A DNA stretch of 64,000 nucleotides from NCBI GenBank assembly GCA_000467715.1, contig AJFK01000052.1, positions 101,231 to 165,230 of the forward strand, written 5' to 3'. Each line of letters opens with the position of its first letter. Positions within the stretch are counted from its first letter, which is position 1. The position numbers were made by a program, and so were the translations under genes. This DNA is from Hysterium pulicare CBS 123377 (Eukaryota; Ascomycota; Dothideomycetes; Hysteriales; Hysteriaceae). This document shows, piece after piece, positions 1 through 64,000 of this stretch. The notes beneath the pieces were generated by a model. The model saw only the letters and a list, made by a program, of their open reading frames with translations, was not told where the DNA came from and searched no databases.

Positions 1-1
1 A

Positions 2-322
2 TTCGCAGTCTTTGAAGACAATTTGCGAGTCTGCTGCAAGGCTGACGTCCATCGGAACCCCCCTATTCCTACACCGAGGACTCCTTTCAACGCCAATCAT
101 CACACATCGGCGGAACCAAACATCATATGCGATCCAACATGGCCAATTGATCCTTGGGCTGAGGCCCTCATAATCACCCTATCCCTACTGTCGTATTCTG
201 TATCATCGCTCCGTATCGTTTACCTCTACACACCCTTGCTTGAGCTTCAGAGCTGGTGGTCCGATATCGAGGGCCTCGAGCAAGCTATTCGAGGCCCTCA
301 ATCGGCGCACCAGGAAAACTGA
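2..322 (+). CDS. possible 3' end of a gene entering from the left edge
   Basis: A reading frame is open from the first bases of the window to a TGA at 320-322, about 106 codons with no start codon needed inside the window. The translation is unremarkable, with a weak hydrophobic stretch (WAEALIITLSLLSYS) and an acidic C-terminus. I do not recognise the product. It could equally be chance open frame, because the sequence upstream is missing and no conserved motif is visible. Confidence 0.22.
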   Translation, partial: FAVFEDNLRVCCKADVHRNPPIPTPRTPFNANHHTSAEPNIICDPTWPIDPWAEALIITLSLLSYSVSSLRIVYLYTPLLELQSWWSDIEGLEQAIRGPQSAHQEN

Positions 323-456
323 GTGCACTTGGTTGAAAAGTATTATGTTTCGCTAATGTATAAAATAAGTACTACTTCTTCTTTCATGCATACTCTCAGT
401 CAGACAAATACTTTTTCACAAGCTCCTGCCCTCCTATTATTTATCTTGCGTGATTT

Positions 457-978
457 ATGTCTTTGCCCCTCTTCACACAAGAAAAGCATGCTCATAAGGA
501 TAATAATGAAGTGGACAATATATCGCTCTTCACTCGGAACTTTCAAACCCCTCGTCGAGATGCCACTCGAAATATGAAAGAGCCAAATGTCCCTGATTCC
601 GGAGCGTCTGGTTACCAACAAGTCATTAAGTCTCCGACTGAATCCAAGTGCCATTCCATCAGCCGCCCGTGGTCCAATATACATCTCCGACCCCAAACGG
701 CCAAAGACAGTGAACTATCGCCCCTGGAGCGATGGAAGAACGAAAGCATTCGAGAACAACCGTGGGACGCTATCGGCGACATCTTCATCTCCCAAGAGCG
801 TGATATTTATTGTACAAGCCGGGAAGAACAGTTAGAGGGTCAGGAGACAGAGGGTCAGGGAGGGTATTATGGTTCAGATGATGAGTCGGCGGGTTCGAGC
901 ATGGATTGTCTTGCTTCGAACGCTTCGCTTCAGGGATGGGGGGCCAGTGGAGATCAGCGGGGACAATCAAAGCTCTGA
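457..978 (+). CDS. hypothetical protein, 173 aa, unsupported by family
   Basis: An ATG-initiated frame of 173 codons is polar and rich in Ser, Glu and Gln, with an acidic Gly-rich stretch near the end (EGQGGYYGSDDESAGSS). No domain, signal peptide or membrane segment is visible. An overlapping frame at 587-835 is also open, so frame choice is not secure. It lies upstream of a convergent ankyrin gene. I cannot assign a function; it may be a lineage-specific small gene or noise. Confidence 0.25.
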   Translation: MSLPLFTQEKHAHKDNNEVDNISLFTRNFQTPRRDATRNMKEPNVPDSGASGYQQVIKSPTESKCHSISRPWSNIHLRPQTAKDSELSPLERWKNESIREQPWDAIGDIFISQERDIYCTSREEQLEGQETEGQGGYYGSDDESAGSSMDCLASNASLQGWGASGDQRGQSKL

Positions 979-1240
979 CTTTGCTCGATGTATATTTAAA
1001 GTACGAGCTATCATATCAGATGCCATAAAATTATCGCCATCCATCCATATTATCACTATGTTGAATCAGCAATGGGTATCAAAGAAGTCAAGCAATTCCA
1101 CAACAATATCTCCAGAATATGCCTCGTTCCTATAGTCCTCCTGCTTGATGGCAATATACCTTATCCACCATGCCTCACCGCGCATCCCCCGATCAAGCTC
1201 ATATATCTCACTAACCTTCGCCTAACCTTCAAAACTCCAC

Positions 1241-1951
1241 TCATTCCACCCTCCTCCTTACATTCCTCCCACCTTGCGCCTCCGTCCCCAACCCCGTTAC
1301 AGCCTCCGTGACCAGCTCCCTTAACTGTCTCTGTCCGTCCTCAGACTGGAAATCATCTCTTGCTGCTAACTCCTCTATTCGGCGTCTGAACTCCGGGTCT
1401 GGCGCTGATTCCTCGGTTTCCTCATCCATAGTGCCAACATTGATCTTCACGCCGTTCGGCAATGGTGGGGGCGGGTGGACTTCTTCTTGTTCATGTGCTG
1501 CTGTGGTGGAGCCTGTAGCACCACCGCCAGCGCTTTCTCTTAAACTCCGGAGATACGACACGACTAGATGGTCTGCTCCCTCCTCCACAGCTATCTTCTC
1601 CTCGGCAGTTTGCGATTCCAGATTCCGTATTCGCCAGTCTATACTCAACTCTTCCACCAACACACGCGCCACCTCCTCCGTCTCGGCTGCAAACAGCGCT
1701 GTTTCTCCGTCTTCATCTAGTTTATTTATGTCGACGTTGTATGTATGTACCAAGGTGCGGAGGACGTCGAGTTGCACGTAGGAGGAGGCGGCGTGTAGGA
1801 GGGAGTAGCCGTGGGCATCGCTGGCATGTGCTAAATGAGGGTGTTGGGTGAGGGATGTGAGGACGGACTGGGGACGGTTGTCTATTAGGTTGAGAAGGAG
1901 GTCTATTGTTGGCGTGGGTGGTGCGGGTCGTGGTGGTGGTGGGTTAGACAT
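1241..1951 (-). CDS. ankyrin-repeat protein (small, fungal)
   Basis: Single-exon gene of 236 codons with ATG at 1951-1949. After a Pro-rich N-terminus the protein carries two to three ankyrin repeats over roughly residues 20-125; the diagnostic segments HGYSLLHAASSYVQLDVL and DEDGETALFAAETEEVARVL match the TPLH-type helix-turn-helix. The C-terminal half is acidic, with a helical segment (FRRRIEELAARDDFQ) near the end. Small ankyrin proteins of this architecture are widespread in fungi, the best-known being the ribosome-assembly chaperone Yar1, but ankyrin repeats alone only indicate protein-protein binding. I infer a scaffold or chaperone role without naming the partner. Confidence 0.85.
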   Translation of the reverse strand: MSNPPPPRPAPPTPTIDLLLNLIDNRPQSVLTSLTQHPHLAHASDAHGYSLLHAASSYVQLDVLRTLVHTYNVDINKLDEDGETALFAAETEEVARVLVEELSIDWRIRNLESQTAEEKIAVEEGADHLVVSYLRSLRESAGGGATGSTTAAHEQEEVHPPPPLPNGVKINVGTMDEETEESAPDPEFRRRIEELAARDDFQSEDGQRQLRELVTEAVTGLGTEAQGGRNVRRRVE

Positions 1952-2791
1952 TTTAGAGGTGCGTGGGGAGGGTTGAGGCCGTGGAGGGAGGCAGAAGAGA
2001 TGACAGGTTCCGAGGGTTTGCAGAAGATGGCGAGGATATAAATGAGAATGGCGAGGGTACTGGTAATTGCAGAATTGGAGGACGAATTGATTGAGGCTTC
2101 ACAGATTTACGATGTTTCGAAATTTCGACATTAAACACTCGGCATGCCGAGAAGGCGGAGGAGTGGCCGAGAAAGTGCCACGCCACACATATCTGTGGCC
2201 GTGCAATGACCTCATCAATCTCATCCCTGAAACGGATTGTTCAACATTCATCGCGTTTCTTTGTACCTCCGAGTCTTTTCCATCTTCTGATGTCGAATTC
2301 GCCGTAACCAAGTTGTCAATCCATCGCAGCTCCATCATATTTTCGATCGAGTGATCGGAACGCCACCCGCTTCTGCCAAGCCAAAAGCCAGATCCGCGCT
2401 TCTCGCTCAGCCTCCACTGGCGTTGTTGGAGTCCAGCTGCTTTGAGGGGGCAACACGCTGACGACGCTCTTCCATTCGGATTCGCATCTTGTTCGTACTT
2501 GGTTGAAAGGCTGCTTATTATTCGACTGGATTCTATCTGAATACGCGCAAGCTTTGTCCTGCATTCGGAAGTTTAAAGAGGTGTTCCAGGGGGTATTGCC
2601 TAGGGCTGAGCCGCCCAACTTTTACTTCGCATCTCCCAAGAACCCTTGGCACTGAGGCATACATACGAGTCTGTAACGTCTCATCGAGCTCTGGGCTGGC
2701 GCGTCTTCATCGATATTTGCGTGCTTTCTCTTTCATTTTTGCCCACGCGTCGAAAGCTCCGGAACACCAGATGCGCTGTTAAGCGCTGAAG
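1952..2791. other. intergenic region, divergent promoter
   Basis: About 840 bp separates the ankyrin gene (minus strand) from the lipid phosphatase gene (plus strand), so it must hold both promoters. Several short open frames occur on both strands but none shows coherent composition or splice signals. No repeat was seen. Confidence 0.5.
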
Positions 2792-4382
2792 ATGAAGACT
2801 ATGAATACAATATTGCCGTCGAAAAGGCTGATTGCTTCTTACATCTTTGACTGGATCGTTATTATGTGAGTGGCTTCTCGTCCTGCGTGCGAAGCCTAAA
2901 GGTTCCGCGAATATCACACTCCTACGCGTCCAAAACCTATCTCAACATTCACATCGTCGCGTTTACATCAAACGCCTTCAAGATCACGCCGCTAACTTCT
3001 TCCATAGCGGTATCGTTGCCGTAGGCGGAGGCTGGAACTATCTGACTCCCTACCACCGCCCCTTCTCACTCGTCAACCTCGACATCTCGTACCCGTACGT
3101 CACACATGAGAAGATTCCAACGTGGCTCCTTATTGTCGCTGGTGCGGCCATCCCAGTAGTAGCTGTCTTTCTTGTTTGTTTGATCTTCGTCCCTGGTCCG
3201 ACGGTGAGCAAGAGTACGCCGAGGAGTCTGATTTGGAAGAGGAAGTTATGGGAATTGCATAGTGAGTTTGATTCCTCCCCCCAGATTCTGGTCATTTTGT
3301 TACGAGATTCCCCTTTCTATCCGTCCGCTGGGTTCTAAATCTTCTCTTCTTCTACGCATCAATCACTCACATCTTCACAGCCGGCTGGATGGGCCTTGCC
3401 CTCTCCCTCGCAACTGCCTTCATGCTAACGCAAGGCATGAAGAATCTCTTCGGTAAACCGCGTCCGGATCTTCTCTCGCGCTGTGAAGTCGACATGTCCG
3501 CCATCCGACGCCATCATCTCAGCTCGTACGCTGAAGACTTCAACCCGCTTTGGGTATTGGTTACTTCGGACATATGCCAGCAACCCGACAAAGGACTTTT
3601 GAACGATGGATTCAGGAGTTTCCCTAGTGGCCATTCGAGCTGTAAGTTCCTAACCAATCTCTCAAAGTTGCATGATGAGAACACAGGTTAAGAAATTTGA
3701 TCCAGTCTCCTGGGCAGGTCTTCTCTACCTAACCCTCTTCCTCTGCTCCAAATTCTCAATCGCAATCCCCTACCTCTCACCGCGTCCATTCTCCACCAAC
3801 ACCGCCTGGACCTCCGCAACCACCCGCTCCGGCTTCCATCGCTCATCTCTCCTTCCATCCCATCACGCAAAATTCAACAACAGCTCCGAAAACTCCGAAG
3901 CCCCAATTCTAGGCTCGGCTCCCACCACCTCCATCGATCCCCAACTCGTTCCAATCCGCAACCAGTCCGCCGCTCCCCCGGTCTTCATCCTCATCCTGGC
4001 TCTCGTACCCATCTGCACAGCCATCTACATCTCCTCGACCCGCTTCACCGATTTCCGCCATTTCGGCTTCGACATCATTTTCGGCTCGCTCATCGGGATC
4101 ATTTGTGCGTGGTTCAGTTTCCGATGGTATCATTTGCCTATCCGACAAGGTGCGGGCTGGGCTTGGGGGCCTAGGACGAGAGAGAGGGCTTGGGGGGTTG
4201 GTGTTGGACGGGGTGGGTATGTGGGTGTGGAGGGGTGGAGGAGTGGTAGGGATGGGGTTTCTGGGGAGAGTGAGGTAGGAAAGGCGAAGGACGCGGGTAC
4301 CGATGTGGATGGGGGGAATGGGACCGGGGTCGAGGGGTTGGCGGAGAATGAGAGGAGGGTCGTTGGGGATAATGCTGTATAA
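2792..4382 (+). CDS. PAP2 lipid phosphate phosphatase (DPP1/LPP1-like)
   Basis: Four exons (2792-2865, 3008-3261, 3381-3641, 3706-4382) join in phase to give 421 aa. The N-terminal region is the membrane-embedded fungal DPP1/LPP1 type, with a YHRPFSLVNLDISYPY block near residue 45. All three PAP2 catalytic motifs are present: KNLFGKPRPD, PSGHSS and the R-x5-H motif in STRFTDFRHFGFD. Family members remove phosphate from diacylglycerol pyrophosphate, phosphatidate and lysophosphatidate in the vacuole or ER membrane. Intron 3 was placed so that PSGHSS continues into FSWAGLLYL, the usual family sequence. The C-terminal ~90 residues after the last membrane helix are Gly/Arg/Glu-rich, probably disordered and cytosolic. 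The protein is longer than yeast Dpp1 (289 aa) because of that tail and a hydrophilic loop between the PSGH and R-x5-H motifs. Confidence 0.92.
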
Positions 4383-4565
4383 CCTGGTATTGATCGAGCA
4401 GGGTTGGATATATTCGGATCCAGTCTCATGTCTACCATTTTCTGTAATACTAAAAATACACTTCGATAGCTTTCCAACTGAAAAATCATATCATTGATAT
4501 CTTGCCAGTTAGTTGATAAGTACTAAAATGTCATCTTCCTGACCGACAAAACTTTTTGTATACAG

Positions 4566-4773
4566 ATATCGATATCCAATCTTTTGACCTACTACGCTGC
4601 GTTTTTCGTCTCGTTTAGCCCCCAAACGGCAGCATTCCAAAACGCATATTTCTGTACTCGGTAAACTCTACATACTGAGGTGGTTGTATCGTCCTATATG
4701 ATAATTCCACTCCTTTAGCGAATTTCCTCGCCTACCTCGACCACGCCAACAACCCAGATAAGTCTACTACAGT
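4566..4773 (+). CDS. candidate small spliced gene fragment, unknown
   Basis: Two segments look coding. The first, 4566-4653, follows a TACAG acceptor and reads ISISNLLTYYAAFF then VSFSPQTAAFQNAYF. The second, 4719-4773, follows a CCTTTAG acceptor and reads NFLAYLDHANNPDKSTTV before a GTAAGT donor. A donor GTACTC at 4654 joins them in phase (AYF-S-NFLAY). I could not find a convincing initiator exon or a terminal exon, and I do not recognise the family. A small membrane or membrane-peripheral protein is possible. Confidence 0.3.
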
Positions 4774-4940
4774 GTAAGTCAACACTGCTGAAAAAGAACA
4801 TTTAGTGACTGTGCAAACATAAGTGCGGCGCTCTGTAAGGGGCGGAGCAGAGAGGTGCGGCGTAGTTGGTCAGGATGAACCCCCAAATCCTTCGGTCGAC
4901 CCAATATCAGTTGTCCTAAAATCACTTCTTGAACTATACA

Positions 4941-4967
4941 TACTTACTTACTTACTTACTTACTTAC
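4941..4967 (+). repeat. (TACT)n microsatellite
   Basis: Six perfect TACT tetramers plus TAC run uninterrupted. It lies between two uncertain small coding candidates and ends in an ACAG that resembles a splice acceptor. Confidence 0.95.
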
Positions 4968-5073
4968 AGACAACTATCTCCTTCCATCGATCGCCACATA
5001 AAATCTCTTTATACTCGCTATCCGGGCCATCCTCTTTTTTCTACCCAGGTCTAAGGTCCCGGTACCCTCCCTC

Positions 5074-5502
5074 ATGACCTCCCCTACTTCCCCAAAAGTA
5101 TCTCAAGATACCACACTACCACCATCGGACGTCAGTATATCTTTCCCATCTCTATTCCCTCCATATACATTTCACCCAAGACAAAGCACCAACTACCACC
5201 CAATCCCCACCAACCCCCCGATCCCACCTCCACATGTCCAGACATCTCCCCCAAAAACCATCTACTCTGCGCTCCTCAGTCGAGTCCCCTTCGCCGAGCT
5301 TCCTCGCCGCTGCTGAGCTGATGTGCTGGACGCAGCAGCAGCGGCGCGATACGACGCTCGGGAAGACATTGCGCATTCGAGTGGCTGTGGGACTGTGGGT
5401 GTTTTGCTGGATGCGGTTGGACGACGGTGGTATCGGGGGATGAAAGCGAGGGCGGGGTTGAGGGGGGGTTGGGATGGTGCTGGCGTGATGGATGGTGGGT
5501 AG
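5074..5502 (+). pseudogene. open frame interrupted by one in-frame TGA
   Basis: An ATG frame at 5074 (80 codons, Pro/Ser-rich, ending in IYSALLSRVPFAELPRRC) meets TGA at 5314-5316 and continues in the same frame for 61 more codons (ADVLDAAAAARYDARED, then GVLLDAVGRRWYRGMK) to TAG at 5500-5502. The downstream part has the look of a real helical protein segment. Either this is a decayed gene, a sequencing error, an intron I did not resolve, or chance. The opposite strand is also open across the same stretch (5262-5657), which weakens the case. Confidence 0.28.
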
Positions 5503-5922
5503 TGATGTTGTGTGGTGTTTTGATCTTCAAGAGGTAAGGGAGGTGGGGGGTAGATCTTGTTCACTGTGTAGTAACGAATCTTCGGTGTTGGTTTTGAAGA
5601 TACTACTCCGGTATTTGCGCTGAAGTGGAATGTCGTCGTTGTCGACTTTTGATTCACATTTCTCTAGATCTGTAAGAAACAAAAAGGACTGGGGAAAAAT
5701 TCACGTGAACAGGAAAGAGAGAACTTGATCTGAGATGAAAGTCCGTTAATTTTTAAAGCTATCTACTCATCGTCCTCCGCCTATAGCGTCTGACAAGAAA
5801 CAGCATATAACCCGTTTTTCCTCTGTTCGGGTGTTAGACACCCGCTCTCGAAGGCTATCTATACCCTAAACCGAACCATGGGTCGGAATGTCGTAACCAC
5901 AAACCTTGGAGTACAGCTGTAC

Positions 5923-7689
5923 TTAGAGCCTTCCATCGCCATATCGACCACCGAAGCCTCCACGCTGATAACCAGGACGCCAGGTATCATACCTAGGTTT
6001 AGAAGCTACATCCCTGATCGTCTCATCCCTTGCGTTCTGCTCCTTTGCGGACTGGTCTCTCATGTCTTGATCATTCTTAGATGAATCGCGTATAGGAAGG
6101 TCCCGGACGGATAAGAATCTCGGTCGATCGTCCTCCAATGGCTCGTCTCTCATGGAGAAAGCCGTCATAGGTCGATCGCTCATGCTACCACGTAGACGAC
6201 CTTTTAACGGTTCCTGGGTAGCTCTACGCTTGAAACGATCCTTATCCTGATGAAAGAATCCATGAGAAGGTCCACGCTTGCGGGCCGGGAATAGCTCTCG
6301 TCCTGAGCTTGGAGGCGAGAGTGCCATGGGCAACGGGTGTTGTTCTGGACGTACGAATACATTTTGTCGCTTATGTGTATCGGTCCAAAATTCCTGGAAC
6401 CATGTAGCTAGCTTGGTAAGGAAATTAATGCCGCGAGGGCTCGGCATCGGCTCGTTTTGATGATGGGGTATAAATCCGGCGTGGAGCTTCTTGACAATTT
6501 GATCGATGACCACGACTTCGCCGTGAGTCATTCCCATGGTATTGCGGAGTTGGCCGACCCACGGACGAATGCGATTCTCGTTTTCCTAGCTTGCAGTCAG
6601 TCATATTGCTCAATGGAGGACTGAGGATCTAACCTTCACAGCGGCCATGCGCTGGTTCACGCCGAAGATGGGGCTACCCGGCATCTCTGCAGCTTGTTGT
6701 AGAATCTTCCAGATATTATAGATGTTTTCATGCGCATTCTCTAAATCACACATGAAACGTGAGTGATCGCGCAAGAACTGCACGCTACCTTGGCGGATAT
6801 CCAAGGAGATAGATTCTTCAAGAACCTTGATCCGATCAGCAAGTTTAGTATCCATCCTGTCATATCCGTCATCCACTCGATCACGAAGATCTCGTCTGCC
6901 TTTATCGAAAGCATCTTCTAGTCGTTGTATACGGGACTTAAGGTCCACCAGCGAGCGTTCAACTTGGGGGTCGATGAGATTGTCATTACGACGACGATCT
7001 TCTCCTGCAGATACGGAAGGTTCATGGACACGGTTGCCGTTCGAAAGCGCCTTTGGCGCGGTTGGGGGTGAACGTGGAAGTTCTTTCTTTTCTTTGTCAT
7101 CCTTCGCCTTTTTGGTCGTCCCGTTGCTAAGGGCCTTCAAAGGAGCCTTCGGAGCGGTAGGCGGAGCGTCGGAAAGCTCACCATCCTCTTTGTCGTCATC
7201 CTTTTGTTTGGTCTTGGTCTTGACAAGCTCGTCGACCTGGTTCTTGACGTTGACTACAAGCTCACGTAACTGCGACTGGTTAGTCTGCATGTGCCTCACC
7301 GAGGCCGACAAGACCCGGACAGTCAAGTCCGGATGCTTTGTCTTGGTGTCCTCGGTCTCTTTGCGAATGCTCTCATCCAGTTCGAGGTTGCCTTGGCGCA
7401 ACGCTGTAAACTCCTCCACGATCAGCTGGTGGGTGACGCTGATGCTCGCTATAGATTCCTCTTGGCTCTTCAAGTCCTCCACGATTCTATTCTGGGTGGC
7501 CTGGATGCAGCGGAGGGCTTCGACGAAGGGAGCGAGCGGATTATTCGCATTCAAGTTCCGATCGCTGTGAAGGATCCAGTTGCCCTCGCCAGCAGACGCA
7601 GCGGCGGGCTTCGCATGCGAGCTGGGAGGGCGGAATTCATCCAGCAGTTCGTCAACGGTCATAGCCTCGCTGGAAGCAGACGCCTTCAT
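5923..7689 (-). CDS. coiled-coil protein with basic, RGG-like tail, unknown function
   Basis: Two exons on the minus strand: 7689-6634 and 6585-5923, with a 48-bp intron whose acceptor reads CTAG, giving 572 aa. The N-terminal half is mainly long helices with heptad character (residues about 60-170 and 230-350), split by a Pro/Lys-rich linker containing two copies of a PPTAPKA-type segment. The second exon is basic and ends RGGFGGRYGDGRL, suggestive of nucleic-acid binding. An alternative start is an ATG at 7735-7733 followed directly by a GTAAGC donor, splicing in phase to GCG at 7683 and giving M-ASASSEAM. I recognise no named family; an RNA- or chromatin-associated role is only an inference from the tail. 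Confidence 0.75.
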
Positions 7690-7735
7690 GGATGTTAAAG
7701 TAGTATGTACCGCGAATAAGTGAGATGCTTACCAT

Positions 7736-8911
7736 GATGGCTTAGACGAAGAGGTCGGCGGTTGTTGACCAAGGCCCAGTGACGCAAGAAGTGCAAAGAA
7801 AGAAGTCGCGTCACGAAATAGACGGGAGGGCGTCATTCACCGCCGTCGACTTGGAATGAACGTGACACCACGCGGAAGCTCGTTTGACCGCTTTCCGAGT
7901 TCGGCCTCTTCCACAGGTGAATCAGGAGGACCAGGTGAAGTCTGGATGCATGCTCCCGTTGCCGCGGACAGCCGCACACAACAACGGTGAAGCACTCCAT
8001 GAGCTGGCCTCTTCATTCTTCATTTCCGAGCAAAACTAGATACTCATATAACTAATCTTGGATTTCCAGCGCGAAGGCAAAGTCTTACCCATATAAATAT
8101 AAAGAAGGGCTTAAGATGGAGCGAAGGGCGTTGAACTGGCTCAGGCAGGCATGATGCCGCCGGCCTACCAAAGAAACCGTAAGCTTGACCATGGTATCGG
8201 AGCTCTATAAGATGGAGATCCACCATGACCGCAAACGCAGACTCCCAAAGACGTAGAACAGTCTTGCAATGGCCGACTCTACAGAAAATCCATCTCGCGT
8301 AGGAAAGTGGACAGGGAATGGAACTGCTCGGTTTGCATCTTTCGGAGAGAATGCTTCTAAGGTATAGCAAGAAGGCCTTCCTCTATTGGACCAGATGACT
8401 TAGTGCTGGAGTGGTCGAATGGCTCATGATATACCAAGCACGTCCCCAAAAACTCCACATGCAACATTTGAGGCGTCATAGTGCCCAAGAAACCAGTCAC
8501 GGCATCGATAGGCTGCTTATCACTATTCCGACCAGATTTTGATCCAGTTATGCTAGAGACAGGGGTAGTCAAGGCCCATCGCCATCCCTCACTATCGCCT
8601 CGGCGTCACTTGACAAAGTATCAATGGGGTCTGGAGCCTCGGAGGCAGTGAGATCATTCATGGGTAGAATGCCTATGGATTCTCGAATCTTGGCGTTTAC
8701 ATGTGCGCCGTCGTTGAACGGCAGAGGACGAAATGCAAGTTCGCCCGATTGTTGGTGTCCACCCTTCATTGTAATCCGATCTCTTCTCTTGTAGAGGAAG
8801 GGAGGAGAGCTACATCTCCGCTAGCCATCTTTCCCAGTACTCTGCCCTCAACTAACCAGATCTTAGCACCGGGCTTTAAATCATACACCAGAAGTACTGG
8901 GAGTGAATCCC
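7736..8911. other. no confident gene; possible decayed coding pieces
   Basis: The first part is the promoter side of the minus-strand coiled-coil gene. Between 8357 and 8768 the minus strand has two adjacent open frames of ordinary composition (AFRPLPFNDGAHVNAKIRE and TPQMLHVEFLGTCLVYHE), and just upstream a third (SLPVLLVYDLKPGAKIWLVE, about 8893-8834). These could be C-terminal remnants of the HET domain gene next door or independent junk. None carries a recognisable motif. Confidence 0.35.
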
Positions 8912-9690
8912 CTATTTGTATCGTTTGGTGCGAAAATTCCACGACGTGGTACTAAAGCTATTATTGGACGATGGATATCGTCGGGGCGCAGGATCACTAT
9001 TGAGTTCAGATAGACTTCCCAGTCGAAGTGGTAATATTCTTGCGCAGGCTTCTTCCTTACGAAAGCTCTTAGACAAAGCCTTGAAAAAGTCTTGCCACGG
9101 GACTTTCGTTCTCCCACACTGGACCCATGGATCTTTAGAAAACACCAGCTCTTGAAAGACCCAGACTCGAGTGAACCACTCTCGCTTTATAATTGCACCG
9201 AGAAAACTATCCTGGACGGTTTCGCCTTGGCTTATCGCTGCGAAGAGTGGAATTTCGGGACCCCTGCTGTCCCCTGGCCCAAGGTAGATGACGGTACGTA
9301 GAGCAGCGGAATATATTCGCCCCATCATCCTAACTTGCCGAGCTTTCTCTTCGTCGTCAACTTGGTTGATGCAGATTCCATCAGCCCATAACAGCAGGGT
9401 TCTTGTTTTGTGGCGTAGATCGCGAAGGGTTGAGTGTAAGTTTTCCGCTATCTCCAATGTCCTTCCATTGACCTTGATCGTCCTGTACTTTTTCGGGTTG
9501 CCCCACACATAGGAAAGCGCTGTATAAAAAGAACGGAAGTTCCAGTCACTCATATCAATCAACGTATGAATGATGCGACACTGAATCTGCGACGAAGGAT
9601 CCGCGCAAGGCTGCAACTCGATCAGGCGAATGCCATCATCCGCTATGATCGGTTCGCATTTGTACCTGGTCTCGAAAGCCAAGTATTCGT
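8912..9690 (-). CDS. HET domain protein (heterokaryon incompatibility), 5' end unresolved
   Basis: The minus-strand frame carries a clear HET domain: ALSYVWGNPKKYRTIKVN, then LLLWADGICINQVDDEEKAR, then the IYLGPGD and REWFTRVWVFQEL motifs, in canonical order. HET proteins trigger programmed cell death after non-self recognition, either between hyphae or in NLR-like immune circuits. There is no ATG before the domain; a TTTCCACTTCAG acceptor ends at 9691, so an upstream exon is needed but was not identified. The frame stops at 8912 soon after the domain, making about 259 residues, whereas most HET proteins exceed 500. It may be a short family member, or a truncated gene whose C-terminal remnants lie at 8350-8900. 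Confidence 0.75.
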
Positions 9691-10501
9691 CTGAAGTGGA
9701 AACATGAAACGGAAGTTAGGTGTTGAAGACCCGACCGTTCAAGGGTGCATGTTGAAAACCACGATGGTGTAAGGCTGATCGCTTTCTTCCTTGGCTCAGC
9801 CCCTGCCTCATGTGTCTGATAAGACACGATCGCACGTGATGTCAGTATGAACGTCCATGAACATCGTTTGTTCACTGAAAAAGATAGAGTAGTGTATGAA
9901 TGAAGAGGCGTAATGGCTGTTCGTTAGACTTTCGGAGTCGGAAAGACGCTCGATGCCTTTGGTGGATCCTTCACGGTCAGTCCTCGTGAGGATAGAGTCT
10001 AATCTAGCAAATCAGCATCGGTGAAGCACCCCTCAAAGCCTTTCTTGCCTTAAAAGAGAGTGGGAGGAGAGACAAAAACTTGAGTCGTCCAAATCCCGCG
10101 CCGGAAATGGCGCCATTCTGTTTCTACTGCTGGGGCGAACCAGACAAAAACTCTCCTGTGCCCTGATATACGACATCCCAAGAGTATTACGCTAGATTTG
10201 CGATCATGTTGATGGTTGTACCTCATCAAATGCGAGCTTGTGCTTGTGTTTTGGGTCGTGCCGTCACTTGTGATTGAATTTGAGCCCAACCCACGGAAAA
10301 AAGGAGCTTTCAATCAGAGCAGCATCATGACCCTCGTGATCATGGATTCAAAAATTCGAAACTTACGGACAAGTACGAAGGCACCCTTGCACCCGATCTT
10401 CTCTTCCCTTTAATTTCAACCATCATCCGAAGATATTACTTACGAACCTTCAAAAACGAATATACGGTATCCGACCTGCCCATCATCGCAAGAAGTACAA
10501 A
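9691..10501. other. intergenic, divergent promoters
   Basis: Contains the unresolved 5' exon of the HET gene and the promoter of the coiled-coil membrane protein. Short open frames on both strands have no coherent features. No repeat was recognised. Confidence 0.4.
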
Positions 10502-11419
10502 ATGGGAGGAGTGAAGTACGTGGAAGAGGAGACAGTCAAGGCTATCCAGGATTACGTCAACGAGAACGCAAAAAGGCTGATTTACGACCTCCTAAACCAA
10601 AAAGACGTCGTACTTGGACGCATGGTGGACCAGTTCGAACTCAGAACGAATACGCTTCGAGACAAGCAGAATGAGCTAGACCGAGGTAGAAAGGAAGATA
10701 TCCGAGCTGTCAAACAAACACTGGAAGCCAGACTGGAAGAGCTTGAGGAAGGGCACAAGAATCTGGACGAAAACCTCGATAGTCAACTTAAAGCCATGGT
10801 GGACGTTTGTCATAGCTATATCGACGCAAAAACCGGGAGAATCAACGCAAGAATCGACATGTATCGAAATAGGATTCAACAACTCAGTAAAAGTTACGCC
10901 GGTCTTCGTGGAGGTGTGATTGAGCAGATCGGCACCACAAAGAACGATGTCTTCAGGACTGGTTCGGCTGTCAGAACCTGCCTTCAGCGCCTCGAATCAG
11001 TAAAAGAAGCGATTGGCTATCTCCGCTCAAGCTACGAAGATCAGCAGGAGGACATCCGAAGAATATCAGAGACATTCTCGGCCACGAGAGGAGAGCTTCA
11101 GGATCTTCGAAACCGGCTTCCCAAACCCCCGCCAAAGGTCACGATTCGCAGGTTCGAGGCGTCTAGGCCCGGCAGACGCAAAGTGTGGTTCTCATTCGCC
11201 ATGTGGAAGCAGAGAAGAAGACTGGAGAGGGCGAGAACCGGTGAAATGGGGATGAGGCTTGGGGCCGTCAATGGGGTCCGACTTGGGTGGTTCATCTCCG
11301 CGCAGTTGTTGGTGTCTGGATTGATAATAAGGCAGCTTGTGTGGGGAGGCAGTGTCGGATCCTTTGGTTTCACCCTTTGCCTGCAGCTGGTGCCATTCTT
11401 GCTTGTGCGTAGGACGTGA
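10502..11419 (+). CDS. coiled-coil protein with C-terminal membrane segments
   Basis: Intronless 305-codon gene. Residues about 8-205 are almost wholly charged helix with heptad spacing (RAVKQTLEARLEELEEG and neighbouring segments), followed by a Pro-rich hinge (RLPKPPPKVTIRRFE), a very basic patch (MWKQRRRLERAR) and two hydrophobic segments near the end (WFISAQLLVSGLIIRQLVW and FTLCLQLVPFLLV). The layout, a long coiled coil anchored by a C-terminal membrane hairpin, is seen in some tethering and organelle-shaping proteins, but I recognise no specific family and assign no function. Confidence 0.7.
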   Translation: MGGVKYVEEETVKAIQDYVNENAKRLIYDLLNQKDVVLGRMVDQFELRTNTLRDKQNELDRGRKEDIRAVKQTLEARLEELEEGHKNLDENLDSQLKAMVDVCHSYIDAKTGRINARIDMYRNRIQQLSKSYAGLRGGVIEQIGTTKNDVFRTGSAVRTCLQRLESVKEAIGYLRSSYEDQQEDIRRISETFSATRGELQDLRNRLPKPPPKVTIRRFEASRPGRRKVWFSFAMWKQRRRLERARTGEMGMRLGAVNGVRLGWFISAQLLVSGLIIRQLVWGGSVGSFGFTLCLQLVPFLLVRRT

Positions 11420-12451
11420 CCTGATTCAACAAGAGCGTTTCGGTTTTGGGGTTCCAGGTTGAGATATTCATGTCGGTCCTACTTAGTCGGAAGCCCTCTG
11501 GTACACTAGGTCTCTTCGGTTTCCCCCTGTTTGAAGTTTTTGTGGATAGTATCTCGACATGTAAACAATGGCAAGCTAAAGAAGTCATCGACCCCACATC
11601 AGCATGCTCGTTACATCGGCCATTCACTGGCTCACTCCGGTTCCAACACTAGTAATCGGCCGTCAAACATGATTCTTAGCCTGCCAGGCCACAGCCCGTC
11701 GCCACTCTGAGTAAGGTTGCGAGTGTAAGATTAAAATTGGAGAATGACGAATATTTATTCGGATGCAAATTCCGGCCCCCCATACCAAGTGAGAAATTAG
11801 TGGGGAACGTTGAGAGGAGGCTGAGGAGGCTGAATCGCTTAAGGCCACCCCTGACTGTTGCGCAATGGACTTCCGGGCGTCAGGGCGTCCCGGCGTGGCA
11901 TCATGTGTACGGGGTCCTTGTATGCATTTTCGTTCAGCCGCAACTCGACCTCAATGCTCGTCGAGTCACTGACACAGCAGGTAGACGCGAGAGGAAAAGA
12001 TAGCGAAAGAACTTGCAAAGAGGAAAAGTGTGAATTAATAGTGGATCAATATGTATTATCCGTGGTATCATTGATAGGTAACTCTCTCTTAGAACGCCAT
12101 TCTTATGATACAATGATGCACTTTTATGCTCCTTTCCCAGAAGACGAGGGATCCAAGAAGAACCAAGTCGCAACCCAGATACATTCCCTTTCACAAATCC
12201 CATTTATATGCACAAAGACCGCTCGATAAACTCCAATGCTGGCTGGCTGCCATGGGCTCGCTGCCGAAACAAAATGACCATTACCTGCACATGATAATCC
12301 CGAAAACGCCGATCCATGAATGAAGTGCCGTGTGATGCTACGTCTTCCCAAGACGACCGTTAATGGTGAGAAAACAAACCGCGTCGTAGGCTGCTCGGCG
12401 TGGCGAGACAGTCGCCATGTCGCGAGAAGAGGATGGCAGCGAATAACAACC
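11420..12451. other. intergenic, nothing convincing
   Basis: About 1 kb between the 3' ends of two convergent genes. A 123-codon plus-strand frame at 11858 has no coherent composition or splice context. Confidence 0.5.
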
Positions 12452-14016
12452 CTATATCTGCTCCACGAAATGTGACTTCTTAGAGGCGCTGGAAGAGCTC
12501 CTCCGCTTCTTCTGCAGCTTTTTCGACTGTCGTCGCTCACCCCTCTCGGCTTCGCGGTCATCATCCATAGGCAACGCCGAGACGTTGAGGGTGCCTGGTC
12601 GCAGAATTTCGAAGCCAGAATTGACCTTGCGTAGAACTGGATCTTGCCGCTGGTTCTGTAATGTCGCAATTGCATAGGGATGACTTGCGGCTTCTTCCTC
12701 GTATTCTGTGTGTGGTCCACGGGGTTGGTAGGTTTCAAGGAGCGGAACGGCTTGCTTGGCTGTGTTGGATGCGTGACTGTCTTGGGTAGAGGTCGCTGTA
12801 GCGTTGTTGGAGTAATCTTCTATTGCCTGGAGGTAGCTAACGGGAAGGGGCGGTGAAGGTGTTTTCTGTCGAGGGACAAAGTAGTCAACGCCTTGAGCTG
12901 AAGCGTGCTCTCCAGACTGCCCCATGTTATTGGCGACGCTCGCCCATTCACCGCTGTGGCCAGGTCGCCTGACTCGCGGTGTGAGCTGTCCTGTTTCCGC
13001 TACGTGAGACAATCGGTGGCTTTGGAGAAGGTCGAGTTGTGCAAAATTAGGGTCGGCAGGGACGGCTAGGTTGGACTGTCGGGGGTTGAGGTAGGCGGGT
13101 TGATATGGTCTTGACTCCTGGAGATGGGAAAATTGCATGTAGTCGGACTCATCGCTGTTTCTGCTAGACTTGCTAGACGCACTATTGTTGCCACCATTGA
13201 GGCCTTGAAGTTCATAGGATCCTAGGTAAAGAATGGTTAGCTGGTGGTAACAGGGGTATTGGTTTCGTGGAGTGTCAACATACCAGAACCCGATCCTGAG
13301 CCATAACCTTCCAAGGCCTGTAGTGTGGTGGAATTTCTTAACAAAGTAGGATTACTATATCTGGATTGTGATGCTACCGGTGGTCGTCCTCGTTGTTCCG
13401 TACTGTGATGCCCTGGCGACGATGATCTGCTATCGGAGAGGCGCTCGGCGGAGACTGCTCGATCAAATGCAGAACTGGGTGCTCTTGAGCTGGTTCGACT
13501 GGAGGACCCATGGACGGGTTGGGGGAGTTCAAGTTGGGAGCTGTTGTTGGAGCTGGGCCCATTACTGAACCTGGGTAGGTTGATTCGAGATTCATTAATA
13601 GATGAAGCACTACTGCCGACAGGAGTATTGCCGCGTGAGATCCAAACACCATCAATTTCGATACCACTCTCGATAGCTCGAATTCCGAAAGGCACTTGGT
13701 TCTTCTCCTCCTGTTCTTCCCGTTGTGCCTCGAGCATTTCGGGCGTCTGTACAGCTTTGCCCTTCTCGACTTTGGTGTATTTCCGTATTTTCCAGTGGAC
13801 AAATTGCAATTTGATCAAACCGAGGAAAAATACGAGTACCTGTGCTGACGATTAGTGTGAGAAAGCGAGACGCGAGGGCGAGATGTCGTACAATACCACA
13901 CGCCAAAACCTAGAAGGAATATTAGTACTGAGCGAAGTGCTTGGCGGTGTCATAGAAAAACTTACGAAAGTCATCTTCTCCCACAACACCCAATCCACAA
14001 AGAATCGTTTCCCCAT
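12452..14016 (-). CDS. fungal signal-anchor membrane protein, unknown function
   Basis: Four exons on the minus strand: 14016-13966, a 13-nt microexon 13909-13897, 13844-13284 and 13221-12452, in phase throughout, giving 464 aa. The first three exons build a short N-terminus and one signal-anchor helix ([20 protein letters not shown]), then a charged segment and the block [19 protein letters not shown] (about residues 75-95), which I recall as conserved in many Pezizomycotina proteins of unknown function. The rest is low-complexity Ser-rich sequence ending in a Lys/Arg/Ser tract ([17 protein letters not shown]). It is probably a type II membrane protein with a long disordered cytosolic or lumenal tail. 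The microexon was required to keep the membrane helix in frame. Confidence 0.8.
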
Positions 14017-17000
14017 ATTTGCAATCCGGGAGAAGAATTAAAAGAAATCTAAGATCGTGATAAGAATAGCCGGAAGTGACGATAGGATAGAGCGCGTGTG
14101 CTCCTGCGGAAGGAGTGAAGCAGCACAGAAGTCGATATGATGGACTTTTGCTTGGCAGTGAAGTTGATCTGCGCAGCGTAGGTAGCCGGCGAGCGGGTTC
14201 GGATGTGGAGATGAAATAAGATAATGGGTAGGAGTTTGGTAGGTGGACGGAAGGGAGTTTGTATATTAAGAATAGATTGCCTCACTTGCACGAGGATGTG
14301 GGTGGTTGGGTGGTTACCGAAAGTGGAAGTGCAAAGCTTAATCCGTATCCGGTCCAGTGAGGGCGACGTCGGGAAGTGGTGATTATATTAATCGTTGACG
14401 CAGAGAAGCTAGAGATTGACCACGGAACCAGCAAAGAGAACAGCAATTATGACGTCTTGAAGGTCTCTAGGGAAAAGAACGGTGAAGGCAGGGTGTGTAT
14501 GGAACCACTTGGAAAACGAGTGTACTAATAGGTGTCACCAGTGGAATAGGATCCGGTACGTGTGTCGCTAGGCAGGCTGCGTGCCAAACTCGTGCATCTC
14601 TGTCGCGATCCGTTCTCCTGCGTTTCCTGGGTTTCCTAAGGCTTGGGCGGGCGTACAAGAGAGCAGGTGAGAATTGGGACGGTGCGGAAATATATTGAAT
14701 TCGGTCAGGAGACGATCTGCCGCCCACCACGCCAACGACGATGAGCAGGCCCAGCACGAAGGAAACAACGGAACCGAATGTGGCATCATGAATAGCATCC
14801 TGGCAGTTCCAAGCAGCAGATGCATCACCACGAGCCGTCTCTGGGCTCGGGCGGAGCATGGGGATCCAGGCAGGAAAACAGGGGACAGCTGTAGTCCTCG
14901 CCAGGCCCTACAGCGACGGTTACTGGTGTTGCTCGAAATAGCATGCGGCACAGCGGCACTCACCTACTAGCAGCTCCTACTCCACGTTGTTCTCGCGCCG
15001 TCGTTGGCTGGCCCAGGGCATACGGCTAGTATAGCGTACATAGTGATCTGCGCTTTATACGAGCTTGTTCTCGTCCAACTTCCAAGCCTTCATGACGACG
15101 GACGGCGAAGGCAGGAAAGCAGCAAAGCCATGGCGAGCAGCTCTTCGATCTACTCAGGGTTGCAGGGCATGTTCGCGGCTGCAGGATGCATCAGCAAGGA
15201 CGAGGGGTTCTTCTCGCCGTGGTGAAACACCCGTGCAACTGGACATGAACTCTGAACCTTGGAACTCGGACATGTCGGAGGCTGCGTTTTGGAGATGCAG
15301 TTTTTCGCGTCGATGTGGCCCACAGAGGCTTTGCTGGGCTTGCAAGCCACCTGGGGCATCCTGCTTTAGGCGCTCGCCCCCTGGTGCACGCCCTGCGGGA
15401 CCGGCGAGCGTTTGATCATCCGGCGTCTTGCGGGCTTGGTGAATGCATGGGGGCGAGGTAGAATCGGGCCTAGCCCCCTGTTTTGCATGGCTAGAGATGG
15501 ATGGTTTGCGACTTTCTCCTTAATTAATTTTCCTGCTCCGCACGCCAAATGCTACGTGCCTACGACTCACGACGAGAGTCTGGGTTCGTCGCAATAATAG
15601 CGCCGTTCTCCCGGCTGTAGGAATTCCACAATAGCGATTGTTTCTTCCGACCTACAACACCAAGCGTTTCACCACTCCAAGCACGTTTCTCTACCGAGCG
15701 CGCCGTTTTGCTCCAAAAGCGGCTACTGCTTGGAGGTTATCAACTAATTTCAAGCCACGATGACGCCGATCCGATCATCGCTTTCAACTGCTCAAAATTC
15801 TCTCACCTCCTGATGGGACTCAAAATCCTTCTCTGACACATCGTTTGCTTCTGTTGTGGACGCCGTTTGCTCGTCGCCTAGAGACTAATTCCACCGCCCG
15901 CACTGAGCCTCTCGATCCTTTGCCTTCAACTTTGCTGACGTGAACAATGATGAAATGTCAGAATTGGGACAACTCATTGCGGCTGGATGCCCCGATCACG
16001 TTTTTTGTTGTTTACAGAGTCTGATTGCTGTTCTGGGCGCTGCCACTGCATATGTTCCAACGATGCCACCAAGCACAGCCTTTGTGGAACAGAAACACCC
16101 ACCATTCACACCGCTCTTGTACTAAATCGCCATGAGGCCGACAAAGACTCCGTCGTGTCGGGACGACAAGTAAGATCACTGGGTTCCGAAAGCTCGAATT
16201 TGGAGCTCGGAGCATCTAATTCTCAATGTCACGTTCCATTTCTGGCCCTTCAGCTATCGATTGATACATGATAGGACCATGGCTGCCCTTGCGTGTGTAT
16301 CAGGGACAGATGCGCTACTGCACGTATATCCCGCACATTTTATCGGCAACTTGCGTCCTGTCCATGCAATTGACACGCTAGGGTCCGGTCCTCGTCTTTT
16401 CAGCTCTCATTTTTGGATTCTCCAGCCCTGTATCTCAGCTTTCGCAAGACCGGAAGAGTTCTCGAAGCTTTTTGGCATCGTATTCATGTATTCCATCGCC
16501 AGCTGTCGCTACGAGAAGCACGAGACATTTGTGACGGTGGAGTTGTCTTAATCCTGAAGTTCCTTGCAGCCGTATCACATTTCAAGCAGCGTGCATGCGT
16601 CATGGTAAACGCCGATGTCTCGCCATGTTCTATCACAACGTCTGTTCCATATGCGTCTCTACTCAATCGTATAACCTTGATTCTCTTGCGAACCTTCCAA
16701 CTCCTCACTAGGGACTGTATTACGGCATACAACATATACAAGCGCATTCCTCGTCAGTCCCATCAAGCTTTAATCGACAGTGAAGTAACGCTGATCCTGT
16801 GCTATATTTAATATCATTATACGTCACTCTATTTCCTAGCTCTAGACTTTCCCAAGACCGGATTTCGTTATCTCGCGTCAATTGGAGCAATATAGTTCGC
16901 TAATTGAGAGTATACAGGAACCCGGTTTTGGGCGGTGATATTTCTTGATCAAGCAGGTTATTACCAGCATTGGATTCGCTGATTAGCCGCACCACCCCTT

Positions 17001-18326
17001 CGACCCGTCCCCTGCACCGGGTACTGTATCTTATCTTTTGATGGTCCGCGATGGTTAAATTCTTTGTAGCCTTGAACCTAGCCTGTTTGCAATCTTTGAA
17101 AACAAGGCATCGCAATAGCAGTACTTTGCAGATCCTCAGAATGCGGACCTACTTCGATGCTCTTTACGGAGTGGAATCTCTTCACTTGCCGAGGCCAACT
17201 GCAGACGCTCCCTACATCTTCGGCATGCATTTCGTTTAATTCCAACAATGTAATCACCGTCGCCTCTGCATGCTTGTCCGGTCGGAACTCCGTTCCCAAA
17301 CGAACCGAGTACCAACACTACAACTCGAAAGGGAGAAATCTGAGCTGAGAACATAAGATTTGCGGCAAATTCGCTAATGCTTATTGCCTGCAAGTTGTCA
17401 ATATCTCTTACGTTGCGAATTCTACGCTTACTGTCCTATTTGAGGTTTGCGTGCATAACTACGAGCACGAATCGCAGAGGGATCCAAGGGTGCACGTGGA
17501 GCAAGACGGCTCGTTAAGTTCCGGAATCCGTAGGGTTTAGCGATTGTTCTTTGTTCGGCCTATACCAAACGAGCTTGGGAATATTGAATATTTCTTCAAT
17601 GCCTTTTTGTTGTGAGTTACGGGGCGAGGACATGTGAGCTTTCGTGATGGCTTTTCAGCTTTACATCGCCGCCCGAAGACTTACGTTTCCCAACTTCCCC
17701 ACGGCATAATCAAACAATGAGGCTTATAAGGTTGACCCGAGTACGGAGTTTGAAAATGTCAACATGCACACGGAGATTGATGGGGCTGTTGGATGACTTT
17801 TCCACATACATCAATTGAGTCGCAAAACGTATTATATTTCATCGTGATGACCACAATCTTGCGTTTCATGTTGCGGCTTGAGCTTTGAGACAGGTACCCG
17901 ACCGCCATTGCGCGAATCTCCATATGCAGGGACTGCGCCGTATCGATTGTGGATGTGCGATCTCTCGCAGCGCCTTGACCCCTCCCGCATTCCGTCAAGT
18001 CCATCCCGAAAACATCATGACAAGTTTTGACACCTGTTCACATCTGTCAAAACATTATTCAAGTGCAACAGGCGAGTGTCAAGCGCAGTTGAACAGGAAC
18101 GTGTGGGATTCTTGGTGCCCGAGGCCGATTATTCCCACCCAATCAAGGATTCTCGCCCCTACTGCATTCGGGAACTCGGAACTTGGCGCCGTTCATGACG
18201 ACTTACACAGCCATCCCATGCGCACGCTTCTTTCCACTTTCCTTTACTCTGTCAATCAACCGCATCACTCAACAAGATCTTTCTTCATAGCTTCTCCAGT
18301 GCACTATCTGTCTAGTCCGAACAATC
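14017..18326. other. 4.3-kb region without a convincing gene
   Basis: Many short open frames on both strands, none with splice context or recognisable motif. The best is on the minus strand at 14859-14467, where one hydrophobic segment (VVSFVLGLLIVVGVVGG) occurs; it lacks conservation cues. The stretch 15600-18300 shows no repeats that I could detect by eye. It may hold long promoters, noncoding RNA or a decayed element. Confidence 0.45.
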
Positions 18327-19289
18327 ATGCCTATCCGTAATCCCTTCAGGAAAGCCGCTGGTGGCACCGAGGTCCTCGAGGATAGTCAACGGAATGGGGC
18401 GGATAAAGGGTTTCAACAGACACCGGTTGCAGGCTCGAAACCGGTGGACATTAAGGAGCCTCCCGAGTACAAGCTGAGTGGTAAGCACTCCGTCTGCGCG
18501 CTCGCTGTCGTATGCGCTGCGACAATGCGCAAGGTGCATTCAATGTCTTTGTTGGCGGGCGCTTATTGTGAATAGAGATCAATGACAGCGGGGTGTATCT
18601 TCCGGTACGACACACACGTCCGACAATTTGCGCTCTCTCTCGACGTATAGTATTATTACACTATGGATACTAACTATTTGGATTCCAGCCATCGCCGCCA
18701 GCACAGAAGCCGAGTTTCTGGCACAGCAAGTCCAATCTCTCGACGTCTTCCTCGAACTATAGGAGTATGTTGAGTGAGAACGAGCCTTTCAATATTTCGC
18801 GGGAATCATTTGATTCATACAGGAGATCATTTGTATGCAAGAACCTTGGATTGTTACCTCCGAACATATCTAACACATGCCTAGGACATCTCAGCCCGCT
18901 CGCCGATCCCCGACGTTGATACAAGATCCCGCAAATCTCTTGATGCTCGGCAGTCATTGGATTCTCGTCACTCCCTTGATGCTCGACGCTCTCGCGCCCC
19001 TCCGCGCTCATCCTTCCAGGAACGCCGAATTGATAGACCTGGCGATGGAACAGTTGAGGAAGGATTTGAGGAAGTTGGTCTGAATGACGAGGTTAAGCCG
19101 GCGAAGAAGAGAGGGCTTTTCTCTCGTTTCGGTGATAGTAACAACACCGAAAATACCGACGATAGGCCACCATCCAGCCACCATAGTTTCCATTTTACTG
19201 GACGAAAACGAGGACAAAGCGGCCAGGGTGCAGAATTGAGGAATATGGGAAAGTCAAGTCAAGCGGATATTTCAGTAGAGGCCAGATGA
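18327..19289 (+). CDS. basic, Ser/Arg-rich hypothetical protein, 243 aa
   Basis: Four exons (18327-18480, 18576-18604, 18689-18832, 18885-19289) join in phase. Exon 2 is only 29 nt, and intron 2 has a textbook CTAAC branch site near 18670. The N-terminus MPIRNPFRKAAGG and the segment EINDSGVYLPPSPP across exons 2-3 look conserved in style. Residues about 120-140 contain three tandem SLDxRx hexads (SLDARQ, SLDSRH, SLDARR). The C-terminal part has a basic cluster KKRGLFSRFGD, then His/Ser-rich sequence. No catalytic domain is seen; it resembles disordered adaptor-like proteins. Function unknown. Confidence 0.72.
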
Positions 19290-19710
19290 AGGGTTCCAGC
19301 CATACTATACCACGAGGCATTGTACGGGAGTACTGACCGCTAAGACATGCGGGTTTTGGGGTCATGAATACGACGGCGTTCGGATTGGATCTATCCAAAT
19401 TATTTTTGAATGGGTACTGGAGCATCGACAATCGTTTGGTTGCATATTGGAAAGATTGGACGCTACGGGTCCTAGTATTGATATAATTGTAGTATAGTTA
19501 ATGTCAGCATCGTGGTATTTGAGCTGCTTGGCTCTCTCTTTCGATCTCCACATTTTCCCAGCGGCCTTGGCATGTGGCCCGCCACCGGAAAAAGCTCTGA
19601 CCAACGAAATTTTCGCGAGAATCGTTATTTTTTTGATGTGAGACCGTCCAAAGCCACAATTCAGTTACGCCGCACCTACTTCTCTTTGGAACTTTGCGAA
19701 CAACCTCAAT

Positions 19711-22114
19711 ATGGCCGCATCGGCAGGAATTAAGCGCAAGTCTGCGAATGGAACAGCGAACGAACTCAAGGCCAAGAAGGTAAAGGTAGAAGGAGGCCAC
19801 GCCAAACCTTCACCAAAGCGAGAATTCGTAGTTCCGAAGAAACCTTCAAAAAAGAGCAAACCTGCCGAAGATACAGAAGAGTTGGTCGAGTCGGATACAA
19901 CTGAGGATGAGCACGGATTCTATGGCTTTGCTGCGAAAGAAGGGTCGGGAGTGAGCAGTTCTGAAGATGAAAGCGGAGACGAAAAAAGTAGTTCTGCAAG
20001 TGACGAGAGCACCGAAGTTAGCGAATCGGAAGTTGATGGCCAAAAGGCCAAGGGAGTAAAGAAGGTCAAGGTCGAAAATGGGAAGCAGGTTAAGCCAACG
20101 GTGGCCAATGGAACAAAGTCGACGGCACTTGAGTCTCTGAATGGTACGTGATCCTGCGTTCTCGTTCCCGTCCTGTTCAACAAGATTGACCACGCACTGA
20201 CATCCTCCTCCAGCATCATCATCCCGCGAATCCCATGCGAAGCAAAAAGTTCTCGCCAAGGAACGCAAAGCAGCGAAGCCCAATGCAGACCAGATAGCCC
20301 GATCGAAGAAACTTTGGGAACGTTTGCGATTGAAATCACACGTGGACCCAGAAGAGAGGAAGAAGTTGGTGGACGAACTTTTCGAGATAGTCACAGGCAG
20401 AGTGAAAGAATTTGTTTTCAAACATGACTCTGTTAGAGTTGTTCAATGCGCACTCAAGTATGCAAATATGGAGAAGAGGCGCATGATAGCAAGGGAGCTG
20501 AAGGGTGAATTCAAGGCTTTGGCAGAAAGTAGATATGCGAAGTTTCTGATCGCGAAGCTGCTCGAGAAAGGGTAAACCACAGGTTCCGCGTTCAATGGCA
20601 AGCCCAAAGTGCTAACTCGGTTTCACAGAGATGCAGAGATTCAAGATATGATCATATCAGAATTCTATGGCCATGTACGACGCCTAATAAACCACCCAGA
20701 GGCATGCTGGATACTCGATGATACGTATAGAGTCAAGGCCAGCCCCGAACAGAAGGCTAGGATCCTCCGGGAGTGGTATGGGCCAGAATTTGCCATTGCA
20801 GGACTTCGAAACGAAAAAACTGTTACTGCCGACCTATCAAGAATCCTTGATGACTCTCCTGAGAAGCGCCAACCTATCCTCAGATATTTGGACACTCTGA
20901 TTAACCAGATCATTCAGAAAAAGCTAACTGGATTTACCATGCTCCACGATGCGATGTTGCAATACTTCCTGGCTTGCAGCCCTGGTAGTACGGAAGCGAA
21001 CGAATTCCTTGAGCATCTAAAACCGGACCCTACTACAAAGGAAGGCGAAGAACTCGATAATGTAGACCTCCTCAAAAATCTTGCTTTTACTAAGTCAGGC
21101 TCTCGCCTTGTTTCTCTTGCCATCGCATACGGTACTGCCAAAGACCGCAAATTATTTCTCCGGCCTTACAAGGATACTATGGACATGATGGCTGTGGATC
21201 AGTATGCTCATCTGATCCTGCTTGCCGCCTTGGCTTTGGTAGACGACACTCGCCTGACCTCCAAAACTATCTATGGAGAACTGTTTCCCTCCGGACCTGA
21301 TTCTTCCACAACACACCAGAAAATCTTAGACCTGTCCAATCATCTTCATGCCAGAACAGTTCTGCTATACCCTTTCGCCAGCGACGCTAAATGGCTACTG
21401 ACCGAAGCAAACACACTGGCCCTCCTCTCTGAAATATATGATATTCGGGCTCGTACGTCAAAGAAGGATCCTACTATCAGGCTACAAGAATTGTCAAAGG
21501 CGATGGCCCCGCAATTTCTAGAAGCTACCGCAACTCGCGCCGTAGACTTTTCCACCAGCAGTTTCGGTTTCCAATTCATGACTGAAGTGCTTCTTGGCGC
21601 CCCGGCTACTGAGATGGAAAAGAGAGAGAAAGCATTGGAAGCAGTGGCTGAACTTGCTGGAGGTGATCCCGCCATTTCTATACCCTCTACAACTGAAGGT
21701 GGGCCCGAGAGAGAGCACATTAGCAATTCGGATTACGGATGTAAGATGCTGAAGACCCTCGTTCAGGGTGGACGGTTTGATCCTAAGGCCAGAAAAGTCG
21801 TTATTGTAGAACCTGCTCTTGGCTTCGCCGATATGTTCTGGGAGAAAATCCAAACGTTTCTGGTCAAATGGGCGACTGGTCCTGGAAGCTTTGTGATTGT
21901 CGGCTTGACCGAAGCTGACGGGTTCGGAGGGAAAGACGAGGTCCTGAAAGCGTTGAAGAAGAACCGAAAGCTGTTGGAAGGCGCGGCGGGACCGGAATCG
22001 AAAGCTGGAGCAGATAAGAAGGGGACGAAGAGGAAGGGCAAGGATGCAAGTGGGAAGGAGAGTCATGCGAAGGGAAATGCAGGGGCAAGAATCCTAGTGG
22101 GAAAACTCCAGTGA
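19711..22114 (+). CDS. PUF6: PUF6-like pumilio-domain protein, nucleolar
   Basis: Three exons (19711-20143, 20214-20571, 20629-22114) give 758 aa. Residues 1-140 are a Lys-rich then acidic Ser-rich leader (nuclear/nucleolar localisation type). Pumilio-like repeats start near residue 195 (WERLRLKSHVDPEERKKLVD) with HDSVRVVQCALKYANMEKRR and SRYAKFLIAKLLEKGD as the clearest repeat cores. The later half (KKLTGFTMLHDAMLQYFL; GSRLVSLAIAYGTAKDRK) matches the CPL region found only in Puf6/PUM3. Puf6 is a nonclassical PUF protein that binds RNA and DNA without strict sequence choice and works in 60S ribosome biogenesis and ASH1 mRNA control in yeast. The C-terminus is a basic Lys/Gly tail. It lies head-to-tail with RAD51, 318 bp downstream. 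Confidence 0.92.
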
Positions 22115-22275
22115 TCTAGATGATCAGTTGGACAAAATGCTAGACCGTATTATACGAACATAATTTGTTGGTTCTTTGCGTCAATTACTAAATCTCAGAG
22201 CATTCTAAGAGCCCCTAGCAATGCCTTGAATGTCTTTATGGTGAAAGCGAATGACTAACTCAGCTACACGTGATG

Positions 22276-22329
22276 ACGCGTTCCGAGCTTACCTTAGATA
22301 GGTTGGCAGCGCTGTTGACTCCAACGCGT
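22276..22329. promoter_or_regulatory. two MCB (ACGCGT) boxes upstream of RAD51
   Basis: Two exact ACGCGT hexamers at 22276-22281 and 22324-22329 lie 103-156 bp before the RAD51 start codon. MCB boxes are bound by the MBF complex (Mbp1/Swi6) and drive G1/S expression of DNA synthesis and repair genes in fungi, RAD51 included in budding yeast. A third ACGCGT lies in RAD51 intron 1 at 22516-22521. Binding itself is inferred. Confidence 0.6.
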
Positions 22330-22431
22330 CTCGGCTTGAATTCAGTCGCCACCCACGATCACCAACTTGCCTTTCCGCACACATTTCGCTCTCCACTAAC
22401 TCCAACACCATCAAAGTTACCAATCGCGAAA

Positions 22432-23625
22432 ATGGGTGTCGAAGAGGAACAAATCGACGAGGGCGCGGGCGCGCCTGGAGCACCCACACCCATGGCGGCA
22501 CTGGAGGTATGCATAACGCGTGGTACTGCGAAGGAGACTGAGTCGTATTGATCATGAATAGGGCCTAAATGGCTTGACGGCGAGAGATATCAAGCTTGTT
22601 ATTGAGGGAGGCTACCATACGGTTGAATCAGTAGCTTACACGCCTCGAAGAAATCTCGAGCAGATCAAGGGTATTTCAGAGCAAAAAGCTTCGAAACTGC
22701 TCGCAGAAGGTATGCCCCATTCTATCCCATCAAAATTGCTTCCTGACTTTGACAGCATCCAAGCTTGTCCCCATGGGATTTACGACTGCGACGGAAATGC
22801 ATCAGCGACGAATGGATCTTATATCCATCACGACCGGATCGAAACAGCTAGATACTCTGCTTGCGGGTGGGGTTGAAACCGGTTCGATCACGGAGATATT
22901 TGGAGAGTTCAGAACGGGAAAGAGTCAGATCTGTCACACGCTTGCAGTGACTTGTCAGCTGCCATTTGACATGGGAGGAGGAGAGGGCAAGTGCTTGTAT
23001 ATCGATACGGAGGGAACGTTCAGGTATGACCATCTATTGCCTCATTGTCGACTATGGATCGCTGACTATATGCATCAGACCTGTCCGCTGTCTGGCAGTC
23101 GCAAATCGCTTTGGCCTCTCTGGTGAAGAGGTGCTCGACAACGTCGCATATGCTCGCGCGTACAATTCTGACCATCAGCTGGAACTCCTGAATCAAGCGG
23201 CTCAGATGATGACTGAAACTCGTTTCTCTCTTCTCATTGTTGACTCCGCGACATCGCTCTACCGTACCGACTTCTCAGGGCGTGGAGAGCTCTCAAGCAG
23301 ACAGGTCCACCTTGCCAAGTTTATGCGCACACTGCAAAGACTTGCAGACGAGTTCGGAATTGCCGTGGTCATTACGAATCAGGTTGTGGCCCAGGTTGAC
23401 GGCGGGCCAAGCGCCATGTTCAATCCTGATCCGAAGAAGCCCATCGGCGGAAATATCATCGCTCATGCCAGTACCACCCGACTAAGTCTGAAGAAAGGAC
23501 GAGGAGAGACAAGAATATGCAAGATCTACGATAGTCCGTGCTTGCCAGAGAGCGATTGCTTATTTGCGATCAACGAGGACGGTATTGGAGATCCAAACCC
23601 GAAGGATCTGGATAAAGATCATTGA
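22432..23625 (+). CDS. RAD51: RAD51 recombinase
   Basis: Four exons (22432-22506, 22562-22709, 22756-23023, 23079-23625) join to 345 aa, the usual fungal Rad51 length. The N-terminal HhH DNA-binding domain ([17 protein letters not shown]) is followed by [17 protein letters not shown], Walker [10 protein letters not shown] (Lys130) and Walker [18 protein letters not shown]-like sequence, then [13 protein letters not shown] and the [17 protein letters not shown] block. The match to RAD51 rather than DMC1 rests on the [12 protein letters not shown] and [18 protein letters not shown] segments. It forms ATP-dependent filaments on single-stranded DNA for homology search and strand exchange in the nucleus. 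Upstream MCB boxes suggest G1/S induction. Confidence 0.97.
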
Positions 23626-24032
23626 TGCGCATATGCGTGGGGTAATGGAATGGTGGTAACGATTATGAGCACCATGCTCTGGATTGTAGATGTTTTCGCA
23701 TGCATTGCATTGGCGCTTGCTGTTGGGGGGGGGCAATATGGCTGGAGTTATCGTTTACGTATATTTCCTAGTCTTGATATTGAGTAACTAGATGTGAATT
23801 ACAAGCTATTGTGTTGGTGAATGTTCTTTTCCTGGTTTGGTGAACGGACTTTATGGATGAAAGCGCCTTTCAGCCACTAGTGGCTGGTGAATTCCACATC
23901 CCTGTCGCAAGCTCAGTAGCCCAAAGTTTCGGTTGAAGCGCGAGCTTTCACATAGCTAACCTTTGTACCCAACGCGCAACAACTCTGCCCTTTACCATCG
24001 CTCTTCTCCCAACTTCGCTATATGGATTGGCT
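23626..24032. other. short intergenic region
   Basis: About 400 bp between RAD51 and NUP120 on the same strand, holding a terminator and a promoter. It has a run of nine G at about 23727-23735 and no open frame of note. Confidence 0.5.
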
Positions 24033-27000
24033 ATGGCCAACAGCAATCCCCTGTACCTCTATAAAGAGGCGCGTCTAAATCTCGAACCCGCATACCCAGG
24101 ATCCATCATCTCCATTTCACTACCTACCCAGACCTCGTCAGCTTTCGGATCACGCCCACAGCCAAAAAGAACCGTCGCCGCAGAGAAATACATTGATCAA
24201 GACGAAGATGCCTTTGCGAAGAGACATCTGGCCAGCGAAGCCTCGATTTTCTTTAGACGACTTCACAAATACCCGCGCAGCTTTCTTTGGAGAGTTCTGG
24301 ACGATCGAAAGGTGCTGGAGATACAATCAGTAGATTTGGATCACGATTACGAGAGCAGATATGAGGCGAATCTGACTCTTCTCTTCCAGTTTCCGTCGGC
24401 TATACGACCTTTTGGGATAGCATTCGCCGAACCAGAGGATCGAGATGCTTTGGTTGTTTTCGCCATCACCACTTCGAACGAGCTCTTTACCCTTACCTTG
24501 CCTCAAGATTTCTTCAGTAAACCTGTCGCTTCGGAAGCCGAGGTCAGCGACTGGTGCAAAACATATACACCCTCTTCTTTCAGCTTTCGATCTCCCTACC
24601 GACTTGTCGCAATTAGCGCAAACGAATTGCTGGTCTCCCTCAGTGATGGAGCTATACAGAGATTTTCAAAGAAAAATGGCACCGACGGGGCTACCTGGAC
24701 TGAACTTGGCCTCAAGGAGAACAATTGGTCATTAAAGGGTCTGGTTCCTTGGAGAGCAAAGGGTGCCGTTCGGTTCAACAACATTGATCTTGAAGCCACT
24801 ACCGCTGCCTCAATCGCATTGTCCCCGGACAGTAACCATATCTTTACCGTGTGCTTGAATCATACATTGAAGGCGTGGAACGCGACTAGCGGCAAAATAG
24901 GCATTCAGACTGACCTGTTGGGCGAGAATGATCTCGTAAGCGACAAATCAGCAGCACCGTACTTCATTGGACCCTCTCAATCAATGTTGATGCAAATTAT
25001 TGATCTTCCGGGAGGATTAGATGGTGCTGCATACTTTGTACTCACCTACTCTCCAAAACGACATCAGTTCAAATTCTGGGGCATCCGAGATGCTGACACC
25101 GCCGAGCTCGGGATAGTAGATGTTCGGTCCGAGATCGATTTCGTGCCACCCGTGGATGAGTTAATGAATACGACAGTTTGGAATTTGGAAGAATTCTACT
25201 TTAAGCCGGGACCAGCAGGATGGCGAGCATCCGAGCTCTGGATCCGTGCGAGATCAGGGCCAAGTAGCAAGGTCTATTCCCTTACATTTGATCTACTTGA
25301 AGAAGAAGTAAGATTGGAACATGTTTGGCAACACGAATGGGTGTCCGTGGATTCGGGGCCCCTCACAGTTGAAGGCCTGAAAAACAATCCAGCCAATCCA
25401 GGAGAACAGACCCTGGAAAGCCTTACATTGCACAACCCAAGCATTTCGGAGCAATGGCTAGATTTCCTCTTCTTCCCTGGTCGGTTCACAGCGGCGACCC
25501 TAGAGACCTCGCTGTTCGTATTCCGAAGAGGGCTCAGCCAGAGGAGATCCATACAGCTCCCAAACAAAGGACCCCTCAAGGAGCGCATATGTGCGACCAT
25601 ATCATCTTACGCTTCACAAAAGAAATCTACCAGCCGTACGGTTGATTTTGACGATTACGAAGAACTTTTGAGTGCAGAATGGCAGATATTCTACGGTTTG
25701 GTTAGAGACTTGCACAAGCGCAGAGGAGAGACATTAGCTCTAGCTTTTGATCGACAACTCGAGATGCCGTGGCTCGTACTCTCTGATCAACTTTCTGCAG
25801 TACGAAAATGTAGCGGGCCGGAGGTGATGAGGCTGAACAGTAGCAACATCAACAATTCGACCAAACTACCTAGACCTCTTCGCTTATCCCTCCACGACGA
25901 CGAAGCTCAGGACGTCTCAAGACTGTTAAATGCCGCAGCACTTTTCCGAAGGAGCTTGCCAATCTCATTCAAACACCAATTTCAACGAGAGGTAGAAAAC
26001 GAGATCTTATATGGCCAAGATATTTCCGTTCTGGACCGGATGACAGCCATGGAAGCTAGATGTAGCCTCTGTGGTTCGGTGTCGGACGATGACCTGAACC
26101 TTTTCCTTGAGGAACTAGTCGTTGGGGTCAAAGATTTGACGAGTGAGATATTTTACAAGGCGATTCAACGACTTCGGCAAAGTGAGCTTGGTCGAAGGGA
26201 AAGAAAACAAGTCACTCGATTCGGACTCCACGCGCTGTCGAGGATCAGTCTTGAGAACATGGAGCTCAATTATGATATTTTACTCGATCTTCTAGTTCTC
26301 GTCCTCTTCTTACGGTTCGATCTCGAACCCGAGGACATCTCTGAAGATTTCAACCCCGAGGATCTCTTCATGGAGATCATTAGTCAACTAAGGGATTACA
26401 CTGTTTTACTGTGGCTGTCCAAATCGGTGTGGTCACGACCAGCACCAACTGGACCCAGCTCAGAACGAACGTTGCAAACTCTCAACGAGAGTTTCAAAGG
26501 GTCGGGGAGACTCCCTATCACTCAAACAGTTCTAGAGGGGATATACGGTATTCAAAGTCACGCCTCCAATATTCCGAAAGGACCACAATCCGAGGTTCTG
26601 ACGTGCTGGGCTCGTACGTGGATGACTGAGCCTTTCAAGGATCAAGGCTACTACGAGACCACAAAGACCACTGAATACATTATGGGCATCCTTCTGTCTC
26701 AAAAAGAATACGACTTGGCGTCTGAGTTTGCGCAATTCTTGCAAGAGAGTAATTGGACTACGTATCTCAAGGGGCGGATGCATCTTGCGAAGGGTGAATA
26801 TACTCTCGCGTCGACTCACTTTCAAAAAGCAGCATATAGTCTTGGTGAGTTATAGTCAAGTTATGATTGGGAAGCAAAACTAAGTCTTGTTAGCAAGGGG
26901 CATGTTTAGCCTTGACGATTGCGATACGATCAACTTCATCAGCCTTGATCAGCGTGATTCATTTTCCGACGGCCTTCCAAAATATTATCAGCACGTGCTT

Positions 27001-27794
27001 GGTTTATTCGAAAAACCTAAGGCACACTCCTTCGTTGCCGATTTCGCTAAGCTAGGGCTACAAGCATGGACGGGCCAAGAAGAGGAGAACCTGAAGATTG
27101 AGCTTCTTTCGCGACTTTTCAGCGCCTCTATTCAGACATCCCGCTTCGACGAAGCCTATACAGCACTTACTCGTCAAACAAATGCATTTTTGTAAGTTGC
27201 TCTCATCGAGAAGATGCTATGGTCACTAATTGATCTCCCAGGCGGAAGTCATTGTTGACGACCTTGATAACCACAATGGTGTCACAATCCCAAGGCACTG
27301 CGCTTCTCAAATTCCCCTTCACCAACCTTCATAACGACGTCGACGACATCCTTAGCTCGCTCTGTCAGAAGACTCTGAACATGTCAAGTGGTCCTCCATA
27401 TCACAAGATACTATACTCATTCCGCATCTCCCGCAATGACTTCCGTGGCGCGGCAAGTGTCCTCTACGAACGACTTCAGAGACTCCAGACTACATCATCC
27501 AAGATCCATGACCCAGCCGACGAGTCACTGATGCAATGCTATCTAATGCTGATTAACACTCTAGCATCAGTGGGGAAAGACGAGCAATGGATACTCGCAG
27601 AGCAGCGTGTTGATGATAGCGCACCAGCGCCTCCAAAGCTGGGGCTCGGCAAGGCGAATGCCATCAGGAAGCGCCACGTAGTAGGCATCGATGATCTGCG
27701 GACGGAGTATCAGAACGAACTTGACCGGGTAGCGGCGATTGAGAGTGGGCAGGTTCCATTTCTGGATACGGGGGATGAAATGGATATCTTGTGA
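24033..27794 (+). CDS. NUP120: nucleoporin Nup120/Nup160 family
   Basis: Three exons (24033-26844, 26894-27191, 27242-27794) give 1220 aa. The start is taken at ATG 24033 (MANSNPLYLYKEARLNLEP). The N-terminal half is a degenerate beta-propeller with WD-like turns (SIALSPDSNHIFTVCLNHTL; then KAWNATSGKIG), and the rest is alpha-solenoid (SLCGSVSDDDLNLFLEELV; MGILLSQKEYDLASEFAQFL). This layout and length fit Nup120/Nup160, a subunit of the Y-shaped Nup84/Nup107 scaffold complex of the nuclear pore. The C-terminal end, about FRISRNDFRGAASVLYERL onward, is the solenoid arm used for Y-complex hub contacts in characterised orthologues. Both introns are short (49 and 50 bp) and splice in phase. Confidence 0.9.
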
Positions 27795-28168
27795 TGGAAG
27801 GAATGCGACATTCTGACATGGTTTAGCGCGGCGTTTGGGCAAAAGCTGGAGGATGATATGGGATGGAAGTATATGGGTTATTAGTGAAGTGAAATCTGCA
27901 TTGGTGAGGCAGTCTCATGGAATATCTTATTCACCGACGCGGTCGACGCCAAGGTGGCGCGTGCAATACAGAAGTTTTGCGACGATAGTGGGGTTTCGCG
28001 ACTTCCTAGTCGTCGATCAACAAAGCGCTCCAACCTCACCTTCAACCTCTCTAGTCATATAACCTGATCGCCGCAACCCGTTGAATTACCTTGTACTCTT
28101 CTTGTGTACCCTTGACTGGCAAATGCTTCTTTAATTCAGTCGTACCCACTAAACTAGTACTAAACATA
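27795..28168. other. intergenic region
   Basis: Short spacer between NUP120 and the E2 gene. A plus-strand open frame at 27835-28062 has no coherent composition. It contains the promoter of the E2 gene. Confidence 0.5.
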
Positions 28169-29683
28169 ATGGTAAATACAACCGCCCACTCTTTACCCAA
28201 ACACGCCTCCACCGACAAAGCTTCGAAAGCTCTGAAAAGGCCTTGACGCTGACAAATCTCTCAAACCCAGAACTCCAAATCCCTCCGCCGTCTCGCAGCC
28301 GATCACGGCTCTCTCTACACAGCCGGCCTTCCGCCAAACTACCTCTTTCCACCAACCAACAATTCCTCGCACGACCCATCCACCGACCTGACCTCTCTCG
28401 ATGTCCTCCTCGCCGGTCCCCAAGGCACGCCCTTCGTATCCGGCGTCTGGCGTCTCCACCTCGACATTCCACCCACCTACCCGACCGCTCCTCCCACCGC
28501 CACCTTCCGCACGCGTATCTGGCACCCGAACATCGATGAATCGACGGGCGCGGTGTGCGTCGAGACGCTAAAGAGGGACTGGAGCGATAAATTGAAGCTG
28601 AGAGATGTGCTGGTTACGATTTCTTGTTTGCTGATTCAGCCGAATCCGGCGAGTGCGCTGAATGGGGAGGCGGGCAAGTTGGCCAGTGAGGATTGGGAGG
28701 GGTTTTGTAGGAGGGCGAGATTGATGACGGGGATTCATGCTGCTGTGCCGAGGGAGTGGAGGGAGGTGGTTGAGGAGGCGCAGAGGAGAGGGGAAGAGGC
28801 GGATGAGGGAAAGGAGTTGGAGAGGGTGAATGGAATTGTGGAGGAGAAGAAGGAAGAAAAGAAGAGCAAAGGCAAGGAGAAAGCGAAAGCCGTAATAGAT
28901 GCCAAAGTCGTAGAGACCCCTCTACGGAAACGGAAGAGTAAACTATCACAGGAGCTGGTCGCTGAAGAGGAAGAAAATTTCAGACGACGCGGCCAGAGTG
29001 CTGAACCAGACGTCTCAGACGCAGAAAGCGACTGGATACCCGGCCCCATCAAGACCCCTCAACCCTTCGGTCCAAGCCGCGACAACATCTTCGGCATTCG
29101 TGTAGGCACACCCAACGCCGCAGACGACACTTCCTTCCTTGAACCACCAAACGGAGGAATCGGCCATTCTCGAATCATCACGTCGCCTCCAAAGCGCGTC
29201 ATTGAACCCACAACCAACGACGAAAACGACACTTCAGATCCATTCATAACGGTTTCTTCAAAACGAACCACCGCGCTTCCATCCTTCAATATCCCATCTC
29301 TCCCTCCTCCTTCCTCAACCTCAAAACTACCAACCCAACAAACCCCCTCCTTCACATCCACCACATCCACATCCACCTTACCCGGCCCCACAACCCTCAA
29401 ATTCTCCAACACCAACCCCTTCGATACTCTCCAAAACCCCACATCTACCTCCTCCCCCATCTGGGCCGACTTCTCCCTCTCCTGGCACGATTCCCAAATC
29501 CTCCGCGACTCGGGCACCATCACCGACGGACCGAGCAAGCAAGATGTTCTGAAGAGATTGCAGGAGCCGGAGTTCGAGCAGAGGCGCAGGTGGGAGGTGA
29601 AGAGGTTTAGGGCTTGTGGCGGGGATTTGGGGGTTTGGAATCGGGGGGCTTGGGGCGCGAGGAGGGGGTTGGGTCGGTTATAG
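28169..29683 (+). CDS. ubiquitin-conjugating enzyme E2, UBE2S-like, with long C-terminal tail
   Basis: Exon 1 is only the start codon (28169-28171), followed by a GTAAAT donor; exon 2 (28271-29683) starts MNSKSLRRLAADHGSLYTAG, giving 471 aa. The UBC fold spans about residues 1-160 with HPN at 86-88 and the catalytic Cys97 in DESTGAVCVETLKRDW. The segment VLVTISCLLIQPNPASALN and the following ARLMTGIHA track UBE2S closely, the APC/C-dependent E2 that extends Lys11-linked chains in mitosis. The next ~235 residues are charged then Pro/Ser/Thr-rich and probably disordered. A final block of about 70 residues (IWADFSLSWHDSQILRDSG to the end) looks structured, finishing ARRGLGRL. Human UBE2S is 222 aa, so the tail is unusual in length. 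Confidence 0.88.
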
Positions 29684-30304
29684 GTTGTTATTTGGGGGTG
29701 GAGGGAGGTTAGTAGAGGGCATGATTGTGTTTCGTTGTACGCCTGGCTGGTGTTTTGGGCGGATGGGGGTGAAAGGTATCTTTAGCGGCATGGTTTGGGA
29801 TTAGGAGATTACATTAACATTAGCATTGGGTGGAGTTTGTGTCTGGGCTGGGAGGGCATTGAGGCCGCGGTATTCTTCCGTAGAGACCTCGATAGTCTTT
29901 TCGATTGACTGGGGTGGTAAACTTGAGACTATTCTTATCCTCACTAAAATCATACTCTTACGTACAACCTTTCTGATTGAACATGCCGATGTGGTGATCT
30001 GGCCGGATTTGGAGCGGAATGGGATTTGATACTAATAATCTAAAGGGGATTCTCTGTATTTTATTGTTCTATTTTTTTAGTGGTATCTTTGGTTGGCTAT
30101 AGGGTAAGAAATTATGTGAGGTTGTGAATCACAGGGGGTGTTATATTTTGTCGTTCTTAGAGGATAGGCGCACGTCTACTATCTTCTTTTCCACTAGCTA
30201 GTAGAGCTGATTTAATCTCTATATTAGGCGTTAAAGTAAGTTGCTATCTTTATAATTATTTAAAAGAAGCTTATACAATAGGATCTACCTAACCTTAGGT
30301 GGCT

Positions 30305-30345
30305 TTAGAAGTCCGCAGTACGACGAATGACACCCATTGTGGACG
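30305..30345 (+). repeat. degenerate dispersed repeat, copy A
   Basis: Reads GAAGTCCGCAGTACGACGAA then TGACACCCATTGTGGA. It matches three other places in the window (34580-34647, 39431-39511, 39899-39940) that share the core ACGACGAAT-(TAT)-GACACC-..TTGTGGA. Confidence 0.6.
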
Positions 30346-30399
30346 GGGCGCTGGCCCTCTTCTTGTCTTAGGTGTGTGTATACCTCATCTAGGCTAGCA

Positions 30400-30641
30400 G
30401 TACGAAGGAGCTCGTATTTAGTCTGGACTAACCAAACCTCCTAACCGATAAATAGTCATATGATGTCCACATCTGCACCTTAGCTATAACATTAAATAAT
30501 TTTCCTAAATTTTATATGTATTGCCGCAAAGGATAGGCTAGTCTAAACATCAATTTGTATCTTGAAAGACCGTTGCGTGGTTGTTTGTGTTATAGGGTCA
30601 AGATTTTGATCATTCCAGACTAAATACGAGCTCCTTCGTAC
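30400..30641. repeat. 28-bp perfect inverted repeat, 186-nt spacer
   Basis: The left arm 30400-30427 begins GTACGAAGGAGCTCGTATTT; the right arm 30614-30641 ends in its exact reverse complement (AAATACGAGCTCCTTCGTAC). All 28 positions pair; flanks do not. It resembles the terminal repeats of a small nonautonomous element or a hairpin left by rearrangement. Confidence 0.85.
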
Positions 30642-30936
30642 ATGTGGGTATCTTACGGAACATGAGTTAAGTATCTCAACGTGGGTATGCGGCACCTTCT
30701 CTTCAGCCAAGAGGTTTGAGCTTTCCAGACTCTTCGAGGTGATTGCTATAGCGAGTATGTAGACAGCGCTCAACATGACCGCCAAAGGGTGGGAACAGTT
30801 CAATATTGTCTCCCGTTACACTGTAGCGTTCGGCTTCTTCGCAAAACTCTTCCTGCGAGGTTGATTGATAACCCCCTCGCGCCTTGAATGCCCAGGACAA
30901 CACTTTAAAACGCCGATCTGTAGCCTGTGAAGTCTT

Positions 30937-31903
30937 TCAACGCTTGTTCTGAAGTTCCCCATCAAACAGCGGCATATGCTCATCGTCAACCGTCGAATGC
31001 GGAACCTTCATCTCCCCACGAACAATCTCAATCGCGCTCATGATCGGCAAAAGCAGCAACAAAAGCGGAAGCAGCTGTCCAAAACTCCAATCCTTCTCCC
31101 CACTTCCCTGAAGCCCCACACTCGGCGGCGGACTCCCGAATGCCTGCGAGAGAAGAACGATGCGAACTGTCGCGCCGATGCCGATGGCGACGAGGACAAT
31201 CAGTCCAACCACCTGCACGGATTTGAGCCATTTCGGGTTGTTTTTGAAATGGAGGTACCAAGTCGACAAGGCGAATATGATGCAGTTTCCTGCGATGACG
31301 GCTATGGTTCCTGCGGTTGAGAGGCCGGCGTTGGATGGCGCGCCGCGAGAGGGAACGTCCCAAACACAGCCTATTGGTAACCTAGGCTCTGAGTTCTTCA
31401 TGACGGATTTGAGCATGAAGATGCCCATGACGCAACCCAGCACTAGATTTATAAACATCAGGAATTGTCGCAACCATCTGAGCACCCAGTCTCTCTTGAA
31501 GTCGTTCACGAGGGCCAGTAAGGTGGCCAGATGCGTGGCCGTGGAGAGGAGCGATAGCATCCAGATTATGAAGAAGTGGTATGGGACCATGGTATCCATT
31601 TTGGCGAGACCGACACATTGTATACCGATTCCGGTGATTATTTGCTGGTCGGAGAAGCTGAGGAGCAGTTTGCGGACGACTTTGGCCTCGCTGGATTTGC
31701 GCAGGTTGAGGATTATTATGTAGGCGGAGAGGAGGATGGCTAGGAAGTTGGTAATTATGAAGGAGAGGAGGACCTTGGCGAGGCTTCTTGTCAGCTTTGA
31801 TTTGCAGATACTGCGGATGAGGTTGGGAACTTACACCAGCTCCTGCGACGCCTGCGTCGGTTTGGGTTTGGGAAGGGACGATGGTGCAGTTTGCTTCGCC
31901 CAT
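30937..31903 (-). CDS. fungal multipass integral membrane protein, unknown function
   Basis: Two exons on the minus strand (31903-31835 and 31773-30937) give 301 aa. At least seven hydrophobic helices follow a short N-terminus (MGEANCTIVPSQ), including VLLSFIITNFLAILLSAYII and FFIIWMLSLLSTATHLATLL. Marker segments SFSDQQIITGIGIQCVGLAK, HLATLLALVNDFKRDWVLRW and PIGCVWDVPSR are typical of a large family of Pezizomycotina membrane proteins of unknown role. The 61-bp intron has a GTAAGT donor and a CTGAC branch site; its acceptor (CCAAG) is weak, and a nearby CAAAG acceptor would add five residues in frame. The C-terminal tail is short and acidic. Confidence 0.82.
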
Positions 31904-33188
31904 TCTTGCCGATATGTAGACAGAAAAGAGAACAAAGCACGGTAAATGAAAGATGTTGTTCTCGAGAACGAGTCGTGCAAAAGAGTCACGGTGAGTGCGT
32001 ATAGCTTGATGAGGTGAGGTTGAATGTTGAACGTCGAAGAAGAACAGCACAGCCTACCTTTTCCTATGTCATCATGCCTCTAAAAATACGATGTTCTTGC
32101 CCTGGTAGGGCAAGGCTGGCATCCTGGCGATACGTCTCACGAGCAAGGGATCACAGATGAACGAAACATGGAAACCTGATCCAATCGCTGATCCCCATCT
32201 CATTCCTGGAGCGCCGCGCTGTGGCTGAGCGCTTAACGTGCGACACGGCGAGACGCGCTTATGTGTCGCCTTTAAAGCTTGAATGGGCATTTGCTGGAGG
32301 AGAATGGAAGGACGATGTTTTCGTTGCGCTCTTGTCTAATGAAAGTCATAAAGATACTTTATTTTCTTGATGCAAGGCCGTCCAACTAGCTATGCCGTGA
32401 GAGGTGGTGGACATGCAGTTTCTCGGGCCGATTCTCGAGGTCCCCGACATCTTCCCATCGCCCAAACCTCGTCCATGCGAAGTACCACGACGATACTGAC
32501 GAACGGAACTCCGCATTCCTCTACGCAGTGGGAGAAAAGAAAATTTCCAGTTTCTACGGATTAGAATACTACTTGCTGATACCATCTATGCCTCGCAAAT
32601 TCGCTGGTAAACCCAAAACCGATTGCCCTTGAGAGGATTTCTTCTTTGTACTTCTTACTACCACGACATGCCCCCCTATTGATTTCCTTTTCAAACTCTC
32701 CCGAAGTTGATATTTTCGAGAAACATCATGTCTTCAGAGAAGTGTTTGTTTGAGTTGGAGAGCACCTGGAATTATTCGTGCAATTACGACGCCTGCTCCA
32801 CAGGCAACGTAAGCTTGGCGAACTACTAGCCACCGATGTATCAAGACCTGAAAGGGCTGGGTACTCTCCAATCTAGTAGCAATGCACATTGACCTTTCCC
32901 TAACCAACGGTAGCTTCTATCATTCAAGTTACTGTCTATCTAAAAATGGCTTCTTTTCTAGTTAGCGTCGTTCAATACGCAATCCTGCTGTCGTCAACAA
33001 TATGAATTGGAAAGCAGCCGGCTAGGGAGTTTTCTATCAACAACTTTCTTCCTGAACAACAATCTTCTTGGTTCTGTTTAAGCAAGTTCACTCGTTATTG
33101 TTGTCTTTTTACACTCGCTTTTCCACCAGCTTCCTGTATCAACGCCGATCAGTAGTCATTAGAACAGCTTCCCCTAACAAAACTTCCA
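31904..33188. other. intergenic region, divergent promoters
   Basis: Holds the promoters of the minus-strand membrane protein and the plus-strand GH16 gene. Around 32370-32630 the plus strand has fragments in different frames (SYAVRGGGHAVSRAD; then SAFLYAVGEKKISSFYGLEY) which could be decayed coding sequence, but no intact frame joins them. Confidence 0.4.
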
Positions 33189-34255
33189 ATGTATCATTTT
33201 CCAAGCATTCTGGCCTTATTTGCTACTATTTCTTCTCTTTGCTACGGTCAAACGTATTCATCATGTAATCCAACCACAAACAGCTCATGTCCTGCCGATA
33301 CTGGCCTTAGCACCACCTCCTTCACCAGCAATTTCACGACCGAAGCTGGATTCAACAAGAGCTGGACCGTCACCGCTGGCAGTATAACGTATGGGGATCA
33401 GGGTGCTGAATTTATTATCAATGAATCCGGAGATGCTCCCACCATCAAAACTGACTTCTACTTCTTTTTCGGTCTTGTAGAAGTCAAAATGAAAGCTGCA
33501 TCTGGGACGGGTATAGTCAGCAGTATTGTAATGGAAAGCGACGACCTTGATGAGATTGATTGGGTAGGTTTACCCTTCACGGATTGCACCCTATCCCTTG
33601 AATTTCCGAAAGTCCGATCGTTGGGGCTAACATGCAGTGATAGGAAGTGCTTGGCGGTAACACCACTAGCGTAGAGACAAATTATTTCGGGAAAGGTAAT
33701 GCCACGACTTACGACCGAGCCATCTATTATGCGGTAGACTCCCCTCAGACGACTTTCCATACCTATACCGTCAACTGGACCTCGTCTTCCACAACCTGGG
33801 CTATCGACGGGACGGTGGTTCGCACGCTGCAATACTCGGATGCCTTAGACGGTAAAAACTACCCGCAAACCCCGATGAATCTCAGACTTGGCATCTGGGC
33901 CGGAGGCGATAGTAGTGAAAGCGAAGGCACGATCGAATGGGCCGGCGGCGAGACCGACTACAGCGATGCGCCTTTTACGATGTATGTTGCGAGCGTCAAG
34001 ATCGAGAATTACAACACCGGGGCGAAATATGTGTATGGGGATACGACTGGCGATTGGACAAGCATTGAGGTTGAAGGGCAGGGTAATACGACGTCGACGG
34101 CTAATGCCACCAACGCGACGAGTGCCGCCGAAACTACGGCTTCCAGTACTGTGGCATTGACTGCTGATGGGTCAAATCGAGCAAGCCAATCGACGCTGCC
34201 CTGGGCGTTGATTGTCATGGTAATTATTGAAGGTCTACTCAACAATTTCTTCTGA
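33189..34255 (+). CDS. CRH-type GH16 cell-wall transglycosylase, GPI-anchored
   Basis: Two exons (33189-33563, 33644-34255) give 328 aa. A signal peptide (MYHFPSILALFATISSLCYG) precedes a Cys-containing N-terminus (TYSSCNPTTNSSCPAD) typical of Crh1/Utr2. The GH16 catalytic motif DEIDWE is formed across the intron (residues 121-126; Glu122 nucleophile and Glu126 acid/base by family precedent). IYYAVDSPQTTFHTYTVNW and PMNLRLGIWAGGD are the other conserved blocks. The tail is Thr/Ser/Asn-rich and ends in a hydrophobic segment (LPWALIVMVIIEGLLNNFF) after small residues, as expected for GPI attachment. The enzyme links chitin to beta-glucan in the cell wall. No CBM18 chitin-binding module is present. 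Confidence 0.93.
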
Positions 34256-34827
34256 AGTCAAGATTGAGTTCTCGAGCAATGGGGCGAGATAAGGACGGCA
34301 GTAAACGATTGATTTGGCTAATTTCTCATAGACAATGTTTACAGCCATTTATCAAAATCCTCCAATGCGCGTTGAAATCCCACTTGTATTGAAGATGTGA
34401 ATCAGCCACTTTGTCGAACAGTGTGGCGGTGCAATAAGGTGAGACCACAGCGGGTGTCAATATAAACCCTTGGCTATACAGGCATAGAAGGTATCTATTC
34501 CAGATAATACCTTCTGAATACCTAAAGGGTGGTAACTGGCTTTTAAGCCTTGTACACAGTTCAAATTGGCTCTGTAGGCGGGTAGGAAAGCAGGTGGTAG
34601 GGGCAGACCCTCCGAGAACGACGAATTATAACACCCCTTGTGGACTGACTGCCAAGTGCCAAGACATCTACACAGCCTACTTCATGCAAACATTTGAAAC
34701 CAAACGAAGACGTTTCTCAAACATGGTTTCGGATCTGGCAGTGTTCCTGTTTCAAAGTCGAATTTTGCGAAATCTGCAATGATAAACAAGGACACTACAA
34801 GCAACTTACGTCGTAATATCGCTCGCA
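34256..34827. other. intergenic region carrying a dispersed-repeat copy
   Basis: Between the GH16 gene and the first tandem membrane paralog. Apart from the degenerate repeat at 34580-34647, no gene is visible. Confidence 0.5.
34580..34647 (+). repeat. degenerate dispersed repeat, copy B
   Basis: Contains GGTAGGAAAGC, then GGCAGACCCTCCGAGAACGA and CGAATTATAACACCCCTTGT. It is alignable over roughly 65 bp to copy C at 39431-39511, including the upstream GGTAGGA and GCAGAC blocks. Confidence 0.65.
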
Positions 34828-35910
34828 ATGATTCTTTCTTCCCCAATCTATTTTATGGAACTCCGGTATGTCTACCTTCTTGACATGTATTTGACAAAGG
34901 CCTTTCTAATTTTATCTAGTGATAAGCTCCAGAGGAATCCATCCTTGCCCGTTTTAAGCTTCGCTTTCAACAGCTGCTGCGCATATTTATTTGGCCGGCA
35001 CCCTTACGCGTCTCCAGAGAATGGCACTGTCAATGGTTTCTATGGTCCTGGAGCTATTCTCGCTTGGTTATTGACGTGCCTGGGAGTAGTTTTTACCGGC
35101 GAAGGAAAACATGCCGTCGACCAGATGTACTCATGGATACGATCCTACTTCGGACTACGCCCGAGGCCATTCGAAGGGGCTGATCATTCCAGTGAAGTCA
35201 TAGGAGTCAATCCTTCGCTGATCATGGTCCTAGCAGTCCCAGCTGTGGCCTTCGGACATGTGCTCTTCCTAATGTCCACGCAACCAGATGGCTATATTCA
35301 GACGGTTGAGTGCGCCGTTGATGTGCTCGGTATATCATGGATACTGTCTGATCTGGCTACATCACTCGGTTTTTGTAGCCCAAAAAGAACTTCCAAGGCC
35401 CGCAAGAATGCCTGGGCCTTGATCAATCTATCTTTCTTCATAGTGGCTGTACTATGCTTCTACTTCGACACCGATAAAATGATGCTCTCAGTATCCGATC
35501 GACCCTCCTCCCAGCTCTACTTCAAGGTTTTGGGTAGCTTCCCCTGGCAATATTTCCTCGCCATGTGGCTATCCCGAAATGCAGCTGTATCATCGTTATT
35601 CTTCATAATCCTCACTCCCGGCCTCACATACTTAACCGGCAATCAGGTCATCTCCCACAGTATTCGTCCCGCAGATTCGTTATCCTTCGGCTATCCACCC
35701 TTTCCAAAATCCGGACTGAGACTCGGCGATCTGGATCAAGCAGCGGCTCTTGCTCTTGCGGTGGGGGTTTTACTCTATCAAGGCTCGAAAAGCGTGTTCA
35801 AGCAATTCCACCGTAGAGCACTATCGTTGCCTTTGTCGAATCGATTAACCAGTACTGCAGTGTCTCAGACGACCTCTGCTGAATCAATGGAACTTCAAGA
35901 ATTGTCATGA
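34828..35910 (+). CDS. multipass membrane protein, tandem paralog 1, unknown family
   Basis: ATG at 34828, exon 1 34828-34865, intron 34866-34919 (GTATGT donor, TCTAG acceptor), exon 2 34920-35910: 342 aa. The 54-nt intron has no stop, so retention would also stay in frame. About seven hydrophobic segments are seen. Blocks shared with the next gene are VNGFYGPGAILAWLLTCLGV, TGEGKHAVDQ, NPSLIMVLAVPAVAFGHVL, QPDGYIQTVECAVDVLG and FPKSGLRLGDLDQAAALALA. I recognise no named family and no catalytic motif; the Gly/Pro-rich first block and conserved acidic/His positions between helices suggest a transporter, channel or membrane enzyme, which is inference only. Confidence 0.72.
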   Translation: MILSSPIYFMELRYVYLLDMYLTKAFLILSSDKLQRNPSLPVLSFAFNSCCAYLFGRHPYASPENGTVNGFYGPGAILAWLLTCLGVVFTGEGKHAVDQMYSWIRSYFGLRPRPFEGADHSSEVIGVNPSLIMVLAVPAVAFGHVLFLMSTQPDGYIQTVECAVDVLGISWILSDLATSLGFCSPKRTSKARKNAWALINLSFFIVAVLCFYFDTDKMMLSVSDRPSSQLYFKVLGSFPWQYFLAMWLSRNAAVSSLFFIILTPGLTYLTGNQVISHSIRPADSLSFGYPPFPKSGLRLGDLDQAAALALAVGVLLYQGSKSVFKQFHRRALSLPLSNRLTSTAVSQTTSAESMELQELS

Positions 35911-36573
35911 ACAGAGCTTCGGAGCCCCGGCGAACAAGAAACATATATTCAATCCGCGCCAGAGCAGCCTTAAACGTCTGAATCCAAGCTTTCGACCTCC
36001 AGATTGAAGTGAAAGATCACGGCGGACCTTGTTCCAGATACTCTACCGCAATGGAAGGAAGAATGAGTTGAGGAAGTGCTGTATTACTTGGAAAATACAT
36101 CTCGTTCTTTTGCACAAGGTAAGGAATGTGCCTTGAGGGTCGTCCCAAATTCGTTTGGTTGAAACTCACGTATCAATTGCGTGGCGTTGTGGCTGTGTGG
36201 TACGGCTGCCTGGCGCCTTCAGCTTTCAGCCTTGCAGCAAAGACACTTAAGGTCCCTGGCGCCAGGTCCAATTCACTAGCATATCTTCAGACGAGTTTCT
36301 TCTCAAGCACTGTGACAATTTTCCACAAATGCTGACAAAATCTGGCAGCAAGTTGCGAGATTACTTCCATATCGAAGTCGATCGACCTCCTCGCTGGTAT
36401 GGGCACTTACCCAACCACCAGACCCAACATGCGCATCGCGATGCAGGTGTTAGACTAAGATCGAAGCATCTACTTAGGTATGCTCTTCATACGATGCCAC
36501 TAGTTCCCATCCTGTCTGCAACGCTCAGTCCTCCATAGAAATCGGTGTGCCATCCGGCGGATTACTAACATAG

Positions 36574-37551
36574 CTTAGTAAACTTTCACGAGGAGTCTTC
36601 AACGAACGAGTGCTAGATTTTTTCCTTATTGGCATCTCTATTGTCATCTACGCCTGGGAACCGAAGTCATGCTCCTCTACCGACCTCAAATCCGTGAATG
36701 GATTCTACGGACCTGGGACCGTAGTAGCTTGGACACTCACAGCCTTTGGCGTTATCGCGACAGGAGAGGGAAGCCACCTCCTTGAACAATTCAGATCATA
36801 TGTGCAGGATGGGTATCAAGCTCTGGAGATCCCGGCTTCCGATCCATCGGCCGAATCCACAGATATCATAGAATTGAATCCGTCATTATGTATGATAGCG
36901 GCTGTTCCACTGGTAGCTTCCGGACATATGCTCGTCTTACGGACTACCCGTCCAGAAGGGTATATGGAGACCATTCACTGCATCATCGATATTCTCAAAC
37001 TATCATCGATATTAGCCAACATAGCGATAGTCTTTCATCGTTCTAGCACAAGACCACTGTCTCTTGCTCGCAATATAGCTTGGAATTTGGGCTGGATCTT
37101 GTGGCCACTAGCTACCATGTGCTCAATACTTACCGGTGGTTTCGACCTGAGGAATTCGTCCTTCAACGCCACGTTTACAATTATGGGCGCCATGATCACC
37201 TGCTTGAATCTCCCGCTCTCTTTCTCTCTGGCGCCTAAACGTAGAGAGACATTGAAGACCTTCTTTGTAGTCACTAGTCTGGCCTCCTATTTCTACGGTT
37301 CCTACATCATCTTCGACATATGCGAGGGCAAAAGCGCCTTCCGCTTCCCCTTTCCAAAATCATCCGCTCGACTTACGGACCTCGATCAGGCGGCCACACT
37401 TGCTTTTGCAATCAGCGCCTTGGTTCTCAGAGGCTCGCGAGCTGTTTATAGAGCTCGACATTCAGAGAGGGCCGTACTGCCAGCGGACGATGAATATGAT
37501 TATGCGCAAATCTACTCAACTTATCCATGGTTGAACTCACCAGAGGAATGA
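36574..37551 (+). CDS. multipass membrane protein, tandem paralog 2, first exon missing
   Basis: The frame is open from 36574, right after an ACTAACATAG branch/acceptor, to TGA-containing sequence ending at 37551. It has no ATG before the first conserved block, so at least one upstream exon exists in 35911-36570 but was not identified. It keeps the same landmarks in the same order as its neighbour: VNGFYGPGTVVAWTLTAFGV, TGEGSHLLEQ, NPSLCMIAAVPLVASGHML, RPEGYMETIHCIIDIL and FPKSSARLTDLDQAATLAFA. The C-terminus is acidic with Tyr/Asp (DDEYDYAQIYSTYPW). Clear tandem duplication with substantial divergence. Confidence 0.72.
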   Translation, partial: LSKLSRGVFNERVLDFFLIGISIVIYAWEPKSCSSTDLKSVNGFYGPGTVVAWTLTAFGVIATGEGSHLLEQFRSYVQDGYQALEIPASDPSAESTDIIELNPSLCMIAAVPLVASGHMLVLRTTRPEGYMETIHCIIDILKLSSILANIAIVFHRSSTRPLSLARNIAWNLGWILWPLATMCSILTGGFDLRNSSFNATFTIMGAMITCLNLPLSFSLAPKRRETLKTFFVVTSLASYFYGSYIIFDICEGKSAFRFPFPKSSARLTDLDQAATLAFAISALVLRGSRAVYRARHSERAVLPADDEYDYAQIYSTYPWLNSPEE

Positions 37552-38529
37552 AAAGTTCAATCGTCCGATGGTCATGTTACTTACGAGACCAAAGGCGCGT
37601 AATTCCTCGACTTCCCTCGCCCTTGGTCTTCAGACTAGATTTGCTATTAGGACCTGGACCTGATAGAAGAAGGAAATCTGGAGAGGGAGAGAGATTAAGA
37701 TAGAGGTAGTATTAGAAATATATATATACCCCTTGAAAAATTATTTTTTTCTCCTGCCAATCTAGTATGCTAATCGAAAACCAATTCTGACCATGATTCC
37801 CTCACGAAAAATATCCACTCGATTTGAGAAATTCACTCTACCAAGTCAACAATTTCTATAAACCTAATTCTAGCCTTATCCCTAACTACCTCTGTAGTAT
37901 CTCTTACTCATAATCCTACTCTAGCCGAATGCATTCCAGAAGAAAGAAAGGTTCCCTACCTAGGCTTGAATAATAGGTAATTCTACTTTCCAAAACCTCT
38001 CTCGACCGTTTATATATCCTAGTTTGAATCTTTTCATCTTTCCTTTATGTATTTAGAAAACAGAACTGTTGGTGCATGCCGACACTCATCCCAATCCGGT
38101 GCCAAGACTCTACAAAGGCCATTCGGGCTCTGTGAAAGCGATTGAAGCCAGTTGCCATCATCGTACCTATATAGAAAGTGATGAGATAAATGAAGCCTGC
38201 ACAGGTTCTATACATAAAAGGCTTCGTATTATATCATGACATAGGTTCAGCTACGATATATTTGAAGCGAGGGATGCAGCACTATCGTGACGGCCTTGTA
38301 CTTTTCTAATAAAATTAATCCAACCCTTTGCTAAATCTTTCAATATTGATCTTCCTCAATGAGCAACTATGATCAACTACTATCTTCAATAAAAGTATTT
38401 ATTTAGTCATCTGCGTGCGTGTGGTGCTTCACCAAAAAAAACCCCCACACTGCACCAAAACCCTCCAACCTCTTGCTAAGCCTAAGAGATCGTTTAATTT
38501 AATTGTAGAAACCAAACAGCAAAAAATAA
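37552..38529. other. AT-rich intergenic region
   Basis: No open frame of note. The sequence is AT-rich with poly-A/T runs (for example around 37730-37750) and has the look of decayed DNA before the tRNA gene. Confidence 0.5.
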
Positions 38530-38615
38530 GCTCCGCAAGGGCCTCGAACCCTTGACCTTAAGATTTCATAGTTTGCACTAAGAGTCTTACGCTCTTCCAA
38601 CTGAGCTAGCGGAGC
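38530..38615 (-). tRNA. tRNA-Lys(CTT) with a 14-nt intron
   Basis: On the minus strand the 86-nt segment folds as a tRNA: acceptor GCTCCGC pairs with GCGGAGC, D-arm GCTCAGTTGGAAGAGC, anticodon stem TAAGA/TCTTA, T-arm AAGGGTTCGAGGCCCTT. The anticodon is CTT (lysine, AAG codons). A 14-nt intron (GTGCAAACTATGAA) sits one base 3' of the anticodon, the standard position in nuclear tRNA genes. CCA is not encoded, as in eukaryotes. Confidence 0.95.
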
Positions 38616-39153
38616 GAACGTTCGCACTGAACCAACCCAGCGTCTTACTTGTTATTGACCAACTACAGATTATTATTACTATAACAAATATGATTTTCAG
38701 TCAGACTTGGAAGGGGCTGCAGAAGCTAAACTATTTTTGTTAGGCGCTGATCCACTTTTAAGCATGTTACGCAATCTCTAAGCCCACCAATTGAGTATCC
38801 AATCACCTTATAGCCCCGAGGCGGGGCCGAGAAGAGAGTTCCCCAACGAAGCCAATCAGCACTTGTTCTCCGCAGATTCTCTTTCATATCTCCTCCGGAC
38901 AATCGCCATCGTTCATGCCGATTCATGCCGATATTGTTTCTTCTTCAAGGCCCTGCATATAGCAGGTTCCTCGATGAAAAAAGCCTGCCGTAGGAGATCT
39001 GTTCGCCTGATGGATCACCCTGCTATACCATACTTCATCAACAATACCACAACAACAATACCACAACATGACAACACCTCCCCCTTGCCAATGCAGGAAT
39101 AACCCACAAAGACTCCCTCCAATAACCTGGTCAATGCTGTCCTGGTCAACGCT

Positions 39154-39231
39154 ATCCTAGTCGAGCTCGTTCGTGTTCCCATTCATAATGCTGCCCTGGT
39201 TGAGCTCGTTCGTGTTCCTATTCATACGATC
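39154..39231 (+). repeat. two-unit 39-bp tandem repeat
   Basis: The core GAGCTCGTTCGTGTTCC occurs at 39163 and 39202, followed in each unit by (C/T)ATTCATA. Units differ at a few positions. On the minus strand it would encode repeated NTNEL, but no gene is supported. Confidence 0.8.
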
Positions 39232-39430
39232 TGTTGCAGTGATAACAGTGGTCACACCAAGCTCGGTGATTCCTGGAGTATCCATTTGTTTTGCCGGTAG
39301 CCTCGCTATCTTAATAATTAGCTCACGACGAAGGACACTAGATACCTGGCTAACTTGGTCCTTCGCCACTCCATGCGCATGCATCCACGTCACTGTAGTG
39401 TTGGTACTAAAGTTGTTGAGTATCTTCGTT

Positions 39431-39511
39431 GGTAGGATAGTATTGACGAGATTGTGGTTGGCGCAGACATATCCTCTAAAAACGACGAATTATGACACCC
39501 CCTTGTGGATA
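39431..39511 (+). repeat. degenerate dispersed repeat, copy C
   Basis: Has GGTAGGATAG, then GGCGCAGACATATCCTC and AACGACGAATTATGACACCC followed by CCTTGTGGA. Nearest match is copy B. Confidence 0.65.
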
Positions 39512-39898
39512 GACATACCATCGTTTCTCTCTTCTCATTCTAGAGATTTTAATACGTCTGGACTGCAGGTCTTTGGAAAGAGAATCAGAAGGGTTGCGAT
39601 ATGCCAGATGTGTGTGGATTGCGTGATAGATACACAGTTTGGAGATTCTAGAGATCGTGGCGAGATGAATGAGAGATAGGACCAAAAGTTGCGAGGAGCA
39701 TCGAGTATAGCCATGCCTGTGAACCGGTATTGGACATTGTGGGTAAGTAGCCTCGTCGGTCGTTCCGGAGGATAGGTCTGCATCTACCAGCCTACAAATC
39801 CGATTTTAACTAGGTACCAGGCTATAAAGCAAGTTGCCGTCCTTATGCTTATCCGGAAGATAGCACATGGGATAATATCTAAGCAGACTTCTATAGCC

Positions 39899-39940
39899 GT
39901 GGAAGTCTGCGGTTCGGCGAATAATGACACCTACTGCGGT
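39899..39940 (+). repeat. degenerate dispersed repeat, copy D
   Basis: Reads GTGGAAGTCTGCGGTTCGGC then GAATAATGACACC. Nearest match is copy A, sharing GAAGTCYGC before the core. Confidence 0.5.
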
Positions 39941-40701
39941 GGTGCACATCAGGTTTACCGTAATCCAACGCCAAGCCCATGCATCCCCCGCCTTTCTGCG
40001 AAATTCGCATTTGCGTTGTGCGCAATCCGTACTCGACACTTTTCCGAGAAGTTGCCTGAAAGGGTAATAACACAATATGCAGCCATCCGGACTCTACGTA
40101 AGGACTCAATCACGCTCTGCCATGCTCAGAGGGATAGATGTGGGAGATAAATCCGTGACACGGAATCCGAATACATACACTATCACACAACGACTGTGCT
40201 CCAGCGCCGCTGTGCAACAAGACTGTACTCTTTCGGCCGGGAAATCACTGCGTCTTCATCGACATGAAAGGTTATTTAATTGCGATGAATACCGTGAAAA
40301 CGGGCACACAGTGAAGCAAAAGAAAAAATGGACGCCCTAGCATACATACACATGACCTACGCCTTCCAAGACCAATTCCACCATCGCTTTGCTCGCCACG
40401 AATATCAACAATTAAACGCCACACTATACACCAGCCACAATCAACGCCCCACCACCGCGACTGCACTGACGTCACCTTCCGCGTTCACAAGACCTGTTCT
40501 CAAACGCATGGCGGCATATTTTAGACTACGAAGTTCCTCATACACAACCTCCTCTTCAACACCCAGATCCTCAACTTCAGACTTTTCCAAAGAACACTTG
40601 ATATTCCAGCACCTGCTCCAGTGAAGACGTCGCGACTCCAACTCCACCTCCGACTCCTGTGCCCGACAAGAAGATATCTAAACACAACCTCTCCATCGAA
40701 C

Positions 40702-41072
40702 ATGCCTCTCGTAATCCCCGGCATCACCAACAAATCCGGCGGAAGCAGTGAAGATTGGCAGAATAAACTGATGGGCAAGAAAATAGGCGACTCGAGCGAT
40801 ACTACTGTGTGTTCTTCCCTTCATCCCCCCCTCTACTTCCACTCCATACGCCGCCTACATCGCATTCCCCTACCTATCTCGCCCTCCCCACGAAAAACAA
40901 AAATAAGGTTCGAATACTGATGTGAAATTGTAAGACGTTCGCCAAATCCGATCTCCCCAAAGAACACCGCGTCATAAAAGAAGGCGACATGGCGACCATG
41001 GACCACAAGCCCGATCGACTGAACATCCACGTCGGAGAGGATGGAACCGTCACGAATGTGAAGATGGGATAA
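40702..41072 (+). CDS. I78-family small proteinase inhibitor
   Basis: Two exons (40702-40806, 40935-41072) give 80 aa starting MPLVIPGITNKSGG. The C-terminal half has the I78 signature: KEHRVIKEGDMATMDHKPDR, then LNIHVGEDGTVTNVKMG. The conserved HRV, DxxPDRLN and GTVTxV positions match the family of small serine-protease inhibitors typified by Aspergillus elastase inhibitor AFUEI. There is no signal peptide, so the protein may act inside the cell or leave by an unusual route. The 128-bp intron uses a weak GTGTGT donor but splices in phase into TFAKSDLPK, the expected family sequence. Confidence 0.85.
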
Positions 41073-41808
41073 GTCACGCACAACCACGAGCCAACGCGTG
41101 GGTGGTAGCGGTGCTTGACGATGGTGGGGCGGTGAAGCTCTATAGGAATGGGATGGGGGAGGCTTTTGAAAACTTACGATGGCGTGAGTGGCAGGGCAGG
41201 GCATAGGGTAGGACTCATCGGGATAAGGCGTTTCAATAGGCTAGCAATCAAAGAACAAGAGATACTCAACAACACCTTCTTAAACGACACCCTCGGCCTT
41301 TCCCTCTTCATGTCATGATATTGTCGTTCTGTCCTCACGCTAGAAACCAAAAATAGATTATCAAATCACCATAAAAAAGTAGAAGATCTGCCATTATTAG
41401 TTAGCTCACCTAGACTGCAATCATGATGCCATTCCTCCTCTACCCTCCATCCAACCCACCCACTACCCAGACTTTTTAGAAAGAAAGGCGGGGATCAGAA
41501 GACAAGTAGAGAAGAGAAAAGAAGAGACGACCAAGCGGCGTGGCCGACGGAGCCTATAAAAAGAGACAAAGAATTGTAAAAACGAAAGTCAAGTAGAGTA
41601 TATGGGCCCAAAAGAACTCCAAGTAGTCTCGAAAAGCCGTTTTATCGCGATCTTGTTTTAATTCGTCGTGGGGAAGGGGCGCATGGTATCGTAGCCTTAT
41701 CAAAGAAGCTTGCGCACCCCGGTTTTGACCATAAAGAAAAGGAACCCAAAAAATCCAAAAGTATTTCCGAAAGTCCTTGGAGAGTTGTTCTCCATTTTTC
41801 CCTTTCTT
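41073..41808. other. intergenic region between convergent genes
   Basis: Holds the 3' ends of the I78 gene (plus) and the transcription-factor-like gene (minus). No gene or repeat seen; several A-rich tracts occur. Confidence 0.5.
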
Positions 41809-44218
41809 TTATCCCTGACTCGTCGCTCTCCCTAACCCAGCAACCGCCTCGTCAACTCTCCTCCTCTTGCCAGAGTCTCGCTCGCGCTCTCCCCTCCCCC
41901 TAACAACCACAACCCCAGAAGCGGAGTTAGAAGCAGAAGCAGAAGCACCTCTCTGGTTCCCACCCCCACCTCCACCAATCCCACCAGCTTCCCTACCACC
42001 AGCACTCCTCCCACTCATCCTCTCCGCATCCCTCTCCCTTCCCCCAACGCGCTCAATAACCATCAACAATCTCCTTAGAGCTCCAACAACAGCCTCCCCA
42101 TGCTCAAACGCCAAGACAATAGAGCAACGTACGGCGAGCGCGACGATCCATTTCTTGGTTTGTTGTTCGGAGCGCCGGGCTGCTGCGCCGTTGATAAGAG
42201 CTATCCAGAGAAGCACACCTGCCATGTCGGACCAGCAGTCTGAGAGGTCGGAGTTGTTGAGGGACGTGTGGAGGTGGGTGAGGAGGGCAGATGAGCGGGA
42301 TTGGTGGGTTTGAGTTGATGTGGATGGTGTCGAGAAGAAAGGTTGGGGTGGGAAGAAGGGGCCTTGAAACGAGGAGGATGAGGAGGAGAAGGGATCTATG
42401 GGAGAAAGTGAGGGGAAGGCGGAATTAATGCCGTTGTAGGCGAGTTGATCTCTGGTTGGTAGAGTTGGGATTTGTGTTTGTTGAGCGGCGACTTTTAGGG
42501 CATGAGAGAGGGGGATACGTTTGATCATGGCGGTTGCTTGGATGATGGCGGTGATGCGACATGCTTCGTACGTCCAGACTACAAAGGTGGGGTTATTCAT
42601 AGCGATGCGAGATCCCGAAGGAAGATTGATAATTTTCTTGTACAGATTCTTGAGGTCTTGTTCCCTCTGGCGGCCGGCAATGGTGGTGGTAGAGCTGGTA
42701 TCCTCGAGGAAGAGATTTGTCATGTTTCGGATATCGTGGAGGAGATCGAGTGTCTGTTGGGCACAGCGGATTGACCGTCTGATGGTTGGGTAGTCGGATC
42801 TAGGACTAAAGAGAGGTGATTCGGGGATCGTTGCATTGTCATGATAGGGCGGTGCTGGCAATTGTCCGGAATAGTCAAGATAGATGCGCTTCGGTTGTTC
42901 TTCTCTAAAGATGGCTGATTCGAACGATACCCAGGTGAGGGTCGAAGCCATAGTGCCACCGACGCCTAACTGGTCCATTCCTCCTCGTTGTTTTACCATC
43001 GCTTCAGCTCCTGACTCATGATACTTGAGTACTGTCTCGTTTCCGGCGATGATTTCGCTGCAAATGAGTTGCATGAGAGCGATGATGTTGAAATCATCCA
43101 CACGGGTCCGGGGATTCGCAAGGCTCTGCCCAATGAGAGATATGATCTCTTGCCTTAGTGCCAAAGTTTGGACGCTCTCAAATGATCTGGTGTTAGTAGC
43201 ATCTAGGTGCGCCGAAGCTATGCACAACGTGCTAAGAAAGGCATGACGACTCTGAATAAGCGAAGGTATCCAATGGTGGCCCATTGCTCTCGTACCAAAA
43301 GCTTGTGAACCTACGTCATTATCAATACTGCACGTATGCCTTGCAAGAAGAGGAAAGAGGCTCACAGTAAAACTTGAGGTTCTCTACAGATACTCGGGGA
43401 TGGCTAGCTTGCGGCATGGTTTGAAAAGGATCCAGGGGAGTGCCAATAGATTGTAAAGCTCCAACTTGATAAAGATTATAGTCAAGTGGTACATCCAATC
43501 GCATAGGCTCGACCATTGGAGGCGGATAAATTAGGGTCTCCGGCAGGAAAAGCAGTTGATCGTTCGTGAATGCAATAGGTTGTTGGACGGCCAATTCGGA
43601 AGATGTTACCTGGTGTTCTTCGGGGTGGCCAGATGTTGATCTAACAGGTGACGAGTGTTTTCTCCGGCTTTCGCCTCTGTATATTTTCAAGGCATCTTCA
43701 CGGGACATGCCATCTTCATCTTGTTGATCGCTGACTTCTGTTATCCTGGATCCGGTGGAGCTTTCGCTGTGAAGCCTAGATCTAGGTCCCGACTTTCCGT
43801 CTCGCACTCCGCCCTCAAGTCGGCCAGTACTCGAAACCTGTCTTGGCCTATTTTCCAAATAACTGTTCATGGCCCTCTTGCGGACTTTTTGCATAACATC
43901 TCTCTTCTTAAATCCAGCCGGGCTATTGGCCGTAACAAAAAGAAAGCCCTCATTTTCATTGGGCGGCGATGTCGATTTTCGCGGATTCTGTTGCTGGGGT
44001 TGGTCGCGGACGGCTTCCGAGGCTGTAGGATTCGCAGCAAACGATTAGCGTCTTAGCTATGGACGGCTTTTGGGGAGAGCTGAAATCTGAGATGGCGCAC
44101 CATATGGATGCCATGACTGCGCTGAATCAGAACCGGTGGATGCAGGCGAGAGGCGCGGAACAGCGCGGCTATCCTCAGTAGGGTAGAGGCTCGCCATACT
44201 CATGGGCGCAGACATCAT
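41809..44218 (-). CDS. fungal transcription-factor-like protein (DUF3468 type)
   Basis: Modelled as three minus-strand exons: 44218-44101, 44022-43366 and 43310-41809, giving 758 aa. Intron 2 (55 bp) is secure because it joins LKFYC to SQAFGTRAMGHHWIPSL, a family landmark. Intron 1 uses a weak GTGCGC donor and is tentative. The block FLFVTANSPAGFKKRDVM followed by MQKVRKRAMNSYLE is typical of DUF3468 proteins, many of which carry an N-terminal Zn2Cys6 finger; here none is visible, so the protein may be a finger-less member. The middle region is helical (HAFLSTLCIASAHLDATNTR), and the C-terminus is low-complexity Gly/Ser/Ala and basic (GKRRRVDEAVAGLG). Target genes unknown. Confidence 0.8.
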
Positions 44219-45028
44219 GTTAGCAGTCGGGTGCTGGAGTTATGTAGGGTTTGATGGCGTCGGGCTCGTGACATCCCTCGCAGAATCGAATGCGACTCGG
44301 GAGCCGTGTGATGCAAGGCAAGAGAGGGCGAGGACTGAGGGTTGAGGGAAAGTTCAGATGAGCGTAAAGGCATGCGACAAGGGTAATAAGGCAGCAGATT
44401 GACTATCGTCGGGCGAGCTGCAAGCCATGCGTCGTCTCACGATCGGTGCAGAGAACGGGCGCTCTGGTCGTGGAGAGGTGGAGGCGGTGCGGTGGGAAAT
44501 ATGCTGACCAGCCTCCCGAGGTCTTCACGTCAAGCTTGGCCATGGCTGACGCAATGACGAGAAGGGTGCAGGGCTGGTGTAGAGACACAGCATTTAGCGG
44601 GGATGCAGTGTGCTTGAGCTGCGCCTGTGGCCTCGACCACCAACCCTCCCTTGGCAAAAGGCCTTGTATCAGCAGCGTTGAGCAGCAATCGGCAGAATAG
44701 CTTGACCGGTAGTCCACCAGCAGCCCGCTGGCTGACGCCTGCAAAAAGGCACGAAACGGACGCGGTGAGATTGCTCCGACCGCCTTCTCCTCTGAGATAG
44801 CCCATATCATCTGCCCTCGCTGTCTAGGCCAGTATTGCTTCTTCTTTGCCCATTTGCCCGAAGCAACGAATCTGAACTAATCGTGCCCCGGTGCTCGTGT
44901 CATTCTCTCGTGCATTGCAAAAAAGGGTACATGCCAGCTGAAACCACCCAGGCCCCAAGGCCGCCACGTCTTGAAGGGGCTGGGCTGCAGACGCGCCAAT
45001 CCTCAGATATATTGTATCTACGAAGGTT
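44219..45028. other. intergenic region, promoter of the transcription-factor-like gene
   Basis: About 800 bp between the TF-like gene and the 3' end of RIC1, both minus strand. Short open frames on both strands are not coherent. No repeat seen. Confidence 0.5.
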
Positions 45029-48000
45029 CTATTCACCACCGCTCACACTACTGCTGCCAAAGTAATCCTGCTGGGCTGAGCCGCTCCGGCCCGAGTCTGC
45101 ACTTGTCGGGCTGCGGCTCGCGCTTCTGCTCGACTCGCCCGCCGAGAAATTGATACCTATGCCGACGCCCATCCCATTACGATTTCTTCGCGGAACATCC
45201 AATCGCGGCTGCGCAAACGCGAAATTACTTGAGATAGCCCTCTCATCCACTGGGGACCTCAGCTCGACTAGGTCCAGAGTCTCACGTAGCGTACCGCCAG
45301 TCTCATCAAGAGCCATCAGGAACCGCGCAAGTTCTTTGCACAGGTCCCAATCCTGCTCCGCTTTGGCGCGCTGTAACAGTCGGACCAACTGATCAGAGCT
45401 GGAGCTCAGTTCTTCAAAGGTATGGAGTACAAGCAGATAACCGCCTGCTGTTTTAAGCGACCCTTTCTGTAGGGACTCTTCGAACAGTTCCTGTGGTGGT
45501 GGGAGGTTAGAAAATAGGGTCCGCCATAAGCGCACCTCGGTCTTGCGTGTACATTGCACGACGATGTCCAGATACTGCGGAAACGAAGAGAGAAACGAGA
45601 GCACACTGGGCAACAACGCCTGCTCTGGCGGTGGGGATGTGTCTACTTCTTCGTCCAGCACATCATGCAGTAAGATTTCCAACGCGTGTGGAAAATAGAG
45701 CAAACGCTGGTAGTGATGGGATAGGTGTAGGGCTGCGGGAGAATTGTATTGTGCTAAGTGATGGTGGAGCAGGGCGGGGAGGAAAAGGTGAGTCTTGGGC
45801 TTGTGTCAGCGACGGAACGATTGGCCACGAGTCGGACCCCAACTTACCCGGGTGCCAAAGCGAAGGTAGGCGAAGCTGGTATCTCGCCGTTGAACGAGTT
45901 CCGATTCGACGCCGAACAAAATTGCCTTATTGATCAGTGCAGACAACGGGTAAAAGTCGACTGGGATTTTGACCGTTGCAGGAAGTTCTCTGCCAAGCTC
46001 GACTGATGCGGAAGAGAGGACGTCTTGCATGTCAATCCACACGCATACGTCATTTCCGTCGAAAAACCACAGCGAGTCTCTCAGATCATGACCGTGAAGG
46101 CCGTTGATTGTCAGCCCTACCGACGGGCTGGGCGGGAGAGAGTCTTCCGGCGACTCTAACGCGAACGAGGGATGATCCCGCATGAGCGCATAGTATTCCA
46201 CATTCTGCGCAATGATGCGCATCTCATACTTCAGCTCTCCGCCCTCGGTCGTCGTCGGCTGCAAAAGAACAAGCTTACCATCGACTAGAAACAAAACGGT
46301 GGCAACGGCTACATCCTGCGAGGGATCACCATTGCCTGCAACTATCAGCGGGAATTGACCAGAAACTGGATGTCAAGTACGTACGCATTTGATCTTCAGG
46401 GAGTATCCAACTCAGCGCCCGCACTCGTGCAGGTGCTCTAATAATTCCATGAAGAGCGATTTGGCCAACTTGTGCGAGGCTCACCGTTGCATTGGCAACG
46501 TTGATGACATAATGATAGAGTATGTTCTCGTATGTGTACACCAGCAGAGAATCTTCACCCGAGGGTGCAATTAGTACTATAGGTGCTGGCAGGTGCTGTA
46601 CATGCATGACGTGATCACCGTCAAGGGCCAGTTCGCGTGAATATACTCGGATCTTGTTCGAAAACTTTAGCTCATGGTGCTTTTCGGGTGAAATGGAAAT
46701 GGAGATTGTGAGCTTACTTGATAGGAGTCATTGGATTCAATGCCTGCAATGAGAACGTGTTGATACCAGCACATGCCACCCCGAACCGCGAACTCGTTCT
46801 CCATGAAAGGATCCTCAAAAGTCTTCCACCTACCACTGTTGACGCTATAGTGTGCAAGCCCACGTCGGCCTGCGACCGCCACATACCTACCGTCAGACGA
46901 TATTATGGCACTGCGGATGGGCCACTGGTCTATAAGATAGTGAGACGGAACTTGGACATGATGCCAGAGGGATGTGTCTGCCGATATCGTGGTGAGGTCC
47001 GGCAGGTCGTATCCTCGATAGATCATGAACCCGGAATTTGTTTGCATCAAGGACCTTGATACGTTAGCAGATGAAAAGCATCCCGTGATCGCACTGCGAG
47101 CCATTTCCAGTAGAAAGAGTCGATTATCCTGGTCTCCAAGGAGGAGGATCTCAGCACCTCCACCAACCCAAAAGCCGTCACGGACACCAAGCAACCAGCC
47201 TTCCTCATTAGCCATCGATAAAGATCTATCGGTAGTGAAGCTAGTAGCGCCTGGCTTGCCATATACACTCCACATCATCCATCCATGTTCATACCCAGCA
47301 AAAAGGCAATATCCGTCTGGGGAGTAGCTCATAAAATTCAGCTTTCCTGGCGAAGAAGTGGAAGTCGTCGGTCGTAGTTTATGGGACACAGGTATGTTGC
47401 CCGTATAATCACGTGCTGTGTACACGTATATATCACCATTGGTGCAGCCAACAGCAATCAGTGAGAACCTTGCATTAATAGCAGCTTTTATCCCGTAGTC
47501 TCCATCCGTCTCAGGAGAATGGAAGCAGTAACCCTTGAAGAGGTTGTGCTGTCCATTCGCGCCTTGGGAAGCGCTTGACAGGTGTCTTTGGATTGCGAAT
47601 GCTTTTCCATCTCCGGTGATCCAAGTTAAGAGGTTCATAGGACGGTCATGGACCATCTCGGCAATCGTAGCTTTTTTGCCTAGCCAGGGTATTCGACTTA
47701 GTAATTCGGTGCTCGTTTGACTTCCACTACTATCTGGAGCCCATCGAATGCACTGGATGGCTGCAGGCTTTTCAGTTGCAACAATCAACTCATCGTCTAG
47801 TGCGAGAGCTTTGGCAATCCCCGCGTCAACTCGTATGACCATGCGAAACCGCAAACTGAGCTCCTTGACACCGCTACCCTCACCGGGCCCAGCATTTGTC
47901 TCATTGTGGCGTTGCGTCTTGTATCCTCCGACACTATGGCGTCTTGAGTGTCCACCGTTGGTATTTGCAAATTGTGTCTTGTAAACACGAGAGGTAGGGT

Positions 48001-48573
48001 CTGTCGCGAGAGAGTAGGTGATGAGGTATCCGAGGGTTGTCTGCACGACGAAGATGGCAGAGTCCGGACGAAGTAAGAGGGAGACGTTAGGCCCGAAGGT
48101 ATTTACGGAATGCTCTGATCGGAGTACTGAGGCTAGAATAGTAGTAGGCTATCGCATGCATTAGGGACTGAAGCTGGCTCCGTTGAAGGACAAAGAACTA
48201 CCTTGGTTTGCCAGATGGTAAGGGTAGACCGTGTGATTGTTGCAAACATATGCCCACTGCGGGTGTTTTTGATCCCGATAATGTTACCAAATATATCGTC
48301 TTCGGGCTGCGCAGATCCTCCATTCTTGCTGTCCTCCTGGACTGTTCCGTGCTGCTCATGTTTCGTCTTACCCATGCCCTGCGCATGCTCTTCGGAGCCT
48401 TCAGTCAGTCCGTGGGTATTGCGCTCCCTCGTAACTCCATGCTGGTCCTCATTGCCCGTCGCAGGGCCGTCGAGTGACTCTGCGCCATCGTGGGAAGTGT
48501 GAATGCGGTCTTCGGGAAGTTTGTGGTTGCTGGCAGCATAGACGGAGGGAGAGGTGATAGGCCAATACGTCAT
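45029..48573 (-). CDS. RIC1: RIC1, Rab6/Ypt6 GEF subunit
   Basis: Five minus-strand exons (48573-48202, 48148-46718, 46670-46385, 46341-45848, 45799-45029) give 1117 aa, in phase at every junction. The N-terminus MTYWPITSPSVYAASNHKLP and IKNTRSGHMFATITRSTLTI start a WD40 propeller region; QTTLGYLITYSLATDPTSRV follows intron 1. The C-terminal part has the RIC1 domain (THLFLPALLHHHLAQYNSPA; HYQRLLYFPHALEILLHDVL; WDLCKELARFLMALDETGGT). With Rgp1 it forms the nucleotide exchange factor for Ypt6/Rab6 at the Golgi, needed for retrograde endosome-Golgi traffic. A ~90-residue acidic insertion (residues about 20-85) near the N-terminus is likely disordered. Ends in a Ser/Gly-rich tail. Confidence 0.93.
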
Positions 48574-51337
48574 GGCTCTCTTTCACGACTGGAATCTGCA
48601 TCGGAGCGGTGCCATCTCAATTCGAAATCGTTGTGACAGAGCTCAAAGCTGTATTATTGTAAGCAATGCCCCTGCGCTGTGACGTGCGGTGAGCAGTTCG
48701 TGGCTTATGCAAAGTAGCTGTCGAGCCGAGTGCCGCTATCGTGCTAGCAGCCCTAACCCTTTCGAGAACAAGCCAAATAATGCAGAGTCAAAAGCAGCAG
48801 ACCCCGTATTGCAATAACTTAAACCATAAGACTTACATATAGGTAGGTTGGATAGGTACTCTGTTACGTACACGGCCCTGTCAACCTTGTATTTAGACCT
48901 AGGTAAGCAACTTTACCCGCGGGCTGGCCCAATTAAGCATAGCAACAGTATGACGTGAATACCTTAAAACACATGAACCAAGTCTAATTCCAGCTAAACC
49001 TAAACTTCTGCCCGTTCACGTCTGTTTTATTACTCATCCGTTTTCAAGACAACCTTAGAAGCATCTTCACATCCTTCCAGCTTTACAGTAACACTACCGC
49101 AGAGGACGCTCACGCGCAAAGTCTCTTCTATAATAAAGCAGATACTCTAAAAATTCAAGCAGCCACAGACTCACTTTGTATACTCTCTATTAAAGGATAG
49201 AGAAACTAAACTTCTTAAATTTTAACTAAAAGTACTTTGAAGAAGGATTTGGTAAAGCTCAACTACGCGTGAGTAGATATAACGGTGTTTCTTTGGTTTC
49301 GCGTTTAGTTCTCGTTGTAAAAGTACTTTAAAGACTCATTTTACTAACTTTATTATTATTTATCTATTTGATTCTTAAAAATATCTTATCAACTCTTCTT
49401 CAAACTCTTTCCTTTATTTAAGATGTTAATAAAATGCACTATTTAACTTATTCAACTAAATTGCGACACTTCAAATCCTCTCGACAGAGTTTCGCAACAT
49501 TGGACATGATCATAGACCATGACGACAATGAAGTGGCGAAGCAGGCATTTCAGAACTTGGCCACTTTGGACAATGGTCTGGAAGCATTGATTTCCAGCCA
49601 AAATCCTACATGCGAGAAAGGGATTCCGTCGTGGGCTCCCAATCTCTATACTTGAAACAGCGCGCAACTGAAGCTTAATTCGAATACTCAGAGGATGATA
49701 TGATGCTGTCTGTGAGAATCAGCATCTTTGACTCTACGCCATCATTTCCAGCCCACATAAACGCCAACAAACTGGACAGCGATGTCCGAATAGTAAGAGA
49801 ATCAACATTCAGTTAGCCATCTTAAGAAGCTAACATGAGGATTGGTCACACATACGAATGCATGATGCGAACACCCTCCCCCGAGATCGAGACATCCAAG
49901 GCAGAAAGATTGGTGCAGAATGTTGATGGCTTGGATTTGGGCAAGTTCTTCGGGATTGAGCACTTGGGTGTAGGAGCAGCGACAGAAATCGAGTATTTGT
50001 CGAGGGCGATCCGACCGTTTCAGAACTCGGATGGCGAGGCAAGATCTATACCCTAGCTACGATTAAATAACGAGTCGGTTGAAAATAGGTGACTAGTGTT
50101 GACCGAAGCTGGAAGAGTCGGGCTTGTTCCTGCTGCATCAAAGCCCTGAGATGTCGTGTGCATCATAGATGGCTTGGATATGTCGCTCATGCTGCGGAAG
50201 ACTGACTCAATCTTACGGCTTGAGAGAAGAGGCATGGATTGTGAAGTCAGAGCCAAGGCAGAAATGATCGACTTGAAGTAATGCGTGAGAGGGCGGTGGA
50301 ACTCCCTGCAACAGTAGGTGGCGTGTTAATGGGTGTCGTCCTGCACCAGCACCTGTAAGAGCAGCATTGGGTACAGGCCATTTAGGCCTACTTCCGTCGA
50401 CTAATTCTGTCTTGGTTTGGGCTGTTCAGTCTTAATGCTCCCATTAATCTTCGAGCAAGAGAATGCTTTTCTCAATCGCGCTTGATATATCGCAAGGTAT
50501 AGCCACCTTGGCCATGATAAGGGGAGTTTTGTATACTGGATTGTTCCCGCATGTTAACACGACCTTACCGCTTCACAGACAATGATTCGACGTACCGGAA
50601 GCATCTCGTCCATTTAAGGCCAAGCGTGACCTGAAACACCATCGTGCAGCACAACCGAACTTCAGCTAAACTTGAAATGCACTCTATGCGATATCAGGAC
50701 TCTACGCTACCGCACATGCCAAATCTCATCCATTAGATGATTATTCGCCATGGCCTAAAATAGCTCTGGAGCGTAGAGTTGTCGGCAGAGAGCTTACCTA
50801 ATCAAGTACGAGGACTGGAATGAGAGCACTCGGCATACTTCACCGAGCGTATTGAATAGTATTTTTTTCGGCACACACGGACTGCCAGACCCCGATATGA
50901 GCCATGGGCTTTCGTGACGCTCGGATCTCGCTGCCAGTGGATTCTCTGTGTTGATTGTATCGAAAGCCTCGTCATTCTTGGCCCTCTCAATGTCATACTT
51001 CGCTATTTTGTTCCTCACGGCACCACAACCCCGAATTGCAGTCAAAAACAACATCCCGTAGTCGCACTGCCTCGCATGCTACTCTCTAGCCTCGTGACGA
51101 GGGGCTCCGCGGACCGCCATGGCCGTAACTACCGCATTCTTGATTGGTTCTCCCGGAGCCCCAGCCACGTCCAATCGCCCGCAAGATGGCCTTTTCATAT
51201 TTCCGCATGATTTCTGATGCGAATTCTCCTCCCATGCTTTTGCCACCACTCTTTCCCATCTTTTGTAGACCTTCAACAACTCCATTACACTTGCGCTACC
51301 TTCATCCAACCATTATTGACACCTAGCATCTGGTCCC
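48574..51337. other. gene-poor, partly AT-rich region
   Basis: 2.8 kb between RIC1 and the nitrilase gene. From about 48780 to 49430 it is strongly AT-rich, followed by possible HET-like remnants. Further open frames on both strands at 49830-51300 have no recognised domain. Confidence 0.5.
49434..49655 (+). pseudogene. possible HET-domain protein remnant
   Basis: A 73-codon frame ends in CEKGIPSWAPNLYT, which resembles the IPSWxPxW stretch found after the HET domain in many fungal incompatibility proteins. No HET domain lies upstream and the frame stops right away. It sits at the edge of AT-rich DNA, so decay is plausible. Weak evidence. Confidence 0.25.
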
Positions 51338-52547
51338 ATGGTTTACGTCGCTGTTACACAGCAAGAGCCTGTGTGGTTCGACCTTGAGGGCGGCGTTACG
51401 AAGACATGCCGATTGATCGAAGAAGCATCCCAGAACGGCGCCTCATTGATCGCTTTCCCAGAATGTTGGCTGCCTGGGTACGCAGGTTGGGTCTGGTAAG
51501 TGTCAAATGACAAGATTAAATTTTTTGTTTCCCAGTTTCACCAAAGCGAAACCAAAACCAAGGACGCAGGTGATCCGTACGTACATGGTGATACTCATTT
51601 ATATGACCTTTGAAACAGGGCTCGACCGGTAGATCCAGAATTGGCGACTAGATACATCAGAAATTCATTGAGTTACAACTCGCCACACATGGAAACTATC
51701 TGCAACTCGGCCGCTGACCACAACATTGCCGTCATGCTCGGCTTCTCGGAAAACGAAAACGACTCTATCTATACAGCTCAGTGTCTGATCTCCAAGAAAG
51801 GAGAGATTGTGATGCGACGGCGCAAGATCAAGCTTGTGCATGTTGAAAGAACTCTCTTTGGCGAAGGCTCCGGCAGCTCGCTTATGAATGTCAAGGACGT
51901 TCCGGGCGTGGGCCGAGTAGGTGCGCTGAGCTGCTGGGAACATTTGCAGCCGTTGCTGAAATATCACACGATGAGTTTGCGAGAGCAGATTCACATTGCG
52001 TCATATCCGCCACTCGATACGCACCCAGGAGGCTCTTTCGAAGGGTTGTGGAGTATGTCAAGTGATGGTAAGCATTTAAACCCCAACTCTCCCTTGACCT
52101 CACTCCATATATGTATCGACTGGTTGATATGGGACCTCGCTCTGACAGCCACTAATCGAATCATCAGCCTGTCAAGCCCTATCTCAGACCTATGCCATCG
52201 AGTCCGGAACCTTTGTTCTCCACTGCTGTGCTGTCTTCACCGAAAGCGGCATCGAATCCATGAAGACACACCACGGCGGTATATTTAGTCAACCGTGCGG
52301 CGGCTACTCGGCAGTCTTCGCGCCGGACGGACGCCGGTTGACCAAGGCACTCTCCCCTACCGAAGAGGGTATTATATATACTGAACTCGACATGGATTTT
52401 ATTGTTGCCTGCCGACACTTTGTTGACACTGTTGGGCATTTCTCCAGACCGGATTTGCTTTGGTTGGGCGTCGACTCCAGAGAGAAGAAACATGTCAGGC
52501 ATATTAAGGGGGAGGGGGAGCAGGACATTGAGGATTTGGAGAAATAA
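51338..52547 (+). CDS. nitrilase (EC 3.5.5.1 type)
   Basis: Three exons (51338-51495, 51619-52067, 52168-52547) give 328 aa. The nitrilase catalytic triad is complete: Glu42 in [14 protein letters not shown], Lys124 in [18 protein letters not shown], Cys158 in [15 protein letters not shown]. The wording around the Cys and the downstream [10 protein letters not shown] block fit nitrilases; cyanide hydratases usually have a different helix after the Cys. Family members hydrolyse nitriles to carboxylic acid and ammonia and form spiral oligomers. It has no signal peptide, so it is cytosolic. Substrate cannot be read from sequence. Neighbours offer no clear pathway link. Confidence 0.93.
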
Positions 52548-53077
52548 GGTGGAGGAGATTGGATGATTTGAATTTTCAAGAAGCATTGTCAATTTCAGTT
52601 ATACCCCAACTCGACGGAAAATTTTGGTCGGATTATAGTGGAAGGAAAGTACATGGGGATACGACCTACCCTTGATCGACAGATACGTAAGGACTTGGTC
52701 ATTGGGAACTCAATGGCTGAGACCTGGAGATGCGCCAATAAAGTGGATATGGGAGTACGCCTACTTGACGAAATATCTCGAAAACTCAAATCAATTCAAT
52801 CTCCAAGGTATGATTCGCTCGGCAAATAATTTGATCACTTTTGTATTTTTAGCCCCCAGTCAACGCCACTAGAGCTTAGTTAGCTTATTAAACACCTCAT
52901 CATATTATTCGTATAGTTAGTATACAAAACCCAATGAGCCAAGCAAGTTGTTTCAAACACCAGATATCAGCGAAAATAAGATCAGCAAAACGAAAATGCT
53001 AGTATGCTCGGAGAGATAAAAGTACAGGTCTCTAACGCCATACAAAAATCAAAACCCCTGCACTCAGCTACTTCAAC
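52548..53077. other. intergenic region between convergent genes
   Basis: Contains the 3' regions of the nitrilase gene (plus) and the Ayg1-like gene (minus). A short plus-strand frame at 52638 has no recognised feature. Confidence 0.5.
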
Positions 53078-54706
53078 TCAACACCCATTAACTGCATGAG
53101 CGCCGTTAGCAATGCCGTTGGTGAGGCCGTTCACCTTCTTCTCCTTGAACCCGTTCGCCAATCCATTCGTCAAGAGTTTCTTCCCCGATACCTCGACCTT
53201 CACCTCGACCTTCTCTTCCTCCTCCACACTTCCCACCCCATTCAACACGCTCTTAATCCAGTCCAATATATACTTCCTTGCATACGGCTCCCCCATATGC
53301 TTACTATCCTCAAAGAACCTCGCCTCCTTAACACTTCCATACCTCAACGGCAGAAGACAATCCTCGATCGGGAACAACTCATCCAACATACCGTTAATAA
53401 GCAACAGCCTGCAAGATGGCATATCCAAAATCCCATTCTCGAGCAGCGAGAACCGCGCCCTCGAATCAATCTTCATCTTCTCCACATCCTCGTACCCGAA
53501 TTTGAGCGCGAGGACTTGCGTCAGGTCGAACGGATACTCCATATGAGACGCAATCTCCAACCACTCCGCATCAAACATACTATGACACCCACCCCCCTGC
53601 GCCACCACGCCCGCGAATCGGTTCTTGTGCGTATGCGCTATCCGCATGGCGTAATACCCACCACAACTCACACCCCAAGCCACCAACTTCCCCTTCTGAA
53701 TCCACGCCTGCTGATCAACCCAATCAAGCACAGAACTCCACAGCCGTTCCGCCGCTTCCGGATCATTGGCATCCGCAGGACAATCCCCCGTCCCGGGAAT
53801 CTCAACAGCGATGGATGCCCACCCCGCAGCAATATGATGGCTACTCGGCATCGTATGTTCAGTCCTATACCCATCTAACCCATAAATCTGCAACACGGTC
53901 GGAAAGCTATCGCCCGGTTTCGCCCCGACGGGCAAGCGCACGCTAACTGGGATACTCGTATACGATTCTCGGGTCCCAGGTTTCGCATGGTAGTGCGGGA
54001 TCAGGTGTTCGGTGAGGGGCGCATCGAGGTAAGCGGCGCCCTTGTAGAAGGCGACTTTTTGCTTTTGCCAGGCGTACTTTTGGAGCGGGGATATCGGGCA
54101 GGGTTGGCGGGCTGTGCGGTAGACGCAGGCGGCGCGGAGATACAACTCTGAGGCTTTTTTGAAGTCACCGGCAGACTCGGCTTCGGCGGCGCGGGATTCG
54201 AGCTTTTCGGCTACCGGGAAGAAGGGTGCGGCGTAGACTTCGAAGTCATAGGGGGGATAGATGTTGTTCTTATTTTTGGGATTAGCCTGCTTATTTCGTT
54301 TCTCTTTCTCTGTGGGTTTGGAAAGTGGGATAGAAGGAGAAGAGACAGGTGGACGAGTATTTGATGGGGGGAAATGAAAGTAAAAAAGCACCTTTTCAAA
54401 CTCCTCAAACACCTCCTCGAAATCTTCTGCTTTTCCCTCCATAAAAGGATAGATACCGAGAGTTGCCTACCGAATAGTAAGAATGGGTTAGCTGCTAATG
54501 TTGTTCTATGAATTAAGACTTTCTTCTCGCTTTCTCTTTTGCCCTTTGGATTGAGACATAGTTTCGCTCTTATGGATGGGGGCTGTGTCTTTGAGTTGGA
54601 GGTAATTTACCCTCTTCTTCCATTTCAGATTCCACAGCGCGGAAATGGATTCGTGGTGAGCACCTTTTTTGCCCTCGCCTGCGCCGATGAAATAGGGTGG
54701 CGGCAT
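53078..54706 (-). CDS. Ayg1-like alpha/beta hydrolase (DHN-melanin chain-shortening type)
   Basis: Exon 1 54706-54611 (MPPPYFIGAGEGKK...ALWNLKWKKR) joins exon 2 from 54466 (ATLGIYPFMEGKAEDFEEVF). A further in-frame 105-nt intron (54391-54287, GTGCTT to AGCAG) is likely because the intervening residues are low-complexity and absent from Ayg1; splicing gives 459 aa, retention 494. The fold is an Ayg1/DUF1100 hydrolase: nucleophile Ser in GVSCGGYYAMRIAHTH (about residue 264), Asp in NGMLDELFPIEDC, His in DSKHMGEPY. Ayg1 (Aspergillus), WdYG1 and Botrytis YGH1 shorten the polyketide precursor of DHN melanin. The C-terminal ~45 residues are an added tail with repeated LTNGxANG motifs. No polyketide synthase or reductase lies in the window, so a melanin role is inferred from family only. 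Confidence 0.88.
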
Positions 54707-55683
54707 TTGTGCGCTGTTTTTCTTAACAGTATTCTCGTGATAGAAATGAAATATAAAATTGAAAACAGAGTATGGGATTTAAGATTGGAGTATATATAAG
54801 GAGAAGAAATGAGAGAGATGCGGCGATGGGGATGTATGATTTCGACGCTTTTAATCTACTTATACCACCCGCACACACAAACACTCTCTTCGGTTCTCGA
54901 AAATCATCAAGATCGGTCTACAATCATCCTATAGGAACCCATGGATGATATTCAGCCATTGCGTCAGCGTAGCAATAACTCAGGTCCCAACCAACCCCCA
55001 TCTTACAGCAGGGGTTTCGCTTTCCGAAGACTACCCAAATCCGGAAACGCGCATTTCGTCCCTTTAATGTCGACATGAAACCGGGGAGTTAGAAATAGCG
55101 TTTCCCGAGTATTTGGATCATTGCGTGCGAGACGCGTTGCGTTATGTAGGTTGGTAGTCTACACCGCGTGGGAAGGGATGTTCCAGAAGGGCGCTAGAAG
55201 CCCGGAAAATGTGTGGCTTTCTAGGTAGATAGGTGTTCTAGCGGCTTCATGCAGCTGGGTTTGTTTCTCGGGTTTACGAGAGATAATGGCTGGGATGGCA
55301 GTGATGCCCGTTAACTTCTTCGGAGTGGATTGATGATGGGAGGGAGGTGGGAATTACGGGCGGGGATCAAGTGTGGCGCTTTCCTTGCCGAAGCACCGCC
55401 ACATTTTAGTTTGACTACACTCTTCATTAAGATCTTAGCAATCACTTTCGATTTGGCTTTCTTTGCTGGCAATTGAATCAAGTACTGGTATTTACTTGTA
55501 TCTAGTTGATGTAAGAATCCCATCTTATGTCACTGATCCTTCAAACCTAGCGCCTTCCGCTGCACCGTTCCGCTTAGCATGCTGTTTCGAAGAAAGTCAC
55601 CGAGAAAATGTAGTATCCCACTACTCATACAACTCCTCATTTTTTTGCGCCGGATTTCTGCCACGCGAATTCCTATTCACATA
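54707..55683. other. intergenic region
   Basis: Nearly 1 kb holding the promoter of the Ayg1-like gene and the 3' end of the oxalyl-CoA decarboxylase gene. No gene or repeat recognised. Confidence 0.5.
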
Positions 55684-57462
55684 TTAGCAACTGCTCACCA
55701 CTTCCACTCTTTCTTCCCAAGGGAGACTTACCAATTTCTTACTAGATCCACTCTCAATGATCACATTGACCACCACAGGAACCTTGGAATTAAATCCCTC
55801 CTCCGTAGCCCTCTCGAGTTGTTTCGGCGTACGCACAAGATATCCCTTCCCACCACACATCTCCGCCATCTTTTCATAACCAACTTCCCATCCCAGACTC
55901 GTGCTTCTCAATCCACCCTTCTCTCCACTACGCGTCTTGTCCTGCAGGTTTAGCCAGTGGTCTGCATCTTCGCTGTCGCCGTGGTAGATGCCTCCGTTGT
56001 TAATCACGAAGATTAGAATATCCATGTTGTAGCGTGCCATGGTCTCGACTTCGGGCATCGAGAATCCAAATGCGGAATCACCCTCCAAACATATGATTTT
56101 CTTATTAGCAGAGGCACCGGTATGGCCTTCGGGCTCTGGGTAGTTGTATGCGGCGTGGGCAGCGATTGCATAGCCGAGTCCAACACCCATGGTCGCGTGA
56201 GTACCGGCATCCATGCGGAGGCGAGGATGTTCGACTGCGAAGGCGCTGCGTGAGATATCCATGGTGTTGGCGCCTTCAGAGACATATACGACGTTGCCAT
56301 CTTCGGGCGGAGAGAGTTTGTTCAGGGTGGTTTTGATGATATCAAAGACTTGATGGTATCCCATGGGTGATTTGACGATTTTGGCTGTTTTTGCAGCATT
56401 TGCTTCATTCTTCACCTTGCTTACTTGTAGAGCTTGAATGTAGGGTGATGCGACATTGTATCTCCAGCCTTGCAGAGCGGTGATGAGCTGGGGGACTACG
56501 ACATTGATGTCGCCGACCATGCCGAGATCAGCGTCACCGTTGTTTTTGCCGATCTCCTCGGCTGAGATATCCACTTGGATGAGCTTGACGCCTTTATTCC
56601 ATTTGGGTTCGTCTCCGAAATGTAGGATCCAGTTTAATCGAGCTCCAAGAATCAAGACGACATCTGCACCTTTCAGTGCAGTGGATCGAGCGGAGGAGGT
56701 GTTGGATGGGTGTGAATCTGGGAGCACGCCTTTACCCATTGGTGTTGGTAGGAAGGGAATACCTGTTTCTTCGACAAGTTGACGGATTGACTTCTCTGCT
56801 TGAGCATATGATGCACCCTTGCCGACGACAACTAGAGGAGCTTCAGCATTTCGAAGAAGCGCCGCAACTTGAGCGAGCCTCTCAGGATCAACACCAGCTC
56901 GAGGAGTTGCAGGTACTACTCTATTCTCTTTTACCTCTTCCTCGGAACTGCCTTGAATGACGTCGGCTGGAAGATCGATGAAGCCAGTTCCCGGGCGGCC
57001 ATACCATGCGGATCGGTATGCCTGGGTTATTGATTGTGGGATGGAGTTAAGGTTTGGCCGAATGGCGATCTTGGTGTGAGGCGCAAGAAGAGAAATGGCG
57101 TCAAGCTCTTGGAAAGCTCCCTTGGTGACTAGATGCGTTTCGCATGATCCGGCAAGGAGAAGCATGGGAAATGCATTGGCAGATGAGTTTCCTACTCCAG
57201 CCATAGCATGGAGAACTCCAGGTCCTCCAACAACCAAGCAAACACCAGGTCTTCTGGTCAGGTAGCCATATGCTGTTGCAGCATAGCTGCAAGCTTGCTC
57301 GTTTCTGAATGCAATGAATCGTATGCCTAGAGCGATAGCTTCTTCGGCAATCTGCACAACCGGTATGCCGACAAGGCCGAAAATAACTTTTATGCCGAGT
57401 TGCTGAAGGGCTCTAGCGATGAGAGCCGCGCCGGTTGGCCGCGGAACGGTCTCTGCTGTCAT
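55684..57462 (-). CDS. ThDP-dependent oxalyl-CoA decarboxylase / 2-hydroxyacyl-CoA lyase
   Basis: Intronless gene of 592 aa. The ThDP fold is complete: N-terminal PYR domain with catalytic Glu55 in AFRNEQACSYAATAYG, middle domain (VVVGKGASYAQAEKSIRQL), and C-terminal PP domain with the cofactor motif EGDSAFGFSMPEVETMARYN ending in NNGGIYHGD. The GDSAFGFS form is shared by oxalyl-CoA decarboxylases and 2-hydroxyacyl-CoA lyases. The GAFQE segment resembles the lyases, but the divergent partner gene is an oxalyl-CoA synthetase, so oxalyl-CoA to formyl-CoA plus CO2 is the likelier reaction. The C-terminus VEVVSSC is not a recognisable peroxisomal PTS1 signal, unlike many homologues. Confidence 0.9.
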   Translation of the reverse strand: MTAETVPRPTGAALIARALQQLGIKVIFGLVGIPVVQIAEEAIALGIRFIAFRNEQACSYAATAYGYLTRRPGVCLVVGGPGVLHAMAGVGNSSANAFPMLLLAGSCETHLVTKGAFQELDAISLLAPHTKIAIRPNLNSIPQSITQAYRSAWYGRPGTGFIDLPADVIQGSSEEEVKENRVVPATPRAGVDPERLAQVAALLRNAEAPLVVVGKGASYAQAEKSIRQLVEETGIPFLPTPMGKGVLPDSHPSNTSSARSTALKGADVVLILGARLNWILHFGDEPKWNKGVKLIQVDISAEEIGKNNGDADLGMVGDINVVVPQLITALQGWRYNVASPYIQALQVSKVKNEANAAKTAKIVKSPMGYHQVFDIIKTTLNKLSPPEDGNVVYVSEGANTMDISRSAFAVEHPRLRMDAGTHATMGVGLGYAIAAHAAYNYPEPEGHTGASANKKIICLEGDSAFGFSMPEVETMARYNMDILIFVINNGGIYHGDSEDADHWLNLQDKTRSGEKGGLRSTSLGWEVGYEKMAEMCGGKGYLVRTPKQLERATEEGFNSKVPVVVNVIIESGSSKKLVSLPWEERVEVVSSC

Positions 57463-57908
57463 TTGGAAAAGAAGTAAAAGATCAAAAAAAGCTAAGGTGG
57501 AGAGAGGCTGCGGTAGACAGCTTTTCGAAAAACTTAATGCTAGATGATGAAAGATAAATCGCAGAACGGTGAGAGTTTGTTGTTTCGCGCCGATGAATAT
57601 ACCAATTATTTTCGTGTTCCTGTAGGACCCGATCTAATACCACCTGGGCTCGGAGACCGTAGTCGCATTCCTGGTGTGGAGTTGAGGCTGACGCACTGCC
57701 ACGAGTCGCATCCCAGGTCGGTATCCGAGACTAAATCTATTCTTGATATATGCGATCCGAACATACTAGTGTATGTTCAAGGGTACCTTTTTAAAATATT
57801 AAAAGTGTTTAAAATATGTAAATGGGTTTGACAAACCTGCTGCTTCTGAATTTCCCTTATCTGACTTGATTGATCTTTCTCACTTCCCGGCTCTTATCAC
57901 ATATCATC
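57463..57908. promoter_or_regulatory. bidirectional promoter of the oxalate pair
   Basis: The 446 bp between the two start codons must serve both genes. At 57651-57659 it carries CGGAGACCG, an inverted CGG-N3-CCG triplet of the kind bound by Zn2Cys6 dimers; the flanks read GCTCGGAGACCGTAG. A closely related sequence lies upstream of the third gene of the module. An open frame at 57544-57831 is not supported as coding. Confidence 0.5.
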
Positions 57909-59688
57909 ATGCCAACGCTCCTTAGTTGTTTGTCTGCCATGACCGACAAACCAGCTGTCATTATTCCAAATGAGACCAGCCCTATTATTCTATCGCATCA
58001 TTTGTTGCTTGAACAAGTTCTCTCGTTCCAAAAGAAGCTTGCGGCAGTTGGCATCTCACCGAAGGAGGCAGTTGGGATCGCTCTTCCAAACAGCCTTGAA
58101 TTCGTCATCTCTTTCCTCGCAACTGGGCTTCAGCGTGCTATATGCGCACCTCTTAACCCTGCCTACAAGCAAGATGAGTTTGAGTTTTACTTCGAGGATC
58201 TAAAAGCCCCGTTAGTATTGGTGCCAAAGGGAGCTATTGCTGGTAGTGGAGAAGCAATCAAGGCCGCAAGAAAATGCAATGTTGCCATTGCAGAAGTTTA
58301 CTGGAATGGATCCGAGGTTGCTCTCGAGGTGGGAGAGGACGACGGCCTTAGAGACTCGAAGCAGGCCAAAGTCGAGACACCGCAGCCAGAGGACGTTGCT
58401 TTGATCCTGCACACCAGCGGTACAACTGGCAGACCAAAAGCTGTATGATTCGAGCCTCCCTCCTCATTCTGAAAGACGCTGATAACATTCAGGTGCCGTT
58501 GAGTCACAGCAATCTGTGCCAGACCATGTCAAACATTCAAGCGACCTACAACTTGTCGCCAGCCGACCGAACTCTTCTGGTCATGCCTCTTTTTCATGTT
58601 CACGGTCTTCTCGCTGGGTTCCTCTCTCCCCTGATGAGCGGAGGGTCGGTCATCGTTCCATCCCGATTCTCGGCATCGGACTTCTGGCGCGAGTTTGTTA
58701 CACACAAGGCAAATTGGTACACTGCAGTCCCCACGATCCATCAAATTCTCTTGAAGAACGAACTCCCATCTCCAATGCCTAAGATCCGATTCATTCGATC
58801 ATGCTCTTCGCCTCTGTCTCCTACTGTGCACAGCCAGCTTGAGGCAAAGCTCGGAGCGCCCGTTGTGGAAGCATATGCGATGACGGAAGCGGCACATCAA
58901 ATGACATCCAACCCACTTCCACCTGCAAGCCGGAAGCCAGGATCCGTAGGTAAACCACAAGGAGTTGAGCTCGAGATCATGGATGACGAAGGCAACGTAC
59001 TTCCGCAAGGAAAGATTGGAGAAGTTTGTATCCGAGGCTCAAATGTCACTGCCGGATATATCGGTGAGGGCATTGCTTCCCCATTCTTCAAATCGGGACA
59101 TTTCCGCACTGGTGACCAAGGGTATCTTGATCCAGAAGGATATCTATTTTTGACCGGACGTATTAAAGAGCTCATCAACAAAGGTGGGGAGAAGATCAGT
59201 CCTATTGAGATTGACAACATTTTGGCTCAGCACCCAAGCATTCTTGAGGCTGTCAGTTTCGCCATTGACGATGAACTTTACGGACAGAATGTCGCGGTTG
59301 CCATTGCGCTCCGAGAGGGAAAGACACTTGATACCGAGGAGCTGTTGGCCTGGTTTGGTGAGCGAGCTGCCAAATTCAAGATCCCCAAGAAGGTAAGAAA
59401 TTCGAAAAGGGCCGATCGTGTTCTTCAAACTGATGTCTACAGGTGTTCTTTACCGACCATATGCCAAAGACTGCAACCGGAAAGGTTCAGCGCCGCCACG
59501 TTGCATCTGCCATGACTGCAACAGAGAAGAAGAGTTTCTTTGAGGGGGCTGCAGTTCCCAGCACATCCCAACCCGTTCAGGTATCAGCTATCGGTCGCTT
59601 CTTGAACTTGGGACGCTCCTTGATTTCCTACATTAGCTCTGTCTGCCAAGGCGCACTTTCTTTTGTATCCGGAGCGAAGAAAGCATAG
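57909..59688 (+). CDS. oxalyl-CoA synthetase (Pcs60/AAE3-like acyl-adenylating enzyme)
   Basis: Three exons (57909-58442, 58493-59392, 59443-59688) give 559 aa. Acyl-adenylate motifs are all present: LHTSGTTGRPKAV crossing intron 1, EAYAMTEAAHQMTSNPLPP, the TGDQGYLDPEGY and GRIKELINKGGEKISPIEID blocks, and the catalytic Lys in KTATGKVQRR. The motif AYAMTEA-H-M-SNPLPP is characteristic of plant AAE3 and yeast Pcs60, which activate oxalate with CoA and ATP. The C-terminal ~60 residues (IGRFLNLGRSLISYISSVC) are extra and hydrophobic. The end GAKKA is not a PTS1, unlike the SKL of yeast Pcs60. Product would feed the divergently transcribed decarboxylase. Confidence 0.92.
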
Positions 59689-59923
59689 GCGTTAAGCTGA
59701 ATACTCATGCAAGAAGGTGGTCAATTTTCTGGCGTTCGCTGTAAATGGTTAGCAGAATCGCGGTCTTTCCTTACTTTTGCGTTAATCGAACGCGTTCAAA
59801 TATGAGATATTAGACTGGATCAAGATATTTCTTTATGAGCTGCGCGTGTCTTCAAGTGTATGATATAGATTGAACGGAGATATTGTTGGGAAAACTGCAG
59901 GGTTCATGATGCTTTCATGTGCT

Positions 59924-59998
59924 TATCGGCCGAAGTAAATCATGCGACGGTACACTGTAATCTGGAGCTGGAGGTGTTCTGAGCCACTTCGGCCGATA
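59924..59998. repeat. 13-bp inverted repeat with TCGGCCGA core
   Basis: TATCGGCCGAAGT at 59924-59936 is matched by its exact reverse complement ACTTCGGCCGATA at 59986-59998, 49 nt apart. It lies between the synthetase 3' end and the next gene, so it could be a transcript hairpin or a pair of regulator sites. Confidence 0.7.
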
Positions 59999-60769
59999 GG
60001 TAATTGACAAGCTCAAAGCATTGAAGTATTGATGGAAGTTAATACTTTTGTCCTGGAGACAGGTTCGCGTTTCGACAAACAAAATCGGAGGTTGGTGGTC
60101 TTGGCACGCTAGCCAGCTTCATCAGACCCCAATCTCCACTTCAACCTCAATCTTTCATCCAAATTTTTCATCCAAATCTTTTGACTTATCATTTCCACAA
60201 CCAGCAGGATTCCGTTTCGTGCCCCGTTAAATCAATCTACGTAGAAAATGATAGATGAAGTTCCTTTGAGGTTGTCCCGTTTTTCTTGGCACCGCTCGGT
60301 GATTACAATCTCTTCTTCGCGATGATCATTTCCATTGCTCAATGATTTCTTCTGTCCTATCTATTCTTTCCCCTAACAATGTCTTGGTCAAGTTCTCAAT
60401 AATACTTCTATACTCAGGTCCTTTGAGATGTCCAAACGAAGCGCATATTCGGTATCCGAATCCTAACTACCCGGAAGGCAACAACACGCAACCCGAATCT
60501 GTCACGAACTTAAGAAACGACCTCAAGATGTGGAGAACCACGTGAAATGCAGCCAGTGGGAAGTATTACTCTTACTCTGGAATGGAGAATCTTGGATTGC
60601 GTAGTGGTACCTGCGTTGCTAAGAAAAGGCCATCGGGTTGACGGCTGACGACTTGCTTCGATGAACGTTCCTCTGCCCCAACTCTCGCGAACACTCTGAA
60701 ACCGTCGATACGTCCTAACGCACGGTCTATACAGTAATGACGATGAGCTTTCTGGCTCTTCTTACCACT

Positions 60770-60778
60770 CGGGGACCG
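60770..60778. promoter_or_regulatory. CGG-N3-CCG motif upstream of the OAH-like gene
   Basis: CGGGGACCG lies 147 bp before the start codon of the third oxalate-module gene. With flank it reads CTCGGGGACCG, one base different from CTCGGAGACCG in the divergent promoter. The inverted CGG/CCG triplets are typical Zn2Cys6 targets. Function is inferred. Confidence 0.45.
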
Positions 60779-60924
60779 ATATTGCATATACTTAATACTG
60801 GGCTGTACAAGTGGTGATATTTCCAACACTTCTCAGAGCATATTTCTTCTTCCTCACGTGCTATTTCTTGTCTGAGATCTCTTGAGCATTTCCTTTGGTA
60901 TTTTTCTTGATCGCCTTCTCAGCC

Positions 60925-62226
60925 ATGGTTATGATGCAATCAGCTATGGACATCCCTCAGCCAACAATGGATTCTCTCACCTCTAACGGATGGAGACCAC
61001 TTCCCCTAGGTCTCCCAAATGCAGAGGCAGGATCTTCTAGCGACCTTAACACGATCAGCCAACTCTCCTTCAAAGTCGACGTACCCCCCGTAACTCCAAC
61101 TGCCGCTACCACTACCCAAGAAGCCGCCTCCTCCACTGAGGGCTCCGTCTGCGGAGATGATGCATCCACAGCTGAAACCGCTTCAACTGCACCAAGCGAA
61201 CACGGCGACGTTGCTGAACCAGAACCCATCGTTGAGACGAAGCCTACGTCCGATATCCCTCAAGTAGTCGTTGAGGATGGATCAAAGCCCACATCTACCG
61301 TCGACATCCGCGCCCCCGAAGTCTTTGACCCTTATTCATCAGCTGCAACCCGTCTTCGATACATGGTCAAGAACTCGGATCACATCATCAAATGCCCCGG
61401 TGTCTACGATGGTCTTTCAGCCCGTATCGCCATCGACTGTGGCTTCGAAGGCATGTACATGACCGGCGCCGGTACGACCGCCTCCCGTCTCGGCCAAGCT
61501 GATCTCGGTATCGCCCACCTCCACGACATGCGCACAAACGCTGAGATGATCGCCAATCTACGACCCGATGGCCCACCATTGATTGCTGATATGGACACCG
61601 GATACGGCGGTCCTCTCGTCGTCGCCAAATCCCTTCAAGAGTACCACCGTGCAGGTGTCGCCGCCTTCCACATCGAAGACCAGATCATGAACAAGCGATG
61701 CGGACATTTGGCTGGAAAAGAAGTCGTCGACACCGAGACATACATCCAACGTATCAAAGCCTGCGTCGTTGCGCGCAAGCAGCTCCGATCAGACATCATC
61801 ATCATCGCTCGCACCGATGCTCTCCAACAAAAGGGCTTCGATGACTGCATTGAACGCTTGAAGCGTGCTCGGGATGAGGGCGCCGATATGGGTATCCTCG
61901 AGGGTGTCAAGACAAAGGAGCAAGCTGCCTTGGCTGCTAAGCTTCTTGCTCCATGGCCACTTTGCTACAATAGCGTTGAGAACGGCCACTCGCCCCTCAT
62001 CACGGCTCAGGAATGCCAGAATATGGGCTACAGGGTGATCATCTATAGCTTCGCTAGTATCTCTCCAGCGTACGTTGCTATCAAAAGTACCTTCGAGTGG
62101 TTGAGGGAGACCGGTACGACTGGTAGCAGCGTTACTCCGAAGACCATCTTCAATGTTTGCGGTTTGGCTGAGAGCATTGTTATTGATGAAGCGAGTGGTG
62201 GAAATGCTTTTGCCAAGGGCGTATAA
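60925..62226 (+). CDS. PEP mutase/isocitrate lyase superfamily protein, oxaloacetate acetylhydrolase-like
   Basis: Intronless, 433 aa from ATG 60925. Residues 1-145 are a low-complexity Ala/Thr/Ser/Pro/Glu leader. The TIM-barrel follows: CPGVYDGLSARIAIDCGFEG, GTTASRLGQADLGIAH, the metal-binding DMDTGYGGP (Asp222, Asp224), the gating loop NKRCGHLAG with Cys259, IIIARTDALQQKGFDDC and IIYSFASISPAY (residues 373-383). These match oxaloacetate acetylhydrolase, which cleaves oxaloacetate to oxalate and acetate in Aspergillus and Botrytis. Published work, as I recall it, uses a Ser in the active-site region to separate true OAH from related lyases; a Ser-rich stretch is present here but I cannot confirm the equivalent position. 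Known OAHs are about 340 aa, so the leader is an addition. Lies 1.2 kb downstream of the oxalyl-CoA synthetase. Confidence 0.82.
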   Translation: MVMMQSAMDIPQPTMDSLTSNGWRPLPLGLPNAEAGSSSDLNTISQLSFKVDVPPVTPTAATTTQEAASSTEGSVCGDDASTAETASTAPSEHGDVAEPEPIVETKPTSDIPQVVVEDGSKPTSTVDIRAPEVFDPYSSAATRLRYMVKNSDHIIKCPGVYDGLSARIAIDCGFEGMYMTGAGTTASRLGQADLGIAHLHDMRTNAEMIANLRPDGPPLIADMDTGYGGPLVVAKSLQEYHRAGVAAFHIEDQIMNKRCGHLAGKEVVDTETYIQRIKACVVARKQLRSDIIIIARTDALQQKGFDDCIERLKRARDEGADMGILEGVKTKEQAALAAKLLAPWPLCYNSVENGHSPLITAQECQNMGYRVIIYSFASISPAYVAIKSTFEWLRETGTTGSSVTPKTIFNVCGLAESIVIDEASGGNAFAKGV

Positions 62227-64000
62227 ACTCCTGCGGCGCTACTAAAGCCAATTGATGGCTTTGATAGAGGCAAGAGTGGCAACGATGAACGACGATGTGC
62301 TTTCAGTTTCTGTAACTGTTATACTGTGATTTCTGGATAACTTGGAGTTCTATTCTGATGAAAGGGTTATAGGCCTATCCCTATCCTCTCTTACTGTTCC
62401 TGTACCTACCGATTTGCACATAGATCTATAGACCATAAAATGAAAGAAGTATCTCCTGAACATTCTCATACGACTCACCTAGTCAGATAAGTCTTAAAAC
62501 GTGGTGCTTAGAGCAGCGACAATTTCTTTTCGGCTGAGTTGAGCTAAGTAGAAATGCAGATGCTTGATGATCGGCTTGTAGGTTTTAGCGAGCCGGCCCG
62601 CTCCCGCAAGTATCATGTTGTCATCCCTTCTCTCCTTCTATCGCGACTTTCGCCTCCAGCTCTTGCGGGTTGCATTCCACTATCATTTCGTTGATGGCTC
62701 TACAACATGTCTTCGCCAGGTGTTTATTCTTGAGGACTCCATCAGCCGCGAGCTCAGGCTTGCCAGACCAAGCTGCATCTAGTTTCGCCTATGCCGCCAA
62801 CTTCTTCTTCCTTCTTCTCTAAAATAGGATAACGGCGAGCAATGTCGCGACGACAGCTCCAGCACCTCCAAGACCGATGCCCACTTTTGCGCCCGTGGAA
62901 AGCGATATCCCTCCGGGCAATCCTCCATTTGGAAAGTGGAAAGAATCCACTATAGCTAGGCTGGGGGCTGAAAACATCTATTATATGAATCCCCAGCAAC
63001 TTCTTACACAAAAAATTGAAAACACTATAAGGTTATAAGTATTACCAACCTAAAAACAAGAGCCAGAAAACATCAAAAATACAAAAACATACAACAGCTG
63101 GTATTCGCTGCTGGTCACCCACGCAACTACTAATCAGCCGGTCAACTGCTTAAGTACACAAGAGCGGACGGGTTTGACTGTTTTCAGTTGCCTATGGTTG
63201 TATGTGGAAGTACATTGAGAGAATATTCCTTGATATACTTTGATTGTACAGCGTGTTAGTGTGCAAGCGTTGTTCGACTTCCATGCATATTTCTAATGTG
63301 GTCGGGGTCGGGGTCGACACCCAATTTGTTATACTGGAGATTGAACAACACAGTAGAGTTACTACTATCAGGAAGAGCAGGGCCGGGAGATATATCAAGA
63401 AGATAGACACAGCGCTCCAGCTAGGCTATTACGCGAGTTTGTACTAGTAGCTGAATAACATAGAGGCTGCTATCCATGTGCAACCACAGATAAGCAAGTC
63501 GTTTCCTAAGGAATACCTCCACAAGGTTAATGCATTCAAGTTGGCCTCCTGCGAATGCACGCCTATGGAATTAATATCGCCCTTCCATTTCTAGTTGAAG
63601 GTGAAAAACGGTCGTCCAACCTCATATTACTAATTCATTCCTTAGTTCGTTAATAAGCAATAGACATCTTATCAGTCATCCTGACTGATGATAGCGTGAG
63701 GCCTTGCGGACTGTTGGTCCAGTTCCTGCCCATCGGATGTGGGGGTACCGAAGGTGGCTCCGACCCCCTCTTGAATGGATCGTGCTACAAAAGGCTGTAG
63801 ATACTGAAGGAATGAACACTGGTACCGACTCGCAAGTGGAGCTCATCCTATTCGCATACGAACCTTGTATTGGTCAAGGAACGGTCAATGTTACGCCAAA
63901 AAATGCGATCTATCAATGTCCCAACTTTAGTCGTTAATTCTACCACATATCCCCACAGGTTTTCCTTTCAATAATACATCGTAATCTACCTAATGAATTA
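62227..64000. other. 3' end of window, gene-poor
   Basis: Apart from a small membrane-type frame at 62819-62977 no gene is supported. Sequence from about 63000 is AT-rich with several short open frames of no coherent composition. A plus-strand 77-codon frame at 63704 is unsupported. Confidence 0.45.
62819..62977 (-). CDS. small membrane-segment ORF or gene remnant, 52 aa
   Basis: ATG at 62977 opens a 52-codon frame: MFSAPSLAIVDSFHFPNG then LSTGAKVGIGLGGAGAVVAT and LLAVILF. The Ser-Thr-Gly-Ala-Lys-x-Gly-Ile-Gly pattern leading into a hydrophobic helix is common just before the membrane segment of fungal single-pass surface proteins. Here the ectodomain is missing and the frame ends right after the helix, so this is probably the last part of a decayed gene, or an exon reached from an upstream acceptor (ATAATAG) before it. 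Confidence 0.3.
   Translation of the reverse strand: MFSAPSLAIVDSFHFPNGGLPGGISLSTGAKVGIGLGGAGAVVATLLAVILF

Follow-up and report, generated by a model that had tools for sequence, protein, structure and literature searches.

A putative oxalate module in Hysterium pulicare: an oxaloacetate acetylhydrolase gene beside a divergent AAE3 and OXC/HACL1 gene pair

An oxaloacetate acetylhydrolase (OAH) gene of Hysterium pulicare adjoins a head-to-head pair of genes whose families point to CoA-dependent oxalate breakdown. On balance, we favor the reading that this locus is a small oxalate module, jointly controlled, that drains excess oxalate inside the cell. We analyzed a window of 64,000 nt from H. 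pulicare CBS 123377 (GCA_000467715.1, contig AJFK01000052.1, forward strand, 101,231–165,230), with a focus on 55,684–62,226, and searched ~37.2 Mb of the genome. Coordinates below are positions in the window. Genes A, B, and C are all real genes. A (minus strand) and B (plus strand) are divergent and are followed by C (plus strand), in just the order given by the original prediction of a divergent pair and an OAH-like gene. The start codons of A and B are 446 bp apart (intergenic region 57463–57908), and 1236 bp separate the end of B from the start of C. Adjacent genes of one pathway are thereby found at the locus, the pathway being defined by family assignment only.

In the module that we propose, C would convert oxaloacetate to oxalate and acetate, B would join oxalate to CoA at the expense of ATP, and A would turn the resulting oxalyl-CoA into formyl-CoA and CO2. 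Other enzymes would convert formyl-CoA to formate and CO2. A and B would duplicate a peroxisomal-type pair, A2 and B2, but lack its import signal and are most likely cytosolic, and the cytosol is where OAH is thought to act. One Zn2Cys6 regulator probably controls the three genes through CGG-N3-CCG sites upstream, and with such common control surplus oxalate could be drained intracellularly. We infer the substrates of A and B, their location, the joint control, and the physiological purpose. A more elaborate version, which we hold only tentatively, is that a duplicated, once-peroxisomal route moved to the cytosol and was wired together with OAH to one Zn2Cys6 regulator. This would form a net-output valve independent of oxalate decarboxylase, with B perhaps tethered by a new C-terminal tail.

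Oxalate matters in fungal acidification, metal handling, wood decay, and plant disease. Synthesis adjoining CoA-dependent breakdown, with a predicted common cis element, would make intracellular oxalate control directly testable. What is new here is the pair of unlinked paralogues A2 and B2, both bearing a type 1 peroxisomal signal (PTS1), together with the CGG-N3-CCG sites common to both intergenic regions. In other fungi, OAH adjoining a head-to-head AAE3–OXC pair without PTS1 could serve as a marker.

Family assignment of the three genes

We assign C (60925–62226, plus strand; a single exon of 433 aa) to OAH at family level. Its best solved match is OAH (3lye/3m0j/3m0k, E 2.3e-124), and it scores 418.7 bits against OAH versus 351.6 bits against dimethylmalate lyase (DML). 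It matches PF13714 at 113 bits (cut-off 31.5), and the ADMDTGYGG, HIEDQ, KRCGH, and ARTDA motifs are present. C is 58% identical to the OAH reference and 52% to the DML reference, and these two references are themselves 60% identical. Thus, identity alone would not settle the assignment; the tree and a marker serine do. In a tree of nine sequences, with one OAH and one DML reference only, C groups with OAH apart from DML, two relatives from its own genome, and four bacterial proteins (support 99.8/98). The marker serine, Ser350 of C (NSVENGHSP; codon 61972–61974 by alignment), occurs in two of the nine, C and OAH; the two relatives from the same genome as C have Met and Gln instead. Two papers describe this serine in oxalate producers (PMC3256194, PMC8224569), and one of them associates it with OAH activity (PMC8224569). 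We therefore rejected DML as the identity of C, since bits, tree, and serine all favor OAH. The predicted OAH-like character is upheld, and C falls within the OAH clade.

Of the six PEP-mutase/ICL-family matches in the genome, C alone is of the OAH type. The gene on contig C451 fits DML better (335 versus 291 bits), and the one on C425 is too close to assign (207 versus 199 bits in the DML/OAH comparison). When plasmids were searched for relatives of C, 394 records matched, with identity up to 41% among the eight listed, and four of these proteins were used as outgroups; the viral contigs searched held no relatives of C. We take 3lye/3m0j to be from Cryphonectria parasitica, with which C shares 58% identity over a 217-residue core, the marker serine, and the KRCGH loop. 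C differs from the solved OAH in an N-terminal extension of 134 residues (60925–61326), acidic and rich in Ser/Thr/Pro, that lies outside the match. Codon usage in the extension is above random synonymous choice, a weak signal, with one other frame scoring alike.

Gene B (57909–59688, plus strand; 559 aa) is assigned at family level to the AAE3/Pcs60-type oxalyl-CoA synthetases. It has three exons (57909–58442, 58493–59392, and 59443–59688) separated by two 50-bp GT..CAG introns. The best solved relatives are oxalate-CoA ligase (8aff, 5ie0) and oxalyl-CoA synthetase (6qjz), with E values of 9e-146 to 3.7e-141 and 475–490 bits; the shorter 8atd gives 366 bits. Malonyl-CoA synthetase, the next ANL family, is far behind at 201 bits. 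These matches bear out the synthetase type first proposed for B, and B reached no NCBIfam cut-off among the 25 of 107 families shown. Six of the seven motifs checked are identical in B2, and the AYAMTEAxHQMTSN motif of B also occurs in the yeast-type ligase 8aff, presumably yeast Pcs60. The last 50 codons of B (59536–59685), ending GAKKA, stand where Pcs60 and B2 have a short end bearing PTS1. With PTS1 absent, B is therefore not a peroxisomal Pcs60 proper, judging by its predicted end, and the enzyme family assignment stands.

Gene A (55637–57462, minus strand; ATG at 57462) is a ThDP enzyme of 588 aa once spliced. Exon 1 (57462–55732) and exon 2 (55672–55637) flank a predicted 59-bp intron (55731–55673; GTAAGT...GCTAAT...TAG), whose removal restores an end in SSKKLEFAWQKSGAKK and a stop at 55637. 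This intron has the same position and phase as the last modelled intron of A2 on contig C511. We rejected the unspliced end, ...EERVEVVSSC, because the spliced end regains the FAW motif and the intron position common to A2. The left limit of 55684 in the original prediction was the stop of that unspliced frame and is corrected accordingly.

The best solved relatives of A are oxalyl-CoA decarboxylases (OXCs) and 2-hydroxyacyl-CoA lyases (HACLs). A belongs to the OXC/HACL1 group by its sequence, which does not separate the two activities. Among the 80 of 173 relatives listed from prokaryotic genome contigs, the best segment is 46% identical to A (up to 47% in an alignment), and all titles are prokaryotic and none fungal. 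The viral contigs searched with A and A2 yielded no relatives.

One alternative, which we regard as unlikely, is that A is a HACL, or works both ways, and that B activates another short acid. The A–B pair would then serve carboxylic-acid breakdown, with C tied to it only via acetate or formate, or not at all. A scores higher against solved HACL-type chains (410–455 bits) than against bacterial OXC chains (354–365 bits). The unspliced frame of A is also under both NCBIfam OXC cut-offs (NF006721, 496/557 bits; TIGR03254, 465/739 bits), in a library built for bacterial and archaeal annotation where A is fungal; against the HACL profile NF058623 it reaches 214 bits (cut-off 600). A keeps one of three active-site residues of bacterial OXC, the later Tyr (in a GIY motif in three bacterial OXCs), a position held by Gly or Ser in the four bacterial HACL-like rows printed. 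The Tyr-Glu pair of bacterial OXC is Phe-Gln in A, and the resulting Phe-Gln-Glu stretch (FQE) is HACL-like. So is the C-terminus, where FAW is present and the ESG..LN stretch of OXC is absent. Against this alternative, the proteins that match B best bear the names oxalate-CoA ligase and oxalyl-CoA synthetase, and the CGG-N3-CCG sites tie A and B to C. Furthermore, an Arabidopsis study states that plant OXCs, with reported oxalyl-CoA activity, differ at two of three such residues, like A (PMC8004701).

Paralogues and predicted location

A and B have close paralogues elsewhere in the genome. A2 (contig C511) is 62.6–62.9% identical to A and ends AKL; B2 (contig C343) is 61% identical to B, ends QAKL, and aligns with 8aff up to the SKL end of the latter. 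The AKL of A2 depends on its last exon, which was modelled with a weak GTTCGT donor chosen because it restores the FxW motif. No further close homologues of A or B were found, and both contigs are unlinked to the A-B-C locus.

We find no PTS1 in the gene models of A (ending GAKK) or B (ending GAKKA). Alternative splicing gave no PTS1 in 39 models of A and 22 of B with consensus-like donors, nor did a loose-donor scan of B. The first 60 residues of A and B contain no match to a PTS2 pattern. Lacking an import signal, A and B are most likely cytosolic. The fungus thus seems to have two sets, one peroxisomal and the other, arranged head-to-head next to OAH, probably cytosolic. The cytosolic oxalate buffer suggested at the outset fits the absent peroxisomal signals of A and B, although the PTS1-bearing A2 and B2 had then been missed.

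The absence of PTS1 in A and B is compatible with import by piggyback. ThDP enzymes of the OXC/HACL family are oligomers, and A and B might still enter peroxisomes as hetero-oligomers with A2 and B2, so that the module would add gene dosage instead of relocating the pathway. We consider this improbable: mixed oligomers are uncertain at ~62% identity, the signal is missing in both members of the pair, and in B a 50-residue tail takes the place of the PTS1 end. A piggyback mechanism is described for yeast Mdh2 (PMC7758625).

Predicted regulatory sites shared by the two intergenic regions

Two CGG-N3-CCG sites, a Zn2Cys6-regulator pattern, lie between A and B, and two more lie upstream of C. The inverted repeat TCGGTATCCGA lies between A and B (57718–57728), with an identical copy upstream of C (60449–60459). 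A second core occurs at 57651–57659 between A and B, and a second site of the same class, TCGGGGACCGA, at 60769–60779 upstream of C. Four sites in 1682 bp compare with 0.25 expected at the mean genomic density (5475 sites in 37.2 Mb). TCGGTATCCGA has 12 copies genome-wide. In 20,000 random draws, a CGG-N3-CCG 11-mer was never shared, and an 11-mer of some kind was shared in 4333. The test followed the discovery of the motif, which makes these statistics optimistic. Genome-wide, the motif is no commoner than its reversed control (12 versus 11; 472 versus 524). These predicted sites provide the first sequence evidence suggesting joint control of A, B, and C. They also suggest that the making and destroying of oxalate may be controlled together.

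Related sites occur at some other loci. There is one CGG-N3-CCG site in the 1.2 kb upstream of A2 and none upstream of B2. Among oxalate-decarboxylase loci, the matched coding stretch contains two sites on C441 and one on C289; the loci scanned on C27 and C107 contain none. At the C451 locus, two sites 39 bp apart lie ~1.1 kb beyond the match on the upstream side, as compared by hand. A scan for PacC, CCAAT, AreA, CreA, FacB, and FarA/B sites found none convincing that was common to both regions, and short GATA, CCAAT, and CreA-type cores occur in both.

It is doubtful that the trio are chance neighbors, with A–B a real divergent pair and C an accidental, separately regulated companion, for example controlled by pH via PacC. 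The 1236 bp between B and C would allow this, as would the annotated flanking genes, which are unrelated (RIC1, NUP120, and a RAD51-type piece among them). GCCARG, which we take to be a PacC-type core, occurs twice upstream of C and not at all between A and B. On the other side, the sole A–B pair found in the genome adjoins the sole OAH-type gene found, and the two regions share a rare 11-mer and together hold four sites of the same class.

Comparison with known oxalate systems

The CoA route would not be the only means of oxalate breakdown in this fungus. The genome has four bicupin oxalate-decarboxylase loci, three of them above the family cut-off, so the CoA route would be an addition to the usual route. 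The original prediction of an unusual module joining synthesis to CoA-dependent breakdown holds for adjacency; it is qualified by these four loci and by fungal oxalyl-CoA chemistry that was already known. Oxalyl-CoA synthetase activity in yeast is cited in two papers (PMC8826238, PMC11076667), one of which proposes a CoA-dependent oxalate route in commensal fungi (PMC11076667). One review assigns decarboxylase and oxidase to fungal breakdown and the CoA route to bacteria (PMC11045627). The literature titles and abstract openings searched name no fungal cluster of this kind; OAH-locus synteny among five fungi has nonetheless been reported, second-hand (PMC3256194). Other fungal OAH loci for comparison are those of Aspergillus, Botrytis, and Sclerotinia, of the same group as C.

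The plant pathway comprises AAE3 and OXC, then formyl-CoA hydrolase and formate dehydrogenase, and its first two families are the same as here, according to passages of PMC8004701 and PMC9090294. Arabidopsis AAE3 and OXC are both reported as cytosolic there (PMC8004701), and expression of the plant pathway as oxalate-induced (PMC8004701, PMC9090294). These passages mention neither OAH nor a gene cluster, whereas in H. pulicare a head-to-head pair lies beside an oxalate-making gene.

Yeast Pcs60 (YBR222C, an oxalyl-CoA synthetase) and Pxp1 (YEL020C), and MoPcs60, belong to the same families as B and A. MoPcs60 is reported with a PTS1 (PMC8826238), unlike the copies in the window, of which B has a tail. 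By their systematic names, the yeast Pcs60 and Pxp1 genes are on different chromosomes, whereas the pair in the window is a clustered extra set. We take Pxp1 (YEL020C) to be the ScOXC of PMC9090294.

In the yfdX-frc-oxc-yfdV-yfdE region of E. coli, OXC lies in one cluster with an oxalyl-CoA-forming enzyme, as is predicted here. The bacterial frc encodes a CoA-transferase, whereas B is predicted to be an ATP-dependent ligase. An oxalate-synthesis gene is absent among the nine features shown for the E. coli region, whereas in H. pulicare C is present at the locus.

Identity and gene models of the three putative oxalate genes

Gene C (60925-62226, plus strand) is, on sequence and phylogeny, a predicted oxaloacetate acetylhydrolase (OAH), as the original prediction held. 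Among solved chains searched with phmmer, OAH 3lye is the top match (418.7 bits), followed by dimethylmalate lyase (DML) 3fa3 (351.6 bits). Maximum likelihood analysis of nine proteins (C, the OAH and DML references, two relatives from the same genome and four bacterial sequences) separates C and OAH from the other seven with support of 99.8/98, and the marker serine in NSVENGHSP is present in only these two of the nine. This serine is reported to go with OAH activity (PMC8224569). Gene C is a single open frame of 433 codons, with an acidic, low-complexity, Ser/Thr/Pro-rich N-terminal extension of 134 residues (60925-61326) beyond the match to solved OAH. Synteny at OAH loci is reported for S. 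sclerotiorum, B. cinerea and three Aspergillus species, in a passage that leaves the neighbour genes unnamed (PMC3256194).

Gene C is one of six PEP-mutase/ICL matches across the genome. The others are DML-like (contig C451), intermediate between OAH and DML by score (C425), another PEP-mutase-type protein (C95) and, by eye, similar to isocitrate lyase (C574) and ketopantoate hydroxymethyltransferase (C480). The DML-like gene (locus L041, C451:50000-59900) reads NMVEHGATP and is nearest to 3fa3; a pair of CGG-N3-CCG sites separated by 39 bp lies on the upstream side of this gene.

Gene B (57909-59688, plus strand) is likewise of the oxalyl-CoA synthetase type assigned to it earlier. It scores 475-490 bits against solved oxalate-CoA ligases and oxalyl-CoA synthetases (366 for a shorter one) versus 201 bits for the next family. 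Its predicted model has two introns of 50 bp each, at positions also used in its paralogue B2, which is modelled with two introns more; six of the seven motifs checked in B are identical in B2.

The trio itself was borne out; the original end of gene A, at 55684, belongs to an unspliced frame. Gene A starts at ATG 57462 and reads leftwards on the minus strand. In the predicted model, a last intron of 59 bp (GTAAGT donor at 55731, GCTAAT branch-like site, TAG acceptor) leads to an exon 2 ending ...KKLEFAWQKSGAKK, with the spliced stop at 55637. An F-x-W end lies at the matching place in three printed solved relatives of A and four printed bacterial rows. The modelled last intron of the paralogue A2 agrees with A's in place and phase (KP|SFGW), its weak donor (GTTCGT) having been picked since it restores the F-x-W motif. 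The C-termini of spliced A (SGAKK, 55637-55654) and B (SGAKKA, 59668-59688) are alike, possibly by chance.

Gene A is compatible with a eukaryotic oxalyl-CoA decarboxylase (OXC), and a 2-hydroxyacyl-CoA lyase (HACL) would also be compatible. The unspliced frame scores 410-455 bits against seven solved HACL/HACS-type sequences, some of them labelled oxalyl-CoA decarboxylase, versus 354-365 bits against four solved OXCs from bacteria (7ayg, 7b2e, 2q27 from E. coli and 2c31 from Oxalobacter) and 362 bits against the OXC-labelled 8vzk. A tree built with 22 of the 80 prokaryotic relatives fetched makes A and A2 sister sequences (1.000) and groups them with the OXC of E. coli (0.994), though the branches are long. 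Gene A shares 36.7% identity with E. coli OXC and 42-47% with the 22 prokaryotic sequences. Gene A retains the Tyr of GIY found in three bacterial OXCs, and Phe-Gln replaces their Tyr-Glu pair. Arabidopsis OXC, described as cytosolic and active on oxalyl-CoA, is reported to depart from its bacterial counterparts at two of three active-site positions of this kind (PMC8004701). The deviation of A at the Tyr-Glu pair is thus of a similar kind and, together with the retained Tyr, fits a eukaryotic OXC. HACL-like genes occur on L048, L089, L116 and L118, contigs whose titles name Klebsiella pneumoniae or a Bordetella parapertussis MAG and look doubtful.

Paralogues and peroxisomal targeting

One other close homologue each of A and B was found in the genome: A2 (C511:25138-27043, 62.6-62.9% identical) and B2 (C343:20825-22583, 61% identical), on separate contigs. 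Both predicted proteins end in AKL, by consensus a form of the peroxisomal import signal PTS1, and B2 tracks oxalate-CoA ligase 8aff up to the SKL end of the latter. Predicted A ends in GAKK, and predicted B in GAKKA after a 50-residue tail. Alternative last-exon splicing yielded no PTS1 in 39 models of A and 22 of B (consensus-like donors, introns of 40-150 bases) or in a loose-donor scan of B, and the first 60 residues of A and B contain no match to the second import signal, PTS2. The simplest reading is that the pathway is present twice, as a scattered peroxisomal set and a non-peroxisomal, head-to-head set adjoining OAH. The title of a 1988 reference by Kubicek speaks of oxalate synthesis in A. 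niger by a cytoplasmic pathway. MoPcs60 and Pcs60 are reported to bear PTS1, and MoPcs60-GFP to be peroxisomal mainly under oleate (PMC8826238).

A shared candidate promoter element

The 446-bp divergent region between A and B and the 1236-bp stretch in front of C have TCGGTATCCGA in common, a CGG-N3-CCG inverted repeat of the type bound by Zn2Cys6 regulators. The motif is not enriched genome-wide (5475 copies versus 7966 for the control; TCGG-N3-CCGA, 472 versus 524; the shared 11-mer, 12 versus 11 for its reversed control); what is notable is its clustering at the trio. The two regions hold four of the window's 15 CGG-N3-CCG sites, two each, where the genome average predicts 0.25 per 1682 bp, and three of its four TCGG-N3-CCGA sites, where 0.02 is predicted. 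The window's four compare with 0.97 expected from window shuffles, of which 2 in 100 reached four. Among 51 own-genome loci scanned, TCGG-N3-CCGA is present only in those overlapping the trio; there is one CGG-N3-CCG site within 1.2 kb upstream of A2 and none for B2, and some other loci carry a few.

We also drew pairs of stretches, matched in length to the two regions, from window positions 1-53000 (nominally 20,000; pairs less than 1300 bases apart were skipped and not replaced, so that somewhat fewer were tested). Any 11-mer was shared in 4333/20,000 draws, a 4-3-4 inverted-repeat 11-mer in 50/20,000 and a CGG-N3-CCG 11-mer in 0/20,000; three TCGG-N3-CCGA sites occurred in 0/20,000 of a second set. 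These figures overstate the case, since the motif was seen before it was tested and the random stretches contain coding DNA.

Proposed pathway and genomic setting

The original reading of the trio as an oxalate module is partly supported, and the PTS1-bearing paralogues and common promoter element, both beyond its view, add evidence for it. By family, C would convert oxaloacetate to oxalate and acetate, B would form oxalyl-CoA from oxalate, ATP and CoA, and A would yield formyl-CoA and CO2, with formyl-CoA passing on to formate and CO2. Placed outside the peroxisome, A and B could drain oxalate at its site of synthesis.

On C37 lie fragments of a formate-dehydrogenase-like gene (240, 105 and 54 bits, each below the 329-bit cut-off by itself). 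The genome also holds family-III CoA-transferases above cut-off on five contigs and four bicupin oxalate-decarboxylase loci (C441, C27 and C107 above cut-off, C289 below). Formate could therefore be used in this fungus, and the CoA route would parallel the usual decarboxylases.

The H. pulicare assembly comprises 37.2 Mb in 596 contigs. The window covers 101231-165230 of contig C42, which is 165230 bases long, so that its right edge is the contig end, with ~1.8 kb of visible flank past C. A family scan of 30 of the 46 listed open frames of at least 130 codons, A and C among them, gave no match to oxalate-metabolism families in the window beyond the trio. The window also carries very short introns, a HET-domain gene (HET domains being associated with filamentous ascomycetes) and a Fungal_trans_2 gene, features that together suggest a fungus of this group. 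An alpha/beta hydrolase (FrsA/prolyl-oligopeptidase type, 53081-54466) adjoins A on the same strand, and 51614-52285 encodes part of a carbon-nitrogen hydrolase. A Fungal_trans_2 regulator gene (41812-44044, match 41812-43383), ~12 kb left of the trio, is a possible but distant regulator candidate, and a tRNA-Leu (taa) lies at 38529-38615 on the minus strand.
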